From NCBI RefSeq assembly GCF_005047655.1, contig NZ_SUKF01000001.1, positions 1-64,000 on the forward strand: DNA of 64,000 bases. The letters are read 5' to 3'. Shown here piece after piece: positions 1 to 64,000 of this stretch (the first letter of the stretch is position 1; each line of letters opens with the position of its first letter). The position numbers and the translations under genes are program-made. The notes under the pieces are model-generated. The model searched no databases. It saw only the letters and a program-made list of their open reading frames with translations, and was not told the DNA's origin. Source of the stretch: Sinimarinibacterium arenosum (lineage in GTDB: Bacteria > Pseudomonadota > Gammaproteobacteria > Nevskiales > Nevskiaceae).

Positions 1-300
1 AGCTTCATCAAGGAAGCCGGCATCGAAGTGAACCGGCCGGAAGCCACGACGGCGACCAAGCAGGACCAGGCCAACATCCTGATCGCGATCGCCGCGGACG
101 GGCAGATCTGGATCGACCGACGCCGAGTGGATGTCAGAAACATCCGCGCGAACATCGAGCGCCTGCACGCCGAGAACCCGCAGGGCTCGGTCGTGATCCA
201 GGCCGACAAGCAGTCGACCAACGAGAAGCTGGTCGCCGTGATGGACGCGGCGCGCCAGGCCGGGGTGTTCAACGTCTCGATCGCCGCGAGCGAGCCGTAA
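1..300 (+). CDS. exbD: ExbD/TolR-type Ton energy transducer, 3' part
   Basis: The first 99 codons of the window are the C-terminal part of an ExbD protein; the start and the N-terminal membrane anchor lie upstream. The visible part is the periplasmic domain, with the family-like stretches EVNRPEATTA, ILIAIAADGQIWID and GSVVIQADKQS. ExbD works with ExbB in the inner membrane to couple proton flow to TonB. The wording of this domain is closest to the ExbD2 type found in exbB-exbD-tonB-TPR operons. The stop codon is followed after two bases by the tonB start, so the two are clearly co-transcribed. Frame is continuous from base 1; a GTG at 28 is an internal codon rather than the start. Confidence 0.9.
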   Translation, partial: SFIKEAGIEVNRPEATTATKQDQANILIAIAADGQIWIDRRRVDVRNIRANIERLHAENPQGSVVIQADKQSTNEKLVAVMDAARQAGVFNVSIAASEP

Positions 301-302
301 CC

Positions 303-959
303 ATGTCAGCGAGTGCAATCGCCAGTCTGGGACATAAACCGCCGGGTCAGGGTCTGGTGCGGATGGTGCTGGGCGCGATCGTGGCGGGGATCGTCGCGTT
401 CCTGCTGTTCTGGCTGATGGCCGAGCTGGTGGCTTCGGGACGCGCGGCGCTGACCGACGGTCCCAAGGGGCGCATCGTCGACTTCGTGCGGGTGAAGAAG
501 GACCAGAACCTGGATATCGACAAGCCCAAGCCGGAGAAGCCGGACAAGCCGGAAGCGCCGCCGCCGGAAGTGGCACCGGAGCAGCAGGACGCCGCCAACC
601 CGGATGCCGGGGCGATCAACATCGGCCCGATGAACGTCGCCAGTGACGTGGCGGTGAAGTCCGGTTTTGGACTGTCGGCCAGTGACGGCGAATACCTGCC
701 GATCGTCAAGGTCGCACCGATCTATCCCTCCAGAGCCGCCAGCCGCGGCATCGAAGGCTGGGTGCTGCTGGAGTTCACCGTGACCGAGACCGGCGCGGTC
801 AAGGACCCGGTCGTGCTGGAAGCCGAACCGCAGGGCATCTTCGACAGCGCCGCGCAGAAGGCGGTGCTGAAGTTCAAGTACAAGCCGCGGGTCGACAACG
901 GCAAACCGGTACAGGTGCCGCATGTGCAGCACCTGATCACGTTCAAGCTGGAGAAGTGA
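303..959 (+). CDS. tonB: Energy transducer TonB
   Basis: TonB carries the energy of the ExbB/ExbD motor to outer-membrane receptors. The 218-residue protein has a short cytoplasmic start, one membrane helix at about residues 20-43, a Pro/Lys/Glu-rich spacer at about 73-95 (KPKPEKPDKPEAPPP) and a C-terminal TonB fold from about 130 with the conserved YP before SRAASRGIEG and the GWVLLEFTV strand. The spacer is shorter than in E. coli TonB, as in TonB2-like proteins. It sits between exbD and a TPR gene, with spacings of 2 and 4 bases. A partner candidate in this window is the TonB-dependent receptor at 51669-53669, but Ton systems usually serve many receptors. Confidence 0.93.
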   Translation: MSASAIASLGHKPPGQGLVRMVLGAIVAGIVAFLLFWLMAELVASGRAALTDGPKGRIVDFVRVKKDQNLDIDKPKPEKPDKPEAPPPEVAPEQQDAANPDAGAINIGPMNVASDVAVKSGFGLSASDGEYLPIVKVAPIYPSRAASRGIEGWVLLEFTVTETGAVKDPVVLEAEPQGIFDSAAQKAVLKFKYKPRVDNGKPVQVPHVQHLITFKLEK

Positions 960-963
960 TGTG

Positions 964-2433
964 ATGCATCGATCACCGCTCCGATCTGGATACAAAACCC
1001 TCGCGCATGGCCTGATCGCGGCGGCGCTGCTGGGCCTGTCCTTCGGGGCTCACGCCGAAGACAAGGAAAAGCCGGTCAAGCCGCCGACCAAACTGACGCA
1101 GACGCTGAGCCAGAAGGTCTACAAGCAGCTGGAAGCCGCGCAGCAGGCGTTCGACGCCAAGCAGTATCAGCAGGCGCTGGACCTGATGCAGGGCATGCAG
1201 TCGGGCTACGCCAAGTTCAACGACTACGAGAAGGCGACGTACTGGAACTTCATGGCGGCGGTGTACTACGCCATGGACAACACGCCCAAGGCGATCGAGT
1301 CCTATAAGAACGTCCTGAAGCAGGAGAACCTGCCCGAGGCGATGCGCAGCACGACGCTGTTCGCGCTGGCGCAGCTGCACTTCGTGACTGAAGACTACAA
1401 GACCGCGATCCAGATCCTGGGTGAGTGGTTCAAGCAGGCGCAGGACCCGCAGCCGGACGCGTACATGCTGCTGGCGCAGGCGTACTACCAGACCAACGAC
1501 TACGCAAAGACTGAAAAGGCCGTGCTGGCCGGTCTGAAGAAGGCCAAGGAACGTCAGGTCCAGCCCAAGGAGAACTGGCTGGCGCTGCTGCGAGCCGCCT
1601 ACTACGAGCTGGGCAACTACGAACGGGCAGCCAAGGTGCTGGAACTGCTGGTGGCCTACTACCCCAAGGAGACCTACTGGCTGCAGCTGTCGGGCATGTA
1701 CGGGCTGATGGGGGATCAGAAGCAGCAGCTGGCGACGCTGCACGCCGCGTATCAGGGCGGCATGGTCAGCAAGCCGCAGGACCAGCTGAATCTGGCCCGG
1801 CTGTATCTGGCGCAGGAAGCGCCGTATCCGGCGGTCGAGCTGCTGACCAAGGCCTTCAAAACCAAAGTGATCGAACCGGACGTCGAGAACCTGCAGCTGT
1901 ATGCGCAGGCCTTGAGCATGGCCAAGGAGTACGACCAGCAGATCCCGGTGCTGAAGAAGCTGGCCGAGACCAGCGGGCAGTCCAAGCACTATGTGTATCT
2001 GGGTCAGGCGTACAACGAGACCGGCGATTACGCCCAGGCCACCGAAGCCTTCGAGCACGCGCTCAAGGCCGACGACATCGACGACAAGGGCTCGATCCGC
2101 ATGCAGCTGGGTACGGCGCAGTACAACGCCGGCAAGCTGGCACAGGCCAGGAGCACCTTCATCAGTGCAGCCAGCGATCCGGACGTCGCCGAGCAGGCCA
2201 ATACCTGGGTCTCCTTCGTCACCGCAGAGATCCAGCGCAAACAGGCGCTCAATGGCACTGGAATGCCCAAGCAGAAGAAGGCAGAGGATGTGGATGACAG
2301 CGCAGACGCGCCGGCTCAGACCGCAGAGCCTGAAGCTGATGACGCCGGGGCGCCTGCTGTGCCGGCAGAGAGTAATAGTGAAGTTGGCGCGGCGTCCGTG
2401 GACGTCCGCCTACGCCGTTCAGCATTCAGCTGA
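964..2433 (+). CDS. Ton-operon tetratricopeptide repeat protein, exported
   Basis: This 489-residue protein begins with a Sec signal peptide (residues about 1-31, cleavage after AHA) and is otherwise made of helical TPR-like repeats, for example QAFDAKQYQQALDLM and YYELGNYERAAKVLELL, up to about residue 430, followed by an acidic, low-complexity tail (EDVDDSADAPAQ, EPEADDAGAP). TPR proteins of this type are found at the end of TonB2-like operons and are thought to help the transducer act in the periplasm; the exact job is not established here. ATG 964 is preferred; a GTG at 961 would add one residue. It is the last gene before a strong terminator. Confidence 0.85.
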   Translation: MHRSPLRSGYKTLAHGLIAAALLGLSFGAHAEDKEKPVKPPTKLTQTLSQKVYKQLEAAQQAFDAKQYQQALDLMQGMQSGYAKFNDYEKATYWNFMAAVYYAMDNTPKAIESYKNVLKQENLPEAMRSTTLFALAQLHFVTEDYKTAIQILGEWFKQAQDPQPDAYMLLAQAYYQTNDYAKTEKAVLAGLKKAKERQVQPKENWLALLRAAYYELGNYERAAKVLELLVAYYPKETYWLQLSGMYGLMGDQKQQLATLHAAYQGGMVSKPQDQLNLARLYLAQEAPYPAVELLTKAFKTKVIEPDVENLQLYAQALSMAKEYDQQIPVLKKLAETSGQSKHYVYLGQAYNETGDYAQATEAFEHALKADDIDDKGSIRMQLGTAQYNAGKLAQARSTFISAASDPDVAEQANTWVSFVTAEIQRKQALNGTGMPKQKKAEDVDDSADAPAQTAEPEADDAGAPAVPAESNSEVGAASVDVRLRRSAFS

Positions 2434-2500
2434 GAGTGACCGGTTCTCCCCCGCGCCCGCGTTGATTGCACGCACTTGCAGTGACCGGGTGTCGTTCTCG

Positions 2501-2535
2501 CAGGGTGTTCCTCTGGAACACCCTGTCTTTTTTTG
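2501..2535 (+). terminator. Rho-independent terminator of the exbD-tonB-TPR operon
   Basis: A perfect 11-pair stem (CAGGGTGTTCC / GGAACACCCTG, 2501-2511 and 2515-2525) with a three-base loop is followed by TCTTTTTTT. It lies 68 bases after the TPR stop codon and points in the same direction. Confidence 0.92.
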
Positions 2536-2541
2536 ATCACA

Positions 2542-2660
2542 TCATCCCGCTGCCAGCAGGGCTTCCTTGAGCTGCGCACGCAGCTGGAATTTCTGGATCT
2601 TGCCGGTCGAGGTTTTCGGCAGCGTGCCGAACACGACCTGCTTGGGTACTTTGTAAGGTG
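2542..2660 (-). pseudogene. 3' remnant of an acyl-CoA synthetase gene
   Basis: Read on the minus strand, this stretch encodes about 38 residues that end in a stop at 2542-2544: YKVPKQVVFGTLPKTSTGKI followed by QKFQLRAQLKEALLAAG. This is the C-terminal A10 region of the AMP-forming acyl-CoA synthetase family, with the invariant lysine in STGKIQKF. Upstream of the tyrosine the match ends (the next codons read HHASTS), and there is no start codon or room for the other roughly 500 residues, because the DUF445 gene follows at 2745. It is best explained as the truncated tail of a gene whose front was lost by deletion or replaced by the incoming low-GC segment. Confidence 0.8.
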
Positions 2661-2744
2661 AGGTGGATGCATGATGCTTTTGCTTTTCGCAACGAAATGT
2701 CACTTGCCGCCGCGGTGTCGCTCTAACACTGCGATAATTTGCGC

Positions 2745-3974
2745 ATGAACTGGTTCAACGCACTCATTGCCGACTTTCAGGCTCACCTGACAACTTATCT
2801 CGGCATTCCATTGCTCGCAGCGCTGATTGGCTACGTCACCAAGCTGCTGGCGCTTGAAATGATGTATCGCCCTGTCGAATTTCGGGGCATTCCACCGTAT
2901 CTGGGCTGGCAAGGTGTCGTTCCCAGGAAAGCCGAGAAAATGGCGGGTGCAGCTGCCGATCTCCTGATTGGGCGACTCATCACAATTGAAGAGATTGTCA
3001 GCAAGCTTGATCCAGTGCGCATGATTCAAGAACTGGAGCAACCGCTGCAGCGGGCAAGCGAGGATCTCATCTGCGAAGTTGGTGAGCGCTTCATGCCGAC
3101 GGTATGGATGCGACTCCCGGATTTCGCGCGAAAGAGCGTAGTAAAACGACTCCAGAAAGAAATTCCTCAACTGTCTGCCGACCTGTGGAAAGATGTTCTG
3201 CAGGATCCTTCACGCTACTTCGACGCCAAGCATCTGCTGGTGTCGAACATGGTGAAAGACAAGGTTTTGCTAAACGAAATCTTCCGAAGTATCGGGCATA
3301 AAGAGTTCATCTTCTTTCGCAATGCGGGATTCTGGTTTGGCTTGATTCTCGGCTTTGTGCAGTTGGCTTGCTGGTTGCTGTGGCATAAAGCGTGGCTCAT
3401 TCCAGCGTTTGGAGGCTTGGTCGGACTGATCAGCGATTGGCTCGCATTGCAGATGCTGTTTCGTCCCTTGTCCCCCGTGAAGTTCATGGGTTTGACGTTT
3501 CAGGGGAAATTCATTGCACGTCAGAACGAAGTCGCAGTCGACTACGCAACGCTCATCGCGAAGCAGCTCTTGACCCCGGCCAATATGGTTGAGCACCTGA
3601 TGTCCGGTCCGTTCGCCGAGCAGCTGGTTGACCTTTTGCATCGCCACGTAAGCCAGGCTACAGACGAGCAGTTGGGTGTTGCGCGGCCTCTGGTGCTGTA
3701 CGCAATCGGTTCTGCGCGCTATCAGGAGATGAGGCAGCTGATCGTTCAGAGAATCATTGAGCTGATTCCGGAAGCCTCCAAGCATGTCGAGGCCTATGCG
3801 ATGGACGCACTGGACATCAATGACACCATCGTCCGAAAAATGAAACTGCTCACCCCGGTCGAGTTTGAGGGGATGCTGCGGCCTGCGTTCAAGGAGGATG
3901 AGAAAACGCTGGTGCTCTGCGGCGCAATTCTCGGATTCATCGTTGGAGAACTGCAAGTACAGCTTATGCTTTGA
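2745..3974 (+). CDS. DUF445 family membrane protein
   Basis: A 409-residue membrane protein of the DUF445 family (YheB/YjiN-like); its biochemical role is not known. Membrane segments are visible at about residues 15-38, 198-240 and at the extreme C-terminus (LCGAILGFIVGEL). The family's internal duplication is clear: GYVTKLLALEMMYRP near the start and GLISDWLALQMLFRP in the middle, each followed by a P/G-rich loop and a charged helix. ATG 2745 is preferred; a TTG two codons upstream is less likely. Codon use and GC are visibly lower than in all neighbours (many AAA, TTG, CAT, ATT codons). The gene lies against a broken acyl-CoA ligase, so transfer into this site is likely. Confidence 0.85.
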   Translation: MNWFNALIADFQAHLTTYLGIPLLAALIGYVTKLLALEMMYRPVEFRGIPPYLGWQGVVPRKAEKMAGAAADLLIGRLITIEEIVSKLDPVRMIQELEQPLQRASEDLICEVGERFMPTVWMRLPDFARKSVVKRLQKEIPQLSADLWKDVLQDPSRYFDAKHLLVSNMVKDKVLLNEIFRSIGHKEFIFFRNAGFWFGLILGFVQLACWLLWHKAWLIPAFGGLVGLISDWLALQMLFRPLSPVKFMGLTFQGKFIARQNEVAVDYATLIAKQLLTPANMVEHLMSGPFAEQLVDLLHRHVSQATDEQLGVARPLVLYAIGSARYQEMRQLIVQRIIELIPEASKHVEAYAMDALDINDTIVRKMKLLTPVEFEGMLRPAFKEDEKTLVLCGAILGFIVGELQVQLML

Positions 3975-4073
3975 GCTGTCTCAGAATTCCACTGGATGAC
4001 TCTAGCGGTCGTCTCGGCGTGTCACCTTGTCGACAAATTGTTGATCCCGTCATGTCGGTCTGCATGCGCCCTT

Positions 4074-4100
4074 CAATAAAAAGCCCCGCAATGCGGGGCT
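4074..4100 (-). terminator. Rho-independent terminator after the hbd gene
   Basis: On the minus strand AGCCCCGC / GCGGGGCT (an 8-pair stem with a three-base loop, 4082-4100) is followed by TTTTTATT. It lies 28 bases beyond the dehydrogenase stop and ends the icmF-thiolase-dehydrogenase unit. Confidence 0.88.
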
Positions 4101-4127
4101 CTGGTTGGGCGGTATCTGATCTGTACG

Positions 4128-4991
4128 TTACTTAGAGTAATCGTAGAACCCCTTGCCGGTCTTGCGCCCGTACAGACCGGCGTCGACCATTTCGACCAGC
4201 AACGGCGCCGGGCGGTATTTGGGATCGCCGAAGCCTTCGTAGAACACCTTCATGATCGCCAGCAGCGTATCGAGGCCGACCATGTCGGCCAGCGCCAGCG
4301 GCCCGATCGGATGATTGCAGCCCAGCTTCATGCCGGTGTCGATGTCTTCTGCGGTGGCAACACCTTCCTGCAGCGTGAAGATTGCTTCGTTGATCATCGG
4401 GCACAGGATGCGGTTGACCGCGAATCCGGGGCTGTTCTTCACCGTGATCGGGGTCTTGCCGATGGTCTGGGCAAAGTCCATCGCCAGCGCGTGCGTCTCG
4501 TCCGAGGTCTGCAGGCCGCGGATGATTTCCAGCAGCTGCATCAGCGGCACCGGATTGAAGAAGTGCATGCCGACAAAGCGCTGCGGACGCGAGGTCACGG
4601 CGGCAAGTTGCGTGATCGAGATCGATGAGGTGTTGGTCGCGATGACGGCTGACGGGTCAAGCAGGTTGTCGAGCTGGCGCAGGATCTTCAGCTTGATCTC
4701 GGTGTTCTCGGTCGCCGCTTCGATCACCAGCTGTGCCGGTTTGAGATCGTCGTAGCTCGTGGTGCCTTTGATGCGGCCGAGGATCGCGTCCTTGTCGGCG
4801 GCGGTGATCTTCTCTTTCTTGATCAGACGGTCGAGGCTGGTGGCGACGGTCTGCAGGCCCTTGGCAACCGCGGCCTCGTTGATGTCGACCATGATGACGT
4901 TGAGGCCGGCGGCGGCGCTGACCTGCGCGATGCCGTTGCCCATCATGCCGGCACCGACGATGCCGAGGGTCTGGATGCGGGTGTTGCTCAT
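4128..4991 (-). CDS. 3-hydroxybutyryl-CoA / 3-hydroxyacyl-CoA dehydrogenase
   Basis: NAD-dependent oxidation of 3-hydroxyacyl-CoA to 3-ketoacyl-CoA, or the reverse. The 287-residue length is that of the short single-function Hbd/PaaH type rather than FadB. The N-terminal Rossmann motif [14 protein letters not shown] begins at residue 10; [11 protein letters not shown] and the catalytic HFFNPVP follow, then [10 protein letters not shown] at the domain boundary and [14 protein letters not shown] in the C-terminal helical domain. ATG 4991 gives the canonical N-terminus [10 protein letters not shown]; further upstream in-frame codons overlap the thiolase gene and look like noise. It follows the thiolase by 64 bases that contain a U-tailed hairpin, which may reduce its expression relative to the thiolase. 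Confidence 0.93.
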
Positions 4992-5009
4992 GGATGTCTT
5001 CCCTTCATG

Positions 5010-5034
5010 AAAACGCCCCCGGCTGGCGGGGGCG
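5010..5034 (-). terminator. Intra-operon U-tailed hairpin between thiolase and hbd
   Basis: On the minus strand CGCCCCC / GGGGGCG (7 pairs, 5014-5034, seven-base loop) is followed directly by TTTTC, ending about 19 bases before the hbd start codon. It has the form of a weak intrinsic terminator or attenuator. It could also act as a 3' stabilising hairpin for the upstream message. Confidence 0.6.
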
Positions 5035-5055
5035 TCGGTTGATGCAGGCTGTGGA

Positions 5056-6240
5056 TCAGACGCGCTCGAAGATCGCGGCGATGCCCTGGCCTCCGCCGAT
5101 GCACATCGTCGCCAGCCCATACCGGCCGCCGGTGCGCTGCAGCTCGTAGATGGCCTTGGTGGTGATGATTGCGCCAGTGCCGCCGACCGGATGGCCGAGC
5201 GAGATGCCGGAGCCGTTCGGGTTGACCTTGGCCGGATCCAGATCCAGTTCGCGCGTCACGGCGCAGGCCTGGGCGGCAAAGGCCTCGTTGGCTTCGATCA
5301 CATCGAGATCACTGGCCTTGAGGCCGGCGCGGGCGAGTACCGCCCGGGTTGCCGGCACCGGACCGATGCCCATGTACGCGGGCTCGACGCCGGCGTGCGC
5401 GTAGGCCACCAGGCGAGCCAGCGGTTTCAGGTTCAGTTCCTTGACCTTGTCACCGGAAGCCAGCACCACGGCACCGGCGCCGTCGTTGAGGCTCGATGCG
5501 TTGCCAGCCGTGACCAGACCGCCGTCCTTCTTGAACACCGGCTTCAGCTTGGCCAGCGATTCAACGGTGGTGTCGCCGCGCACACCTTCGTCGGTTTCGA
5601 AGTTGATCACGCCCTTGCGCGTCTTGATTTCAACCGCAACGATCTGCGACTTGAAATAGCCTTCGGCGATCGCCTTGGCAGCGCGCTGCTGGCTGGTCGC
5701 GGCGACCTCGTCCTGCATCTGGCGCGTGATGCCATAGCGCTCGGCGACGTTCTCGGCGGTGATGCCCATGTGCATGCCTTCAAAGGGGTCATGCAGGATG
5801 CTGTTCATGTAGTCGATCAGCTTGGTGTCGCCCAGGCGTGCGCCCCAGCGTGCGGCCTGCATCATGTACGGACCGCGGCTCATCGATTCGGCGCCGGCGC
5901 CGACGGCGATGTCGGCGTCACCGAGCAGGATCGTCTGCGCGGCCGAAACGATGGCCTGCAAGCCCGAGCCGCACAGGCGGTTGACGTTGAATGCCGGCGT
6001 TTCCTTCGGGATCCCGGCGTTCATCGCAGCCACGCGGCCCAGATAGGCGTCGCGGGGTTCGGTCGGAATGACGGTGCCCATGACCATGTGACCGACCAGC
6101 TCGGGGGACACGCCAGCGCGCTCCAGCGCAGCCTTGACCGGAATGGTCGCGAGATCCGGCAGCGGCGTGTCTTTCAGGGTGCCGCCGTAGGAGCCGATCG
6201 CCGTGCGCGCTGCGCCGACGACGAAAATTTCTTTGGACAT
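5056..6240 (-). CDS. Acetyl-CoA C-acetyltransferase (thiolase)
   Basis: Thiolase II-type enzyme of 394 residues that condenses two acetyl-CoA or cleaves acetoacetyl-CoA and related 3-ketoacyl-CoA. All catalytic residues are in place: Cys90 in NRLCGSGLQ, His350 in GHPVGGTGA and Cys380 in MCIGGGQG. The length and spacing match the biosynthetic/AtoB family rather than trifunctional FadA. ATG 6240 is preceded by a good ribosome site (GAGAGG), and [16 protein letters not shown] is the canonical start. It lies between icmF and hbd on the same strand, so the operon could pass branched or short acyl-CoA through 3-ketoacyl steps; acetoacetyl-CoA made by the tyrosine pathway in this window could also feed it. 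Confidence 0.94.
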
Positions 6241-6269
6241 GGGAAACCTCTCGATGATGAAAAAACCAA

Positions 6270-6326
6270 GCAATGCCGCCCCTGAGGGGCGGCGCAAAAC
6301 CAGCGGCCCGCGCCATGGGCGGGCCG
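6270..6326 (-). repeat. Two GC-rich hairpins between icmF and the thiolase gene
   Basis: Hairpin one is CGGCCCGC / GCGGGCCG at 6304-6326; hairpin two is GCCGCCCC / GGGGCGGC at 6275-6293 with a three-base loop, followed on the minus strand by ATTGCTTGGTTTTTTC. They fill most of the 92-base gap. Role could be partial termination or mRNA end protection. Confidence 0.6.
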
Positions 6327-6332
6327 TCAGAC

Positions 6333-9300
6333 CTACATGTTACGCCGGTAGCGGCCGCCCACCTCGAACAGCGCCTGGGTGATCTGGCCCAGCGAGCACA
6401 CCCGCACGGCGTCCATCAGCACGTCGAAGGTGTTGGCATTGTCGATCACGGCACGCTTGAGGCGCTCGATCATCTGGGCCGCGGTGCCGGCGTTGCAGCT
6501 GTGGAACTCGGACAGGCGCTTGAGCTGCGACTGCTTTTCGTCCTCGGTCGAACGTGCCAGCTCGATCTCGCGCTGCACGTCGTCGCCATGTGGACTGCGG
6601 AAGGTGTTGACGCCGATGATCGGTAACGAGCCGTCGTGCTTCTGGTGCTCGTAGAACATCGACTCTTCCTGGATCTTGCCGCGCTGGTAGCCGGTCTCCA
6701 TCGCGCCGAGCACACCGCCGCGGTTGGCGATGGCTTCGAACTCCTTCAGGACCGCTTCCTCGACCAGGTCGGTCAGCTCATCGATGACGTAGCTGCCTTG
6801 CAGCGGGTTCTCGTTCTTCGAAAGACCCCACTCGCGGTTGATGATCAGCTGGATTGCCATCGCGCGGCGTACGGATTCCTCGGTCGGTGTCGTGATCGCC
6901 TCGTCATAGGCATTGGTGTGCAGAGAGTTGCAGTTGTCGTACAGCGCGCACAGTGCCTGCAGCGTGGTGCGGATGTCGTTGAACGCCATTTCCTGCGCGT
7001 GCAGCGAACGCCCGGAGGTCTGCACGTGGTACTTCAGTTTCTGCGAGCGCTCGTTGGCCCCGTACTTGTTCTTCATCGCCACCGCCCAGATGCGGCGGGC
7101 AACGCGGCCGATCACCGAGTATTCCGGGTCCATGCCGTTGCTGAAGAAGAACGACAGGTTCGGCGCAAAGTCGTCGATGTGCATGCCACGCGCGAGGTAC
7201 GACTCGACGTAGGTGAAGCCGTTGGCCAGCGTGAACGCCAGCTGTGAGATCGGATTCGCCCCGGCCTCGGCGATGTGATAGCCGGAGATCGACACCGAGT
7301 AGAAGTTCTGCACCTTGTGGTGCACGAAATATTCCTGGATGTCGCCCATCATCTTCAGCGCGAACTCGGTGCTGAAGATGCAGGTGTTCTGGCCCTGATC
7401 TTCCTTGAGGATGTCCGCCTGCACCGTGCCGCGCACCACCGACAGCGTCCACGACTTGATCTTGCCGTACTCGTCGTCGGTCGGGTCGCGGCCGTTTTCG
7501 GCCTTGAACTTGTCGACCTGCTGGTCGACCGCGGTGTTCATGAACATGGCCAGGATCATCGGCGCAGGACCGTTGATCGTCATCGACACCGAGGTGCTCG
7601 GCGCGCACAGGTCGAAGCCGGAATACAGCACCTTCATGTCTTCGAGGGTGCAGATCGACACGCCGGAGTTGCCGACCTTGCCGTAGATGTCCGGGCGCAG
7701 ATCCGGATCCCAGCCATACAGCGTGACCGAATCGAACGCGGTCGACAGGCGATGTGCCGGCATGCCTTCCGAGACACGCTTGAAGCGGCGGTTGGTGCGG
7801 AAGGCGTCGCCTTCACCGGCGAACATGCGGGTCGGGTCCTCGCCTTCGCGCTTGAACGCGAACACGCCGCCGGTAAACGGGAACGAGCCCGGCACGTTTT
7901 CCTTCATCAGGAACTTCAAGGTTTCGCCGTCGTCCTCGAACGCCGGTAGCGCGACCTTGCGGATCTTGGTGCCGGACAGCGATTGGCTGATCAGCTTGGT
8001 GCGAATCTCCTTGTCGCGAATCTTCACGACGTACTCGTCGCCGGCATAGAGTTCGCGCGTCTTCGGCCATTGCTCCAGCAGCTTGCGCGCGACCGGCAGC
8101 AGATCGCCGTCCTTGGACGAGACCAGTTCGTCGAGGGCTTCAACCGGTTTTCCGGCCGCTTCCATCAGCGCCCGGGCGGTCTGCAGCGACTGTCGCTCGC
8201 GCGCGACGCGCGCCTGCTGTGCGATGGTCTTGTGATAGTCACGCACGCTGCCGGCGATCTCGGCCAGGTAGCGCACACGCTCGGCCGGCACGATCGCGCG
8301 GCTCTGCGACGAATACTTGACCGCGACGACCGGCAGTTTGCCGGCTGCCGCCTTCAGGCCCTTGGCCTGCAGCGCCGGGAACAGCGCCTGGTACAGCGCG
8401 GTGACGCCGTCATCGTTGAAGCGTGCGGCCTGGGTGCCGTAGACCGGCATCGAATCGGGCGATTCGCTGAAGCGCTCGCGGTTGCGCTGGTACTGCTTGG
8501 AGACGTCACGTAACGCGTCCTCGGCGCCCTTGCGGTCGAACTTGTTGATCGCGACAAAGTCGGCGAAGTCGAGCATGTCGATCTTTTCGAGCTGCGAGGC
8601 GGCGCCGAATTCCGGCGTCATCACGTACAGCGAGACATCGACGAAGGGCACGATCGCGGCGTCGCCCTGGCCGATGCCCGAGGTCTCGACAATGATCAGG
8701 TCGAAACCCGACAGCTTGCACGCGGCCAGCACGTCGGGCAGCGCTGCGGAGATTTCCGAGCCGGTGTCGCGCGTCGCCAGCGAGCGCATGTAGACGTTCT
8801 CGCTCTCGATCGCATTCATGCGGATGCGGTCGCCCAGCAGTGCGCCGCCGGTGCGCTTGCGCGACGGATCGATCGAGACGATCGCGATTTTCAGGCGATC
8901 TTCCTGGTCCAGCCGCAGGCGCAGCACCAGCTCGTCGGTCAGCGAGGACTTGCCGGCGCCGCCGGTGCCGGTGATGCCGAGGACCGGGGTCTGAACCGAT
9001 TTGGCGGCATCACGCAGCGTGCTGCGCACAGCGTCGTCGTAGCTGCCGTTTTCCAGTGCGGTGATCGCACGCGCCAATTGGCGGCGGTCGCCGGACTGCA
9101 GCGTGTCCAGAACCTTGGAGGTCTTGGGTGCCATCGGCGTCAGGTCGATATCGCTGGACTGCACCACATCGTCGATCATGCCCTGCAGGCCGAGCTTGGC
9201 GCCGTCCTCGGGCGAATAGATGCGGGTGACGCCGTAGTCCATCAGTGCCTTGATCTCGGACGGCACGATGACACCGCCGCCGCCGCCGAAGACTTTGATG

Positions 9301-9599
9301 TTTTCACCGCCGCCCGCGCGCAGCAGGTCGACGATGTATTTGAAGAATTCGATGTGCCCGCCCTGATACGAGGTGATGGCGATGCCCTGGACGTCCTCTT
9401 CCAGCGCCGCCTTGACGATCTCGCCGGCGGAACGGTTATGTCCCAGGTGGATCACTTCGGCGCCGCTGGACTGCATGATGCGGCGCATGATGTTGATCGA
9501 GGCGTCGTGGCCGTCGAACAGCGAGGTGGCGGTGACAAAGCGGATCTTGTGCTTGGCCTTGTAGGGTTTCAGCTGCTGGGCAACGGACAGGTCGGTCAT
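6333..9599 (-). CDS. icmF: Fused isobutyryl-CoA mutase / MeaI-type GTPase (IcmF)
   Basis: A 1088-residue adenosylcobalamin enzyme that interconverts isobutyryl-CoA and n-butyryl-CoA, or related branched acyl-CoA. The order is diagnostic of IcmF: an N-terminal B12 domain with [12 protein letters not shown] (residues 29-40) and the SYQGGH and GGGGGVI loops; a central G-protein chaperone with the P-loop GTGGAGKSS (211-219) and NKFDRKG base-recognition motif; then the mutase barrel with [18 protein letters not shown] and [13 protein letters not shown]. Methylmalonyl-CoA mutase lacks this internal GTPase. ATG 9599 gives [10 protein letters not shown]. It heads a three-gene unit and is divergent from an AraC-type regulator 214 bases away, the likely controller. 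Exact substrate (isobutyryl, pivalyl or isovaleryl) cannot be fixed by eye. Confidence 0.93.
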
Positions 9600-9813
9600 C
9601 GGCGTTCTCGAACGAAGGGTGGCGCTGAATCCGGCTGGAACGGCTCGGGGCACGTCCGGGCGTGCGGCAAATGGGTCCGGCGAATCAGCGATTTGGGTGC
9701 AAGTCTAGAAAACCTCCAGCGTGGTGGCGATGCCCAAAAGTGGCGCCGTCAGTGCGAGAATTTGCCAGTGTCGGCGCAATGGCCGATCCAAGCGAGACGG
9801 CGGACCCGGCGTC

Positions 9814-10836
9814 ATGGAGAAAGACAGCGTATCGATCAACTTCGTTCGCGAGGCCCTGCACGGGGCCTTGCGGCAGGGGATTGACGTGGCGCCGTTGTTG
9901 CAGCGCGCGCGGATACCCGAGCGTCTGCTGGAGAGTTCGCAGGCGCGCGTGTCGGCGGAAAGCTTCGCCACGTTGTGGCTGGAGGTCGCCGCCGCGCTGG
10001 ATGACGAATTTTTCGGCCTGGATGCACGGCGCATGAAGGTCGGCAGCTTTTCCAGCCTGTGTTACTTCATGATCGGCACACGCAGTCTGCGCAGCGCAAC
10101 CCAGCGCGCGATCCGGCTGTTGCGCATCGTGCTGGATGACCTGGAGGTTGAGCTGCGCGAGGACGGCGGGCGTGCCGCCATCGTGCTGCTGCCGTCGCCA
10201 CGGTCGCGCGCGCAGGGACGCACGGTGCCCGCGTTTGCCTACGAGACCCTGCTGATCATGGTGCACGGACTGATGTGCTGGGCGGCCGGGCGCCGCATCC
10301 GGATCACCCAGGCGCGATTCTCCTATCCGATGCCGGAGCACTGGCGCGAATACACCCTGATGTACTCGCAGGCGCTGCAGTTCGATCAGGCCGAAACAGC
10401 GATCGAATTTGAGGCCGCGCATCTGGATGCGCCGGTGGTGCAGGACGAGGCATCGGCACGCGAGTTCCTGCGCGAGGCGCCGTATACCATCGTGCTCAAG
10501 TACAAGGACGCCGACAGCTGGTCGGCAAAGGTGCGGGCCCAACTCGAGGACGCCGCGCCGCAGGACTGGCCCACGTTCGAGGAACTCGCGCTGCAGATCG
10601 GCGTCAGCGCGTCGATGCTGCGACGGGGCCTGGATCGCGAGGGCTCGAGTTTCCGCGCGATGAAGGATGCCATGCGCCGCGACATGGCGATCGAGCACCT
10701 GACCCACACGGACCAGCCCATTCCGGCCATCGCGCACGCGCTCGGATTTGCCGAGCCGAGCGCGTTCCATCGTGCCTTCAAGCAGTGGACCGGCGTGCGT
10801 CCCGGGGAATACCGGCGGCAGAACGCGCTGGGCTGA
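9814..10836 (+). CDS. AraC-family transcriptional regulator (OruR/ArgR-like)
   Basis: A 340-residue regulator. The first 200 or so residues resemble the arabinose-binding-like ligand domain common to OruR/OxyT-type AraC proteins (GIDVAPLLQRARIPERLL at the start is typical). The last 80 hold two helix-turn-helices, with LQIGVSASMLRRGLDREGSSF and the family signature AIAHALGFAEPSAFHRAFKQWTGVRPGEYR. ATG 9814 is chosen because it starts just before the domain; earlier in-frame starts add only arginine-rich noise. It is divergent from icmF and may answer to a fatty acid or acyl-CoA metabolite; the ligand is unknown. Confidence 0.88.
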   Translation: MEKDSVSINFVREALHGALRQGIDVAPLLQRARIPERLLESSQARVSAESFATLWLEVAAALDDEFFGLDARRMKVGSFSSLCYFMIGTRSLRSATQRAIRLLRIVLDDLEVELREDGGRAAIVLLPSPRSRAQGRTVPAFAYETLLIMVHGLMCWAAGRRIRITQARFSYPMPEHWREYTLMYSQALQFDQAETAIEFEAAHLDAPVVQDEASAREFLREAPYTIVLKYKDADSWSAKVRAQLEDAAPQDWPTFEELALQIGVSASMLRRGLDREGSSFRAMKDAMRRDMAIEHLTHTDQPIPAIAHALGFAEPSAFHRAFKQWTGVRPGEYRRQNALG

Positions 10837-10859
10837 GCGGCACCTGCAGTTGGGTAGGG

Positions 10860-12626
10860 TCAGCTGGCCAGCTGTTTATGCAGCCGGGAATAGATGCCGC
10901 CGGCGTGCAGCAGTTCATCGTGACGCCCGCTTTCGGCCACCTTGCCGGCGTCGATCACGTGAATCACATCCGCCCGCCGCACGGTCGACAGACGGTGCGC
11001 GATGACCACCGTCGTGCGCCCACGGCTGGCCTGCTCCAGCGCCGCCTGGATCCGCTGTTCGGTGGCGCTGTCGAGAGCCGAGGTGGCCTCGTCCAGCAAC
11101 AGGATCGGCGCGTCGCGCAGAAGCGCGCGCGCAATCGCAACGCGCTGGCGCTGGCCGCCGGAGAGATTGGCACCGCGTGGACCCGCCGGGCTGGACAGCC
11201 CTTGCGGCAGCGATGCCGCGAACGCGCTGACCAGGGCCTGATCGGCTGCTTGGGCAATGGCCTGGTCGCTGGCGTTGCGATCGCCGTAGGCAATGTTGTC
11301 GCGCAGGCTTTCATCGAACAGCGCGGTGTCCTGGGCCACGACGGCAATGTGCCGCCGCAGGTCGGCGATATCGATTTCGCGGAGGTCCTGGTCGCCGATG
11401 GTGATGCGTCCGCTTTGCGGGTCTGCCAATCGCGTCAGCAGATTGAACACGGTGCTCTTGCCCGCGCCCGATGCGCCGACCAGTGCCGTAAGCTGTCCCG
11501 CGCGTGCGGTCAGGGTCAGGCCGGACAGCACCGGTTGCTCGGACTCGTAGGCGAAGGACACGTCGCTCAGGTGGATGTCGCCATCCGTGCGCGCCAGCGG
11601 CTGGGCGCTGGCGACGTTGCGGATTTCGGCCTGCAGGTCGAACAGGCCGTAGAGCCGTTCGAGACTGGCCAGCGCAGCCTGCAGTGCGCCACCCAGCCCG
11701 CTCAGACGCCGCACCGGGTCGAACAGCAGCGCCAGCGCGGTGAAGAAGCTCATGAATTCGCCGAGCGTTTTTTCGCCGTCGATGATCTGCCGGCCGCCGT
11801 AGACCAGCACGCCGACAAAGCCGACGCCGGCGAGCAGATCGATCATTGCCGGCAGCGCCGCCTTGGCTTGTTCCGACTGCAGCTGCAGGTGACGGTGCCG
11901 ATCGACCGTAACGCCGAATCGCGCCTGCTCATGGTCTTCCATGTTGTTGAGCTTGACTGCGCGAAAGCCATGCAGAATCTCGTCGAGACGCGCGGTGGCG
12001 TCAGCGGCGGCCTGGCGCGCGAGTCGCGTCGTGCGACGCACGATGCCCTGGGTAGCCGCGACCGGCAGCACCAGCAGCGGGGCCCCGACGAACGCAATCA
12101 GCGTCCATTGCCAGTCGACATGGATCGCCACCGCGATCAGCGAGATCAGGCTGATGCTGTCGCGGCCGAGCACGATCAACGACTGGCTGGCGACGTTCTG
12201 CAGGGTCTGCGCGTCGCCGCGCACGCGCTCGAGTAGGGTTCCGGGGGCGTGCGCGTGAAAGAAGCGGCTGTCGAGCGTCAGCAGGTGGCGCACCAGATCG
12301 CGCTGGAGGTCGGCGACTACGCTCAGGCCGATGCGCGCGGTCGTCACGCGCTGCCCGAAGGCGCTGAGTCCACGCAGCGCAAACAGACCGAACAGCCCCA
12401 CCGCCACCGGCAGCATCGCGGACTTTTCGCCGTGCACGAAGATGCGGTCGAACATCGGCTTGATCGAATAGCTGATCAGTCCCAGGGTTCCGCCTTCCAC
12501 ACTCATCAGGACGGCGGCAAGCATCAGGCCGCCGGCATGGCCGAGAACATAGTCCCGCCACAGGCGGGCCAGCAGGGAACGATGGGGCAGGATGCGCGCG
12601 ATCGGCGCGACTTGCGACGGCAGCAA
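10860..12626 (-). CDS. MsbA-like ABC transporter, membrane and ATPase domains fused
   Basis: A 588-residue half-transporter of the exporter type, with six membrane helices in the first 330 residues and one nucleotide-binding domain carrying Walker A (GASGAGKST), signature LSGGQRQR (from about 488), Walker B ILLLDEATSALD (from 508) and the switch histidine in IAHRLS (544). Its form fits MsbA, which flips lipid A core across the inner membrane, or another lipid/multidrug exporter; no lpxK neighbour supports MsbA itself. The only available start upstream of the conserved N-terminus is TTG 12626, four bases after the phosphatase stop, so translation probably depends on coupling to the upstream gene. 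Confidence 0.85.
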   Translation of the reverse strand: MLPSQVAPIARILPHRSLLARLWRDYVLGHAGGLMLAAVLMSVEGGTLGLISYSIKPMFDRIFVHGEKSAMLPVAVGLFGLFALRGLSAFGQRVTTARIGLSVVADLQRDLVRHLLTLDSRFFHAHAPGTLLERVRGDAQTLQNVASQSLIVLGRDSISLISLIAVAIHVDWQWTLIAFVGAPLLVLPVAATQGIVRRTTRLARQAAADATARLDEILHGFRAVKLNNMEDHEQARFGVTVDRHRHLQLQSEQAKAALPAMIDLLAGVGFVGVLVYGGRQIIDGEKTLGEFMSFFTALALLFDPVRRLSGLGGALQAALASLERLYGLFDLQAEIRNVASAQPLARTDGDIHLSDVSFAYESEQPVLSGLTLTARAGQLTALVGASGAGKSTVFNLLTRLADPQSGRITIGDQDLREIDIADLRRHIAVVAQDTALFDESLRDNIAYGDRNASDQAIAQAADQALVSAFAASLPQGLSSPAGPRGANLSGGQRQRVAIARALLRDAPILLLDEATSALDSATEQRIQAALEQASRGRTTVVIAHRLSTVRRADVIHVIDAGKVAESGRHDELLHAGGIYSRLHKQLAS

Positions 12627-12630
12627 GGGA

Positions 12631-13332
12631 TTATTCGCGGCGCAGCAATCGATCCGTGATCCAGCTCGCCCACCACTTTGCGCGGAACTGCCGTGTCAGT
12701 GCGGTGCCGTCGTAGTGATGATCGACCCAGGTCAGGAACGGCATCGGCGTCCGCGCGTTGTCGCGCCGATAGGCTTCGAAGAAGTAGTCGAGGATGCCGG
12801 TCTTGGCCTGGCGGATGTGTCCATAACGCAGGCTGAGCTGCTGCATCGCCTGTTCGACCGGGCCCTGCTGCGCCAGCAACACGTACAGTGCGGACATCAG
12901 GCCGGCACGGTCGGCGCCGGCTTTGCAGTGCATCAGAAACGGCTGGTCAATGGTGGCGAACAGGCGGGCGGCGCCGTGAATTTCCTCGCGCGTCGGCATG
13001 CGGCGCGAGCGAATCGTGAAGTTCACGAGCCTGATGTTGTGTCTGGCACAGGCGGCGCGCTCCAGCGTGTACGAGCCGAAGCGGTTTTCGCCGCGAAGAT
13101 TGATCACCGTCCTGATGCCGCGGGCGGCAGCCTGGCGAATCTGCCACGGTGCCGGCTGGTTGCTGCGCTCGACGCCAGGTGCAAGCACGCCGCGATTGTC
13201 ATACAGCAGGCGGACGACGCCATGGTCGGTCAGCAGCATGCTCAGGTAGGCAGAGAGTCGCGCCAGTCGATTCAGCCACGCCGTGCGCCAGAGGCCGAGC
13301 TCGGGCGTCAGTGCGTTCAACAGTGTGGTCAC
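12631..13332 (-). CDS. Dual-specificity / tyrosine protein phosphatase-like protein
   Basis: A 233-residue protein with the cysteine phosphatase P-loop MHCKAGADRAG, nucleophile Cys136 and Arg142, preceded by the family stretch IRTVINLRGENRFGSY. Such bacterial DSP-like enzymes act on phosphotyrosine, phosphoinositides or polyphosphorylated sugars; the substrate here is not evident. The start is GTG 13332. It is directly upstream of, and nearly touching, the MsbA-like transporter, which suggests a shared role in envelope or lipid glycan handling (inference). No signal peptide is visible, so it likely acts in the cytoplasm or at the inner membrane face. Confidence 0.82.
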   Translation of the reverse strand: MTTLLNALTPELGLWRTAWLNRLARLSAYLSMLLTDHGVVRLLYDNRGVLAPGVERSNQPAPWQIRQAAARGIRTVINLRGENRFGSYTLERAACARHNIRLVNFTIRSRRMPTREEIHGAARLFATIDQPFLMHCKAGADRAGLMSALYVLLAQQGPVEQAMQQLSLRYGHIRQAKTGILDYFFEAYRRDNARTPMPFLTWVDHHYDGTALTRQFRAKWWASWITDRLLRRE

Positions 13333-13533
13333 AGTCGGTCCTCTGCGGTGAAGTTCGCTGGCACAAAGCCACCTGGACCCCGCCGGGAGAGGCGGAGCGC
13401 GGATTCGTCGTCTGGGAGACGCGTGCCGGCAGGCGACCGGCAGCAGGTTTATGCCAGCCTCAGATGGCGCCTTGATGACTGCGGCGTGTCGGAGCGGTTT
13501 CGATGCGGCCCCGGTTCACGCCCTGAGCCGTGA

Positions 13534-14286
13534 TCAGCTCTGCGCTCGACGGACCGCAAGCGGCGAGAACGCCTGCACCACCGGCATCAATGAAATCGTG
13601 TTGATGTTGACGTGGGCCGGGCGGGTTGCAATCCAGTGCACCGTGTCGGCGATGTCGTCGGCGGTCAGCGGTGTGGTGTTTTCGTAAATGCCGGCCGCGC
13701 GTTGATCGTCGCCATGGAAGCGCACGTTCGAGAACTCGGTGCCGCCGCACAGGCCCGGTTCCACGTTGCTGACGCGCACTGCAGTGCCGAGCAGATCGGC
13801 GCGCAGGTTCAGCGAGAACTGGCGGACGAAGGCCTTGGTGGCGCCGTAGACGTTGCCGCCGGGGTAGGGCCATTCGCCGGCAATCGAGCCGATGTTGATC
13901 ACGTGGCCGCGGTTGCGCGCGACCATGCCGGGCAGCACCGCGCGGGTCATCGTCATCAGGCCTTTGACGTTGGTGTCGACCATCTGCTCCCAGTCGTCCA
14001 GCGAGGCCTGATGCGCAGGCTCCAGTCCCAGGGCCAAGCCGGCGTTGTTGACCAGCAGATCGATCTCGGCGAAGTCTGCCGGAAGCCCGGCGACTGCGGC
14101 TTCAATCGCGGCACGGTCGCGCACGTCCAGTGTCAGCGCCAGCGCATTGGGGCCGATTTCGGCCGCCAGCGGATCGAGGCGATCACTACGACGCCCGGCG
14201 ATGATGACGCGTGCGCCGTCAGCGGCGAAACGGCGGGCGATGGCGGTACCGAAGCCGGCAGTGGCGCCGGTGACGAAGACAATCAT
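13534..14286 (-). CDS. ydfG: NADP-dependent 3-hydroxy acid dehydrogenase, SDR family
   Basis: A classical 250-residue short-chain dehydrogenase closely matching E. coli YdfG, which oxidises L-allo-threonine, 3-hydroxypropionate and serine. The cofactor motif GATAGFG is at 7-13, GRRSDRL after the second strand suits NADP, NNAG is at 80-83, and the catalytic set is Ser134, Tyr147 and Lys151 (VYGATK). PGLCGGTEFSNVRFHGD is the YdfG-type substrate loop. ATG 14286 gives the canonical MIVFVTGATAGFG start; codons upstream are not protein-like. It stands alone: a 201-base gap separates it from the phosphatase gene, and a palindromic repeat element begins 38 bases upstream of its start. Confidence 0.92.
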   Translation of the reverse strand: MIVFVTGATAGFGTAIARRFAADGARVIIAGRRSDRLDPLAAEIGPNALALTLDVRDRAAIEAAVAGLPADFAEIDLLVNNAGLALGLEPAHQASLDDWEQMVDTNVKGLMTMTRAVLPGMVARNRGHVINIGSIAGEWPYPGGNVYGATKAFVRQFSLNLRADLLGTAVRVSNVEPGLCGGTEFSNVRFHGDDQRAAGIYENTTPLTADDIADTVHWIATRPAHVNINTISLMPVVQAFSPLAVRRAQS

Positions 14287-14323
14287 GATGGACTCTGCTG
14301 CGATGAAACGGATCGCAAGACTA

Positions 14324-14590
14324 GAGCCTGTTAACGCGATGGACAATCACTGCGTTGCTGTCGGAAATCGTGCGTGGCGAGGCGCGGACCGCAGGCCTTG
14401 GTGGTTCCAAGGTCAAGGTTTGCAACGCCGCTGCGCGCGATTTCCGGCGCAACCCGAACGGGACGGGGCCGTTTTGACGCAGTGCGGCGTTGCCAGCCGC
14501 TTGCTTGGAGTCACCAAGCGGCTCGGCTGGCGCCTTGCCCTGCGTCAAAACGGCCACCGGCGCAGGGATTGCCATAGTGTTAGCAGGCTC
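14324..14590. repeat. 267-bp palindromic MITE-like intergenic element
   Basis: The element is bounded by imperfect terminal inverted repeats: GAGCCTGTTAACGCGATGG at 14324 pairs with the complement of the segment ending GTTAGCAGGCTC at 14590 (about 24 bases each). Inside are further hairpins: CGGAAATCG near 14362 against CGATTTCCG near 14440, CCTTGG/CCAAGG near 14400, and a long stem in which a perfect 16-base arm (14467-14482) pairs with 14540-14555, enclosing a second arm pair around TTGGAGTCACCAA. No reading frame in it looks real. It fills the gap between ydfG and the small gene at 14621. This is the shape of a non-autonomous, foldback or REP-type repeat. Confidence 0.75.
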
Positions 14591-14620
14591 AAGAGCAATC
14601 TGCGCACAATTCATCCACGC

Positions 14621-14827
14621 ATGCCACTGAAGTTGTCGATGTCCGCTCCGCCTGAGCCTAAGGACGATCCGCCGTTGTTGCCGCCGCGTCCCGAGCCGCC
14701 CGACCCATCGGACTGCTGCATGAGCGGCTGCCTGCGCTGCGTCTACGATCTTTACGATCTGAACCTCGAGCGCTGGGAGGAACAGGTGGCGTCCATTCGC
14801 GCGCGTCAGATGCAGCCGAAGGACTGA
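14621..14827 (+). CDS. Small oxidoreductase-like domain protein
   Basis: A 68-residue protein with the signature of the oxidoreductase-like family: PPRPEPPDPSDCCMSGCLRC followed by VYDLYDLNLERW. The CC-x3-C-x2-C cysteine cluster suggests metal or Fe-S binding. In other bacteria this domain occurs alone or at the N-terminus of larger proteins, with no firmly established activity. ATG 14621 or ATG 14639 could be the start; neither has a strong ribosome site. The gene begins just past the palindromic repeat and converges with the hydroxylase gene. Confidence 0.75.
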   Translation: MPLKLSMSAPPEPKDDPPLLPPRPEPPDPSDCCMSGCLRCVYDLYDLNLERWEEQVASIRARQMQPKD

Positions 14828-14840
14828 GCCGGCATCCGGG

Positions 14841-15569
14841 TCAGGGCCGGATGCCGAGATCGACCGTCGAGCCCGAGCGTGCAGTCTCGTCGACCTTGGG
14901 CGCTGTGCCGAACAGCCGGTCACCCAGGCCCATCGAGACACCCCACCAGTAATTCTCGTTGCGGAAGTGGTGGTAGCGGTGCTCACGCACGCGGCGCTGG
15001 TAGTACGGCCCGAGTACGCGGTTCTGTGGACACCAGGGAATGTGCGCGAGGAAATGCACCCATTCGTAGTGCAGGCCGAGCAGCAGGTAGGTCGTCACAG
15101 CAGTCAGCACCCAGGCTTTCCACGGCCACAGCAGCGCCAGCAGCACGGCGATCGTCGGGGCCACCCACAGATGCACATGCCGAGGGACGAATACCCAGTG
15201 CAGATTCCACGGATCGGCGTGGTGACGGCGGTGCGTTTTCGGCAGATAGAAATCGATCGTGCGCCCGAACAGCTTGCGCGGCTTCCAGTGCAGCATGAAC
15301 ACGTGGATCAGCCACTCATTGACCGGAAAGTAGGCCAGGATCGCCAGCGCGATCGCCGCATCGATCCAGGACCAGCCGCCGAGTGCGAGGCGCCAAAGGC
15401 CGAACGCCAGCACTAAGCCGGCGATCAGTTGCGGGCTGGTGTGCGCGCAGAAGGCTCTGACCGCGCTGCTGCGATCGCGCGGCAGCGTGTCCGGCGGGCG
15501 CATCGGGTTGCGCCGGGCCGTTTCTTCGGCGCCAGGCATGCGGCGGTCGTCGGCACGTGGCGCGCTCAC
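14841..15569 (-). CDS. Sterol desaturase / fatty acid hydroxylase family membrane enzyme
   Basis: A 242-residue di-iron membrane protein with several hydrophobic segments between about residues 45 and 170. The histidine clusters that bind iron are present: NEWLIHVFMLHWKP, HRRHH, HYEWVHFLAH and REHRYHHFRNE. Members of this superfamily hydroxylate or desaturate fatty acids, sterols or carotenoids at the membrane; which one cannot be told. The start is a GTG that overlaps the stop of the upstream FadR-like regulator (GTGA at 15566-15569), so the two are translationally coupled and the regulator probably controls both. Confidence 0.85.
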   Translation of the reverse strand: MSAPRADDRRMPGAEETARRNPMRPPDTLPRDRSSAVRAFCAHTSPQLIAGLVLAFGLWRLALGGWSWIDAAIALAILAYFPVNEWLIHVFMLHWKPRKLFGRTIDFYLPKTHRRHHADPWNLHWVFVPRHVHLWVAPTIAVLLALLWPWKAWVLTAVTTYLLLGLHYEWVHFLAHIPWCPQNRVLGPYYQRRVREHRYHHFRNENYWWGVSMGLGDRLFGTAPKVDETARSGSTVDLGIRP

Positions 15570-16312
15570 AGGGAACCGCCTCTGGCTTCGACGGCATCCA
15601 GCGCGCGTTCCAGTGCCTGGCGCCCGATCTCGACGTGACGGCGGCCGGCTTCGCGTGCGGTCTCGGCATCGCCGCGCCTGACCGCTGCGGCAATCGCGTC
15701 GAGGTTTTCAAAGTCGCGGAACTCGGCTTCGAGGACCGGCGTCAGCACATCCCAGACCTGGGTGTAGGTCTTGGTCATCGAATTGAACGCCAGGCGGAAC
15801 GCGATGTTGCCACCGCCCGCGACCAGGATCTTCCAGAACTCCAGCGCGTGATTCTGCAGCTGGCGTGAATGGGCCTGATCCGTGTGCATGCGCTTCAGAA
15901 CGGCATCGAGCTTGTCGGCCAGCCCTGCGCGCTGCTTGGCCGCCGCTGCGCCGGCGATATCCGGCGCCAGCGCGGAACGCATCGCCATGATCGAACGCAC
16001 GACGGTGGCGTTGAGTCGCCCGTCCTTGTGTACCAGCAGATTTGGCAGCAATTCGAGTCCCCCCTCGGCCTGAAAATCCAGCACCACGCTGTTGCCGCCC
16101 TGGCGCACCGCAACCAGTCCGGCCTGTTGCAGACGCTTGATCGCCTCGCGCACGGCGCCGCGATTGACGCCGAGCACCTCGGACAGCTCGCGCTCCGCCG
16201 GCAGGGCGTCGCCGGGCGGGAGTTCGCCATGCAGGATCTTGCCGGCGAGTTGCCGATAGACCGAATCGGACAGGGCTTCGCGGCGCACGGCGGAAAATGC
16301 GGTTCTGGTCAT
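15566..16312 (-). CDS. GntR/FadR-family transcriptional regulator
   Basis: A 248-residue FadR-type repressor or activator. The winged helix-turn-helix is in the first 75 residues (LPAERELSEVLGVNRGAVREAIKRLQQAGLV), followed by an all-helical ligand domain with NHALEFWKILVAGGGN. The architecture fits an FCD/FadR-C sensor of an acyl-CoA or organic acid. It is the first gene of a two-gene unit with the membrane hydroxylase. A candidate operator lies directly upstream of its start, so autoregulation is likely. Confidence 0.88.
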   Translation of the reverse strand: MTRTAFSAVRREALSDSVYRQLAGKILHGELPPGDALPAERELSEVLGVNRGAVREAIKRLQQAGLVAVRQGGNSVVLDFQAEGGLELLPNLLVHKDGRLNATVVRSIMAMRSALAPDIAGAAAAKQRAGLADKLDAVLKRMHTDQAHSRQLQNHALEFWKILVAGGGNIAFRLAFNSMTKTYTQVWDVLTPVLEAEFRDFENLDAIAAAVRRGDAETAREAGRRHVEIGRQALERALDAVEARGGSL

Positions 16313-16313
16313 G

Positions 16314-16332
16314 TGGTCAACTTATCAGACCA
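16314..16332. promoter_or_regulatory. Candidate GntR/FadR operator
   Basis: TGGTCAACTTATCAGACCA has inverted TGGTC/GACCA ends around a nine-base AT-rich centre and sits two bases upstream of the regulator start codon. TGGTC...GACCA half sites are typical of FadR-like proteins, though E. coli FadR sites have a shorter centre. Position suits autorepression. Confidence 0.5.
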
Positions 16333-16560
16333 GTTGTCGCGCCAGCAAGCCTGCACGAGTGCCGCGTGCATAAAACCTCAGGAATCGGCAGGAGATCTCC
16401 CGAGCGTGATTTCCTTCGCCATGGCCTCTGACCGGAGCGGCAGGATGGCATCCGGGCATTGAGGGACCCTCTGTCCCGTTCCTCAGGACCAGCGCTGCGC
16501 GGGCCGGACGACCTTTCTCGCTCTTTCGGCGGTCAGATGGTGCGGCTCGGGGGGGCGCCC

Positions 16561-17946
16561 TCAAGGGACCATCGATGTTTCCAGTTCGTCCAGAGCGGCG
16601 CCGATATACACAGCGATACGCTGCAGGTGGGGCACGCCGTCCCGGCTACCCGTGATGCCGAGGGTCAACTGACCGGCATAGCTCACGCAGGTGATATTCA
16701 GTCCGAGGCCCTGCAGGGGGATCGATACTGGATACATGCCTTCCAGTTCGGCGCGGCCCAGGTACAGCGGCTGGGCGGGTCCCGGCACGTTGGAGATCAC
16801 GACATTCATGGACGGTCGTACGCGCGGCCCCTGACCGCTCATGAGCACGGCGATGACGGGTGCCATTGTCGCCATCGTCAACGCAGAGCGTACTTTCGGT
16901 GGTAGCGATTGCAGGTGGAGCTTGCTGACCTCCATGGAGCGTCGAATGGCCTGAAGGCGCTCGACCGGATCGTCAAGATGGGTGCCGAGCACCGCCCAAA
17001 GAAAGCCGACTGCGTTGCCGTCGTCACCCGAGCTGTGTTCTCCGCGCAAGCTGACGGGCACGCCGGCGATCAGCGACTGTTCGGGCAGGCTTCCTCCCTC
17101 GCTCAGGTGACGCCGCAGGGCGGCGCCGCACAAGGTCAGAAAAACGTCGTTGACCGAAGCTTGGTAGTGCGCAGCCACCGCTTTGACGCGAGCCAGTTCG
17201 AGGCGTTGTGTTGCGACACGACGTGCGCCGGTTACCGGTCCGTTGAGGATGCTGGCAGGCGCCTCGAACGGCAGCCGGATCGGCTCCTTTCCCGGTTCGC
17301 GCCGCAGCAACGGCGCCAGCGCGTTGCGCGCGGCACGCGTCCAGGCTACCGCGGGGCCGGCAGGCGGTTTCGCCCCGGAGGTCTTTTGCACAGACGATTT
17401 TCGCTGTTCGGCAGCGGCATCCCAGGGCGCACACCAGTTTCCGTTGGCGGGCTTGCTGCCCAGGCAGCGGGTCAGCAACTTCATGCCCCGCTGCCCATCC
17501 ACCAGGGCGTGGTGAATCTTCATGTAAAGCGCAAAACGGTTTCCTTCCAGGCCCTCGATCACGTGGCATGTCCACAGCGGGCGTGAGCGGTCCAGCGTCT
17601 GGCTGTGCAGATGAGAGACCAGCTCGCCAAGCTCGCGCTCTCCGCCAGGTTCAGGCAGGGCCGAGTGACGCACGTGATAGTCGAGGTCGATGTTGGGGTC
17701 CTCGATCATCGCGGGTGCCAGACGTGACAGAAAGACATCGGCCAGCTTGAGATTCCATGGGCGCGCCAGGGCCGACGGCGATCTCAATGTGCGCACGACA
17801 TTCTTGACGAAGTCCTTCGGCGCATTGGGGGGCAGGCGGAAAACCTGCAACCCACCCACGTGCATGGGTGTCTCGCGCGTTTCAATGTTCAGGAACGTAC
17901 CGTCCAGAATCGACAGACGGCGCGGGATGACTCTTGAGCTACCCAT
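16561..17946 (-). CDS. Wax ester synthase / diacylglycerol acyltransferase (WS/DGAT)
   Basis: A 461-residue bifunctional acyltransferase that joins fatty acyl-CoA to long-chain alcohols or diacylglycerol, making wax esters or triacylglycerol for storage lipid bodies. The catalytic HHALVDG (HHxxxDG, residues 145-151) is intact. The N-terminal MSILDGTFLN-like and ETPMHVGGL blocks and the C-terminal NVVISNVPGP motif (the conserved ND/NVPGP box) are also present. Length is that of the Acinetobacter/Marinobacter enzymes. It is a single gene, 248 bases downstream of which lies the FadR-like regulator start on the same strand; storage lipid synthesis fits the surrounding lipid theme. Confidence 0.92.
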   Translation of the reverse strand: MGSSRVIPRRLSILDGTFLNIETRETPMHVGGLQVFRLPPNAPKDFVKNVVRTLRSPSALARPWNLKLADVFLSRLAPAMIEDPNIDLDYHVRHSALPEPGGERELGELVSHLHSQTLDRSRPLWTCHVIEGLEGNRFALYMKIHHALVDGQRGMKLLTRCLGSKPANGNWCAPWDAAAEQRKSSVQKTSGAKPPAGPAVAWTRAARNALAPLLRREPGKEPIRLPFEAPASILNGPVTGARRVATQRLELARVKAVAAHYQASVNDVFLTLCGAALRRHLSEGGSLPEQSLIAGVPVSLRGEHSSGDDGNAVGFLWAVLGTHLDDPVERLQAIRRSMEVSKLHLQSLPPKVRSALTMATMAPVIAVLMSGQGPRVRPSMNVVISNVPGPAQPLYLGRAELEGMYPVSIPLQGLGLNITCVSYAGQLTLGITGSRDGVPHLQRIAVYIGAALDELETSMVP

Positions 17947-18354
17947 AGACTGGCCTTCTCCAGTTGCATCTGTTCTGACGCGGTCCGCAGCAAGTCGCCG
18001 AGCGGTTGACGGGATTCCCGTGATTCACGCCATCAGGGTGACCTCGTCGCCGGGACGAAAGGGAAGCATGGCGGCTGCAACGGTGTGATTCGGAGCAGCG
18101 CATATCGAATCCCCCAAGCCCCTTCACGCTGGGCAATCCCTACATGAATGTTCAGACTTATTGGATTGCATCATCGCAATCCGCCAACGGTCCTCCCCCT
18201 AACCTTTGGTGGGTTCATCGAACCGGGGCCGGGCAATTGCGGAAAAACGATAGGGCTTCAGGGCTAATGACGTTTTGATGGGGCGGGCGTGGACAGCGGC
18301 TGGGCAAAGGCGGTATGACGGCGGGGTCATGCAAATACCCGCGAACGCCGGAAC
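17947..18354. other. Intergenic region between divergent WS/DGAT and Crp/Fnr genes
   Basis: No convincing gene. It should hold promoters for both divergent genes. A perfect inverted repeat GGATTGC-ATCATC-GCAATCC lies at 18163-18182 and is the best operator or hairpin candidate; base composition is locally AT-richer around 18140-18180. Confidence 0.5.
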
Positions 18355-19059
18355 ATGAATCAGCCGCCCAAAGCCTTGTGGAGCGAACCGTGGCGGGACG
18401 TCGCGCCGCCGGAGCTGGTCGCCGCCCTGTCCGCACTGGGGCACTCCCGGCGGTTGGTCGACGGCGAGCTGTTGTATGCGCGGGGCGATCGCAGCCAGGA
18501 CCTGATCGGTGTGCGATCGGGTTTGATCCGCATGATCGGCTCGACCGCGGACGGCTACGAGGGTTTGCTTGGCCTGTACCGCCCCGGGACCTGGTTCGGC
18601 GAAATGTCATTCTTCGACGCGTTGCCGCGTCCGGCCGATGCCTATGCGGTGGGTGATACCGAGGTGCTGATCGTGCCGGCGGCGCCGCTGCGCGAAGTGC
18701 TGGATCGCCACCCGGTCTGGTATCGCGAATTCGCGCGGGTGTTGTGCCACAAGCTGCGCGTGGCGCTGGTGCACATCGAAAGCTCATTCCTGCCGCCGCA
18801 GGTGCGCATCGCGATCCGGTTGCTGGATCTGGCTGAAGCGTATGGCCGGCCGGTCGAGGCGGGGATCGAGATTGACCTGAGCCTGCCGCAGGAGGATCTG
18901 GCGCGCATGCTCGGACTGACGCGACAGAGCGTGAACAAGGAGCTGCGCGTGCTGCAGGCGCAGGGCGGGCTGCAGGTGCGGCGAGGGCGCATCACCCTCA
19001 CCGCGCCGGATGCGCTGCGTCAGCGGGTGCGCGACGCCGGGGGTGGCGACCTGCTCTGA
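18355..19059 (+). CDS. Crp/Fnr-family transcriptional regulator
   Basis: A 234-residue regulator with a cyclic-nucleotide-binding-like beta barrel (LLYARGDRSQDLIGVRSGLIR, GTWFGEMSFFD) and a C-terminal winged helix-turn-helix (LPQEDLARMLGLTRQSVNKELRVLQ) with the Crp-type recognition helix. The GE-S-FD turn resembles the nucleotide-binding loop, but the arginine-serine phosphate pair of true cAMP receptors is not seen (LPRPADAYAV instead), so the ligand may not be cAMP. No FNR-type N-terminal cysteines are present. It is divergent from the wax ester synthase gene, which it may regulate. Confidence 0.88.
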   Translation: MNQPPKALWSEPWRDVAPPELVAALSALGHSRRLVDGELLYARGDRSQDLIGVRSGLIRMIGSTADGYEGLLGLYRPGTWFGEMSFFDALPRPADAYAVGDTEVLIVPAAPLREVLDRHPVWYREFARVLCHKLRVALVHIESSFLPPQVRIAIRLLDLAEAYGRPVEAGIEIDLSLPQEDLARMLGLTRQSVNKELRVLQAQGGLQVRRGRITLTAPDALRQRVRDAGGGDLL

Positions 19060-19192
19060 GGTCCGCCGGCAACGCGTTCGCGGAGTGATGCGCTGATTGG
19101 GGCGTGTGTCGGCGTATTGACAGACACGCGGGTGCCGTCGCTCCAGAATCGGTGTCGGATCGCAGGACGGTTCGAACCCTGGAGGAAGCGCA

Positions 19193-19681
19193 ATGCGCAG
19201 CTACACGCAGTTGATGAACGAATACGAAAGCAGCCACCGCAACCCGGTCAACCGGGTGATCCACATGATCTGCGTGCCGCTGATCTACTTCACGTCGGTG
19301 GCGCTGTTGTGGAGCGCGTCGCTGGCCTGGCTGGTGCCGGGTGTTTCACCCGCGGTGGCGCCGTGGATCAATCTGGCAACTTTGCTCGCGCTGCCGGTGG
19401 CGGTGTTCTACGCCCGGCTGGGTGCCGGCAGTCTGTTCAGTGGCGTGCTGTGGATGCTGATCGCAGGTCTGGCCTGTTTCGCGCTGCAGGTGGCCGGCGT
19501 TGCCTTGCCGTGGATCGCCGTGCCGGTCTGGCTGGTCGCCTGGGTTGTGCAGATCTATGGTCACAAAATTGAAGGCGCCAAGCCGTCATTCTTCGACGAT
19601 GTGGTGTTCCTGCTGATCGGGCCGTTGTTTGTGCAGGCCAAGTTCGTCGCGCTGTTACAGCGTCGTCCGTTGCACGCCTGA
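19193..19681 (+). CDS. Mpo1-like / DUF962 membrane protein
   Basis: A 162-residue integral membrane protein of the DUF962 (yeast Mpo1/YGL010w) family. The N-terminus MRSYTQLMNEYESSHRNPVN followed by RVIHMICVP is the family signature with its conserved histidines, and YGHKIEGAKPSF near residues 120-135 carries the second conserved block. Yeast Mpo1 is an iron-dependent dioxygenase that removes one carbon from 2-hydroxy fatty acids; a lipid role here is inference. About four membrane helices. A good ribosome site (GGAGGAAG) precedes ATG 19193. It follows the Crp/Fnr gene by 133 bases and converges with argH. Confidence 0.85.
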   Translation: MRSYTQLMNEYESSHRNPVNRVIHMICVPLIYFTSVALLWSASLAWLVPGVSPAVAPWINLATLLALPVAVFYARLGAGSLFSGVLWMLIAGLACFALQVAGVALPWIAVPVWLVAWVVQIYGHKIEGAKPSFFDDVVFLLIGPLFVQAKFVALLQRRPLHA

Positions 19682-19708
19682 TTCGACACCGGGGGGTGGG
19701 GAAGCGAT

Positions 19709-19735
19709 CGGGCGGCCGGTGATCGGCCGCCCGCA
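19709..19735. terminator. Hairpin between convergent Mpo1-like gene and argH
   Basis: CGGGCGGCCG / CGGCCGCCCG (10 pairs, loop GTGAT) lies between two convergent genes. There is no clear U-tract on either side, so it may be a weak bidirectional terminator or an RNA end-protecting stem. Confidence 0.45.
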
Positions 19736-19752
19736 TCGTCTTGTCTGGCCCT

Positions 19753-21162
19753 CTAGTTCTTGGCGCGCGCTCTCGCGATCGCGGCGCGCACCTGCTCCGG
19801 CGCGGTGCCGCCGTAGCTGCGGCGTGCGGCGACGCTGGCGTCCAGCGTGATGTGGGCGTAGACGTCCTCGCCGATCAGCGCGCTGAACGCCTGCAGCTCG
19901 CCCAGTGGCAGCTCGGCCAGATCGCAGCCCTGCCGCGTTGCATGCGCCACGGCGCTGCCGACCACGTGATGCGCATCGCGGAATGGCAGTCCCTTCATGA
20001 CCAGATAGTCGGCTAGGTCGGTTGCGGTCGAAAATCCCTTGGCGGCCGCGGCACGGCAGTTGTCGTGACGGACCTTGATGGCCGGAATCATCTCGGCATA
20101 GACCTGCAGGCACAGGCTGACGGTGTCGACGGTGTCGAACAGCGGCGGCTTGTCTTCCTGGTTGTCGCGGTTATAGGCCAGCGGCTGGCCCTTCATCAGC
20201 ACCAGAAGCGCATTCAGATTACCGATCACACGGCCGGTCTTGCCGCGCACCAGCTCCGGCACGTCCGGATTCTTCTTCTGCGGCATGATCGAGGAGCCAG
20301 TGCAGAAACGGTCCGGAAGGTCGACGAAGCCGAACATCGGGCTTGCCCACAGGATCAGTTCCTCGCTCCAGCGCGACAGATGAATCAGGATCAGGCTGGC
20401 TGCGGCACAGAATTCGATCGCGTAGTCGCGGTCCGAAACGGTATCCAGCGAATTCTCGGTCACACCGTCAAAGCCGAGCTGTTCGGCGACGTAGTGGCGA
20501 TCGATCGGATAGACCGTGCCCGCCAGCGCCGCGGCACCCAGCGGCAGCAGGTTCATGCGCTTGCGGCAGTCGAGCAGTCGCGAACGGTCGCGCAGCATCT
20601 GTTCACGCCAGGCGAGCATGTGGTGACCGAAGGTGACCGGCTGCGCGATCTGCAGATGGGTGAAGCCGGGCATCACGGTGTCGGCCTCGCGCTCGGCCAG
20701 ATCCAGCAGGCCGCCGGCGACGCGGTCGATCAGCGGCACCAGCGCGTCGATGACGTCGCGCACGTACAGCCGCATGTCGGTGGCAACCTGATCATTGCGC
20801 GAACGGCCGGTGTGCAGGCGCTTGCCGGCGTCGCCGATCCGGTCGGTCAGGCGCGCTTCGATGTTCATGTGGACGTCTTCGAGCGCCTCGCTCCAGACGA
20901 AGCTGCCGGCCTCGATTTCGGCCAGGATGGCGTCGAGTCCGGCGACGATGGCCTCGGCGTCCGCCGAAGTCAGCACGCCGACCTTGGCCAGCATCCGCGC
21001 ATGCGCCTGCGAGCCGCGGATGTCCTGCCGATACAGGCGCGAATCGAAGCTGACCGACTCGGAAAACTTCTCCACCAGTGCCGAAGTGGATTCGGAAAAG
21101 CGACCGCCCCAGAGCTTCTGGTTGGCGGACGAGGAGTCTGACGATTTGCCTGAAGAGGACAT
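19753..21162 (-). CDS. argH: Argininosuccinate lyase
   Basis: Splits argininosuccinate into arginine and fumarate, the last step of arginine synthesis. The 469-residue protein starts with a Ser-rich leader, then KLWGGRFSE at about residue 16. The fumarase superfamily signature [16 protein letters not shown], with the catalytic serine loop, is at about residue 285. [13 protein letters not shown] and the [14 protein letters not shown] motif (catalytic histidine) are also present. ATG 21162 gives the family-length protein; the open frame extends further upstream but without protein-like sequence. The position next to algZ-algR-hemC matches pseudomonad gene order. Confidence 0.96.
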
Positions 21163-21240
21163 GCGTATTCTGCGAAAGCCGGGGTTTATGCGCGGATTAT
21201 AGGCGCCGGGCGGTGGCCGTCGTTTGATCGTTATGCTTGA

Positions 21241-22383
21241 TTGGCGGCGTCCGCGCTGCGAAGCTTGCGCGATCTTCCGGCGCCCAGCCCCGTGCAAAGA
21301 ATCCGACCTCAGGCGGCGAACCAGTTCGATTTGATCCCCAACTTCTGTGAGGGCTGGGGGGTCGTGTCGCTGGCGTTCACGATGGAACTGGTGGCGATCG
21401 TCCTGACCCTGGGCGAGGGCACGACCGGCATGGCGGCGCTGGAACGCCTGCTGCTGACGTCGCTCTATCTGCAGTGGATCAGTCTGTGCTGTGCTGCGGC
21501 GATGTGCTGGGCACGGCGCTGGGTCCAGCGCGCGCGACCCAGCGTATTGTTCTTCTTCTGCTGGGGCATGCTGGTCCTGATCGTCATGGTCATTGCCGAT
21601 ATCGCTTACCGGCTCAGTCATTTCCTCAGCTGGGACTTCATTCTTCCGGCCGAGGGGAGACTCGCCTTCGTGCTGCGGCATACCGCCATTGCCGCAATTG
21701 TGGTGTTGCTGCTGCTGCGCTACTTCTGGGTGCGTAATCAGTGGTCGATGCAGGTCAAGGCCGAAGGTGAAGCGCGCTATCAGGCACTGAATGCGCGCAT
21801 CCGTCCGCACTTCCTGTTCAATTCGCTGAACAGCCTCGCCGCACTGATCCAGGTGCGGCCCGACGATGCAGAAATGATGGTCGAGGATCTCTCCGATCTG
21901 TTTCGCGCCAGTCTGGAAAAGCGTGGTCAGGTGGCTCAGCTGGTCGAGGAGATCGGCTTGTGTCATGCCTATCTGCGCATTGAGCGTCTGCGTCTGGGCG
22001 ACAAGCTGAAAGTCGAATGGGATGTGCCGGAAGAGCTGCTCGACTGGCTGGTACCGAAGCTGGTGGTGCAGCCACTGATCGAAAATGCGGTCCACCACGG
22101 GGTGTCGCGCCTGAAACAGGGCGGCGTCGTGCGGATTGCCGCGCGCGAAATCTTCGATCGCCTGGTGATCGAAGTGACCAATCCGATGGCGCCGGAGGAT
22201 TCCGAGCCCAGTCGCGGCAACAGTATTGCCATCGACAATATTGCCCAGCGCCTGAACCTGATTTACGGTGAGGGGGCGAGATTGGAGATGGGCCGGGACT
22301 TGCGCCTGGAGGGTGGGGTATATCGCTCGCGATTGGTGTTGCCGCGGCAGCCGCGTAGCGAGGGATTGTCAGATATAAGCTAG
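21241..22383 (+). CDS. algZ: LytS/AlgZ-type sensor histidine kinase
   Basis: A 5-6 helix membrane sensor (hydrophobic segments between about residues 40 and 162) followed by an atypical His-kinase of the LytS/YehU group: [20 protein letters not shown] with His190, and the ATP-site N-box [13 protein letters not shown]. Residue numbers count from TTG 21241, which follows an in-frame stop; GTG 21292 is an alternative that would begin 13 residues before the conserved DLIPNFCE. It lies 47 bases upstream of a LytTR response regulator, and the argH-algZ-algR-hemC order supports the AlgZ (FimS) assignment. In Pseudomonas this pair controls alginate, type IV pili and twitching; targets here are unknown. 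Confidence 0.88.
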
Positions 22384-22430
22384 AGTCCGGCGGTGGGTGC
22401 CGGTGCTGTGAAACCAGGGGAGCTACAAAG

Positions 22431-23174
22431 ATGCGTGTCGTGATTGTGGATGACGAGCCGTTGGCGCGTGAGCGGCTGAAGCGATTGCTGCAGGAGTTCC
22501 CCGGCTATGAAATTGTCGGCGAAGCCGGCGATGGTGAAACCGCACTGGACGTCATCGACGACGAAGAACCGGATCTGGTGCTGCTCGATATCCGCATGGG
22601 TGGCATCGACGGACTGCAGGTTGCGCGCCAGCTGGCAGAGATGGATGTGCCGCCGGCAGTGATTTTCACCACGGCCTATTCCGAGCACGCGCTGTCGGCA
22701 TTCGATGCCAGCGCCCAGGGTTATCTGCTCAAGCCGATCCGGCTCGACAAGCTGCGCGATGCGCTGCAGCGCGTGCGCAAGCCGACCCGTGCGCAGAAGC
22801 CTCAGACCGCGACCAGCAGCGATGGCGCGCCGCCCAAGCGCGAGTTCGTGCTGGCGACCACGCGCGATGGACTGGTGCGGGTGCCGGTCGACGACATTCT
22901 TTATTTTCTGGCGGACCAGAAATACACCACCGTGTGTCATCTGCACGGCGAAGTGCTGATCGAGGAGTCGCTGAAGACGCTGGAGCAGGACTTCGAGCCG
23001 GCCTTCCTGCGCGTGCATCGCAAGGCGCTGGTCAATACGCGCTACATCGCCGGTCTGGAGCGCGACCGCCAGGGTGAACAGCATCATTGGCTGAAGATCA
23101 AGCATGCCTCCGAACCGCTGCCGGTCTCGCGTCGTCGGCTGGCGGAAGTGCGCCGGTTCCTGACCGATTCCTGA
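22431..23174 (+). CDS. algR: LytTR-family response regulator AlgR
   Basis: A 247-residue regulator: receiver domain with acidic pocket Asp7/Asp8, phosphoacceptor Asp53 in LVLLDIRMGG and the conserved Lys in GYLLKPIRL, then a linker and a LytTR DNA-binding domain from about residue 140 (VPVDDILYFLADQKYTTV, FLRVHRKALVNTRYI). LytTR proteins bind tandem direct repeats through beta-strand contacts. The neighbour upstream is its likely kinase AlgZ, and hemC follows 82 bases after its stop. Confidence 0.92.
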   Translation: MRVVIVDDEPLARERLKRLLQEFPGYEIVGEAGDGETALDVIDDEEPDLVLLDIRMGGIDGLQVARQLAEMDVPPAVIFTTAYSEHALSAFDASAQGYLLKPIRLDKLRDALQRVRKPTRAQKPQTATSSDGAPPKREFVLATTRDGLVRVPVDDILYFLADQKYTTVCHLHGEVLIEESLKTLEQDFEPAFLRVHRKALVNTRYIAGLERDRQGEQHHWLKIKHASEPLPVSRRRLAEVRRFLTDS

Positions 23175-23256
23175 GCGTCATCGCCGGCTCGGGCGCAGAC
23201 GTTCGCGGGCGGACGTGCGAGGATAACGCCCCTTTTGAATGATCTTGCGCACCACC

Positions 23257-24180
23257 ATGCTCGTTCGTATCGCAACCCGCGAATCTCCGCTCGCCCTGTG
23301 GCAGGCTGAACACGTCAAGACGCGGTTGCTGGCGACGCATCCCGGTCTCGAGGTGGTGCTGGTGCCGATGACCACGCAGGGCGACCAGATGCTGTCCGCC
23401 CCGCTGTCCAACGTCGGCGGCAAGGGGTTGTTCGTCAAAGAGCTGGAACAGTGCATGCTCGATGGCGGCGCCGATCTCGCCGTGCATTCGATGAAGGATG
23501 TGCCGGTGGCGCAGCCGCCCGGTCTGTGCCTGACCGCCTTTCTCGACGGCGAGGATCCGCGCGACGCGTTCGTATCCAACACCTACGCCTGTCTGGATGA
23601 TCTGCCGCAGGGTGCCGTGGTCGGCACTTCAAGCCTGCGGCGGCAGGCACAGCTGCGCGCCTTGCGCCCGGATCTGAAGGTGATCGATCTTCGCGGCAAT
23701 GTTGGCACCCGCCTGCGCAAGCTGGATGAGGGGCAGTACGACGCCATTCTGCTCGCGTCTGCCGGTCTGATCCGGCTTGGTCTGGCAGCGCGCATTCGCG
23801 AACGATTCGAGCCGGCGCGGATGCTGCCGGCGATTGGCCAGGGCATCGTCGGCATCGAATGTCGCGACGATGATGAAACGACCCGCCAGCTGCTGGCGCC
23901 GCTGCATGATCCAGCGTCGGCGCTGCGCCTGCAGGCCGAACGCGCAATGAACGCCCGCCTCGGCGGAGCCTGCCAGGTGCCGGTGGCCGGGCATGCCGTA
24001 GTCACCTCGAAACAGGTGCGACTGGAGGGTCTGGTCGGAGCGCCCGATGGTAGCCGTCTGATCCGTGACCGCATCGAAGGCCCGGCCGAGCAGGCGACGG
24101 CGCTTGGCGAGCAGCTGGCGCAGCGCCTGCTTGACGCCGGTGCTGACGAGATTCTGCGCGCGCTGGGCATTGCGGTCTGA
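23257..24180 (+). CDS. hemC: Hydroxymethylbilane synthase (porphobilinogen deaminase)
   Basis: Joins four porphobilinogen units into hydroxymethylbilane in heme and cobalamin precursor synthesis. The 307-residue enzyme has the catalytic Asp81 (HSMKDVP), arginine-rich [16 protein letters not shown], and the dipyrromethane cofactor cysteine Cys239 in [17 protein letters not shown] 23257 gives the standard [16 protein letters not shown] start; an ATG six codons earlier is possible. It starts the hemCDXY operon. The product also supplies the corrin ring, relevant to the B12-dependent IcmF in this window, although the later cobalamin genes are not here. Confidence 0.96.
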
Positions 24181-24183
24181 GCC

Positions 24184-24957
24184 ATGGCCGATGGCGTTCT
24201 GTCCGGGCTGAGTGTGCTGGTGACACGACCGGCGCACCAGGCGGATGCCCTGTGCCGGGCACTCGAAGAACGCGGCGCGCGGGTGGCACGGCTGCCGCTG
24301 CAGGCGGTCGAGCCGACTCGGCACGCGGCGCAGGTTGCGCGCGTGTTGCAGCAGTGGCGTGACGCGCAGGTCTGGATTTTCACCAGTGTCAACGCCGTAC
24401 GTTTTGCGCGCCAGCTCGATGCCGGTGTCTGGCCGACGGCAGCGATCGCAGTGGGTCCGGCAACGGCGGCGGCATTGCAGCAGCTGGGTATTGATCCGAT
24501 CGTTCCCGACTCGCATGACAGCGAGGGCGTCCTGGCGCTGCCGGTACTGCAACAGGTGCGTGCGGCACGCATCCTGATCGTGACGGGTGAGGGGGGGCGC
24601 GATCTGCTGCAACGCAGTCTGCGCGCGCACGGGGCCGAAGTTGAACGCGCCGAGGTGTATCGCCGCGTACATCTGCCACATGCGCCCGACGCCGTCGCTG
24701 CCGCGCTGCAGGATATCGATGTCGCCTTGGTCGGAAATGGCGAAGCGCTGCAGCGTCTGGTGACGCTGACGCCGGAGCCACAGCGCGCGCAGTTGTTGCG
24801 GCTGCAGCTGGTTGTGCCAAGCCTGCGTGTGGTAGAACAAGCGACTGCCCTGGGCTTTGCCCGGCCGCCACTGGTCCCCGATCAGATGGCCGATTCGGCA
24901 TTCGTGCGGTGCCTGGAACAGTGGTACAGCACCCCCACCGATGAGAGGAGTTCATGA
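24184..24957 (+). CDS. hemD: Uroporphyrinogen-III synthase
   Basis: Closes and inverts ring D of hydroxymethylbilane to give uroporphyrinogen III. The 257-residue protein shows the weakly conserved HemD fold: LSVLVTRPAHQADALCRALE at the N-terminus, WIFTSVNAVRF, a GPATAAAL turn, ILIVTGEGGRDLLQRSL and a C-terminal helix. It begins three bases after hemC and its stop overlaps the start of hemX (ATGA at 24954-24957), indicating translational coupling. Confidence 0.93.
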   Translation: MADGVLSGLSVLVTRPAHQADALCRALEERGARVARLPLQAVEPTRHAAQVARVLQQWRDAQVWIFTSVNAVRFARQLDAGVWPTAAIAVGPATAAALQQLGIDPIVPDSHDSEGVLALPVLQQVRAARILIVTGEGGRDLLQRSLRAHGAEVERAEVYRRVHLPHAPDAVAAALQDIDVALVGNGEALQRLVTLTPEPQRAQLLRLQLVVPSLRVVEQATALGFARPPLVPDQMADSAFVRCLEQWYSTPTDERSS

Positions 24958-26219
24958 CCGACGACAAGACCGCTGCCGAGCCTGCACCGCACACGCCGCA
25001 GGTATCAGCGCCGTCCTCGGCCAGCCCGGCAGCCGATCCGGCTGCAAAGCCGAAGCCTGCTGCCGATTCCCCGGAGCCATCAACCGCCAAGACAGATGCG
25101 GACAAGGCGGTCTCGGCGAAAGTGGATCCCAAAGTTGATTCCAAGGCTGAAACCCAGGCGGCCGCGGCGTCCAAGGCGCGGCCGAGCACCGCCGTGGTCC
25201 CTCCTGCAGCACCACGGCAGCGTTCGGCATGGCCCTGGGTTTTGCTGCTGTTTCTGGTCGTGGTCGCCGGGGTTGGCGCGGCGGCGTGGTATGGCAGCCA
25301 CTACCTGTGGGGCGAATTTGCCGCGCGGGACGAGAAAATCAGTGCGCTGACGCAGACCGTCGAGGCCCTGCAGGCGCAGGCCGCGCAAACGCAACAGCGC
25401 GTTGCGGATCAGACGCCGCAGCTGCAGCGCAATGCTGCGAGTGTGGCGCGTCTGGGCGAACGCATGGATGCGCAAGATGCAGCGGTGGGCGCCATGCGTG
25501 AAGAGCTCAGTGGCGGACGCCTGCGTGTACAGCTTGCGATCGTCGAACAGCTGCTGGTGCTGGCGGCGGATCGCTTGCAGGTTGCGCGGGATGTTCCTGC
25601 GGCACTGACCGCGCTGCAGGCCGCGGATGATCATCTGGCCGCGATGAAGGATCCCCGGGTATTTGCGGTACGACAGGCGATTGCCGATGAGCGCGCCGCG
25701 CTGCGTGCAGTGGCCTTGCCCGACGAAACCGGCATCGCGCTGACCTTGGCGAGTCTGTCGGCGCGGGCGGCGCAATTGCCATTCGTGGCCCGTTTGCCGG
25801 ATCACTTCAGCGCTGTGCCGACCGCGGCGGCGCCCGTCAGTGAAACGGCGACGCGTTGGCAGCAACTGTGGCTGTCGATCCGCACAGTGCTGTCCAGCAT
25901 GTTCACGATCCGTCGTGATGCCGGCCCTTCGCCGACCCTGCTGTCGGTCGAGCAGGAAGGCTTGATCGTGCAGGTGCTGACCTTGAAGCTCGAGGGGGCG
26001 CGGCTGTCGTTGTTGCGTGGGGACAGTGCCGGCTTCCGCGAATACTGCGAATCCGCCGTCGCCTGGCTTGACGACTACTTCCGCGGTGAAGATTCCGGCG
26101 TGCAGGCCGCGCGTGCCGAGTTGCTGCGCTTGCAGCAGGTGCAGCTGAGTCCGCCGCTGCCCGAAGTCGGGCGCAGTCTTGAATTGCTGCGTCAGCACCT
26201 GGAGTCCGAACCGCAATGA
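24954..26219 (+). CDS. hemX: HemX-like membrane protein
   Basis: A 421-residue protein of the HemX family, often named uroporphyrin-III C-methyltransferase by position, but without any methyltransferase motif. It has an Ala/Pro/Lys-rich cytoplasmic leader (residues 1-90), one membrane helix (about 92-112), a predicted coiled coil (about 118-175) and a periplasmic helical domain ending in SLELLRQHLESEP. Probably a scaffold or partner of HemY; function unproven. Overlaps both neighbours by four bases. Confidence 0.87.
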   Translation: MTDDKTAAEPAPHTPQVSAPSSASPAADPAAKPKPAADSPEPSTAKTDADKAVSAKVDPKVDSKAETQAAAASKARPSTAVVPPAAPRQRSAWPWVLLLFLVVVAGVGAAAWYGSHYLWGEFAARDEKISALTQTVEALQAQAAQTQQRVADQTPQLQRNAASVARLGERMDAQDAAVGAMREELSGGRLRVQLAIVEQLLVLAADRLQVARDVPAALTALQAADDHLAAMKDPRVFAVRQAIADERAALRAVALPDETGIALTLASLSARAAQLPFVARLPDHFSAVPTAAAPVSETATRWQQLWLSIRTVLSSMFTIRRDAGPSPTLLSVEQEGLIVQVLTLKLEGARLSLLRGDSAGFREYCESAVAWLDDYFRGEDSGVQAARAELLRLQQVQLSPPLPEVGRSLELLRQHLESEPQ

Positions 26220-27460
26220 TCAGGTGGCTGCTGATCGGCGTGCTGGTGCTGGCACTGGGCGCCGCGACCGCGTATTTCCTGCGTCCCGAAACCGGCTATG
26301 TGCTGGTCAGCTTCCATGGCTGGATCGTCGAGACCTCGGTACTGGGGCTGGTGATCAGCTTGGTTGTCGGCATGCTCGGTGTCTGGTTGCTGCTGCGCTT
26401 CGTCAGCGGCAGTGTGAGTCTGCCGTGGACCGTGCGCAGCGCGCTGGATCGACGTCGGCGCGATCGAGCCCAGACTTCGTTCGAGTCCGGCTTGTTGCAT
26501 CTGCTCGAGGGCAACTGGAAGCGCGCCGAGATCGAGCTGGTGCGCCGTGCTGCGGACCACCATGCCGCGCACCTGAACTACCTGGCGGCGGCGCGCGCGG
26601 CGCAGCGCCTCGGCGCTGCGGCACGGCGTGACCGCTACCTCGATCTGGCGCTGTCGCTGGCGCCGGAGATGCAACGCGCGACGCTGCTGACGCAGGCGGA
26701 ACTGCAGCTCGAGCGCGGCGAAGCCGTGTCGGCACGGCACACGCTGGAACGCCTGCGTGCGGTGGATGCCAAGCATCCGTATGCGATGGCCCTGCAGGCC
26801 GAGAGTCTGTTCCGGATGGGGGAATGGGAAGACCTGCGCGTGCTGCTCAGCAGTGATGCTGCGACACAAGCGCTGACTTCCGCGCGTCGCCGCGAAATGC
26901 TCGAACGCTGCCTGATCGAGCGCATGAGCGCTGCCGAGCAGGAGGCGCGACTCGATCAGCTGAAGGCGCTGTGGGATGCCAGTCCGCGCGAGGCGCGGCA
27001 GTGGCCGGCGGTGCGCGCGCACTACGCGCAGAGTCTGCTGCGCCTGAACGCGCAGGCGGACGCACTGGCGGTCGCCACCGAGACGCTGAACCGCGAGTGG
27101 GATGCGTCGCTGGCGAAGGTCTATGGCGAAGCCGTTTCAGGTGACGCGCTGGGACAGCTCGCCTCCGTCGAACAATGGCTGTCACGCTACGGCGAACGTC
27201 CCGAGCTGCTGATTGCAGCGGGGCATGCGTGCTTGCGCAATCGCTTGTGGGGCAAGGCGCGCAGTTATCTGGAGGCAGTTATCCGCGAGACGCCGTCAGC
27301 GGCTGCCTATCTGGCACTGGCGCAGATCTGCGAGGCAACACAGAAACCCGAGGAGGCGGTGGCGTATTACCGCCAGGGCCTGCAGGCACAGGCGCTGATC
27401 GCGCCACAGTCCGGCAATCCCTTGGCTCAGCCGACGCCCGGCCAGGTTTCAAAAGCGTAG
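26216..27460 (+). CDS. hemY: HemY-like TPR membrane protein
   Basis: A 414-residue inner membrane protein with two N-terminal helices (about 1-22 and 40-60) and a cytoplasmic TPR domain (FESGLLHLLEGNWKRAEIEL, SARHTLERLRAVDAKHPYA, KARSYLEAVIRETP). It is the proteobacterial HemY of the hemCDXY operon and unrelated to the Bacillus protoporphyrinogen oxidase of the same name. A role in heme pathway assembly is suggested for the family. The start overlaps hemX by four bases, and its 3' end overlaps the convergent reductase gene by 34 bases. Confidence 0.9.
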   Translation: MIRWLLIGVLVLALGAATAYFLRPETGYVLVSFHGWIVETSVLGLVISLVVGMLGVWLLLRFVSGSVSLPWTVRSALDRRRRDRAQTSFESGLLHLLEGNWKRAEIELVRRAADHHAAHLNYLAAARAAQRLGAAARRDRYLDLALSLAPEMQRATLLTQAELQLERGEAVSARHTLERLRAVDAKHPYAMALQAESLFRMGEWEDLRVLLSSDAATQALTSARRREMLERCLIERMSAAEQEARLDQLKALWDASPREARQWPAVRAHYAQSLLRLNAQADALAVATETLNREWDASLAKVYGEAVSGDALGQLASVEQWLSRYGERPELLIAAGHACLRNRLWGKARSYLEAVIRETPSAAAYLALAQICEATQKPEEAVAYYRQGLQAQALIAPQSGNPLAQPTPGQVSKA

Positions 27461-28440
27461 TCGAAGGCGTCGTAGAACAGCTGATCCGGATCGCCGCCGG
27501 CAGCAATGAACGCGTCTTTGCCGGCGCGTACCATCGCCGGGGGGCCGGACAGATACGCCGCATGGGTGTGCAAGTCGGCGTGATCGCGCAGCGCCGCGGC
27601 ATGGACGAAGCCGGTGGCCCCATTCCAGCCGGTGTCCGGCTCGGACAGAACCGGCCGATATGCAAACTGCGGGTGCGCCTGCGCCAACTGCGTCAACTCG
27701 GCGTCCAGATACAGATCCCGCTGAGCGCGTACGCCCCAGTACAGGTGCACCGGACGCTGCGACTGTGGCAGTAGCGACTGCAGCATCGCGCGCAGTGGCG
27801 CGATCCCGGTACCGCCGGCGATCATCACGATCGGTCGCGTGTCCTCGCGCAGGTAGAACGCGCCAAGCGGTCCTTCGAAACGCAGCATCGCGCGATCGGG
27901 CATTTCGTGCGCAGCCCACTGCGCGAAGCGACCGCCCGGAGTCACCCGCACATGCAATTCGATGAATTCGCCGTTGGGCGCATTGGCGATCGAAAAGCTG
28001 CGGCGGCGGCCGTCATCGAGCAGCAGATCAATGTACTGGCCCGGCAGATAGTGCAGGGTCTTGCCCTTGGGCAGTTTCAGCTGCAGCCGGAGTACGTCGT
28101 GCGCCAGCCACGAGCGCATCTGGACCCGGCAGGGCCAGATTTGCGGACGCAGCGCATCCAGATCGGCCGGCTGATGCAGGTCGATGCGCAGATCGCTCTG
28201 CGGCTGTGCCAGACACATCAGGATATAGCCGGCATCGATTTCCGCGGTGGACAGGGCAGGCGGTGGCAATCGATGGGCGACGTTGCCATCAAGCAGGCGC
28301 ACGCGGCACGAAGCGCAGCCCCCAGACTGACAGCCGAACGGCAGCGCCAGATGCTGGCGCAGGCCGGCCTGCAGGATGGTTTCGTCGGGCTCGACCGTGA
28401 AGCTCTGCGGCCGGTCCGACAGGTACACTCGATAGCTCAT
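27427..28440 (-). CDS. [2Fe-2S] ferredoxin-flavin reductase (CDP-6-deoxyglucoseen reductase-like)
   Basis: A 337-residue electron-transfer protein with an N-terminal plant-type ferredoxin, cysteines 37, 42, 45 and 76 (FGCQSGGCASCRVRL, LMCLAQPQ), then an FAD domain with RRRSFSIANAP and an NAD(P)H domain with GGTGIAPLRAML and YLSGPPAMV. The order ferredoxin-FAD-NAD is that of AscD, phenol hydroxylase and benzoate dioxygenase reductases. No oxygenase is adjacent; it could serve the KshA-like oxygenase at 34099, about 5.7 kb away, but that is inference. Its start codon shares bases with the divergent SDR gene start, and its end overlaps hemY. Confidence 0.87.
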   Translation of the reverse strand: MSYRVYLSDRPQSFTVEPDETILQAGLRQHLALPFGCQSGGCASCRVRLLDGNVAHRLPPPALSTAEIDAGYILMCLAQPQSDLRIDLHQPADLDALRPQIWPCRVQMRSWLAHDVLRLQLKLPKGKTLHYLPGQYIDLLLDDGRRRSFSIANAPNGEFIELHVRVTPGGRFAQWAAHEMPDRAMLRFEGPLGAFYLREDTRPIVMIAGGTGIAPLRAMLQSLLPQSQRPVHLYWGVRAQRDLYLDAELTQLAQAHPQFAYRPVLSEPDTGWNGATGFVHAAALRDHADLHTHAAYLSGPPAMVRAGKDAFIAAGGDPDQLFYDAFDYAFETWPGVG

Positions 28441-29347
28441 GAATCGAACCCATCCCGCGTTATCTGATTCCGCCTGGGCGGAAAGTCCGCCGCCGAGCCT
28501 GATCGCCGGTTGCGGCGACATCGGCCTGCGCGTGTCACAGCGCCTGCGGCAATGCGGCGGCGAGGTTACGGCAATCGTGCGCGACCCGCAAAAGGCCTCA
28601 GCACTGGAGCGTGGTGGATGCCAGGTACGCATCGAGAATCTCGATCGCCCCAGCGACGCCGGTGACTGGCCGCTGTTGTTCTGGTTTGCACCGCCCCCGG
28701 TGCAAGGTGTCGAAGACACACGCTTGCGCGCTTGGCTGGCCGCGCAGCGCGGACGCATACGGCGGGTGATCTACATCTCGACTTCCGGCGTCTACGGCGA
28801 TTGCGAAGGGCGCTGGATCGACGAGAACGCCGCACTGCGGCCGCAAAGCGATCGAGCCCGGCGCCGCGTTGACGCCGAGGCTGCGTGGGCGCAGTGGGCG
28901 CAGTGCTCCGGCGCCGAAGTGATCACTTTGCGCGTTCCCGGCATCTATGGGCCGGGGCGTTGGCCGCTGGAGCGGTTACGCCAGGGTATGCCGGTATTGC
29001 GCCCGGAGGATTCGCCGTGGAGCAACCGCATTCACGCGGACGATCTCGCGCAGGCGGCAGTACTGGCGGCGCAACGCGGGCAGGCCGGGCGAGCCTACAA
29101 CGTTGCCGACGGCACGCCGACGACGATGTGCGATTACTTCACGCGCTGTGCCCGGGCATTCGGTCTGCCGCAGCCGGAACAGGTTGACCGTGATACCGCG
29201 CAGCGGATTTTCACACCGGCGATGTGGTCATTCATGGAGGAGTCCAAACGGCTGCTGATCGATCGCGCACGTACCGAACTGGGTTTCGTGCCGCAGTATC
29301 CGGACCTGGCCAGCGGTCTGGCCGATGTTTCGGCCTCGGATCGCTGA
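28439..29347 (+). CDS. NAD(P)-dependent epimerase/dehydratase, atypical SDR (YeeZ-like)
   Basis: A 302-residue extended SDR protein. The Rossmann start is SLIAGCGDIGLRV at about residue 20, then RVIYISTSGVYGDCEGRWID with YG in place of a canonical YxxxK site, and VPGIYGPGRWPLERLR. The family includes E. coli YeeZ and has no well-defined substrate. ATG 28439 overlaps the divergent reductase start (CATG at 28438-28441), leaving no intergenic promoter region. It lies 54 bases upstream of mscL. Confidence 0.8.
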   Translation: MNRTHPALSDSAWAESPPPSLIAGCGDIGLRVSQRLRQCGGEVTAIVRDPQKASALERGGCQVRIENLDRPSDAGDWPLLFWFAPPPVQGVEDTRLRAWLAAQRGRIRRVIYISTSGVYGDCEGRWIDENAALRPQSDRARRRVDAEAAWAQWAQCSGAEVITLRVPGIYGPGRWPLERLRQGMPVLRPEDSPWSNRIHADDLAQAAVLAAQRGQAGRAYNVADGTPTTMCDYFTRCARAFGLPQPEQVDRDTAQRIFTPAMWSFMEESKRLLIDRARTELGFVPQYPDLASGLADVSASDR

Positions 29348-29401
29348 GCTAGAATCCGCGGCAACGGGCGCCAGCTGCCCGACAACAGGGAGTGTGGCGC
29401 C

Positions 29402-29806
29402 ATGAGTCTGGTCAGCGAGTTCAAGCAGTTTGCATTGCGCGGCAACGTGGTTGATCTGGCGATCGGCGTTGTGATAGGCGCGGCCTTTGGCAAGATCGTT
29501 TCGTCTCTGGTGGGCGATGTGATCATGCCGGTGATCGGGCTGCTGGTCGGCGGTATCGATTTTTCCGACCTGGCGATCACCTTGCGCGCGGCTGAGGGCG
29601 ACCAGGCGGCGGTATTGCTGAGTTATGGCAAGTTGGTCCAGCAGATCGTCGACTTCGTGCTAGTCGCGGGTGCGGTGTTTGCGGTGGTGAAGTTGATGAA
29701 CCGGCTCAAGCGCAAAGAAGAGGCTGCACCGCCGCCAGCTCCGCCGGCGCCGAGTGCCGAAGAAAAGCTGCTGACGGAGATCCGCGATCTATTGAAGGCG
29801 CGCTGA
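29402..29806 (+). CDS. mscL: Large-conductance mechanosensitive channel
   Basis: A 134-residue osmotic safety valve that opens under membrane tension. The N-terminal [20 protein letters not shown] and pore helix [19 protein letters not shown] are nearly invariant; the second membrane helix ([19 protein letters not shown]) and C-terminal bundle ([12 protein letters not shown]) follow after a Pro/Ala-rich linker. A purine-rich ribosome site (AACAGGGAG) precedes the start. Confidence 0.97.
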
Positions 29807-29822
29807 AGTTTGCGCGTGCGGC

Positions 29823-31316
29823 TTAGCTGACGGCCTTGAGCCGGGTACGCGGTCGCGGTTTCAGCGCTTCGTGCTCGCGTTGCTTGAGCAGCTTCAGGCA
29901 GTCCTCGAAGGTGCGCGAGATCCGCGTCTGATTGCGGATGCGCTCCAGTTTGGGCCAGGTCGCACGCTCGCCTGAGCGGATATAGCGCTGGATGTCCTCC
30001 GGGTCCGGATTGGAGAACACGCGCAGGAATCGCTGTGGCGTGCTGCGCGGGTACAGATTGATATCACCCGAATAACGCTGGCGCACGATGTTGTCGATCT
30101 TGTGCAGCATGCGGCCGCCACCGTAAGGATCCAGATGCTTGCGCGCCAGTCGCAGCGCGCCGGTGCCGCTGGTCTTGACCAGCTCCGCGGCCAGGGGTGC
30201 CAAGCCGCGACGCTGTGACTGCTCACGATCGATCTGTGCCATGAACGGCACGATGTGCGGATTGGTCTGACTGACGATGTAATGGTTGATGTTGTGCAGG
30301 CGCGCGAGCCGCAGCATCGGCAGATCTGATGACAGCGAGCCGTCGATCCAGCGCTTGCCGGGCATGTACGGAATGACATCGCCAGCGAAGCTGCGGGCTT
30401 CCAGCATCACCGGCGGAAATACACCGGGGACTGCGCAGGAGGCCAGCACCGCGCGTCGCATCATCACGTGCGGAGCCGTCAGATAGTTGAGGATGCGGCC
30501 CTGCTGGTGCGGATCGGCGGGCGAGACAGTGATGCAGATGATGCGACCGGTACGATCGAAGGCTTCCGAAAAGGTGTACTCGCCGATATTGGTGGCCAGG
30601 CAGCGTTCGAGCTGATCGCCGCTCATCATCGCGCCGCCGCGCAGTGCTTCGCGCAGGCCCAGCGACTGGAACGCGTCCAGGTTCAGACCGCCGGGTTCGA
30701 ACAGCTGGTCGATCTCGTGATCCAGATGGGTGCCGACCGTACTGGCGATGATCGACCCGGCAGATGAGCCGGACAGCACGCGCGGCAGCAGGCGTTCGCC
30801 GTGGAGGGCCTTGATCACGCCCAGATGGAACATGCCCAGAGTGCCGCCACCGGACAGCATCAGAGCCGAACGCCCGAACGCCGTCGCGGTACGTTTGAAG
30901 AACTGAATCTTCTGCTCGAAGTTGAAGTCGGGGAAATCGCCAGCGCAGATGAAGTCGAGGCAGCGCGAGACTTCCTTGACGTAGTCCTCGATCAGGCGCT
31001 TGGTGCCGAAACGCGCAACGGTATACAGACCCGGGTGTGAAATGTTGCCGAGATTGCCGTGCAGGCCTTCGTACAGGTCGAACGCCAGCTGACGCGCGTC
31101 GCCACGCGCACGCAGGCGTCGTAGCTCGGCCAAACGTTCGCGGATCAGCAGATAGTCGAAGTCGTCGCTGGTCTCGTCGTGCTTCCAGGCGTCTGTCCCT
31201 TCGAGCTGATCCAACTCCTGCGCGATTTCGCTCCACGCCCGATAATCCGGTGCGTTGTCCAGATCGCGGCGACGCTGCGCGACCATTTTGCGGGTCATTC
31301 GAGGGGGAGCTCTCAT
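29823..31316 (-). CDS. Patatin-like phospholipase/lipase with DUF3336 domain
   Basis: A roughly 497-residue serine hydrolase. The N-terminal DUF3336-type region (RAWSEIAQELDQLEGTDAWK, HGNLGNISHPGLY) precedes the patatin core: oxyanion loop SGGGTLGMFHLG, nucleophile elbow GSSAGSIIAS and catalytic aspartate in DGSLSSDLP. This domain order is that of yeast Tgl3/Tgl4-type triacylglycerol lipases and their bacterial homologues, so storage lipid breakdown is plausible and would balance the WS/DGAT gene nearby. ATG 31316 is chosen; ATG 31298 would also keep the whole domain. The open frame beyond 31316 is not protein-like. Confidence 0.85.
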   Translation of the reverse strand: MRAPPRMTRKMVAQRRRDLDNAPDYRAWSEIAQELDQLEGTDAWKHDETSDDFDYLLIRERLAELRRLRARGDARQLAFDLYEGLHGNLGNISHPGLYTVARFGTKRLIEDYVKEVSRCLDFICAGDFPDFNFEQKIQFFKRTATAFGRSALMLSGGGTLGMFHLGVIKALHGERLLPRVLSGSSAGSIIASTVGTHLDHEIDQLFEPGGLNLDAFQSLGLREALRGGAMMSGDQLERCLATNIGEYTFSEAFDRTGRIICITVSPADPHQQGRILNYLTAPHVMMRRAVLASCAVPGVFPPVMLEARSFAGDVIPYMPGKRWIDGSLSSDLPMLRLARLHNINHYIVSQTNPHIVPFMAQIDREQSQRRGLAPLAAELVKTSGTGALRLARKHLDPYGGGRMLHKIDNIVRQRYSGDINLYPRSTPQRFLRVFSNPDPEDIQRYIRSGERATWPKLERIRNQTRISRTFEDCLKLLKQREHEALKPRPRTRLKAVS

Positions 31317-31437
31317 TGCAACCGAGTGTAAGACATTTTGTGCACTGCGGAAGAATGTGCCACGCCGATTACCCCACCGGGTACCGCCGCTGGTCTGGCG
31401 GAAATGATCAACACATTGAAACGGATAGGAATTCTTA

Positions 31438-31929
31438 ATGGACCCCGTGATTTTGGTGCTGCTATGGCTGGCGGTGGTCGCGTTGGTCGCGGTCGGCCTG
31501 GCCGGTGCGGTCTTGCCGGCGTTGCCGGGTGTGCCGATGGTCTTCATCGGCTTGTGGCTGGCCGCGTGGATCGATCACTACGAGCGCGTCGGCATGGTCA
31601 CGCTGATTGTTCTGGGCGTGTTGGTCGCGATCGCGATCGCGGTGGACTTCATCGCATCCGCGCTGGGTGCCAAGCGCGTCGGTGCCAGCCCGAAGGCGAT
31701 CTGGGGCTCGATCCTCGGCAGTATCGTCGGCATGTTTTTCGGCCTGATCGGCATCGTGCTGGGGCCGTTCATCGGGGCCGTGCTCGGCGAACTGGCGGCG
31801 CGATCGAGCATGCAGCAGGCGGCCAATGTCGGCATCGCCACCTGGATGGGATTGCTGTTCGGTACGCTGGCCAAGCTCGCGCTGTCACTAACGATGCTGG
31901 GCGTGTTTGCATTTGCCTATCTGTTCTGA
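31438..31929 (+). CDS. DUF456 family small membrane protein
   Basis: A 163-residue protein with four or five membrane helices and many Gly and Val residues, matching DUF456: LPALPGVPMVFIGLWLAAW near the start, then ASALGAKRVGASPKAIWGS and IVLGPFIGAVLGELAA. Function unknown. It is divergent from the patatin-like gene, sharing a 121-base promoter region, and is preceded by GGATAGGA as ribosome site. Confidence 0.85.
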   Translation: MDPVILVLLWLAVVALVAVGLAGAVLPALPGVPMVFIGLWLAAWIDHYERVGMVTLIVLGVLVAIAIAVDFIASALGAKRVGASPKAIWGSILGSIVGMFFGLIGIVLGPFIGAVLGELAARSSMQQAANVGIATWMGLLFGTLAKLALSLTMLGVFAFAYLF

Positions 31930-31965
31930 GGCTCGCGCAATCCCGCTGAGTCGTCAGAAACGTTC

Positions 31966-33846
31966 TCAGCGCGTCGGCACCTGCAGCTTCTGTCCGACGC
32001 GGATCATTGACGACTTGCCGAGATCGTTGGCGCCGCGCAGGTCGGCCACGCTGACATCGTAGCTGCGCGCGATTGAACTCAGAGTCTGGCCATTGCGCAC
32101 GGTGTGAGTGCGGAATGCGGCAGCGCCGCGCCCCGGGATTGTCAGACGTTGGCCGATCTTGATCGTTGAAGAGCTCAGGTTGTTGCTGTTGCGCAGTGCC
32201 GCGACGCTGACGTTGTAGCGGCGTGCAATGGCACCCAAGGTGTCGCCGCTGCTGACGATATAGGTCGCCGGACCATCGGATTCGCGCAAGGCCTGCTTGC
32301 GTTCCTCACGCGTCAGCGACGGCTTGGATTCGCCGACGGCAACGGTGATCGGGCCCGGACGCGATTCCTCGTGCGGCGGGATCTTCAACACCTGACCGAT
32401 GCGGATGCTGGTCGAACGCAGGCCATTGGCTTGCTGGATCTGCTTGGTCGATGTGCGGTAGTCACGCGCGAGCTTGCCCAGGGTTTCCCCGCGGCTGACC
32501 TTGTGCAGCAGATAGAACACCCGCTGTTGTTCGAAACGTTCATGACTGCCGAGGCGCGCGTAGCCCACCTCAAAATTGCGTGCCGATCCGGCGGGAATGC
32601 GGATCAGGTGCCCCGGAGGTACATACAGCTTGCCGCTGATGACCTCAGGGCGGTAGGCCGGATTGAGTCGCCGGAACAATTCATCGTCGGCACCACACAG
32701 CCGGCGCAGTGTTTCGTAAGGCACGTAATGCTGGGTTTCGACAACTTCGAACTGCAACGGCTCAAGCGCCGCTTCGTTCTGCTTCTGGCGCGCGGCCCGC
32801 TCGACGTCGACGGCTGCCAGGAACTCGGCATAGTAGTTCTTGCCGGCGAAACCGAAGCGCTTGGAATCGTAGCGATCGATCAGATCCAGTAGCGTCTTGC
32901 CATTGACCTGCTTCAAGCCGCGAGAGATGCCGCCGCGGCCATGGTTGTACGCGGTGATGGCGAGCGGCCAGTCGCCCAGCATGGCGTAGTCATCACGCAA
33001 GTGACGGGCTGCAGCGTCAGTCGAGGTCCACGGGTCACGCCGGTCGTCGACCACTTCGTTCAGGCGCATGTAGATCCGCGCTGACGACGGAATGAATTGC
33101 CAGATGCCTGCGGCGCCGGCCTTGGAATAGGCATCGAGATTGAAACTCGATTCGACCAGCGGCAAGCGTGTCAGCTCGGCGGGCATCTGATAGCCGAGAA
33201 ACACTTTTTCCATGTAGGGCAGATAGCGGTCAGAAACGCGCAATGCTTTTTCGGTCCGCTCGCGCAGGCCGCGTTGCGAGCGAATCGTTCCGCGCAAGTC
33301 GGCAAACAGGTGATCGTCTTTGACATCCTTGAACAACACAAAGATGCGCCGTTCCTCGGCGTTCATCGTCTCCGGGTTCTGACGCTTCTTGTTGATCTGT
33401 GCGATCAGATCTTCCATCTGATCCTTGGCGTCGGACTCGGCCTGGCGCCGATATTTCGACAGCTGATTCTCATCCATTCGCGCGGCCTGGGGCCGGAAAT
33501 CCAGCACGCGCAGGATCTTGTGCGGGTACGCGGTGGAGTGAATGACGCTTTCCTGCTCCGAGAATTCGCTGAAGATGCGGGTCCAGAAGCTGACCGCGGG
33601 CATCAGCGGTTCATAGCGTGGGAACAGGGTTGCGGTTTTGGCCTTGCCGGGTTCGGGCACCGCCGGGAACGCCACACTGGCAGGCGGATTCGCTGGCGGA
33701 ACCTGCAGCAGTTCGGGCGGAGTGTCAGCCGCCTGCAAACTGGTGCAGAGCATGACCAGTACGGCGAAGAGACCACAGGATTGCGACCACTTCAGAGGCA
33801 CGACCAAGCTTCCATGACGGCGACGCCGTCGATGCAACGAATTCAT
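31966..33846 (-). CDS. mltD: Membrane-bound lytic murein transglycosylase D with LysM repeats
   Basis: Cleaves peptidoglycan glycan strands to 1,6-anhydro products. The 626-residue protein has an N-terminal signal segment (helix about 20-38, cleavage near LQA|AD), an SLT domain with the catalytic glutamate in LPLVESSFNLDAYSKAGAAG and IWQFIPSS, and three LysM peptidoglycan-binding repeats in the last 210 residues (VSRGETLGKLARDYRT, VSSGDTLGAIARRYNVS, VRNGQTLSSIARSYDVS). No lipobox cysteine is obvious at the cleavage site, so membrane attachment may differ from E. coli MltD. It is divergent from the Rieske oxygenase gene. Confidence 0.93.
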   Translation of the reverse strand: MNSLHRRRRRHGSLVVPLKWSQSCGLFAVLVMLCTSLQAADTPPELLQVPPANPPASVAFPAVPEPGKAKTATLFPRYEPLMPAVSFWTRIFSEFSEQESVIHSTAYPHKILRVLDFRPQAARMDENQLSKYRRQAESDAKDQMEDLIAQINKKRQNPETMNAEERRIFVLFKDVKDDHLFADLRGTIRSQRGLRERTEKALRVSDRYLPYMEKVFLGYQMPAELTRLPLVESSFNLDAYSKAGAAGIWQFIPSSARIYMRLNEVVDDRRDPWTSTDAAARHLRDDYAMLGDWPLAITAYNHGRGGISRGLKQVNGKTLLDLIDRYDSKRFGFAGKNYYAEFLAAVDVERAARQKQNEAALEPLQFEVVETQHYVPYETLRRLCGADDELFRRLNPAYRPEVISGKLYVPPGHLIRIPAGSARNFEVGYARLGSHERFEQQRVFYLLHKVSRGETLGKLARDYRTSTKQIQQANGLRSTSIRIGQVLKIPPHEESRPGPITVAVGESKPSLTREERKQALRESDGPATYIVSSGDTLGAIARRYNVSVAALRNSNNLSSSTIKIGQRLTIPGRGAAAFRTHTVRNGQTLSSIARSYDVSVADLRGANDLGKSSMIRVGQKLQVPTR

Positions 33847-34098
33847 GCATCAATCTTAAAGAGCCCGCCCGGCAACAGCAATGTGACGTCTGCCCTGGCG
33901 GTGGACCCCGCTGCCCCCGTTTGCCCGCCCTGTCAGCTTTGCTGCCCCAAATTCAACGCGAAATCAAGATGCATCCACAGGATGTCGGCTGGCGCTGTCG
34001 CGCGCAGGATGTCAGTCCGTGATCCGTGCGGACGTCCGTGTACGGCCGCATCCAATTTCCCCCGGTTCATCGGCGGCCAGCCGAAGGAGACCCGCGTC

Positions 34099-35097
34099 AT
34101 GAACGATTTCAATCGCGAGCTGCTGCTCGAGTCCAAACAGCTGGAGCGCTGCCCGTTCCCGATCCCGAGCGGTTGGTTTTTCGTCGACTTCTCGGACTCG
34201 CTGAAGCCCGGTGAGCTGCGCAACGTCGTTTTGTTCGATCAGGAATGGGTGCTGTTCCGCACCGAGTCAGGCCAGCCCGGCATGACCGATCCCTACTGCC
34301 CGCATCTGGGCGCGCACATGGGGCACGGTGGGTCCGTCGTTGGCGAGAATCTGCGTTGCCCGTTCCATCACTGGGAATACAACCGCGAAGGCTGGTGCAA
34401 GAACATCCCCTACGCCAAGGTCACGCCGCCGATTACCAAGAAGCAGGCGATTCTGCGTGCGCTGCCGATGGTCGACAAATACGGAATGATGTGGGCCTGG
34501 TTCCACCCCGAATGTGAAGTCCCGAGCTGGGAGCTGCCGTACATTCCGGAGCTTGAGGACGAGACCGGCTACACCGGTTCGCGTCGTGGCTCGTGGACGG
34601 CAGATACCTGCATCCAGGAAATCGCAGAGAACGGCGTCGATGTGGCGCACCTCAAGTTTCTGCACGGCGCCCCGATCATCCCGCCGGTTTCGGCGACCTA
34701 TGACGGCCCGCGCATGAAGCTCGACATCGGTCAGGGTTACATCGTCGGTGACGTTTACGGTCCCGGGCTCAATGTCATGCGCTTCACCAAGGACGGCGTG
34801 ACGGCGACGATGATCTCTTACACGCAGCCGGTGACGCTCGAAAAGAGCCGCATGAACATGAGCTTCCGCCACAAGGACTATGCGGAAGGCACGAAGGAAG
34901 CAATGATCGCCAAGCACCTTGTCGATCACATGATCGGTGCGGCTGAAGGCGAGGAAAGTGCCGGCTTCGAAAGCGTCGATTTCATTGTCTGGAACAACAA
35001 GAAGTATCGTCCGAAGCCGCTGCTGTGCGACGGCGATGGTCCGATTCTGCAGTTCCGCAAATGGTTCAAGCAGTTCTACCCCGGAATGGCCGAATAA
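34099..35097 (+). CDS. Rieske non-heme iron oxygenase, KshA/cholesterol-desaturase-like
   Basis: A 332-residue oxygenase with a Rieske [2Fe-2S] site (Cys67, His69, Cys87, His90; C-x-H-x17-C-x2-H) and a mononuclear iron site in ENGVDVAHLKFLHG. The N-terminal FPIPSGWFFVDFSDSLKPGE and the compact catalytic domain are like 3-ketosteroid 9-alpha-hydroxylase KshA and the Daf-36/Neverland cholesterol 7-desaturases rather than aromatic-ring dioxygenases; there is no beta subunit gene. Steroid or other polycyclic lipid oxidation is therefore the best guess. ATG 34099 follows GAAGGAGA. A [2Fe-2S] ferredoxin is 108 bases downstream, with a strong stem-loop between; a dedicated reductase is missing. Confidence 0.88.
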   Translation: MNDFNRELLLESKQLERCPFPIPSGWFFVDFSDSLKPGELRNVVLFDQEWVLFRTESGQPGMTDPYCPHLGAHMGHGGSVVGENLRCPFHHWEYNREGWCKNIPYAKVTPPITKKQAILRALPMVDKYGMMWAWFHPECEVPSWELPYIPELEDETGYTGSRRGSWTADTCIQEIAENGVDVAHLKFLHGAPIIPPVSATYDGPRMKLDIGQGYIVGDVYGPGLNVMRFTKDGVTATMISYTQPVTLEKSRMNMSFRHKDYAEGTKEAMIAKHLVDHMIGAAEGEESAGFESVDFIVWNNKKYRPKPLLCDGDGPILQFRKWFKQFYPGMAE

Positions 35098-35131
35098 CCG
35101 GCGCAGGGTTGAATCGTCTGGATGACTTGCT

Positions 35132-35162
35132 GACGCACTCGTGCTGCCGGCACGAGTGCGTC
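35132..35162 (+). terminator. Perfect 13-pair stem-loop between oxygenase and ferredoxin genes
   Basis: GACGCACTCGTGC (35132-35144) pairs perfectly with GCACGAGTGCGTC (35150-35162) around a five-base loop. The following bases GGTGTTTGTGG are only moderately U-rich. It could be a leaky terminator that sets the oxygenase to ferredoxin ratio, or an mRNA processing or stability element. Confidence 0.6.
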
Positions 35163-35205
35163 GGTGTTTGTGGGCCGCAGCAATGTCGATAAGCGGAGAG
35201 TGGTG

Positions 35206-35529
35206 ATGGCAGAGGTACGGGTGAAGGGGCGCGATGGAACGGAGCTGACGCTGGATGCGCCAGACGGGCGTCCGCTGATGGACATCCTGCGCGATTCCGG
35301 CACCGGCGTTGAAGGAACCTGTGGCGGCATGTGCTCCTGCGGCACCTGTCACGTCTACGTTGACGCGGCGTGGGTCGATCGCTTGCCACCCAAGAGTGAA
35401 GACGAGGACATGATGCTCGAGGCACTGGGTGAGGTGGTCGAGCTGCGGCCGAATTCACGTCTGTCATGCCAGATCGAGATCAGCGATGAACTCGCCGGGC
35501 TGAGCGTCGAGATCGGTCCGGCAGCGTAG
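35206..35529 (+). CDS. [2Fe-2S] ferredoxin, adrenodoxin type
   Basis: A 107-residue electron carrier. Cysteines 39, 45, 48 and 88 form the vertebrate-type C-x5-C-x2-C...C pattern (GTCGGMCSCGTCHVYV, RLSCQIEI); Cys43 is an extra cysteine within the loop. This type feeds P450s and Rieske oxygenases. ATG 35206 has GGAGAG upstream, and the in-frame codons before it are not protein-like. Position directly after the KshA-like oxygenase suggests it is its electron donor, reduced by an unlinked reductase. Confidence 0.9.
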   Translation: MAEVRVKGRDGTELTLDAPDGRPLMDILRDSGTGVEGTCGGMCSCGTCHVYVDAAWVDRLPPKSEDEDMMLEALGEVVELRPNSRLSCQIEISDELAGLSVEIGPAA

Positions 35530-35608
35530 TTCGGTTCAGCGCCGGCCGATATGTCGGCGGCGGGATTGATACTCTATACGGCCCGACTGCCACGTCGCCG
35601 AGGCAACC

Positions 35609-36595
35609 ATGGTCCAGCCGTTCCCGAGTATCGAGCCGTTTCGCGTGCAGCGCCTGCGGGTGTCCGAGCTGCATGAGTTGTACGTCGAGGAATGCGGAAA
35701 CCCTGCGGGCACCCCGGTCGTGTTCGTTCATGGCGGGCCCGGTGGTGGCGTCGAACCCTGGCACCGTCAATTCTTCAATCCGCAGAAATACCGCATCGTA
35801 TTGTTCGACCAGCGCGGTTGCGGCCGCTCTACCCCGCACGCCGAACTGCGTGAGAACACGACCTGGGATCTGGTCGCGGACATGGAGAAGATCCGCGAGC
35901 AGCTGGGCATCCAGCGCTGGGTCGTCTTTGGCGGCTCGTGGGGATCGACGCTGGCACTGACCTATGCAGTCACGCATCCGCGCCGCTGCGCCGCGCTGAT
36001 TCTGCGCGGCATCTTCCTGCTGCGCGAAGCCGAGATTCGCTGGTTCTATCAGGAAGGCGCGAGCTGGATCTATCCGGATGCCTGGGCGCACTACGAAGCG
36101 GCCATTCCGGCCGACGAACGTGGTGACTACGTCAAGGCCTATTACAAGCGCCTGACCAGTCCGGACCCGACGGTGCGCAGCGCAGCGGCGAAGGCCTGGA
36201 GTATCTGGGAAGGTTCGACCAGCAAGCTGTTTCCGAGTCCGGAGATGGCGGCACGCTTTGGCGAAGACCGCTTTGCCGAGGCCTTCGCGCGGATCGAGTG
36301 CCACTATTTCATCAACAAGGGCTTCTTCGAGTCAGACTGTTTTCTACTCGACAACGTCTACAAGATCCGCGACATCCCCGGTGTGATCGTGCAGGGCCGT
36401 TACGACGTGGTCTGCCCGATGCGCTCGGCCTGGGATCTGCACCGCGCCTGGCCGGAAGCCGAATTTTCGGTGGTTGCTGACGCCGGGCACGCGGCCAGCG
36501 AGCCGGGCATCCTCGGGCGCCTGCTGGATGCCACGGAGCGTTTCACCGCCGCCTGCCCTGAGCAACAGGCGGCGGTGCATCAGCCACCTGGGTAG
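35609..36595 (+). CDS. pip: Proline iminopeptidase
   Basis: Removes N-terminal proline from peptides in the cytoplasm. The 328-residue alpha/beta hydrolase has the oxyanion motif HGGPGGG (41-47), DQRGCGRSTPH, nucleophile Ser110 in GGSWGS, and the late DAGHAASE with the catalytic histidine. The sequence follows the Xanthomonas/Serratia PIP type, which is about 310-330 residues. It stands alone after the ferredoxin gene, and its last 16 bases overlap the convergent AbgT gene. Confidence 0.94.
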   Translation: MVQPFPSIEPFRVQRLRVSELHELYVEECGNPAGTPVVFVHGGPGGGVEPWHRQFFNPQKYRIVLFDQRGCGRSTPHAELRENTTWDLVADMEKIREQLGIQRWVVFGGSWGSTLALTYAVTHPRRCAALILRGIFLLREAEIRWFYQEGASWIYPDAWAHYEAAIPADERGDYVKAYYKRLTSPDPTVRSAAAKAWSIWEGSTSKLFPSPEMAARFGEDRFAEAFARIECHYFINKGFFESDCFLLDNVYKIRDIPGVIVQGRYDVVCPMRSAWDLHRAWPEAEFSVVADAGHAASEPGILGRLLDATERFTAACPEQQAAVHQPPG

Positions 36596-38127
36596 CCGTA
36601 ACTGCTCTGAATGCCCAGGGGCAGGCCCAGCGTCCAGTACAGCAGCAGGAACACCGTCCAGATCAGCAGGAAGCCCATCGAGTACGGCAGCATCATCGCC
36701 GTCAGCGTGCCGATGCCGGTGGATTTTACATAGCGCTGGCAGAACACCACCACCAGCGGAAAGTACGGCATCAGCGGTGTGATGATGTTGGTGCTGGAGT
36801 CGCCGACGCGGTAGGCCGCCTGCGACAGATCCGGCGAGATGCCCAGCTGCATCAGCATCGGCACGAAGATCGGGGACAGCAGTGCCCATTTTGCCGAGGC
36901 AGAGCCGACGAAAAGATTGATGAAGCCGGTGAGCAGCACGATGCCGGCAATCGTCAGCGTCGCAGGCAGGGCCATAGCCTGCAGCAGTGCGGCACCTTCG
37001 AGCGCCAGCAGCACCCCGAGGTTGGACTGCCCGAAGGCGTAGATGAACTGCGCGATGAAGAACATGATCACCAGGTAATAGCCCATGCCTGCCATGGACT
37101 TGCTCATGCCGGCGATCACGTCGCGTGAGTTGCGCACGGAGCCCGCCATTACGCCGTAGACGAGCCCCGGCAGCAGGAACAGCAGGAAGATCAGCGGGAC
37201 GATCGAACGCATCAGTGGCGCCGCGCCGGAAGCGAGCGAGCCGTCCGGTCCGCGCCATGCTGAATCCTGCGGCAGTGAGGTCAGCAGCAGCGCCAGCAGG
37301 CCCAGACCCATTGCGATCAGCGCCCCGGCCAGCGCGCGGCGTTCCCCGGGCGCCAGCGGCGTCATCTGCGGCAGATCCTGCAGCTCGCCGTCGAGCTCGG
37401 TGTGGCGCAGGCGGGGCTCCACCAGCTTGTCGGTGATCAGCCAGCCGAGGCCGGTGATCAGCAGCGCCGAGGCGGTGGTGAAGAAGTAGTTGTTCAGCGG
37501 GTTGAGCACGATCTCGGGATCGAGAATGCGCGCCCCGGCCTGTGACAGGCCTTGCAGCATCGGGTCCAGCGCCGAAGGCACGAAGTTGGCCGAAAAGCCG
37601 CCGGAGACGCCGGCGAAGGCCGCGGCGATGCCCGCCAGCGGGTGACGCCCAGCAGCGTAGAAGATCACGCCACCCAACGGAATCACCAGCACGTAGCCGG
37701 CGTCGACCGCCGAATGGCTGACGATGCCCACCAGAATGACCATGGGCGTCAGCAACCAGCGCGCGGTGACGCCGAGCAGGGCGCGCAAGCCGGCATTGAT
37801 GAATCCAGTGTGTTCGGCAACGCCGATGCCCAGCATCGCCACCAGCACGACGCCGACCGGATGGAAGTGCGCGAAGTTGTTGACCATTGCTGACAGGAAG
37901 GCGGTGAGCGCGGCCGGGGCCAACATGTTGTTGACCCGCAAGGCTTCGCCGCTGCGGGGATCCGTCACGCCGAATTCGATGCCGGACAGCGTCCACGACA
38001 ACAGCCACACCAGGAACAGCAGCGCCACGAACAGCATCGCCGGGTCCGGCAGACGATTGCCGACCCGTTCCACCACGCCGAGCAGACGCTCCAGTATCCC
38101 GGCCCCTTCAGGCTTTGTGTGTGCCAC
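36580..38127 (-). CDS. AbgT-family transporter
   Basis: A 515-residue membrane protein with about 12 helices plus re-entrant loops, matching AbgT/MtrF: RLPDPAMLFVALLFLVWLLS, NNFAHFHPVGVVLVAMLGIG, SHSAVDAGYVLVIPLGG and the C-terminal GDSSTNIITPLMPYFPLVV. The family includes p-aminobenzoyl-glutamate importers and sulfonamide exporters; direction here is not evident. GTG 38127 is preferred because GGGGGA stands five bases upstream; TTG 38145 would add six residues. The gene overlaps pip by 16 bases at its 3' end. Confidence 0.88.
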   Translation of the reverse strand: MAHTKPEGAGILERLLGVVERVGNRLPDPAMLFVALLFLVWLLSWTLSGIEFGVTDPRSGEALRVNNMLAPAALTAFLSAMVNNFAHFHPVGVVLVAMLGIGVAEHTGFINAGLRALLGVTARWLLTPMVILVGIVSHSAVDAGYVLVIPLGGVIFYAAGRHPLAGIAAAFAGVSGGFSANFVPSALDPMLQGLSQAGARILDPEIVLNPLNNYFFTTASALLITGLGWLITDKLVEPRLRHTELDGELQDLPQMTPLAPGERRALAGALIAMGLGLLALLLTSLPQDSAWRGPDGSLASGAAPLMRSIVPLIFLLFLLPGLVYGVMAGSVRNSRDVIAGMSKSMAGMGYYLVIMFFIAQFIYAFGQSNLGVLLALEGAALLQAMALPATLTIAGIVLLTGFINLFVGSASAKWALLSPIFVPMLMQLGISPDLSQAAYRVGDSSTNIITPLMPYFPLVVVFCQRYVKSTGIGTLTAMMLPYSMGFLLIWTVFLLLYWTLGLPLGIQSSYGYPGG

Positions 38128-38198
38128 GAATCCCCCGATCCCCAATTTGAACGGGGATCATACACAGGCCGGCCGTGTGGCCATGCCCGGGAAACGCC

Positions 38199-39725
38199 TC
38201 AGTCGTGGGCGATCTGCGTGGTGGCCTGTCCGTTGTCCGTGGTGGCTGCTTTGCGGAACAGCAGCAGCAGCGGGATCGCTAGCAGCACGCCGATCATCAT
38301 CGCCTTGAAGTCGGCGATCAGCGCCAGCATCGCCGATTGTTGCTGCACGTCGGTCATCAGCTGCGCCAGACCTGCGGCCGAGCCCAGACCGCCAGCGGCA
38401 TTGGCGTATTCCGCCAGCGCCGGATTGAACGGATTCACGTGTTCGACCAGCTGCGCGTGGTTGTGCTGCAGCATGCGCGACTGATACGCGAATGCCAGGG
38501 CGATGCCGACGCTGCTTCCGACGTTGCGCAACAGGCTGAACAGCGCAGTGGCTTCGCCGCGGTGCTCCGCGTGCAGCGTCGCGAAGGTGATCGTGCTCAG
38601 CGGCACGAACACCAGACCCAGTCCGGCGCCCTGAACCACGCCGGCGAGCATCAATGTCGTGATTGGTACGTCCAGGCTGAACTCGGCCATCCAGTACAGC
38701 GAGTAGGCGGTCAGGATCAGGCCGGCCAACATCAGTGGCCGCGCGTCGATCCGACCGATGATTTTTCCAACCACATGCATTGCGATCATCGTGCCGACGC
38801 CGCGCGGCGCCAGTGCGAGGCCGGTGGTGGTGGCCGGCACGTTGCGCAGGTTCTGCAGGAACGGCGGCAACAGTGCCGAGGTGGCGAACAGCACCACGCC
38901 GACCACGGAAATCATCACCAGTCCGGCAGTGAAGTTGCGATCGGCGAACAGTACCGGAGAGACGAACGGCCGCGCCGTCGTCATCGAATGGGCGACGAAC
39001 AGATACAGCGCCAGGATCGCGACAAAGGCCTCGGCGATGATTTCCGGCGAGCTGAACCAGTCCAGGGTTTCGCCGCGATCGAGCATCAGCTGCAGCGCGG
39101 CGATGGCGACGCTGAGTGCAACGAAGCCGCCGACATCCAGCGGCTTCGCCGTGCTCTCACGGTCCGGGGGCAGTGCCGCCATCAGACCCAGTACCGACAG
39201 GATGCCGATCGGCACGTTGATGTAGAACACCCAGCGCCAGTTGTAGTACTCGGTCAGCCAGCCGCCGAGCACCGGCCCGAGGATCGGACCGATCATCACG
39301 CCCATGCCCCAGAGTGCCATCGCCTGTCCGTGCTGCTGTGGCGGATAGCTGTCCAGCATCACCGCCTGCGACAGCGGCACCAGGCAGGCGCCGAACAGGC
39401 CCTGCAGAATGCGGAACGTGACCATTTCCGGCAGTGATGTCGCCATGCCGCACAGGATCGAGGCGATCGTGAAGCCGATTACGGCGATGATGAAAACCCG
39501 TTTGCGCCCGAAACGGTTGGCGAGATAGCCCGTCGGCGCGGTCGCGATCGCGCAGGCGACCATGTACGAAGTCAGCACCCAGGTAATCTGATCCGTCGCC
39601 GCCGACAATGCGCCGCGCATGTGCGGCAGCGCGACGTTGGCGATGGTGGTGTCCAGCACCTGCATCAAGGTCGCGGCCATCACAGCGACAGTGACGAGTC
39701 CGCGTTCTGCCGCCGTGGTGCTCAA
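38199..39725 (-). CDS. emrB: DHA2-family multidrug efflux pump EmrB
   Basis: A 508-residue, 14-helix MFS drug/proton antiporter. Typical stretches are LMQVLDTTIANVALPHMRG (motif D1), ANRFGRKRVFIIA (motif A) and the antiporter motif C region GPILGPVLGGWL. The start appears to be TTG 39725, which overlaps the emrA stop (TTGA) and gives the usual 20 residues before MQVLD; no ATG is available there. With EmrA it forms an inner-membrane pump that needs an outer-membrane TolC-type channel, not encoded here. It is third in the marR-emrA-emrB unit. Confidence 0.92.
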   Translation of the reverse strand: MSTTAAERGLVTVAVMAATLMQVLDTTIANVALPHMRGALSAATDQITWVLTSYMVACAIATAPTGYLANRFGRKRVFIIAVIGFTIASILCGMATSLPEMVTFRILQGLFGACLVPLSQAVMLDSYPPQQHGQAMALWGMGVMIGPILGPVLGGWLTEYYNWRWVFYINVPIGILSVLGLMAALPPDRESTAKPLDVGGFVALSVAIAALQLMLDRGETLDWFSSPEIIAEAFVAILALYLFVAHSMTTARPFVSPVLFADRNFTAGLVMISVVGVVLFATSALLPPFLQNLRNVPATTTGLALAPRGVGTMIAMHVVGKIIGRIDARPLMLAGLILTAYSLYWMAEFSLDVPITTLMLAGVVQGAGLGLVFVPLSTITFATLHAEHRGEATALFSLLRNVGSSVGIALAFAYQSRMLQHNHAQLVEHVNPFNPALAEYANAAGGLGSAAGLAQLMTDVQQQSAMLALIADFKAMMIGVLLAIPLLLLFRKAATTDNGQATTQIAHD

Positions 39726-40816
39726 GGTGCCGCAGCGCTCGTCGGTGTGATCACGGCTGAGTTGTTGACACGCGCCAGCACCGGAGGATGCGATTCGGTG
39801 TCGATGCGGATCTCCGAGCTCATGCCCGCACGCAGCGGCGGAGCATCGCCACGCTGCATGATGCGGATGCGCACCGGTACGCGTTGCACGACCTTGACCC
39901 AGTTGCCGGTCGCGTTCTGTGCCGGCAGCAGCGAGAACTCGGCACCGGTGGCCTGACCGATGCTGTCGACGATGCCGTCCCACTGCGTCGAGCGATAGGC
40001 ATCGACTTCGATCGTCACCGCCTGGCCCGGGCGCACGTGTTCGAGCTGGGATTCCTTCAGATTGGCTTCAACCCAGAGATCCTGCGATGCGACCACGCTC
40101 ATCAGCGGCAGCCCCGGCATCGCGTACTCGCCGAGTTCGGCAACCTTGCTGGCGATGCCGTCCAGCGGCGCGCGCACCTGCGTCCGTTCAAAGTCGAGTC
40201 TGGCCTTGTTGAGGCTCGCCATTGCGGCCTGGTAGCTCGGATGCTCCTCGGCGGCAATGTCCGGGTTGCCGCCGAGTTGCGCGCGCACTTCTGCGATCTC
40301 GTGCTGAACCTCGACGATGTGGCTCTGTGCCACCTGCAGACCGTGTTCGGCTTCATCCAGCGTCGAGCCGGAGACCACGCCCTTGGCATGCATCTCGCGC
40401 ACGCGGCGATCGTGGCTCTGCTGATACGCCAAATCGGACTCGGCGGAACGCAGCGACGCTTCCTTCTGGGCGTAGCTGGCTTTCAGGGAATCGATCTGCA
40501 GCCGCGTTTGCGTCAGTGCCGCCTCGGCCTGCTGTACCGCGACCTCATACGGCGCCGGGTCGATCTGCAGCAGCACCTCGCCCCGGTGGACCGCCTGGTT
40601 CTCGCGCACGTTGACGCGAGTGACGGTGCCGGTGACCTCGGCGCTGACGTTGACCAGATTGGCTTTCAGGTAGGCGTCGTCGGTGGAAACGTAGCGTCCC
40701 CCGAACCAGTAGAGTGCGGCGGCGACAACGACCGCCACGACCGGAACGATCCCCAGCAGCCAGATGCGCAGGCTGCGGTTCGATCGGCGGTTGTGCAGTG
40801 TGGGGGTGTTGCTCAT
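39722..40816 (-). CDS. emrA: HlyD/EmrA membrane fusion protein
   Basis: A 364-residue periplasmic adaptor with an N-terminal anchor helix (about 17-39), a biotinyl-lipoyl-like hairpin (STDDAYLKANLVNVSAEVTG, VRENQAVHRGEVLLQIDP), a long coiled-coil hairpin (about residues 90-185) and a beta-barrel C-terminus. It links EmrB to an outer-membrane channel. ATG 40816 gives MSNTPTLHN. It lies 37 bases downstream of the marR stop and overlaps emrB. Confidence 0.92.
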   Translation of the reverse strand: MSNTPTLHNRRSNRSLRIWLLGIVPVVAVVVAAALYWFGGRYVSTDDAYLKANLVNVSAEVTGTVTRVNVRENQAVHRGEVLLQIDPAPYEVAVQQAEAALTQTRLQIDSLKASYAQKEASLRSAESDLAYQQSHDRRVREMHAKGVVSGSTLDEAEHGLQVAQSHIVEVQHEIAEVRAQLGGNPDIAAEEHPSYQAAMASLNKARLDFERTQVRAPLDGIASKVAELGEYAMPGLPLMSVVASQDLWVEANLKESQLEHVRPGQAVTIEVDAYRSTQWDGIVDSIGQATGAEFSLLPAQNATGNWVKVVQRVPVRIRIMQRGDAPPLRAGMSSEIRIDTESHPPVLARVNNSAVITPTSAAAP

Positions 40817-40853
40817 GGTTCGACTCAGCGGAATTCGGGACGGCGGACGCACA

Positions 40854-41291
40854 TCAGGCGTCGCAGAGATTGGATTTGATTTGCGACAGCAGGGCTTCGA
40901 GCTGCTGGCGCTGCTGCGGGGTGATGCCGGCGAGCGCGCGTTCGCGGGTTTCGGTGCCCAGGCGGGTCAGTTCGGCAATCAGCGGCTCGGCCTTGGTGTC
41001 GAGATACACCCGCATCGCGCGGCGGTCCTGTTCATGTGCTTCACGCCGCACCCAGCCGGCCTTGACCAGGCGTTCCAGCAACTGCGTCACCGTCACCGGA
41101 TGCACTTCCAGCCGCTCGGCCAGGGTGGTTTGCGTCATGCCCGGCTCGCGGTGCAGCTGCGCCAGCGCAGACCATTGCGCCTGGGTCAGTCCATGGGCCT
41201 GGGCGCGGCGACGGAAGTCCTGGCGGATCAGGCGTCCGGTTTCGAGGATCAGGCTGCTGATCGTCGGGTTGGCGAGGGTGGCATTCGACAT
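40854..41291 (-). CDS. MarR-family transcriptional repressor
   Basis: A 145-residue winged-helix regulator with the MarR core: LTQAQWSALAQLHREPGMTQ, TLAERLEVHPVTVTQLLERLV (recognition helix) and the wing EAHEQDRRAMRVYLD (the DxRxxxVxL motif). ATG 41291 is chosen; earlier in-frame ATGs lie inside the operator palindrome and would extend across it. As first gene of the operon with emrA-emrB it most likely represses the pump and itself until a lipophilic drug or aromatic acid binds. Confidence 0.92.
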   Translation of the reverse strand: MSNATLANPTISSLILETGRLIRQDFRRRAQAHGLTQAQWSALAQLHREPGMTQTTLAERLEVHPVTVTQLLERLVKAGWVRREAHEQDRRAMRVYLDTKAEPLIAELTRLGTETRERALAGITPQQRQQLEALLSQIKSNLCDA

Positions 41292-41314
41292 AATGATTAG
41301 TGTACTAATCATTA
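41291..41314. promoter_or_regulatory. MarR operator overlapping the regulator start codon
   Basis: TAATGATTAG-TGTA-CTAATCATTA is a perfect 10+4+10 inverted repeat whose first base is the first base of the marR ATG. A further half site (CTAATCA, 41320-41326) follows. Length and AT-rich symmetry are typical of MarR dimer sites, so autorepression is very likely. Confidence 0.82.
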
Positions 41315-41370
41315 GCGACCTAATCAATCGCGATGGCAAGGCCCCGCCTGTGGCGGGTGTGGCTAAGGCG

Positions 41371-41841
41371 TCAAGCGCTCAGATCGAAGCCGGAATCGTC
41401 CTTGACCGCTTCGAGCACCAGGCTCGACCGCACGTCCTTGACCCCCGGCAGGCCGATCAGGACTTTCATCGAGAACTCGGCGAAGGCCTGCAGGTCGGCG
41501 GTCCAGACGTGCAGCAGGAAGTCCAGGTCGCCGGTCATGACATAGCAGGCGCGCACCTCAGGCCGCGCTCGAATCGCGGCCTCGAAGGCCTGGGTGGCTG
41601 CGCTGGACTGCCGTTCGATGCTGACGCGGACGAAGGCCTGCACCTGCAGGCCCAGGGCGGCTGGCGACAGCACGGCGGCGTAGCGACGGATCACGCCGCT
41701 GTCCTCCAGCTTGCGGACGCGACGCTGGCAGGCAGTGGGTGACAGCGACACGCGTTCGGCCAGCTCAACCACCGGCAGGCGTCCTTCGCGCTGCAGTGTG
41801 TTCAAAATGCGCAGATCGGTGCGGTCCAGATCGGCGTGCAT
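41371..41841 (-). CDS. Lrp/AsnC-family transcriptional regulator
   Basis: A 156-residue regulator with an N-terminal helix-turn-helix (LDRTDLRILNTLQREGRLPV, VSLSPTACQRRVRKLEDSGVI) and a RAM ligand domain (VYVMTGDLDFLLHVW-like ACYVMTGDLDFLLHV). It is divergent from the phhA-hppD-hmgA-fah-maiA operon with only 134 bases between, so it is the obvious candidate controller, probably responding to phenylalanine or tyrosine. In other bacteria such pathways are run by PhhR (sigma54) or HpdA/Lrp-like proteins; the latter fits here. Confidence 0.92.
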   Translation of the reverse strand: MHADLDRTDLRILNTLQREGRLPVVELAERVSLSPTACQRRVRKLEDSGVIRRYAAVLSPAALGLQVQAFVRVSIERQSSAATQAFEAAIRARPEVRACYVMTGDLDFLLHVWTADLQAFAEFSMKVLIGLPGVKDVRSSLVLEAVKDDSGFDLSA

Positions 41842-41852
41842 GATTTCACCCT

Positions 41853-41887
41853 AAAATTGGATGTTACTAGTGAATTAATTCAATTTT
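41853..41887. promoter_or_regulatory. AT-rich nested palindrome, candidate Lrp-type site
   Basis: A 12-base perfect palindrome TGAATTAATTCA (41871-41882) lies inside outer arms AAAATTG (41853-41859) and CAATTTT (41881-41887), in the short gap between the Lrp gene and phhA. The surroundings are otherwise GC-rich. Lrp proteins favour such degenerate AT-rich palindromes. Confidence 0.6.
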
Positions 41888-41975
41888 GTCACAATCTGTG
41901 GCGATTGTTGCATCAAATCGTTACCGCAGGCGCGATAAAGTGGGTCTCAAACATGGCAAGCCATTGGAGGAGACC

Positions 41976-42878
41976 ATGTACGGCGCTCACACCTCTTCGG
42001 CGCTGCGCGGCGACTACCGTCGCGCCCGCGCCGATTTCACTGTCGAACAAGGCTGGCATCGCTACAGCGCAGCGGATCAGGTGCTGTGGAGGCGGCTGTA
42101 TGAACGGCAATGCCGGCAGCTTGCCGACAGCGCCTGCGAGGCCTACATCGACGGGCTGGCGCGCGCAGGCAGCGCAACGCGTATCCCGGATCTGAAGGCG
42201 GTCAGCGACGCGCTGACCGCGGCGACCGGCTGGCGTCTGGTGGCCGTGCCCGGCTTCATCCCGGATGCGCAGTTCTTCGCACATCTGGCGGCGCGCCAGT
42301 TTCCGGTGACGGTCTGGCTGCGCAAGCCGGAGGAGATCGACTATCTGGTCGAGCCCGATATCTTTCATGACTTCTTCGGTCATGTGCCGATGCTGTTCGA
42401 TCCGCACTTCGCCGACTTCGTGCAGCGCTATGGCGAACAGGGCCTGCACGCGATCACGCTGGATGCGCTGCCGCTGGTCGCACGTCTGTACTGGTATACC
42501 GTTGAGTTCGGCCTGATCGAAACGCCGAAGGGTCTACGCGCCTACGGTGCCGGCATCCTGTCGTCGGCGGGAGAAACCGCGTATGCACTCGACAGTGCGC
42601 AGGCGCTGCGCATCCGCTTTGACCTGCAACGCTGCATGCGCACGCGGTATCGCATCGACGCGTTTCAGAAGACCTACTTCGTGATCCAGTCCCTGGACCA
42701 GCTGATGGCCGCGATCGACCAGGATCTGGATCTGCTGCTGACGCAGCTCCGGAGCGCGCCGGAGCTGGATCCGGAGCATCTGGCGCCCGGTGATCGCATC
42801 GTTGCGCCGCGTCGTTCGGCAATGCCGATCCCGATGTCCAAGCCAGTACCGCCCCCGGCAGGAGTGGCCACGCCATGA
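41976..42878 (+). CDS. phhA: Phenylalanine 4-monooxygenase
   Basis: Tetrahydropterin-dependent conversion of phenylalanine to tyrosine. The 300-residue catalytic-only bacterial form has the iron ligands His131 and His136 (FHDFFGHVP) and Glu177 (WYTVEFGL), plus the pterin loop VPGFIPDAQFFAHL. ATG 41976 follows a strong GGAGGAG site; an open frame upstream is not protein-like. First gene of the tyrosine operon; stop overlaps hppD by four bases. A 4a-carbinolamine dehydratase gene (phhB) is not in the operon. Confidence 0.95.
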   Translation: MYGAHTSSALRGDYRRARADFTVEQGWHRYSAADQVLWRRLYERQCRQLADSACEAYIDGLARAGSATRIPDLKAVSDALTAATGWRLVAVPGFIPDAQFFAHLAARQFPVTVWLRKPEEIDYLVEPDIFHDFFGHVPMLFDPHFADFVQRYGEQGLHAITLDALPLVARLYWYTVEFGLIETPKGLRAYGAGILSSAGETAYALDSAQALRIRFDLQRCMRTRYRIDAFQKTYFVIQSLDQLMAAIDQDLDLLLTQLRSAPELDPEHLAPGDRIVAPRRSAMPIPMSKPVPPPAGVATP

Positions 42879-43963
42879 ATCAGAAGACCACAGTGTCCAT
42901 CGTCAATCCCCTCGGAACCGATGGCTTCGAGTTCGTCGAATACACCGCACCCACCGCGGACGGTATTGCGCAACTGCATCGCCTGTTCGAGATGATGGGC
43001 TTCGTCGCGATCGCCCGGCACCGCAGCAAGGACGTCACCCTGTACCGGCAGGGGCAGATCAACTTTCTGGTCAATGGCACGCCGTACACGCACTTCGAAC
43101 AGTTCGCACGGGCCCACGGGCCCAGCGCCTGTGCGATGGGTTGGCGCGTGGCCGACGCGGTGGCCGCGCACCGGCACGCAGTGGCGCAGGGTGCGGTTCC
43201 GTTCGATACGCGGCCCGGTCTGATGGAGCTGAATCTGCCGGCGGTCTATGGCATCGGCAGCAGCGTGCTGTACTTCGTTGACCGATATGCGGACCGGGGA
43301 TCGATCTACGACATCGACTTCAATTACTTCGACGGCGTCGACCGCGCGCCGCAGGGCGTGGGTCTGCGCGAGGTCGATCATCTGACTCACAACGTCGAAC
43401 GCGGGAACATGGATACCTGGTCCAGCTTCTACGAGCGCATCGGCAACTTCCGCGAGATCCGCTATTTCGACATCGAAGGCAAACTCACCGGCCTGGTGTC
43501 ACGCGCGATGACCTCACCTTGCGGGCGCATTCGCATCCCGATCAACGAGAGTTCCGATGACAACAGTCAGATCGAGGAATTTCTGCGCCAGTATCGCGGC
43601 GAAGGCATCCAGCACATCGCCTTGTCGACCGACGACATCTACGCCACCGTCGACGCGCTGCGCCAGCGCGGCGTGCAGTTCATGGACACGCCGGACACCT
43701 ACTACGACAAGGTCGATGCGCGCGTGCCCGGCCATGGCGAACCGCTGGCGCTGTTGCGCGAGCTACGCATCCTGATCGACGGCGCCCCAGTTGAAGGCAT
43801 TCTGCTGCAGATTTTCACCAGCACCGTGATCGGTCCGATCTTTTTCGAGATCATTCAGCGCAAGGGCAACCAGGGTTTCGGTGAAGGCAATTTCAAGGCC
43901 CTGTTCGAGTCGATCGAGGACGATCAGATCAGGCGTGGTGTACTGAAGCCTGAAGCGGCCTGA
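42875..43963 (+). CDS. hppD: 4-hydroxyphenylpyruvate dioxygenase
   Basis: Converts 4-hydroxyphenylpyruvate to homogentisate. The 362-residue protein consists of two vicinal-oxygen-chelate halves. Iron ligands are His169 (EVDHLTHNV), His247 (GIQHIALST) and Glu325 (GPIFFEIIQRKG), and the C-terminal GNQGFGEGNFKALFESIE is the HPPD hallmark, separating it from hydroxymandelate synthase. Coupled to phhA by an ATGA overlap. The transaminase that makes its substrate from tyrosine is not in the window. Confidence 0.96.
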   Translation: MNQKTTVSIVNPLGTDGFEFVEYTAPTADGIAQLHRLFEMMGFVAIARHRSKDVTLYRQGQINFLVNGTPYTHFEQFARAHGPSACAMGWRVADAVAAHRHAVAQGAVPFDTRPGLMELNLPAVYGIGSSVLYFVDRYADRGSIYDIDFNYFDGVDRAPQGVGLREVDHLTHNVERGNMDTWSSFYERIGNFREIRYFDIEGKLTGLVSRAMTSPCGRIRIPINESSDDNSQIEEFLRQYRGEGIQHIALSTDDIYATVDALRQRGVQFMDTPDTYYDKVDARVPGHGEPLALLRELRILIDGAPVEGILLQIFTSTVIGPIFFEIIQRKGNQGFGEGNFKALFESIEDDQIRRGVLKPEAA

Positions 43964-43994
43964 ATCTCCTTATCGTCTTGAGTCGGAGCGGCGC

Positions 43995-45131
43995 ATGCAT
44001 AAGTGGATCTATCGTCCGATTGTTGAAGGCATCACGTCGCGACAGGCCCACGCGGACCTGCCGCCGGGCACGGTCGAGCGTGAGCTTGGCAAGGAAGGCT
44101 TCTTCGGTCCGTCGACCCAGATGATTCACCCGCGGCCACCGACCGGCTGGACCGGCTGGGAAGGTCCATTGCGGCCACGGGCCTACGATCTGACCCGGAT
44201 CGAAGCGAACGCGACGACGCCGTGGTCGGCCACTCCGCTGCTGCGCAACGCGCATCTGCAGCTGCGCTGGTGGCGCTGTGCACAATCGATGGACCGACTG
44301 GTGCGCAATGCCGACGGCGACGAGCTGCTGTTCGTGCACAGCGGCAGCGCCGAGCTGTACTGCGACTACGGGCATCTGAGCCTTGAGGCGGGCGACTATC
44401 TGGTGGTGCCGCGCGGCACGCTGTGGCGCCTGGAATGCGCGGCGCCGTTGCAGGTGCTGTTGATCGAGGCCACCGGATCCAGCTATCGATTGCCGGACAA
44501 GGGTCTGCTGGGTGAACAGGCGATCTTCGATCCGGCGCTGCTGGACTATCCACGCATCAACGATGCGTTCAAGGCACAGCAGCACGGCGTCATCGCGGAG
44601 CGAAGCTGGGCCGTCGATATCAAGCGTCGCGACGTGCTGTCGACGGTGACGTATCCGTACAACCCGCTGGATGCGCTGGGCTGGCACGGCAGCCTGATGC
44701 CGGTGCGGATCAACGTGCGCGACCTGCGTCCGTTGATGTCGCATCGCTATCATCTGCCGCCATCGGCGCACACGACCTTCGTTGCGGACCGCTTCGTTGT
44801 CTGCACCTTTGTGCCGCGCCCGTTCGAGACCGACGCCGGCGCGATCAAGGTGCCGTTCTTTCACAACAACGACGACTACGACGAAGTCATCTTCTATCAC
44901 GCCGGCGACTTCTTCTCGCGCGACAACATCCATCCCGGCATGCTGACCTGGCATCCCTGCGGATTCACCCATGGCCCGCATCCCAAGGCGCTGCACAACA
45001 TGCTGCAGCCGAACAAATCCGGGACTGATGAATACGCGGTGATGATCGACACGCGCGATGCGCTCGACGCCGCAGCGGAGGCGACGGCGGTCGAATGGAG
45101 CGATTACCATCGGTCCTGGACTGCTGAATAG
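43995..45131 (+). CDS. hmgA: Homogentisate 1,2-dioxygenase, short type
   Basis: Opens the homogentisate ring to maleylacetoacetate. At 378 residues it is shorter than the usual 430-residue HmgA. The bicupin core is present, with GDELLFVHSGSAELYCDYGH in the first cupin. The C-terminal block with FHNNDDYDEVIFYHAGDFFS and FTHGPHP holds the expected His, Glu and His iron ligands. The operon place between hppD and fumarylacetoacetase supports the assignment. Spacing to hppD is 31 bases. Confidence 0.9.
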   Translation: MHKWIYRPIVEGITSRQAHADLPPGTVERELGKEGFFGPSTQMIHPRPPTGWTGWEGPLRPRAYDLTRIEANATTPWSATPLLRNAHLQLRWWRCAQSMDRLVRNADGDELLFVHSGSAELYCDYGHLSLEAGDYLVVPRGTLWRLECAAPLQVLLIEATGSSYRLPDKGLLGEQAIFDPALLDYPRINDAFKAQQHGVIAERSWAVDIKRRDVLSTVTYPYNPLDALGWHGSLMPVRINVRDLRPLMSHRYHLPPSAHTTFVADRFVVCTFVPRPFETDAGAIKVPFFHNNDDYDEVIFYHAGDFFSRDNIHPGMLTWHPCGFTHGPHPKALHNMLQPNKSGTDEYAVMIDTRDALDAAAEATAVEWSDYHRSWTAE

Positions 45132-45143
45132 AGTGTTGTCGAC

Positions 45144-46175
45144 ATGAAGCTGGCCAGCCTGAAGGACGGCAGCCGCGACGGCCGCCTCGTCGTGGTTTCG
45201 CGGGACCTGACGCGTTGCGTCGCGGTGCCGCAGATCGCGCGCACCCTGCAGTCGGCGCTGGATCGCTGGGCCGAGACCGCGCCACAGCTACGGATGATTT
45301 CGCAACGGCTCAATGACGGCGGCTATGCCGACGATGCCGATGCCTTTCATCCGATTGCCTGTCACTCGCCGTTGCCGCGTGCCTATCAATGGGCTGACGG
45401 TTCCGCGTACGTGAATCACGTCGAGCTGGTGCGCAAGGCGCGCGGTGCCGAGCTGCCGGAAAGTTTCTGGACCGATCCGCTGATGTACCAGGGCGGCAGC
45501 GACAGCTTTCTCGATCCGATGGGGCCGATCGAGGCGCTCAGCGAAGACTGGGGCATCGATCTGGAAGCCGAGATCGCGGTGATCACCGACGACGTGCCGG
45601 CCGGCGTCACGGTTGCCGCCGCAGCCGGGCATATTCAGCTGCTGATGCTGGTCAACGATGTTTCGCTGCGCAATCTGATTCCTGCAGAGCTGGCCAAGGG
45701 CTTCGGGTTTTTCCAGTCCAAGCCGTCGTCGGCGTTCTCGCCAGTGGCGATCACGCCGGACGAACTCGGCCCGGTCTGGAGCGACGGCAAGGTCCAGCTG
45801 CCGCTGCGCTCCAGCATCAACGATCGTCTGCTCGGGCAGCCGCATGCCGGCACCGACATGACCTTCGACTTTCCGACCCTGATTGCACATGCGGCGAAAA
45901 CGCGGCCGCTGTGCGCCGGCAGCATCATTGGCTCCGGCACGGTGTCCAACCGCGGCGACGATGGCGGGCCCGGAACCTCCATCGAGGCGGGCGGCGCCGG
46001 GTACTCCTGCCTGGCGGAACTGCGCATGATCGAGACCCTCAAGCTCGGCAAGCCGAAGACCTCGTTTCTGCGCTTCGGCGATCAGGTGCGGATCGAGATG
46101 CTTGATCTCGACGGCAGCTCGATCTTCGGCGCGATCGAGCAGGTCGTCGCGCGCAGCAGACCGGAGGAGTCCTGA
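45144..46175 (+). CDS. fahA: Fumarylacetoacetate hydrolase
   Basis: Hydrolyses fumarylacetoacetate to fumarate and acetoacetate. The 343-residue protein is of the bacterial FAH-family type: DLEAEIAVITDDVPAGV (acidic metal-binding strand), LMLVNDVSLRNLIPAE, FFQSKPSSAFSPVAITPDEL and the GSIIGSGTVSNR loop. It is followed by the isomerase gene after two bases. Acetoacetate could be activated and cleaved by the thiolase in this window. Confidence 0.92.
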   Translation: MKLASLKDGSRDGRLVVVSRDLTRCVAVPQIARTLQSALDRWAETAPQLRMISQRLNDGGYADDADAFHPIACHSPLPRAYQWADGSAYVNHVELVRKARGAELPESFWTDPLMYQGGSDSFLDPMGPIEALSEDWGIDLEAEIAVITDDVPAGVTVAAAAGHIQLLMLVNDVSLRNLIPAELAKGFGFFQSKPSSAFSPVAITPDELGPVWSDGKVQLPLRSSINDRLLGQPHAGTDMTFDFPTLIAHAAKTRPLCAGSIIGSGTVSNRGDDGGPGTSIEAGGAGYSCLAELRMIETLKLGKPKTSFLRFGDQVRIEMLDLDGSSIFGAIEQVVARSRPEES

Positions 46176-46177
46176 GC

Positions 46178-46828
46178 ATGCTCAAGCTTTACAGCTACTG
46201 GCGCTCGTCGTGCAGCTATCGCGTGCGCATTGCACTGAACCTCAAGGGTCTGGGTTACGAGCTGATTCCGATTCATCTGGCCAAGGATGGCGGCGAGCAG
46301 CATGGCGCGGCGTATCGCGCGCTGAATCCGCAGGCGCGGGTGCCGTTGCTGGTCGACGGCGACTTCGTGCTGAACCAGTCGCAGGCCATTATCGAATACC
46401 TGGAGGTTCGGTATCCGCAACCGGCCTTGCTCAGTGGTGACGCGCGTCAGCAGGCACGCATCCGCGCGTTCTGCCAGACCATCACCGCCGACGTACAGCC
46501 GTTGCAGAATTCCGGCGTACTGAACTATCTGGAGCACACGCTGCAGCTCGATGCCGACGCGCGCACGCGCTGGCTGCAGCACTGGATCACGCGCGGGCTC
46601 GCCGCGCTGGAACAGGAAGTCCAAATGTTGCCGGCATCACCGTTCGTGTTCGGAGGGGTGCCGAGCTGGGCCGATTGCGTGCTGGTGCCGCAGGTGTACT
46701 CGGCACAACGTTTTGGCTGCGATGCATCCCGCTATCCGCGGCTTGCGCACATTGCGGCGCACTGCGAGACGCTGCCGGCGTTTCAGCGCGCGCATCCGGA
46801 GACCCAGCTGGACGCAGTTCCCGCTTAA
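46178..46828 (+). CDS. maiA: Maleylacetoacetate isomerase (zeta-class GST)
   Basis: Glutathione-dependent cis-trans isomerisation of maleylacetoacetate to fumarylacetoacetate. The 216-residue protein carries the zeta-class motif SSCSYRVRIALNLKG near residue 10, NPQARVPLLVDGDFVLNQSQ (glutathione site) and the C-terminal helical domain with PSWADCVLVPQV. Last gene of the operon; its final four bases overlap the convergent thioesterase stop. Confidence 0.95.
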   Translation: MLKLYSYWRSSCSYRVRIALNLKGLGYELIPIHLAKDGGEQHGAAYRALNPQARVPLLVDGDFVLNQSQAIIEYLEVRYPQPALLSGDARQQARIRAFCQTITADVQPLQNSGVLNYLEHTLQLDADARTRWLQHWITRGLAALEQEVQMLPASPFVFGGVPSWADCVLVPQVYSAQRFGCDASRYPRLAHIAAHCETLPAFQRAHPETQLDAVPA

Positions 46829-47355
46829 TCCCCTTGCGCAGGCGTCGGTCTGCGTGCGCGCAGGGCCTTCATTTCGTTGGCGTGCCGCAGACGCAGTTCC
46901 CGCCGCAGCTGCGCTTCTTCGTAGCGATGCTTCTCGATCTGCGTTTCCGGCACCAGCTCGGGCACCGCACGCGGCTGACCTTCGGCATCGACGGCGACGA
47001 AGGTCAGGTAGGCGGCCAGAATCTGGCGTCGATCGCCACCCCCGATTTTCTCGGCTTCAACCAGACAGCCGACTTCCATCGACGTGTTCCATGCGCGGTT
47101 GACCGAGACGTTGAAGATCAGCACGTCACCGCCCTTGGCCGGCGCGATGAAGTGCACCGCATCGACGCTGGCCGTGACGCAGACGCCGCCGGCGTGCCGA
47201 TCCGCGGTGACCGCCGCAAAGCGATCCATCTGCGCCATGATCAAGCCGCCGAACACGGTGTTGTTCGAGTTCAGGTCGTTCGGAAACACCATGTAGACCT
47301 GTTCGCGTACTGCCGAATAGGCGACAGTGCGGGCGGGTGTCGTGGAAGCTTTCAT
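46825..47355 (-). CDS. Acyl-CoA thioesterase, hotdog fold
   Basis: A 176-residue ACOT/YciA-type thioesterase that hydrolyses acyl-CoA. Signature stretches are FPNDLNSNNTVFGGLIMAQM (active site N/D and helix), ASVDAVHFIAPAKGGDVLI and EVGCLVEAEKI. The charged C-terminal tail (EAQLRRELRLRHANEMKALR) is a long helix. It is convergent with maiA and in tandem with the signalling operon upstream, but a 55-base gap and different theme suggest an own promoter. Confidence 0.88.
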   Translation of the reverse strand: MKASTTPARTVAYSAVREQVYMVFPNDLNSNNTVFGGLIMAQMDRFAAVTADRHAGGVCVTASVDAVHFIAPAKGGDVLIFNVSVNRAWNTSMEVGCLVEAEKIGGGDRRQILAAYLTFVAVDAEGQPRAVPELVPETQIEKHRYEEAQLRRELRLRHANEMKALRARRPTPAQGD

Positions 47356-47410
47356 CGGGGGTCGCGTCGTGCCAGAGAGGCACGATACTAGCGCGTCCGC
47401 TGTCAGCGAT

Positions 47411-48583
47411 TCACGCGGTGCGCGGCAGACGCAGGCTCATCGTGGTGCCCTGGCCGAGCATCGACTCGGCGTGCAGGCTGCCGCCGTGCATCAGCGCAAT
47501 GCGTCGCGCGACGGCCAGGCCCAGCCCCGATCCGGGGAACGCGTCGCTGGTGTGCAGGCGATGAAAGGGTTCGAAAATGCGTTCGATCTGATGCGCGTCG
47601 ATGCCAATGCCCTGGTCGATGAAACGGATCAACCAGCACGCGTCCTCGGCGACGGCTTCGATCCGCAGCGTCGGCGCGTCGCCGGTCTGAAACTTGATGC
47701 CATTCTCGATCAGATTGCGAAACAGCAGCTCCAGCTGCTCGGCATCGCCGTTGACGGTGGGCAACGGTGTCGATTCGACTCGGGCGTTGCGCGCGTCCAG
47801 CATGCTGCGTGCATGAGTCAGCGCCTGTTGCAGCACGGCGTCGAGGGCCACGGGTTCGTTCTTCGCTGCGGCGCGTCCAAGACGTGCGAACTGCAGCAGG
47901 CTGGCGATCAGGTGATGCAACTGGCGTCCGCTATCAAGTACGCCCTGCAGCAGTTCCGCCGAGTCCGGTTCCAGACTCGCGCCGATGCGCTGCTGCAGCA
48001 GCTGGGTGAAGCCGACGATGCCGCGCAATGGTGTCTGCAGATCGTGCGAGGCGACGTAGGCGAAGCGTTCGAGTTCGTGATTGGCCTGCTGCAACTGGCG
48101 TTGCTGCGACTCCAGTTCCTTCACCAGCTTGAACGTGCGCAGCGCAGTCATCACCAGGATGTAGAAACGTTCAAACGTCAGCTCGGTCTTGGTGCGGTAA
48201 TCGTCGATGTCATAACGCTCGACCACCTCCCGCGCCGGCGCCTGACCGGGCTGGCCGGTGCGCAGCACGATGCGCACCGCGCGGTTCATGAGTGTTTCGC
48301 GGATATAGGGCACCAGATCGAGGCCGGCCTGATCCGTCTCCATCACAACATCCAGCAGGATCAGCGCAATGTCGTCGCGTCCCTGCAGGATTGTGCGGGC
48401 TTCGGCCGCGGAGTGGGCACTGATGATATCGATGCGGCGACCGTCATAGCGGCAGGGTTCGACCGCCAGCCGCGTGACCGCATGCACCTCGGGATCGTCG
48501 TCCACCACCAGCACGTGCCAGCCGGGGCCAGAGCTGTCCGGTCCTTCCGGTCCATCTTCAATCAGCAGCAGGGGATCATGCAT
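47411..48583 (-). CDS. Receiver-histidine kinase hybrid
   Basis: A 390-residue soluble protein: receiver domain (Asp28-30 pocket, phosphoacceptor Asp78 in LILLDVVMET) followed by a histidine kinase with His180 in VASHDLQTPLRGIVGFTQLL, the N-box NLIENGIKF, G1 DQGIGID and G2 GSGLGLAVARRIA. After the receiver comes LRTGQPGQAP and RYDIDDYRTKTELT, a segment shared with the DUF3369 gene next door, which shows common ancestry. The likely route is phosphate input to the receiver, then kinase output to an unknown regulator. It is the last gene of the five-gene signalling unit. Confidence 0.9.
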   Translation of the reverse strand: MHDPLLLIEDGPEGPDSSGPGWHVLVVDDDPEVHAVTRLAVEPCRYDGRRIDIISAHSAAEARTILQGRDDIALILLDVVMETDQAGLDLVPYIRETLMNRAVRIVLRTGQPGQAPAREVVERYDIDDYRTKTELTFERFYILVMTALRTFKLVKELESQQRQLQQANHELERFAYVASHDLQTPLRGIVGFTQLLQQRIGASLEPDSAELLQGVLDSGRQLHHLIASLLQFARLGRAAAKNEPVALDAVLQQALTHARSMLDARNARVESTPLPTVNGDAEQLELLFRNLIENGIKFQTGDAPTLRIEAVAEDACWLIRFIDQGIGIDAHQIERIFEPFHRLHTSDAFPGSGLGLAVARRIALMHGGSLHAESMLGQGTTMSLRLPRTA

Positions 48584-48593
48584 GCGGGCGATC

Positions 48594-49547
48594 TTACGCC
48601 GCGCGGCATTGCTGCCGCAGCAGCAGGTGGCGTCGGGCCAGAGACACGTTGCGGCAATACAATTCGATCAACTCGCGGTCCGGCTCGCCGAGCGGCATCT
48701 CCGCCGCCACATAGAACACCCATTCGCCGGAGACAGAATCCACTTGCCGACGCAGGAAATAGTCAGGACCGAACACCATTTCCGGCCCGGTCCGCGAGGC
48801 CTTGATGCGCTGCCACACGGGCGCCGGCAGGACCTTGGTCGCATCCTGTCCCGACAAGCCGGCGTAGCGGCCGGTGCCCGCGATCACCGCCAGCGTGCTG
48901 CCGCTGTCCTCGGCCGCCACGCCGGTTGCATGCAGCATCAGGGCATCGCGGCGCAGGAACAGCAGCGCAATCAGCTGCTCCAGCACGCCTTCGGCAAAGC
49001 GCTCCATCGAATCGACGTCGAACAGCGTTGCGGTGCTTTCGATGACTTTGCGCAGACCCCGGCGGTTGGCATCCAGCGCAGTCAGATCGCGATAGGTCGA
49101 CATCGCGGTAAACACCGTCGTGTATAGCCGTTCGCGTGTCAGCTCGGTCTTGTGACGGTAGTCGTTGATGTCGTAGCGGGTGATGACCTCCAGCTCCGGC
49201 GCCTGCCCTGGCTGTCCAGTGCGCAGGATGATGCGTATAAACGGATTCTTCAGCTCGTTGCGCACGAACTCGACCACCTCGAGTCCGGCCTGATCAGATT
49301 CCATCACCACATCCAGGAGCACCAGCACGATCTCCGGATGCTCGCGCAACATGGTCTTGGCTTCGGCACCCGAGAATGCGTGAAGAAAGTGAAGCCGGCG
49401 ATTCGCGAAGCGCATGCCTTCCAGCGCCAGGCCGGTGACAACGTGAATTTCTGCCTCGTCGTCAACCACCAGCACCGTCCAGGCATCGTCGTCCGCCGGT
49501 GGCGGTGCGGGAACTTCTTCGGCGAACTTCAGGGGCGCTTCGCTCAT
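48594..49547 (-). CDS. DUF3369 response regulator
   Basis: A 317-residue regulator with an N-terminal receiver (Asp29/Asp30 pocket, Asp79 in LVLLDVVMESDQ), the conserved bridge LRTGQPGQAPELEV and RYDINDYRHKTELT, and a C-terminal DUF3369 sensor-like domain (LRKVIESTATLFDVDSMERF, EGVLEQLIALLFL). In other bacteria DUF3369 is followed by HD-GYP, GGDEF or kinase output; here nothing follows, so output must be by protein contact. Its start overlaps the upstream kinase stop by four bases (ATGA). Confidence 0.9.
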   Translation of the reverse strand: MSEAPLKFAEEVPAPPPADDDAWTVLVVDDEAEIHVVTGLALEGMRFANRRLHFLHAFSGAEAKTMLREHPEIVLVLLDVVMESDQAGLEVVEFVRNELKNPFIRIILRTGQPGQAPELEVITRYDINDYRHKTELTRERLYTTVFTAMSTYRDLTALDANRRGLRKVIESTATLFDVDSMERFAEGVLEQLIALLFLRRDALMLHATGVAAEDSGSTLAVIAGTGRYAGLSGQDATKVLPAPVWQRIKASRTGPEMVFGPDYFLRRQVDSVSGEWVFYVAAEMPLGEPDRELIELYCRNVSLARRHLLLRQQCRAA

Positions 49548-51136
49548 GGCTTGCTCTTCAGATGTGCCGGGAAACGGACGGTGAATCGGGTGCCGGCACC
49601 GATCTCACTTGCGGCCTCGATGGTGCCGCCAAGAATCTGCTGAACCAGGTTGTAAACGATATGCAGGCCGAGCCCGCTGCCACCGGAGCCGCGCTTGGTG
49701 GTGAAGAATGGGTCGTAGATGCGCTTGAGGTCCTGTGGCGGGATGCCACTGCCGTTGTCGCTGTAGTGCAACTCGATCCAGTCACCGCTGCGCTGGGCGC
49801 TGATGCGCAGTTCGCCACTGTGTCCGTCGGGAAATGCGTGCAGCAAGGAGTTGCTGACGAAGTTCGTCAGCACCTGCGCCAGTGCGCCTGGATAGCTGTC
49901 GACTTCCAGATCCGGCGGGCACTCGACCACGATGCGGTGACCGGTTTTCTTGGTGCGCGGGGCCAGACTCAGCAGCACTTCGTCGATGTAGTTGCGCAGG
50001 TCAAAGCGGCGACGTTCGCCGCTGGACTGGTCGACTGCAACCTGCTTGAAGCTCTGGATCAGATCTGCAGCGCGCTGCAGATTACGCAGGATGATGTTGG
50101 ACGATTCGCGTGCGACTTCGACGAAGCGCTCCAGGTCCGAACGCCGCAGAGTATCGGTCTTGTACGCCTGCTCAAGATCGCGCGCACGGTCCTGCAGCGT
50201 CGATGCCGCGGTCACGCCTACGCCCACCGGTGTGTTGATTTCGTGCGCAACACCAGCGACCAGTCCACCCAGCGAAGCCAGGCGTTCGCTCTGCACCAGT
50301 TGTGCCTGTGTCTGCTGCAGGCGATCCAGCGCTTCAAGCAGATCCTGGTTGGCGGCGGTCTTTTCGCTGACCTGCTGGCTCAGGGCGTCACGCGCGGTTT
50401 CGATATCGCGGTCACGGATCGCGATCTGATCCAGCATCGAATTGAAGTCGTCAACCAGGCGGCCGACTTCATCCGAGCCCAGTCGACGTGCCCGCAGAGT
50501 GTAATCACCGGATTCCGAAATGCGGCGCGCCACGCCGGCCAGATCGAGGATGGGGCCTGCCAGCGCCGGCTGCATCAGCCAGGCGATGCCCAGACTGACC
50601 GCAAAGCTTGCGGCCAGAATCGCGACGGTGATGCCGACTTGCACCATCAGCGTATGCGTCAGCGGCTGCAGATTGACCTGCACCTGCAACCAGCCAATGC
50701 GATCGCCGTTCTGTTCGACTTCGCGCACCAGACTCAGGCCGCGCAGGTGCTCATGGATGCCGACCTTGGCTGCGGTTGCCGGGCAGGGGCTGACGCCGTT
50801 CTGTAGATACTGCGCGAACAGTGCCGATGCATCGCCGTCCTCGGTGTAAAGGCATGCGCTGTCGACCTCCGGCTTGGAGCGCAGTGCGGACAGCAGCTCC
50901 CGCGCCGCCACGACGTCGCCGAACACCAGCGCTGCGGCCGTGCTGTCCGCGCTGATCTGGGCAACCGATTGCACGTCGCGGATCGCGGTGCTACGTGCCG
51001 AGTTCCACGCATAACTGATCAGGGCAACGCCGGACAGAATCAGACCAACGCTGCTGGACAGTGCCATCAGCAGGGTCAGTTTTCTGCGAATCGGCTGATT
51101 GGAAAACTGCCGCAGAAAGCGGTTACGCGTGAACAC
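49544..51136 (-). CDS. Transmembrane HAMP sensor histidine kinase
   Basis: A 530-residue kinase with two membrane helices (about 20-42 and 165-188) around a periplasmic CHASE8-like sensor (VGLILSG, SADSTAAALVFGD, SKPEVDSACLYTEDG), a HAMP domain (189-243), coiled coil (245-285), His298 in AGVAHEINTPVGVGV and a full ATPase (NFVSNSLLHAF, DNGSGIPPQDL, GGSGLGLHIVYNLV). The sensor resembles that of YfiN-type proteins that pair with YfiR, whose homologue is the gene just upstream (one-base overlap, TAGTG). It starts with GTG. Confidence 0.91.
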   Translation of the reverse strand: MFTRNRFLRQFSNQPIRRKLTLLMALSSSVGLILSGVALISYAWNSARSTAIRDVQSVAQISADSTAAALVFGDVVAARELLSALRSKPEVDSACLYTEDGDASALFAQYLQNGVSPCPATAAKVGIHEHLRGLSLVREVEQNGDRIGWLQVQVNLQPLTHTLMVQVGITVAILAASFAVSLGIAWLMQPALAGPILDLAGVARRISESGDYTLRARRLGSDEVGRLVDDFNSMLDQIAIRDRDIETARDALSQQVSEKTAANQDLLEALDRLQQTQAQLVQSERLASLGGLVAGVAHEINTPVGVGVTAASTLQDRARDLEQAYKTDTLRRSDLERFVEVARESSNIILRNLQRAADLIQSFKQVAVDQSSGERRRFDLRNYIDEVLLSLAPRTKKTGHRIVVECPPDLEVDSYPGALAQVLTNFVSNSLLHAFPDGHSGELRISAQRSGDWIELHYSDNGSGIPPQDLKRIYDPFFTTKRGSGGSGLGLHIVYNLVQQILGGTIEAASEIGAGTRFTVRFPAHLKSKP

Positions 51137-51672
51137 TACAGATTCACCAACTGGGCCAGACTGAGCAGCTTGGAGCTGAGCTGAAGCTGCTCGCGGCTGG
51201 CAGCGCCGGTGTTGACCTCGAAGCGGATCCGGCGTTCGTCCAGATACAGCCGGACCACCCCGCCGGGCTGCGCGGTTGCCGCACTATGCACCGTCAGAAC
51301 ATGGTGTCCGCTGGCCGCGGTCAGCATCTCCTTCAACGAAGTGTCCTCGCCGATATAGGCGATCTGGCAGCGCGCGAGTTCGCTGGCGCTGGCGGGGATA
51401 TGCATCGTCAGTGCATGCGCACCGACGCTCTTGCCCTGGATCGTGTCCCGCACGGTGGACGCAAAGTCGGGTTCGCCGGCGACGCAGATCGTGATCGGGC
51501 TGCTTGGGTCCGGGACTTTGTCCTGCGGCCAGTTGACGAAGCGTGCGAGATTGAACAGGAACGCCGCACGGACCTGGAGCTCCGGCGCCTCCGCCGACTG
51601 CACACGCACCGGTGCCAGCGCGCAGGCGATCGTGACAACCAGTGTCGCGATGAGAGCGCGGTATGCGATCAC
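51136..51672 (-). CDS. YfiR-like (DUF4154) periplasmic protein
   Basis: A 178-residue exported protein with a signal peptide (about 1-26, cleavage VQS-A or nearby) and a YfiR/DUF4154 domain: RAAFLFNLARFVNWP, ITICVAGEPDFASTV, CQIAYIGEDTSLKEML and HVLTVHSAATAQPGGVVRLY. In Pseudomonas YfiR represses the membrane protein YfiN from the periplasm; here its partner is likely the adjacent HAMP kinase. It starts with GTG that overlaps the receptor stop (GTGA), coupling it to the outer-membrane gene. Confidence 0.87.
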   Translation of the reverse strand: MIAYRALIATLVVTIACALAPVRVQSAEAPELQVRAAFLFNLARFVNWPQDKVPDPSSPITICVAGEPDFASTVRDTIQGKSVGAHALTMHIPASASELARCQIAYIGEDTSLKEMLTAASGHHVLTVHSAATAQPGGVVRLYLDERRIRFEVNTGAASREQLQLSSKLLSLAQLVNL

Positions 51673-53669
51673 GGCAGCGTCCAGTCGAGCGTCAGCATCA
51701 GATCGCGTTCAAGCTCCGAGCGATTCGGTGCGTTGCCGAATTCCGCGTGCTGGTCCGACAGCAGATTGTCGCCGACCAGCCCCAGTTCCAGATTCGGGCG
51801 CAGACGCCATGCGGTGCGCAGCGACAGCTCGGTATACGCAGGAACGTCGTAGGCATCGAGTTGCCCGACATAGCGCAGGAAGCTGTTCACGGTCCAGTCC
51901 GGATGCGGGTCCCAGCTCAGGCGCAGTCCTGCCTGATGTTGCGGGCTGGTGCCTTCCCATTGCGCCGCAGTCTGGGCGTCGGTGCCGCCGTGATAGGGAT
52001 CAACATTCAGGTTCAGATTGGAATACGAAGCCTGTATGCGGACGTCCTCCGCGACCTGCCAGTTCAGGCTCAGCTCTCCGCCGAAGCTCTTGCCCTCAAG
52101 CAGGTTGGCGTAGCGCCCGACCGGCGTATCGCGTTCGGTGCTCTTGAGTCGGCTGTAGCGGTTGGCGAACAGCGCCAGATCCATCGACACCGCTTGACTC
52201 ACGGTCCAGCGCAGGCCGCCGTCCAGCGCTAGCAGCTGTTCAGCATCCAGATTGGGATTGCCGACCCGGATCAGCCCCGGCCCGCAGATACCCGGAATGC
52301 CGTCGGGCGGTGGGCAATACAGGGCGACGTCAGAGTCGAGACGATTCGGCGTGCGCACGGCACGCGCCAGCGAACTCCAGACAAACACGTCCGCAGCGGC
52401 GTGCCAGCCCAGACGCAGGTTCGGTTGATACTCGAACCCGGTGAAATCGTTGTGCTCGAACTTGCTGCCGAGGGTCAGCACCGTCGTGGGTGACAGCGTG
52501 ATCTGATCCTGTATGAACGCGCTGTAGGTCCGCAGCGTGCGATCTGATGGGTCCCAGACCACGGCATAGTCGGGCGCGGCGCCGGTCTGGTCGGACGAGG
52601 TCCGGAAGCCGGCGCCGTACAGCAGGTACTGGCTCGACGTCAGCGCACGACCCTGCTGCATTTCCAGGCTAAGCGTGTCGCGGGTTTCAGCGTAGGTCGT
52701 CGGCTGGCGCCGTTCGCTGTGGTCGTAATACATCTGCGCGGAGGTCTGCACGCCGTGACTGCCGCTGTGCGTCCAGTGTGCGCCCAGGTTGCCGCCGTTG
52801 ACGTCGAGGCCGACTGCAGCCGCGCTGGCGGCGCCGTTGGCGCGAAACTCGCCGCCATAGTAGTCGCCGGAAATCGTCAACTGATCCTGCGTGCTGACAT
52901 TCCAGTCGCTGCGAAAGCCGAACTGCTGGTGACGTCCGCCGTCCTCGACTTCGGTGTTGTCGGCGCGACGGCTGCGATCGATCTCCTTGGCGATGCCGTA
53001 CAGGCGCAGCCAGGCCTGATCGCCGAGCCGGGTGCCGCTGCGTACGCCAACCGCACCACGCTGTTCCAGACCGCCCGAAGCGATGATCCGGGTGTCCTGC
53101 GTCTGTTCGGAGGACCGGGTGACGATGTTGATCACGCCGTTGACCGCATTGGCGCCCCACAGCGCCGCACCGGGTCCGCGAATCACTTCAATGCGATCAA
53201 TGTCCGGCAGAAACGTGTCGAGGCTGTCCCAGAACACGCCCGAGAACAGCGGCGTATACACGCTGCGGCCGTCGAGCAGGATTTCCAGCTTGTCCGCCGA
53301 GCTGCTGTTGAAGCCGCGTGCGCTGACCGCATAGCCCTGTGCGCTGGTCCGGGCGACATCCAGGCCGGGCACCATGCGCAGCGCCTCGGCGATGCTGCGG
53401 ACACCGGAACGACGGATTTCTTCACCGGTGAGCACCGTGATCGCGGCCGCCGCGTCGGACAGGGGTTCGGCGCGTTTGGAGACCGACGTGACTTCGATGT
53501 TGAGCAGATCTTCCAGCGACAGCTGGGTCAGGTCGCCCGATGCTGCGGTCTGCAGCGGAAGCGCGTCCGCAGAGGCGACGCCGGGCGCCGCGATCATGGC
53601 CGCCGCGAGGGCCGCGAACGTCCCTCGCGAAAAGGCCGACGGCCAATGGCCAAGAGGCATGTCGAACAC
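51669..53669 (-). CDS. TonB-dependent outer-membrane receptor
   Basis: A 666-residue receptor with signal peptide (to about residue 34), the DLTQLSLEDLLNIEVTSVSK lead typical of this subgroup, a plug domain (AAAITVLTGEEIRRSGVRSI, RGFNSSSADKLEILLDGRSV, IEVIRGPGAALWGANAVNGV) and a 22-strand barrel ending in a C-terminal aromatic-poor strand (MLTLDWTLP). Substrate is unknown. It leads a signalling operon rather than an uptake one, with YfiR, kinase and regulators following in overlap; it may act as surface sensor. Start GTG 53669 or ATG 53660; GGAG lies suitably before the GTG. Confidence 0.92.
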   Translation of the reverse strand: MFDMPLGHWPSAFSRGTFAALAAAMIAAPGVASADALPLQTAASGDLTQLSLEDLLNIEVTSVSKRAEPLSDAAAAITVLTGEEIRRSGVRSIAEALRMVPGLDVARTSAQGYAVSARGFNSSSADKLEILLDGRSVYTPLFSGVFWDSLDTFLPDIDRIEVIRGPGAALWGANAVNGVINIVTRSSEQTQDTRIIASGGLEQRGAVGVRSGTRLGDQAWLRLYGIAKEIDRSRRADNTEVEDGGRHQQFGFRSDWNVSTQDQLTISGDYYGGEFRANGAASAAAVGLDVNGGNLGAHWTHSGSHGVQTSAQMYYDHSERRQPTTYAETRDTLSLEMQQGRALTSSQYLLYGAGFRTSSDQTGAAPDYAVVWDPSDRTLRTYSAFIQDQITLSPTTVLTLGSKFEHNDFTGFEYQPNLRLGWHAAADVFVWSSLARAVRTPNRLDSDVALYCPPPDGIPGICGPGLIRVGNPNLDAEQLLALDGGLRWTVSQAVSMDLALFANRYSRLKSTERDTPVGRYANLLEGKSFGGELSLNWQVAEDVRIQASYSNLNLNVDPYHGGTDAQTAAQWEGTSPQHQAGLRLSWDPHPDWTVNSFLRYVGQLDAYDVPAYTELSLRTAWRLRPNLELGLVGDNLLSDQHAEFGNAPNRSELERDLMLTLDWTLP

Positions 53670-54060
53670 GGACCACTCCGGTGGGAAAGCGTTATGTCCA
53701 CTCTAACAGCCTGTCTGCACAGCACATTAGATAAATCATCGCGGCGGGCTCCGCTTGTCGATCAGATGCCACCGACTGGCCCTGTGACGGGATTGGGGGT
53801 CCGTGCCGGTGCCTGCAGGCGCTCGCTTGGCACCGCTCTGATGGGGTGCCGACAACGGAGCCTGCGGAGGGTGTTGAGCCGAGCCGGCTGCAGCCGGGAC
53901 GTCGGCGCCAACGCATGCCTCCACGCTGGAATGAGCGGCATCAGCGCCGCCGCTTTGCCGCACCGGCCATACCAACGGTTGGGGTGGGGGCTGGGTCGCG
54001 CGCCTAGCCTTGCTGCAATGCGCTGTAGCGGGGGCGCTGAACGCGAGAGGAGAACAAGAC
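53670..54060. other. Intergenic region before the desaturase gene
   Basis: No convincing coding sequence on either strand. It should hold divergent promoters for the receptor operon and the desaturase. A perfect 11-base palindrome CCAACGGTTGG lies at 53972-53982, next to GGCCATACCAA, a string that partly recurs upstream of the aldehyde dehydrogenase (61207-61220). Confidence 0.5.
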
Positions 54061-54942
54061 GTGAATACTTATCTGTCAGAGCCTGTCAGGAATCAGGCGG
54101 AAACCGATTTTCGGGAGCTTGTCCGCACGCCGCGCCTTGCGTGGCCGACCGCGATCCTGTTTGTCGTGTGCATGTTGGCGATCGGCACTGTGAGCTATCT
54201 GGGTCTGACCGGAGCGCTCCCCCTGTGGGCCTGCACGATCCTGAATGGACTGTCGACCTATTTCCTGTTCAGTGTCGTCCACGACGCGTCGCATGGAGCG
54301 ATTTCACGGAACAAAGCTCTCAATGATGCCTTCGGGCATATCGGAATGATCTTCTTTGGTCCGCTGGCGCCCTTCAATCTGGCGCGCTGGATTCACATGC
54401 AGCATCACCGCTTCACCAATGATCCGGTCAAGGATCCGGATGGGTTCGGGCACAAGCTCGACTTCCTGACGCCGCTGCGATGGATCAGCTTTGACTACTT
54501 CTACACGATGTTCTTCCTGCGCCAGGCAGGTCCCATGCGGAAGAAGTTCATGGGCCGACTGGTGCTGCAGATCTGCCTTGTGGTGACCGCGATCGCCGTG
54601 TGCACGTACTTCGGATACGGCCTTGAAATGCTGATGCTGTGGTTGCTGCCGACCCGGATCAGTTCGGCATTGTTTGTGGCGGTGTTCATCTGCATGCCGC
54701 ATGCGCCCTTTTCCAAGACTTCGCAGGAAGATGAGTACCAGGCGTCCAATATCCGCGCCGGCTGGGAATGGCTGCTGACCCCGCTGATGACCTACCAGAA
54801 CTATCACCTGGTGCATCACCTGTATCCCACCGCGCCGTTCTATCGGATGCTGAAGATCTGGAACGCCCGCCTGGATGAACATCTGAGCCGGAATCCGTAC
54901 TTCGTGCGAACGTTTTCGATCGGGCGCCCCGTGAGCCGATAG
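54061..54942 (+). CDS. Membrane di-iron fatty acid desaturase-like enzyme
   Basis: A 293-residue membrane enzyme of the fatty acid desaturase superfamily. The three iron-binding histidine boxes are HDASH (74-78), HMQHH (112-116) and HLVHH (249-253), with about four membrane helices between. These differ from AlkB-type alkane hydroxylases (which have HELGH-like boxes and eight histidines), so a desaturase, hydroxylase or decarboxylase such as UndB-like activity is possible. GTG 54061 with GAGAGGAG upstream is chosen. A rubredoxin gene follows 25 bases later and probably supplies electrons. Confidence 0.83.
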   Translation: MNTYLSEPVRNQAETDFRELVRTPRLAWPTAILFVVCMLAIGTVSYLGLTGALPLWACTILNGLSTYFLFSVVHDASHGAISRNKALNDAFGHIGMIFFGPLAPFNLARWIHMQHHRFTNDPVKDPDGFGHKLDFLTPLRWISFDYFYTMFFLRQAGPMRKKFMGRLVLQICLVVTAIAVCTYFGYGLEMLMLWLLPTRISSALFVAVFICMPHAPFSKTSQEDEYQASNIRAGWEWLLTPLMTYQNYHLVHHLYPTAPFYRMLKIWNARLDEHLSRNPYFVRTFSIGRPVSR

Positions 54943-54967
54943 ACCGACGCCAGCCGGAGGCGACTCG

Positions 54968-55126
54968 ATGAAAAAATGGCAATGCCGGTTTTGCTCACAC
55001 ATCTACGACGAGGCTGAGGGCATGCCCGAGCAGGGGATCAAGCCGGGCACGCCGCTTGCGCAGTTGCCTGATGACTGGATCTGCCCTGAATGTGGGGCGA
55101 CCAAGGAAGACTATTTCGAGATCTGA
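54968..55126 (+). CDS. Rubredoxin
   Basis: A 52-residue one-iron electron carrier with both Cys-x2-Cys knuckles: KKWQCRFCSHIYDEAEG and PDDWICPECGATKEDYFEI. Rubredoxins feed alkane hydroxylases and some desaturases. ATG 54968 has a GGAGG site upstream. It directly follows the desaturase-like gene and is the last gene before the MalT-type regulator; no rubredoxin reductase gene is in the window. Confidence 0.92.
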   Translation: MKKWQCRFCSHIYDEAEGMPEQGIKPGTPLAQLPDDWICPECGATKEDYFEI

Positions 55127-55306
55127 GCGCGCATGGATTTCTGACTGATCGAACGTGTGACAGTGGCGCGATCACGGCGCTCGCGCTGGGTCGAATCGGC
55201 CTGCTCCGGGGTCCGGAAATCGGACCATGGCTGCACTGATGCGCTCGAAGCGGTTGAGACGGGAACTGACGTAGACTCTCGGCGAGCGAGTGTCACGGCC
55301 AGACCA

Positions 55307-58021
55307 ATGTGCGCAGTCCAACGTGGGCGGTTCGAGCCGCCCAATTTTTCGTTTCCATTGGTGCAGACGCCTGCGCTCACGGCATTGACGGCGGCCGAGC
55401 TGCTGCCGGCGAAAGTCATCGTCGTCACCGCACCGACGGGTTACGGCAAGACCGTTCTGCAGACCGCGCTGTTTCGTCATGTGCGTTCGGGGAGCGGGCG
55501 CGCGATCTGGGTGGGACTGGACGAAAGAGACCAGAGCACCGAACGTGTGCTCAGCATTCTTGAGCAGGCCCTGCTGGAAGAGCAGGATGCCCTGAATCCC
55601 GCTGCCGCTGTGCATCAGAGCGACGAAGCGGTGGAGGCGCGGATTGAGGCATTGCTCGACACGATCGCCGAGTTGAAGGGGCCAACGGTTCTTTTCATCG
55701 ATAACCTCAGCTACTGCGAAGACGACACCTTGCGGACCCTGCTCGACGCTCTGGCGTTGCGCACGGCGGACACCCTGTACCTGGTCTTTGCCGGCGGGCG
55801 TGAGCCGCCGATGAACGTGGCGCGACTGAAACTGCAAGGCCAGCTGCGGACGATCACGTTCTCCGATCTGTCGCTGCATCTGGCCGAGACCCGCAGCCTG
55901 CTCGGCGACGACTTGTGTGAGCGCCTCGGGGATGACGGTGTGAACGCCGTGCTGCGGCAGAGCGAGGGCTGGCCGGCGGCGGTGCGTCTGATGCAGATTG
56001 TCCTGAGTGCATCCACCGATCCGATCGAAGCGCTGAAGACATTCTCCGGATCGGATGTCGATCTCGCCGAGATGCTCAATCGTCAGGTCCTGGCCGATTT
56101 TCCTGAGACGATTCGACGGTTCCTGCTGGAAACGGCGCATCTGCGCACCTTCTGCGTCGCGCTGTGCCGGCAGGTTACCGGAGACGAAAGCGCGGTAGAT
56201 CACGTCACCTATCTGCTGCGGCACAACGTGTTTGTCATTCCACTGGACCGCAATCGTTCGTGGTACCGACTGCATGGCCTGTTCCGGGAATTTCTGGTCG
56301 CCGAGGCCCAGCGCACACTGACCCCGCAGCGCCTGCACGAAGTGCAGGTCCGCGCGGCGGAATGGTGTGAACAGGCAGGGTATTGGTCCGATGCCATCGA
56401 CTATGCGCTGGCGGCCCCCGCGCCGGATGTCGCAGCAGACATCCTTGAACGCGTCGCGCCGAGATTCGTCAGAGATCGCGGCGATTTGCATCGCTTTATC
56501 GCCTGGGTGGAGCGGCTGCGCGCTGCAGGAGCCACCGTCCATCGCGAGACCGAGTTCTGGTACGTGTGGGCGCTGGTGTTCCATCGCCGATACGCGTTCG
56601 CGCGTCAGCAGCTTGAGCCGCTGGCGGCGCGGATCGCCACCGAAGCTGCGAACCACGCCGATGCACGCAGCGCCGAAATGCTGCGGCGCCTGGAGATCAT
56701 TCGAGTCACCGTCGATATCTATGTCGATCGCCTGGAGGAAGCTGAAATCCTCGGCCGACACTGGCTCGCCTCGCGCGGAAATGACGATCCTTTCGATGTG
56801 GCGACGGTTGCCTCCGCCTGTGGCACGAGCCGGACCGCTGCGTTCGACATCGCGGGAGCGCGCGAGTTTTTTGCGATTGCGCAGCAGAGCATTGCACAAG
56901 CCCAGAGTGACTATGGCGAGAGCTGGGTGGGCACCTTGTCGGCGGCGAATTCCATTCTGGAAGGTGACTTTGCGCTGGCCTACGAGCGCCTCGAGCGCAC
57001 GCTGGAGCGTGTACGTCAGGATCTGGGCGACAGTGCCGGCATGACGGGAACCGTCGCTTTTGTCGCCGCGCGATGTGCGGTCGAAGTTGGCGAAGATGCC
57101 AAGGCGCGTGAGTGGCTCGAACTCGGGATGCGGTGGGCGCAGAACTACGGCGTGGTCGACACCGTTGTGCACGGGCTCGACGCAGCGCTCAAGCTGTGGG
57201 CCTCGACGCTCGGGTATGCCGTTTCAATCACGCAGATGCGCGAGATCGTTGACAGCTACCCACCCAGGGCGGGGTTCGTGTTTTCGTGCCTGCTGACCCA
57301 GAGACTGGTGCGCCTGGGGCGCGTCGATGATGCGTTGCTTGAGTTCAGCAAGATTGCAGGCCCTGGGCCCGATGACGAGCCGCCGCTCTCACGTGTGCCC
57401 ATGGCGCGCTTTGCCCTCGTGCAAACACGCATCGAGCTGGATATCGCCACGGGGCACCTGCGTCAGGCCGAGGCCCGCATCGCGGAGGAGACCAAGCTTG
57501 CGCGTACTGATGGACGTTGGGGTCATCTGGTCGATCTCGCGCTCGCGGAGATGGCCGTCAGTCTGTGCAGCCAGAACCACGCAGCTGCGGCACGGCATCT
57601 GACCCGTGCGATTACCTGTGCGGCCAAGCGCCGATATATCCGTCCGTTTCGTGATCGAACCGAATTGATTGCGGGGTTGGTCAACCAGACCAAACCGCAG
57701 AGCTGGGGCTTTGCACTGGACGAAGAGCGCGCGTTCTTTCGGGAAGTCTGCCGGATGCTGCCGATCGCCAACAGTCATCTGCTCGAGCAGTTGGAGCGTC
57801 TGGATGTGGAGGCACAGTTGCTGGAGACGCCGACGCCGCGCGAACTGGAGCTGTTGTCGCTGATTGAAGCGGGATTGTCGAATCAGCAGTTGGCTGATCG
57901 TTTGTCTGTGTCGGTGGCGACGGTGAAATGGCACTTGTACAACCTGTACGCCAAGCTCGGTGTGTCGAGTCGCGCCGCGGCGCTGGCCAAGGGACGCGCG
58001 CTGAATCTGCTTTCGCGCTGA
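55307..58021 (+). CDS. MalT/AlkS-type LuxR-family regulator
   Basis: A 904-residue signal-transduction ATPase regulator. The P-loop APTGYGKT is at 42-49, followed by NB-ARC/STAND segments (TVLFIDNLSYCEDDTL; EGWPAAVRLMQIVL), TPR-like sensor repeats through the middle, and a LuxR helix-turn-helix in the last 65 residues (TPRELELLSLIEAGLSNQQL, LSVSVATVKWHLYNLYAKLG). MalT, AlkS and AcoK are of this form. ATG 55307 is chosen because the family core starts right after it. It is the likely regulator of the desaturase/rubredoxin and ligase/aldehyde dehydrogenase genes around it. Confidence 0.9.
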   Translation: MCAVQRGRFEPPNFSFPLVQTPALTALTAAELLPAKVIVVTAPTGYGKTVLQTALFRHVRSGSGRAIWVGLDERDQSTERVLSILEQALLEEQDALNPAAAVHQSDEAVEARIEALLDTIAELKGPTVLFIDNLSYCEDDTLRTLLDALALRTADTLYLVFAGGREPPMNVARLKLQGQLRTITFSDLSLHLAETRSLLGDDLCERLGDDGVNAVLRQSEGWPAAVRLMQIVLSASTDPIEALKTFSGSDVDLAEMLNRQVLADFPETIRRFLLETAHLRTFCVALCRQVTGDESAVDHVTYLLRHNVFVIPLDRNRSWYRLHGLFREFLVAEAQRTLTPQRLHEVQVRAAEWCEQAGYWSDAIDYALAAPAPDVAADILERVAPRFVRDRGDLHRFIAWVERLRAAGATVHRETEFWYVWALVFHRRYAFARQQLEPLAARIATEAANHADARSAEMLRRLEIIRVTVDIYVDRLEEAEILGRHWLASRGNDDPFDVATVASACGTSRTAAFDIAGAREFFAIAQQSIAQAQSDYGESWVGTLSAANSILEGDFALAYERLERTLERVRQDLGDSAGMTGTVAFVAARCAVEVGEDAKAREWLELGMRWAQNYGVVDTVVHGLDAALKLWASTLGYAVSITQMREIVDSYPPRAGFVFSCLLTQRLVRLGRVDDALLEFSKIAGPGPDDEPPLSRVPMARFALVQTRIELDIATGHLRQAEARIAEETKLARTDGRWGHLVDLALAEMAVSLCSQNHAAAARHLTRAITCAAKRRYIRPFRDRTELIAGLVNQTKPQSWGFALDEERAFFREVCRMLPIANSHLLEQLERLDVEAQLLETPTPRELELLSLIEAGLSNQQLADRLSVSVATVKWHLYNLYAKLGVSSRAAALAKGRALNLLSR

Positions 58022-58082
58022 TTCAATTGGGAAGGGAGGCCGCCGGCGCATCCGACGGCGCTCCGAATTCTCCAGCGTGGTG

Positions 58083-59639
58083 TCAGGCCACCGCGCGCAT
58101 TTGATTCGACCAGAAGGGTTTGCGCAGTTCGGTTTTGAGGATCTTGCCGGCGCCGGAGACCGGGAGCGACTCAAGGATCTCGATGCTGCGGGGACACTTG
58201 TACCCGGCAATCAGCGTGCGGCAGTGCGCGTACAGATCGTCCTGCGTGACGTGGGCACCCGACTTGAGCACGATTGCGGCATGCACCCGCTCGCCCATGT
58301 CGGGATCCGGGATGCCGATGACCGCGCAGGCCGACACGGAAGGATGTTTTGCGATGGCGTTTTCGACTTCCACGCTGTACACGTTCTCGCCGCCGGAGAT
58401 GATCATGTCCTTCAGGCGGTCGACGATGAATACATAGCCCTCGCTGTCCATGAAGCCCATGTCGCCGGTATGCATCCAGCCACCTTTCAAAGCCGCCTGC
58501 GTCGCTTCGGGTTTGTTCAGGTAGCCTTGCATGACGTTTGGTCCGCGCGCGACGATTTCACCGATCTCGCCGCGTGGGCATTCGCGATCCTCTGCGTCAA
58601 CGACGCGGATCTGCACATGAAAGCTCGCACGTCCGGCTGCGCGCAGCTTGTCCTTGTGCTGGCCATCCGCGCGATGCATCGAGAATGGCAGGACGGTCAT
58701 GACGGCTGCAGTCTCGGTCATTCCATAGACTTGCATCAGGCTGGCGGTGGGGATCGTCGCCATCGTTCGGAGCAGCAGTGTTTCAGAGGCCGGCGAAGCC
58801 CCATACATGATTCGCCGAATGCTGCGCGTATCGCGCTCGGAAGTCGCCGGAAAATCGACCAGCATCTGCAGCATCGCGGGCACCAGCAGCAGATCGCTGA
58901 TTTGATGCCGCTCGACGAGGTCCAGCACGATTTCGGGTCGGAATGTCGGAACGATCACATGTACGCCGCCGCGCAGCAGCAGACAGGTCATCATCATCAT
59001 GTCTGCGAGATGGAACATCGGCGCTGCATGTAGGCCGACGGCATCTGCCGGCAGTGCACCCTCCGCCAGTAGCGCCAGTGCCGAGGTGCAAATATTCAGG
59101 TGCGTCAGCATGACGCCCTTGGGCGTGCCGGTCGTGCCCCCGGTGTAGAAAATTCCAAACAATGCATCGCCGCCAATGCCGAGATCGGGAATGGGGGTGC
59201 TTTTTTCGATCAGCGCCTCGTGGCTTTCCGTGTCTGCCGGCGCACCGTGATCCCCGATGTGGATCACGGTGCGAACGGATGCTGCGCCACGCCGGATTTC
59301 GTCCAGCATCGGGGTGAACGTGTCGTCGACGATCAATGCCACACACTGCGAGTCGTTCAGTGAGTAGATGATCTCCTGCGCGCTCCAGCGGAAGTTCGCC
59401 GGATTGACTACCGCGCCGATCCACGCCAGTGCCAGGTACGACTCCAGATAGCGATCGGAGTTGAGCGACAAGATGCAGACACGGTCCCCGCACCCGATGC
59501 CAAGCGAGGTGTATCCACCCGCCAGTCGGGCCACACGATCGTGCAACTGCCTGAACGTGCGGATCCGGTTGTTGCAGACCGTCGCAACGGCATCCGGCCG
59601 TTGTTGAAGTGCGCGGTGTAATCCCTGGGTGAATTGCAT
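58083..59639 (-). CDS. AMP-forming fatty acyl-CoA synthetase
   Basis: Activates a fatty acid to its CoA thioester using ATP. The 518-residue enzyme carries FYTGGTTGTPKGVMLTH (P-loop, 164-180), YGMTETAAVM (A5), the hinge GYVFIVDRLKDMIISGGENV and a C-terminal lysine in SGAGKILKTELR. The subgroup resembles medium/long-chain ligases such as AlkK/FadD-like. It lies 23 bases downstream of the aldehyde dehydrogenase stop and would accept the acid that enzyme makes. Convergent with the regulator gene. Confidence 0.92.
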   Translation of the reverse strand: MQFTQGLHRALQQRPDAVATVCNNRIRTFRQLHDRVARLAGGYTSLGIGCGDRVCILSLNSDRYLESYLALAWIGAVVNPANFRWSAQEIIYSLNDSQCVALIVDDTFTPMLDEIRRGAASVRTVIHIGDHGAPADTESHEALIEKSTPIPDLGIGGDALFGIFYTGGTTGTPKGVMLTHLNICTSALALLAEGALPADAVGLHAAPMFHLADMMMMTCLLLRGGVHVIVPTFRPEIVLDLVERHQISDLLLVPAMLQMLVDFPATSERDTRSIRRIMYGASPASETLLLRTMATIPTASLMQVYGMTETAAVMTVLPFSMHRADGQHKDKLRAAGRASFHVQIRVVDAEDRECPRGEIGEIVARGPNVMQGYLNKPEATQAALKGGWMHTGDMGFMDSEGYVFIVDRLKDMIISGGENVYSVEVENAIAKHPSVSACAVIGIPDPDMGERVHAAIVLKSGAHVTQDDLYAHCRTLIAGYKCPRSIEILESLPVSGAGKILKTELRKPFWSNQMRAVA

Positions 59640-59662
59640 CTCAGCTCCGGCGCCAGTGCGGA

Positions 59663-61144
59663 CTACGCGATGTTGACGATGACGGTTTTCGTCTCGAGAT
59701 AGTGGGCAAACACATCCTCACTGTTCTCGCGACCCCAGCCGGACTGCTTGAAGCCGCCAAAGGGCAGATTCGGATCGGGCGCGAGCTGGGTGTTGATCCA
59801 GACCGTGCCGGCCTGGATGCGACGGGCCAGCTGGTGTGCCTTGCTCAGATCGCGCGTGTAGATGTGCGCTCCCAGGCCGTAGTCGCTGTCATTGGCAAAT
59901 GCGGCGAGTTCGTCAATGTCGTCATACGGCGTGGCAGTCAGGACCGGGCCGAATACTTCCTCCCGGTATGCCGGATTTTCGCGATCGGACGTGACGAGAA
60001 TCGTGGGTTGCACGAAATAGCCTTCGCGGTCGACACGGCCGCCACCGGAATGCACTGCGGCGCCGGCATTCACGCCCGCCTGCACCTTGCCAAGCACAGA
60101 GTCGAGCTGGCGCTGGCTGACGACGGGGCCCAGCATCGAGTCAGGCTCGAGTCCGGCGCCAATCTTGAACGAGGCGCCGACGGCGGCGATGCCGTCGAGC
60201 ACCTGGTCGAACAGCTTGCGCGGCGCGAAAAGGCGCGTGCCGGCAAAGCAGATCTGTCCGCTGTTGACGAAGACGGCTTGCGCCGCACCGGGAATCGCCG
60301 ATTCCAGGTTCGCGTCCGGCAGGATGATCGTGGGCGACTTGCCGCCGAGTTCGAGCGTTACCCGTTTCAGATCGCGCGAGGCGCAGGCGGCGATGTGCTT
60401 GCCGACCGGCGTCGACCCGGTGAAACTGATCTTGGCAATGCCAGGATGATCGACGATGTGCTGGCCGGTGCTGCCATCGCCGAGCACGACGTTGACCACG
60501 CCCTTCGGGAATCCGGCGGCATCGATCAGCTCCGCCAGTTTGAGCAGCGAGTATGGCGTCTGCTCGGCGGGCTTGATCACGACTGTGCAGCCTGCGGCCA
60601 GCGCCGGGGCCAGCTTCCAGATCGCCAGAACCAGCGGGAAGTTCCACGGCACGATTGCGCCGACCACGCCGACGGGATCGCGCAAGGTGTATGCGTGTGT
60701 GGTTCCGGCCGGCAGCATGGCCGGCGCCAACTGTCGGCCGGACAGCTTGGATGGCCAGCCTGCGAAGTAGCGCAACCACTGGACGCAGACGGGCACGTCG
60801 AGCGTGCTGGAAAATGCAATCGGCTTGCCGTTGTCGAGCGATTCAATTGCGGCCAGCTCGGACGCGTGTTGTTCCACCAGGTTGGCAAGACGGTGCAGCA
60901 AGGCCTCCCGACCCAGCGGCGGCAACCCCGCCCAGGCCGGATCGTTGAAGGCGGCGGTTGCGGCCTGGACCGCGTGATCGACGCTCGCGGCGGTGCTGCG
61001 GGGGATACTGCCGAGAACGCGCTCGCTGGACGGATCGCGAACTTCGATCCGTTCGGCGGAAGCATCATCCACCCACGCTCCGCCAATGAAATTGAGTCCT
61101 GCCGGCAGACGCAAGGACGGACTGACTTGTTCGGGTGCGTTCAT
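59663..61144 (-). CDS. NAD(P)-dependent aldehyde dehydrogenase
   Basis: A 493-residue class 1/2 aldehyde dehydrogenase: VPWNFP (169), FTGSTPVGK Rossmann turn (241), general base Glu265 in LELGGKSP and nucleophile Cys299 in NSGQICFAGTR. Probably oxidises a medium or long-chain aldehyde, with the acyl-CoA ligase next in the operon. A GGAGGAG-like site (GTCATGACTCCTCC complement) precedes the ATG. First gene of the two-gene unit, divergent from the tRNA and secreted hydrolase region. Confidence 0.93.
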   Translation of the reverse strand: MNAPEQVSPSLRLPAGLNFIGGAWVDDASAERIEVRDPSSERVLGSIPRSTAASVDHAVQAATAAFNDPAWAGLPPLGREALLHRLANLVEQHASELAAIESLDNGKPIAFSSTLDVPVCVQWLRYFAGWPSKLSGRQLAPAMLPAGTTHAYTLRDPVGVVGAIVPWNFPLVLAIWKLAPALAAGCTVVIKPAEQTPYSLLKLAELIDAAGFPKGVVNVVLGDGSTGQHIVDHPGIAKISFTGSTPVGKHIAACASRDLKRVTLELGGKSPTIILPDANLESAIPGAAQAVFVNSGQICFAGTRLFAPRKLFDQVLDGIAAVGASFKIGAGLEPDSMLGPVVSQRQLDSVLGKVQAGVNAGAAVHSGGGRVDREGYFVQPTILVTSDRENPAYREEVFGPVLTATPYDDIDELAAFANDSDYGLGAHIYTRDLSKAHQLARRIQAGTVWINTQLAPDPNLPFGGFKQSGWGRENSEDVFAHYLETKTVIVNIA

Positions 61145-61387
61145 GACTCCTCCTGTATGGCGCTGGGTGCGCTTCTAAGATCGAGTATCTGCGGCTGCCA
61201 GAAATAGGCCCCATACCAAAGTCGTGCTTTTATCGGTGAGGTTCGCCGACGGCCCCCTATCTGGACGAGCACATAACTTCAGCGACGCAGGAGAGTCAGC
61301 GGCAGCGCCGAGTTTCAGTCGAACGCTCGCTCACAGCGGAGCGCTTTCCGGCTGATTCACGCAGGAAAACAATGGCTTGTGGCTTAT

Positions 61388-61464
61388 TGGTGGGCCCAGC
61401 AGGACTTGAACCTGCAACCAAAAGATTATGAGTCTTCTGCTCTAACCAATTGAGCTATAGGCCC
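61388..61464 (-). tRNA. tRNA with CAU anticodon, probably Ile2
   Basis: A 77-base tRNA with encoded CCA. Acceptor GGGCCTA / TGGGCCC, D-arm GCTC...GAGC, anticodon loop CTCATAA, T-arm GCAGG-TTCAAGT-CCTGC. C4-G69 and C5-G68 and the overall likeness to ileX point to the lysidine-modified isoleucine tRNA rather than elongator Met. The anticodon stem has one G-U pair. It stands alone, 243 bases upstream of the aldehyde dehydrogenase start on the same strand. Confidence 0.9.
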
Positions 61465-61675
61465 CGTGTCTTGCGGTGCGTGCATTCGCATGTCGACAGC
61501 AGGCGCGGATTGTAGCCCAACGCTGATCCAAGGCGGGACCGACCTGATCTGGAATGCAGGGTCGACGTGCGCGATGTGGCAGCGCTACGATCCATTCAGC
61601 GCCGGGCGGCCACGCCGGTACAGCTGATGAAAAGAATGCGCACGACAGCATGCGATGCGCTGGAGGAGAGATGAG

Positions 61676-64000
61676 ATGAGTGTTCAAGCACGGGGCGCGT
61701 TGCGCCTGGCAATGCTATTGGTCTGGGTCGTAGGTGTTGCGGGTTGCCGGAGTGAGGCGGTCGATGGCAGCGGCGGCAGTCCGGGTTCTGGCGGCGTGCC
61801 TGAGCCGCAGGTCTCGATTGACGATGAAGTCGGCGCCGCCGCGAATACGGCGGATCGCTGCGATCCGATCAATCCCGAATACTGCATGTTCCCGTGGCCG
61901 AACGATCATTTCACCGTGGCAGACGACGCTTCGGATACGGGCCGGCGCCTGAACCTGCAACTGGCGTCAATGCCGCGCAATGTGTTGTTGAAGCCGTTGA
62001 TTCCGGACGAGTGGAACCGCAATGACGGGTTCTCTCCAGGGCAGCTGATTCTGGCGCGCATTCCCGGTGTGGACTTGGCGACGACCGGTGCGGTGCCGAT
62101 CACGGACATCGCGGACAGCTATCGCGCGGACCAGCCGATCGTGGTGATTGATGCCGATACCCTGCAGCGCCAGCTGATCTGGTCGGAGCTGGATGCCAAC
62201 ATCACGCATACCACACTGTGCGATCTGCCCGACCCGGTTGCCGTGGCGGCCGATCTGGTGGGAGCGGCGCCGCTGGGCACCTTGCTGACAACAGTGGCCG
62301 ATACCTGCAATGCGCTGGGATTGCCGGACAATCCGCTGCCCGATCCGGGTCCGGCACTGATGATCCGTCCGGCGCGGAATTTTCAGGAAGGACATCGCTA
62401 TATCGTCGCGCTGCGCAGGCTCAAGGATGCGGACGGCAACTTGATCGAGGCGTCGCCGGCATTCCGTATCTTCCGCGACAACCACGTCAGTGACATTGCC
62501 GCGATCGACGACCGGCGTGCGCACATGGAGGCGCTGTTTGCGACGCTGTCCAAGGCGGGGATCGAACGTGCCGATCTGAATCTGGCCTGGGATTTCACGG
62601 TTGCCAGCACCCGTAACAACAGCGCACGGGCGCTGCAGATGCGGGATGTGGCGTTTGATCAGCTGGGTGCAGCGGCGCCGACGTACAGCGTCGATGCGGT
62701 GACGGATTTCACGCCGGATGAGAACGCCAACATCGCGCGTGAGGTTTCCGGCAGCGTCGCGGTTCCACTGTTTCTGAATCAGCCGAATGGCGCCGCGGGC
62801 TCGCGTCTGTATTACGGCCTGGAGGTGCTGGGCGGCAACCCGGACGCGCTGCCGCAGGTCAATCCGATCAGCGGCACGATGCAGGCGGACTATACCTGCC
62901 GGATTCCGCGTGCGGCCTACGACAGCACTGACGTGGCCACGGCAACGGCGGCAGTGCCGGCGCGACCGGCGCTATATGGCCACGGGCTGCTGGGTAGCCG
63001 CGACGAGGTCGGTGCCGGTAACGTCGGGGACATGGGGCAGGAGCACAACTTTGTGTTCTGTTCGGTGGACTGGATCGGCATGTCCAGCGGTGACACGGTC
63101 AATGTACTGACGATCCTGCTGGACATGTCGAATTTTCCGAGTCTGGCTGATCGGGCACAGCAGGGCTTTCTGAACTTCATGTTCCTGGGCCGGGCCATGA
63201 TCCATGCTGACGGCTTCTGCTCCAACGCGGCCTTCAGGGTCGGGGACAGCTGTGTGATCGATCGACAGCAGCTGTATTACGACGGCAATTCGCAGGGCGG
63301 CATCATGGGCGGCGCACTGGTTGCGTTGTCCCCGGACGTCCGTGCCGGCGTGCTCGGTGTGCCGGGCATGAACTATTCGACCCTGCTCCGGCGCAGCGTC
63401 GATTTCGATACCTACGCGGCCTTCATGTACTCGGCATATCCGGCGTCGCTGGATCAGAGTTTTGTGCTGTCGATGATCCAGATGCTATGGGACCGCGCAG
63501 AGGCCAACGGCTATGTGCAGCACTTGCGTGCCGACGATCCGCTACCGAATACGCCGAGCAAGCGGGTGCTGTTGCATCCGGCATTCGGCGACCATCAGGT
63601 TAGCATGTGGACGGCCGAGGTCGCGGCCCGCACGATCGGCGCCAAGATTCACTGTCCGGCGGTCGTCGGCGGGTCGAGTCCGCAGCGCGGCGAAAAAGTG
63701 CTGGCCGGTGCACATCCGCAGGTCGAAGCCGAGCCTGAGGCCGTGAACATTCACCGGCGTCATCCCGACGACGAGCCTTACTACGGCATTGACTGCATGG
63801 GCGAGACGCACGACGGCTCGGCCATTGTGGTGTGGGATCGCGGACCGACGGCCAATCTTGACGGCTCACCACGCGAGGATGGCGTGGCGCCCCCCCCGAT
63901 CAGCAACACACCGCCCCGGCCGGATCTGGGCTATGGCGGCGACCCGCACAGTGATCCGCGCAAGGACGTCAATGCGCGAGTCCAGAAGAGCGAATTCCTC
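61676..64000 (+). CDS. Secreted lipoprotein alpha/beta hydrolase, 5' part
   Basis: The first 775 codons of a large exported protein; the gene runs off the window. It begins with a lipoprotein signal peptide ending VVGVAGC (lipobox VAGC), then a Gly/Ser-rich linker and a domain with PEYCMFPWPNDHFTV. A nucleophile elbow GNSQGG is near residue 539, which fits a serine hydrolase, perhaps a lipase or esterase at the outer membrane. A strong ribosome site (GGAGGAGAG) precedes ATG 61676. A tRNA lies 211 bases upstream in the opposite direction. Substrate cannot be told from the visible part. Confidence 0.78.
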   Translation, partial: MSVQARGALRLAMLLVWVVGVAGCRSEAVDGSGGSPGSGGVPEPQVSIDDEVGAAANTADRCDPINPEYCMFPWPNDHFTVADDASDTGRRLNLQLASMPRNVLLKPLIPDEWNRNDGFSPGQLILARIPGVDLATTGAVPITDIADSYRADQPIVVIDADTLQRQLIWSELDANITHTTLCDLPDPVAVAADLVGAAPLGTLLTTVADTCNALGLPDNPLPDPGPALMIRPARNFQEGHRYIVALRRLKDADGNLIEASPAFRIFRDNHVSDIAAIDDRRAHMEALFATLSKAGIERADLNLAWDFTVASTRNNSARALQMRDVAFDQLGAAAPTYSVDAVTDFTPDENANIAREVSGSVAVPLFLNQPNGAAGSRLYYGLEVLGGNPDALPQVNPISGTMQADYTCRIPRAAYDSTDVATATAAVPARPALYGHGLLGSRDEVGAGNVGDMGQEHNFVFCSVDWIGMSSGDTVNVLTILLDMSNFPSLADRAQQGFLNFMFLGRAMIHADGFCSNAAFRVGDSCVIDRQQLYYDGNSQGGIMGGALVALSPDVRAGVLGVPGMNYSTLLRRSVDFDTYAAFMYSAYPASLDQSFVLSMIQMLWDRAEANGYVQHLRADDPLPNTPSKRVLLHPAFGDHQVSMWTAEVAARTIGAKIHCPAVVGGSSPQRGEKVLAGAHPQVEAEPEAVNIHRRHPDDEPYYGIDCMGETHDGSAIVVWDRGPTANLDGSPREDGVAPPPISNTPPRPDLGYGGDPHSDPRKDVNARVQKSEFL

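Follow-up and report, generated by a model that had tools for sequence, protein, structure and literature searches.

A TonB-dependent receptor and a YfiR-like protein encoded with putative DUF3369-linked phosphorelay genes: a candidate surface-to-cytosol pathway in Sinimarinibacterium arenosum

In the FecA-FecR-FecI system of cell-surface signalling, the outer-membrane receptor bears an STN domain, and FecR and an ECF sigma factor are encoded beside it. A second envelope-spanning system, YfiBNR, whose mechanism is treated in PMC3375315 and PMC4887326, consists of the lipoprotein YfiB, the periplasmic protein YfiR and a membrane partner, YfiN, with a GGDEF output; HmsCDE of Yersinia pestis is described as a similar tripartite system (PMC5550408). 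According to Malone et al. 2012 (PMC3375315), divergent YfiNR relatives carry histidine kinase, GGDEF-EAL, HPT or MCP outputs, and YfiB is missing from almost all of the more divergent operons; the word ‘tonb’ is absent from the main text of that paper. YfiR of P. aeruginosa is reported to act as a YfiB-independent redox device that also binds small molecules (PMC4887326). Among DUF3369 proteins, VCA0210 of Vibrio cholerae, a REC-DUF3369-HD-GYP protein, is described as an active c-di-GMP phosphodiesterase (PMC4212101). Here we describe a five-gene operon in the window, by which we mean the whole 64-kb stretch of S. arenosum DNA that we analysed, and propose a relay in which, as with FecA-FecR-FecI, the signal would run inwards from an outer-membrane receptor.

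The operon and its likeness to YfiBNR

The five minus-strand genes occupy positions 47411-53669 and, as read from their open reading frames, overlap in series at every junction except one, where a 10-base gap intervenes:

51669..53669, minus strand: TonB-dependent receptor of the NCBIfam TOL_0244 family, 666 aa (PF07715 Plug 82.3 bits, PF00593 beta-barrel 105.4 bits)
51136..51672, minus strand: YfiR/HmsC-like periplasmic protein (DUF4154), 178 aa (PF13689 124.9 bits)
49544..51136, minus strand: CHASE8-HAMP transmembrane histidine kinase, 530 aa (PF17152 59.8 bits, PF00672 HAMP 36.3 bits, PF02518 HATPase 93.3 bits)
48594..49547, minus strand: REC-DUF3369 protein with a predicted GAF fold and no HD-GYP domain, 317 aa (PF11849 119.5 bits)
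47411..48583, minus strand: REC-kinase, receiver first, then HisKA-HATPase, 390 aa (PF00512 HisKA 53.5 bits, PF02518 HATPase 88.7 bits)

The receptor and YfiR genes share 4 bases, the YfiR and CHASE8-HAMP kinase genes 1 base, and the kinase and REC-DUF3369 genes 4 bases, with the gap falling between REC-DUF3369 and REC-kinase; all five frames are open. These coordinates and junctions agree with the initial annotation, and its gene identities are matched by the Pfam and NCBIfam scores, with three domains scoring below their cut-offs: HisKA of the CHASE8-HAMP kinase slightly so (PF00512, 25.4 against 26.9 bits), and the receivers of REC-DUF3369 and REC-kinase (PF00072, 22.2 and 29.6 against 30.2 bits). 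Its statement that the operon lacks a DNA-binding or c-di-GMP output likewise stands, as no DNA-binding, GGDEF, EAL or HD-GYP domain occurs in the five proteins among the Pfam matches and the NCBIfam matches listed.

Judging by their names, NCBIfam models exist for the receptor, the YfiR-like protein and the kinase of such gene sets, including one called ‘sensor histidine kinase, YfiR-like protein-associated’. The window receptor exceeds the cut-off of NF053590 (TOL_0244 TonB-dependent receptor; 657.1 against 645 bits), and YfiR and the kinase fall below those of NF053591 (TOL_0243 YfiR-like; 124.2 against 125 bits) and NF053592 (histidine kinase near YfiR-like; 176.3 against 194 bits), which are still their best matches. 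REC-DUF3369 and REC-kinase, in contrast, match no model of this set.

What the window operon has in common with YfiBNR is a DUF4154 periplasmic protein encoded beside a CHASE8-HAMP membrane protein. The window YfiR matches the solved YfiR structure 4zhu (E 2e-6) in an alignment that pairs Cys71 and Cys110 with cysteines of the window protein, so that the positions of this pair, recognised here from sequence, are common to both, and the two equivalents are invariant in 10 of 10 aligned sequences (the window and nine relatives). The second pair of YfiBNR, Cys145-Cys152, has no Cys at the aligned positions of the window protein, and most of the YfiB-binding pocket is not kept either, L166, I169, V176, P178 and L181 of P. 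aeruginosa YfiR corresponding to T, A, L, S and L in one weak alignment. The membrane partner carries HisKA and HATPase instead of GGDEF, its presumed output partners are DUF3369-class receivers, and the operon has no YfiB, its position being taken by the TonB-dependent receptor. Unlike FecA-FecR-FecI, the operon and its three neighbouring genes have no STN, FecR or sigma factor among their Pfam matches, the receptor itself being free of an N-terminal signalling (STN) domain in this search. We interpret the operon, with belief and doubt about equally balanced, as a YfiR-type trans-envelope module whose input is the receptor instead of YfiB and whose output is a two-component kinase where YfiN has GGDEF.

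Signals in the surrounding DNA were also considered. A riboswitch upstream of the receptor was rejected, the sole gathering-level Rfam match in the window being a tRNA (61391-61464), as was recent transfer judged by composition, there being no GC contrast. The promoter scan found 0 sites where 1.1 were expected, and terminator-like sites numbered 6, against 4.9 in shuffles.

The receptor beside YfiR and the recurrence of the gene set

A TonB-dependent receptor gene immediately precedes YfiR, on the same strand and no more than 1 kb away, at 27 of the 29 YfiR places of the window's order, Nevskiales, at all four plasmid YfiR matches, and at 29 of the 59 places of a class sample (69 NF053591 matches, minus 2 in the order set and 8 weak ones of 80.5 bits or less), with 7 more class places having it downstream. 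By comparison, the other ORFs in these class loci number 329, and only 5 of them have such a receptor directly upstream. The remaining 23 class places have no receptor recognised alongside, the sequence starting less than 1 kb upstream at only two of them (L103 and L128); the receptor is therefore not obligatory. It keeps the company of YfiR across kinase, GGDEF-EAL and MCP outputs and across alpha-, beta- and gammaproteobacteria, and since it does so whatever the output and class, this distribution suggests that receptor and YfiR form a functional pair. In the open-access literature available to us we found no published description of a link between YfiR and a TonB receptor, and the finding that such a receptor occupies the place YfiB would hold looks new.

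The initial annotation had remarked on a YfiR whose partner is a histidine kinase. This pairing is not exceptional: it was in print in 2012 (PMC3375315), an NCBIfam model exists for it, and among 88 classified YfiR places, counted as places and not as genes (two in L088 share one kinase), the partner is a kinase at 48, GGDEF-EAL at 13, GGDEF at 2, MCP at 2 and a kinase-GGDEF-EAL fusion at 1, with none complete at 22. Partner kinds were checked with Pfam at some loci and labelled at others with profiles derived from the proteins of the window operon and their relatives, and YfiR of L073, L083 and L108 was located by a search of all frames.

All five genes occur together in the window and at L065, L071, L073, L079, L080, L142 and L143, that is, in five other genomes of the order and two named genomes outside it. 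Across 85 genomes of the order, DUF3369 is present in 18 and DUF4154 in 17, and 13 have both, where 3.6 would be expected (hypergeometric p 2e-8, genomes treated as unrelated); a same-strand DUF3369 gene follows YfiR at 10 of the 29 places. Co-occurrence in other genomes, on which the initial annotation had made its operon depend, is thus borne out, and a chance run of two-component genes is rejected on the strength of this recurrence. Some sisters have one cytosolic partner without the other: DUF3369 occurs without REC-kinase at L078, L081, L082 and L083; at L067 (genome G274) REC-kinase lies on the opposite strand in a genome with no DUF3369 anywhere; and at L068 REC-kinase immediately follows the kinase, after which the contig ends. 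REC-DUF3369 and REC-kinase therefore each appear dispensable. Related gene sets are widespread, and the five-gene set looks like a variation on a known signalling module.

Closer to home, DUF3369 and DUF4154 have no match in the 10 other genomes of the genus that were examined. A thioesterase gene is kept in 9 of these 10, with GST beside it in 8 of the 9 stretches, and the cassette proteins have no match at E 1e-15 in those 9 stretches, a pattern that fits gain here and loss elsewhere alike.

The most serious alternative to a receptor-driven module is that the receptor is a nutrient transporter merely co-transcribed with the signalling genes, YfiR itself sensing redox state or a periplasmic molecule through its Cys pair, so that the receptor would be a target and not an input. 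The conserved equivalents of Cys71 and Cys110, the 23 class places without a recognised receptor, the absence of a signalling domain from the receptor's Pfam matches and the redox and small-molecule properties described for P. aeruginosa YfiR (PMC4887326) all speak for it. We nevertheless consider it unlikely, because the receptor adjoins YfiR across such varied outputs and classes.

A more specific proposal, that the receptor is an OmpS-type receptor for alkanes or another hydrophobic ligand, from which YfiR and the CHASE8 kinase relay inwards, can be set against genomic counts. The motif NYxEHYG, which we take to be AlkB-type, is found in 72 of the 85 order genomes and twice in the window's own, but being near universal there (15 of 17 YfiR genomes, p 1.0) it is uninformative, and in the class sample it coincides with an NF053591 match in 5 genomes against 4.1 expected (p 0.58), which gives no sign of association. 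What commends the proposal is TOL_0244, namesake of the NCBIfam family, which is reported to be up sevenfold on n-C28 versus Tween 80 and to resemble the alkane detector OmpS of Alcanivorax dieselolei, with a similarity of 40.3% (PMC6304351; OmpS also in PMC9788540 and PMC5174103); the numbering of TOL_0243 (YfiR-like) and TOL_0244 also suggests adjacent genes. The likeness of the window receptor to OmpS is a family similarity through TOL_0244 only, and we regard an alkane ligand as quite improbable.

Kinase-receiver matching and the DUF3369 protein

The phosphorylation box of the CHASE8-HAMP kinase reads HEINTPVG. Where kinases beside YfiR are of this HE[IV]N type, a DUF3369-type receiver lies in the fetched stretch (anywhere in it, on either strand) in 17 of 18 cases, the exception being L232, against 0 of 35 for other kinases, some of whose contigs stop soon after the kinase. 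With the five loci gathered through DUF3369 left out, the figures are 12 of 13 for HE[IV]N kinases and 0 of 35 for the others (p 2e-10, relatedness ignored). Kinship confounds this match, as 15 of the 18 HE[IV]N kinases, including all 13 not gathered through DUF3369, belong to one order, in which only five other-type kinases could be compared (DUF3369-type receiver in 0 of 5). The comparison of 53 kinases omits four CHASE8-profile kinases that are not YfiR partners (in L072, L078, L125 and L206) and includes L222 and L226, whose contigs begin within the kinase, with YfiR outside view. A similar association is seen from the side of the receiver: among REC-DUF3369 loci of named genomes (the best 80 of 558 relatives), a kinase is encoded just upstream in 34, and in 32 of these it has HE[IV]NTP. 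That HE[IV]N kinases beside YfiR go with DUF3369-type receivers looks new as a sequence-level association, and because the two accompany each other, phosphotransfer between them is favoured.

REC-DUF3369, the sole DUF3369 match in its genome, ends after that domain (residues 145-313 of 317). The receiver residues, whose roles we take to be those of an acidic pair, acceptor Asp, Thr and Lys, are invariant in 10 aligned sequences for REC-DUF3369 and in 8 for REC-kinase. On a receiver tree of 89 rows and 122 columns, in which 44 of the 86 forks are open, six changes are needed to account for REC-kinase, and the starred branches force only one, a result compatible with a single origin as well as with several. 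An alignment of DUF3369 has 67 rows and includes 59 of the best 80 of 558 relatives. The AlphaFold2 model of DUF3369 (pLDDT 84.8, pTM 0.75) has as its best fold match a GAF domain of DevS (2vjw; Z 13.2, 122 residues, 2.8 Å); Foldseek against the PDB gave no match under E 0.001 (best 2.2e-3). We thus predict a GAF fold for DUF3369, which looks new and gives the domain a likely role as a sensor or dimer domain.

The window protein shares receiver and DUF3369 with REC-DUF3369-HD-GYP regulators such as VCA0210, 32 of the best 80 of 558 relatives also having an upstream HE[IV]NTP kinase as in the window, but it is without the HD-GYP domain, and its kinase differs in being encoded together with YfiR and the receptor. 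In the same 80 named loci, 68 have an HD-GYP motif and 9 are solo. Related loci end in HD-GYP, in GGDEF-EAL or in a sixth gene that codes for both GGDEF and EAL. The description of the pathway as one without a known end holds for the window operon, but its relatives point to likely ends in c-di-GMP machinery that the operon is missing, a contrast that also looks new. Decay of a phosphodiesterase regulator in a degenerating pathway, which the prevalence of HD-GYP and the scatter of solo forms over a weakly supported receiver tree might suggest, is very unlikely given that aligned solo forms retain the receiver residues and are found within operons in several genera, and that all five window frames are open.

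Proposed relay and its significance

Returning to the YfiR-type module with receptor input, we envision a resting state in which YfiR would be bound to the periplasmic CHASE8 domain and hold the kinase in one state. Occupation of the receptor, perhaps TonB-energised, would draw YfiR to the receptor or reshape it, and the ensuing CHASE8-HAMP switch would let the kinase autophosphorylate at its box. From there the phosphoryl group would pass to the receivers of both cytosolic partners, which are of one unusual class. REC-DUF3369, in which the receiver is predicted to be joined by a long helix to the GAF-fold domain, would most likely integrate a cytosolic ligand or function, in a phosphate-dependent way, in docking or as a sink; REC-kinase would act as a second kinase gated by its own receiver, handing the signal on to a regulator whose gene lies elsewhere. 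The domains, the gene overlaps, the recurrence, the match of kinase to receiver and the predicted GAF fold come from the sequences themselves. We infer each of the biochemical steps; that YfiR represses the kinase and lets go when drawn to the outer membrane is proposed by analogy with YfiBNR, and the ligand, the role of the GAF domain and the target of REC-kinase are conjectural. The surface-to-cytosol reading of the initial annotation is supported at this level.

A broader view, which we offer tentatively and with more doubt than belief, is that receptor, YfiR and CHASE8 form a general surface-to-cytosol wire, parallel to FecA-FecR, into which any output could be plugged: a kinase, a diguanylate cyclase, a phosphodiesterase pair, a chemoreceptor or perhaps a class III cyclase. 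Such a wire would give many YfiNR systems without YfiB the outer-membrane input that they lack, and may be how OmpS-type alkane receptors reach chemotaxis and gene control. The receptor beside YfiR offers a testable answer to what feeds YfiB-less YfiNR operons from the outer membrane and, if correct, would represent a second route besides FecA-FecR by which surface receptors reach the cytosol, driving kinases, c-di-GMP enzymes or chemoreceptors.

Composition and recurrence of the operon

The initial annotation had placed five closely spaced genes at 47411-53669, and their identities and spacing were confirmed on the minus strand: the first four overlap in turn by 4, 1 and 4 bases, and 10 bases separate the fifth from the fourth. 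The TonB-dependent receptor gene stands first, followed by those for a YfiR-like protein (DUF4154), a CHASE8-HAMP histidine kinase, a REC-DUF3369 protein and a REC-kinase. The next same-strand gene starts 55 bases past the cassette:
46825-47355, minus strand, thioesterase
It was left out of the operon because relatives in the genus keep the thioesterase without the cassette.

The operon is real and recurrent. The expected co-occurrence of receptor, DUF4154 and DUF3369 was borne out by gene neighbourhood, all five genes standing together at six loci of the order Nevskiales (the window, L065, L071, L073, L079 and L080). Outside the order, a named-genome scan anchored on REC-DUF3369, with the best 80 of 558 loci analysed, revealed the full set in two genomes, those of Spongiibacteraceae bacterium UBA5047 (L142) and Litorivivens lipolytica (L143). 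In both, a sixth gene follows (L142:12103-13341, L143:12088-13209) that encodes a GGDEF and an EAL domain, the GGDEF signature not being intact. Among the 85 genomes of the order, DUF4154 occupies 29 places in 17 genomes and DUF3369 31 places in 18, with both in 13; YfiR is linked to DUF3369 at ten loci, counting the window, four of which (L078, L081, L082, L083) have no REC-kinase. Each of the 29 YfiR places was inspected: a receptor sits directly upstream at 27, and the CHASE8 partner is a kinase at 18, a GGDEF-EAL protein at 5 and an MCP at 1; the other five show no complete partner on that strand, four of them being no more than 540 bases from the end of a contig.

The receptor-YfiR pairing extends to a class sample of 274 genomes, of which 40 match NF053591 (the NCBIfam YfiR-like model), and in which 59 of 67 places outside the order were classified. 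The receptor lies upstream at 29, downstream at 7 and was not recognised at 23, compared with a control set of 329 other ORFs from the same loci, 5 of which have one within 1 kb upstream. Partners there comprise 30 kinases, 1 kinase-GGDEF-EAL fusion, 8 GGDEF-EAL proteins, 2 GGDEF proteins and 1 MCP, none being found at 17 of the 59. All four YfiR matches in a plasmid collection (Indioceanicola, two Sphingobium, Paraburkholderia), covering 72-78% of the query, are receptor-YfiR-CHASE8 sets; the partner is a hybrid kinase in three (one by our own profile only) and GGDEF-EAL in one.

Kinase type, receivers and other outputs

We typed the CHASE8 kinases by phosphorylation box, which gave 18 with HE[IV]N and 35 others (27 HE-x-R, 8 in which our own pattern recognised no box). 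A DUF3369-type receiver occurs in the fetched stretch of 17/18 HE[IV]N kinases versus 0/35 others, 5 of the 17 loci having been fetched through DUF3369; with those loci removed, the counts are 12/13 versus 0/35. The match is confounded by kinship, as 15 of the 18 HE[IV]N kinases belong to the window's order, where they are compared with only five kinases of other types (0/5 with the receiver). The best 80 of 558 loci from the named-genome scan anchored on REC-DUF3369 span several phyla; 34 of the 80 place a kinase immediately upstream, with HE[IV]NTP in 32 of these 34, and three loci (L142, L143, L206) count in both sets. This correlation favours phosphotransfer between HE[IV]N kinases and DUF3369-type receivers.

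Among the same best 80 loci, 68 have HD-GYP motifs and 9 a solo REC-DUF3369. A gammaproteobacterial bin (L206) encodes YfiR, a CHASE8 kinase and a REC-DUF3369 carrying an HD domain, with no receptor recognised at that locus. In a Nitrospirae bin (L173:7736-11527), a TonB-dependent receptor lies directly upstream of REC-DUF3369-HD-GYP; the spacer is ~110 bases, so no YfiR lies between them. From L223:6631 onwards a kinase precedes a solo REC-DUF3369, receptor and YfiR not being recognised in L223; L224 and L225 resemble it, both beginning at contig starts that hide the upstream stretch.

Cyclic-di-GMP enzymes often follow kinases of other types. At 12 of 30 class-sample kinase places, a same-strand GGDEF or EAL gene lies no more than 7 kb downstream of YfiR, and Pfam identifies REC-PAS-GGDEF-EAL at L133 and L074 (the latter from the order) and REC-GGDEF-EAL at L110. 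The window's genome has 31 GGDEF matches, and one of these domains (G000:C1:64974-65450) lies just beyond the window's end, ~11 kb from the operon. Two further proteins are encoded beside YfiR. At L124:3793-8787, a single 1664-aa chain holds an entire relay, with CHASE8, kinase, receivers, Hpt, PAS, GGDEF and EAL. L095:2976-8255 (1759 aa) joins CHASE8, HAMP, kinase, three receivers and four Hpt stretches to an adenylate/guanylate cyclase domain, and is a YfiR partner whose output may be a cyclic nucleotide. CHASE8-HAMP-MCP chemoreceptor proteins (L075:5333-7132, L087:2855-4390) stand directly 3' of receptor and YfiR.

Predicted DUF3369 fold and candidate ligands

DUF3369 is predicted to adopt a GAF fold. 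The domain-only model (67 sequences; pLDDT 84.8, pTM 0.75) was compared with solved structures; most of the 50 matches listed are GAF or PAS-GAF structures, the best Z is 13.2, and its Foldseek E-values are all above 0.001. The two-domain model (pLDDT 74.0, pTM 0.56) matches 6oaq, a sensor that combines a receiver with GAF domains, at E 4.4e-11; the rmsd is near 16 Å, so the match covers the domains and not their arrangement. A GAF fold does not in itself show a ligand.

An alkane lead comes from TOL_0244, the receptor family's namesake, reported to be more abundant on n-C28 alkane and to resemble the alkane receptor OmpS (PMC6304351). YfiR and the AlkB motif show no association in the class sample (5 genomes with both, 4.1 expected). 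Within the order the comparison is uninformative: 72 of 85 genomes have an AlkB-type motif, and alkane hydroxylases thus look near universal. Two genes stand beside the cassette:
54010-54942, divergent from the cassette, desaturase-type gene (PF00487)
55157-58021, divergent from the cassette and adjoining the desaturase-type gene, MalT-type LuxR regulator
AlkS, from alkane degraders, is likewise a MalT-type regulator. These neighbours prove nothing about the ligand, because G318, a genome with no cassette, has relatives of both genes side by side (locus L249).

Relation to known YfiR systems

YfiR-YfiN has been described as a modular core with GGDEF, GGDEF-EAL, HPT, kinase or MCP outputs, yfiB being absent from almost all divergent operons (Malone et al. 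2012, PMC3375315); the string 'tonb' is absent from that article's main text. Searches of an open-access library turned up no publication linking TonB-dependent receptors to YfiR. NCBIfam names the receptor, YfiR and kinase of this set (NF053590, NF053591, NF053592). In Pseudomonas aeruginosa, the YfiR pocket of L166, I169, V176, P178 and L181 accepts F57 of YfiB (PMC4887326). A single weak pairwise alignment (30 bits) puts T, A, L, S and L at these positions in the window's YfiR, an altered pocket that would fit a YfiB-less module. In this alignment Cys71 and Cys110 have counterparts in the window's protein; Cys145 and Cys152 have none.

We infer every biochemical step of the proposed receptor-YfiR-kinase module. 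The operon likely represents a variant YfiNR module that is new in having a TonB-dependent receptor as its likely input, and a kinase with two DUF3369-class receivers as its output.
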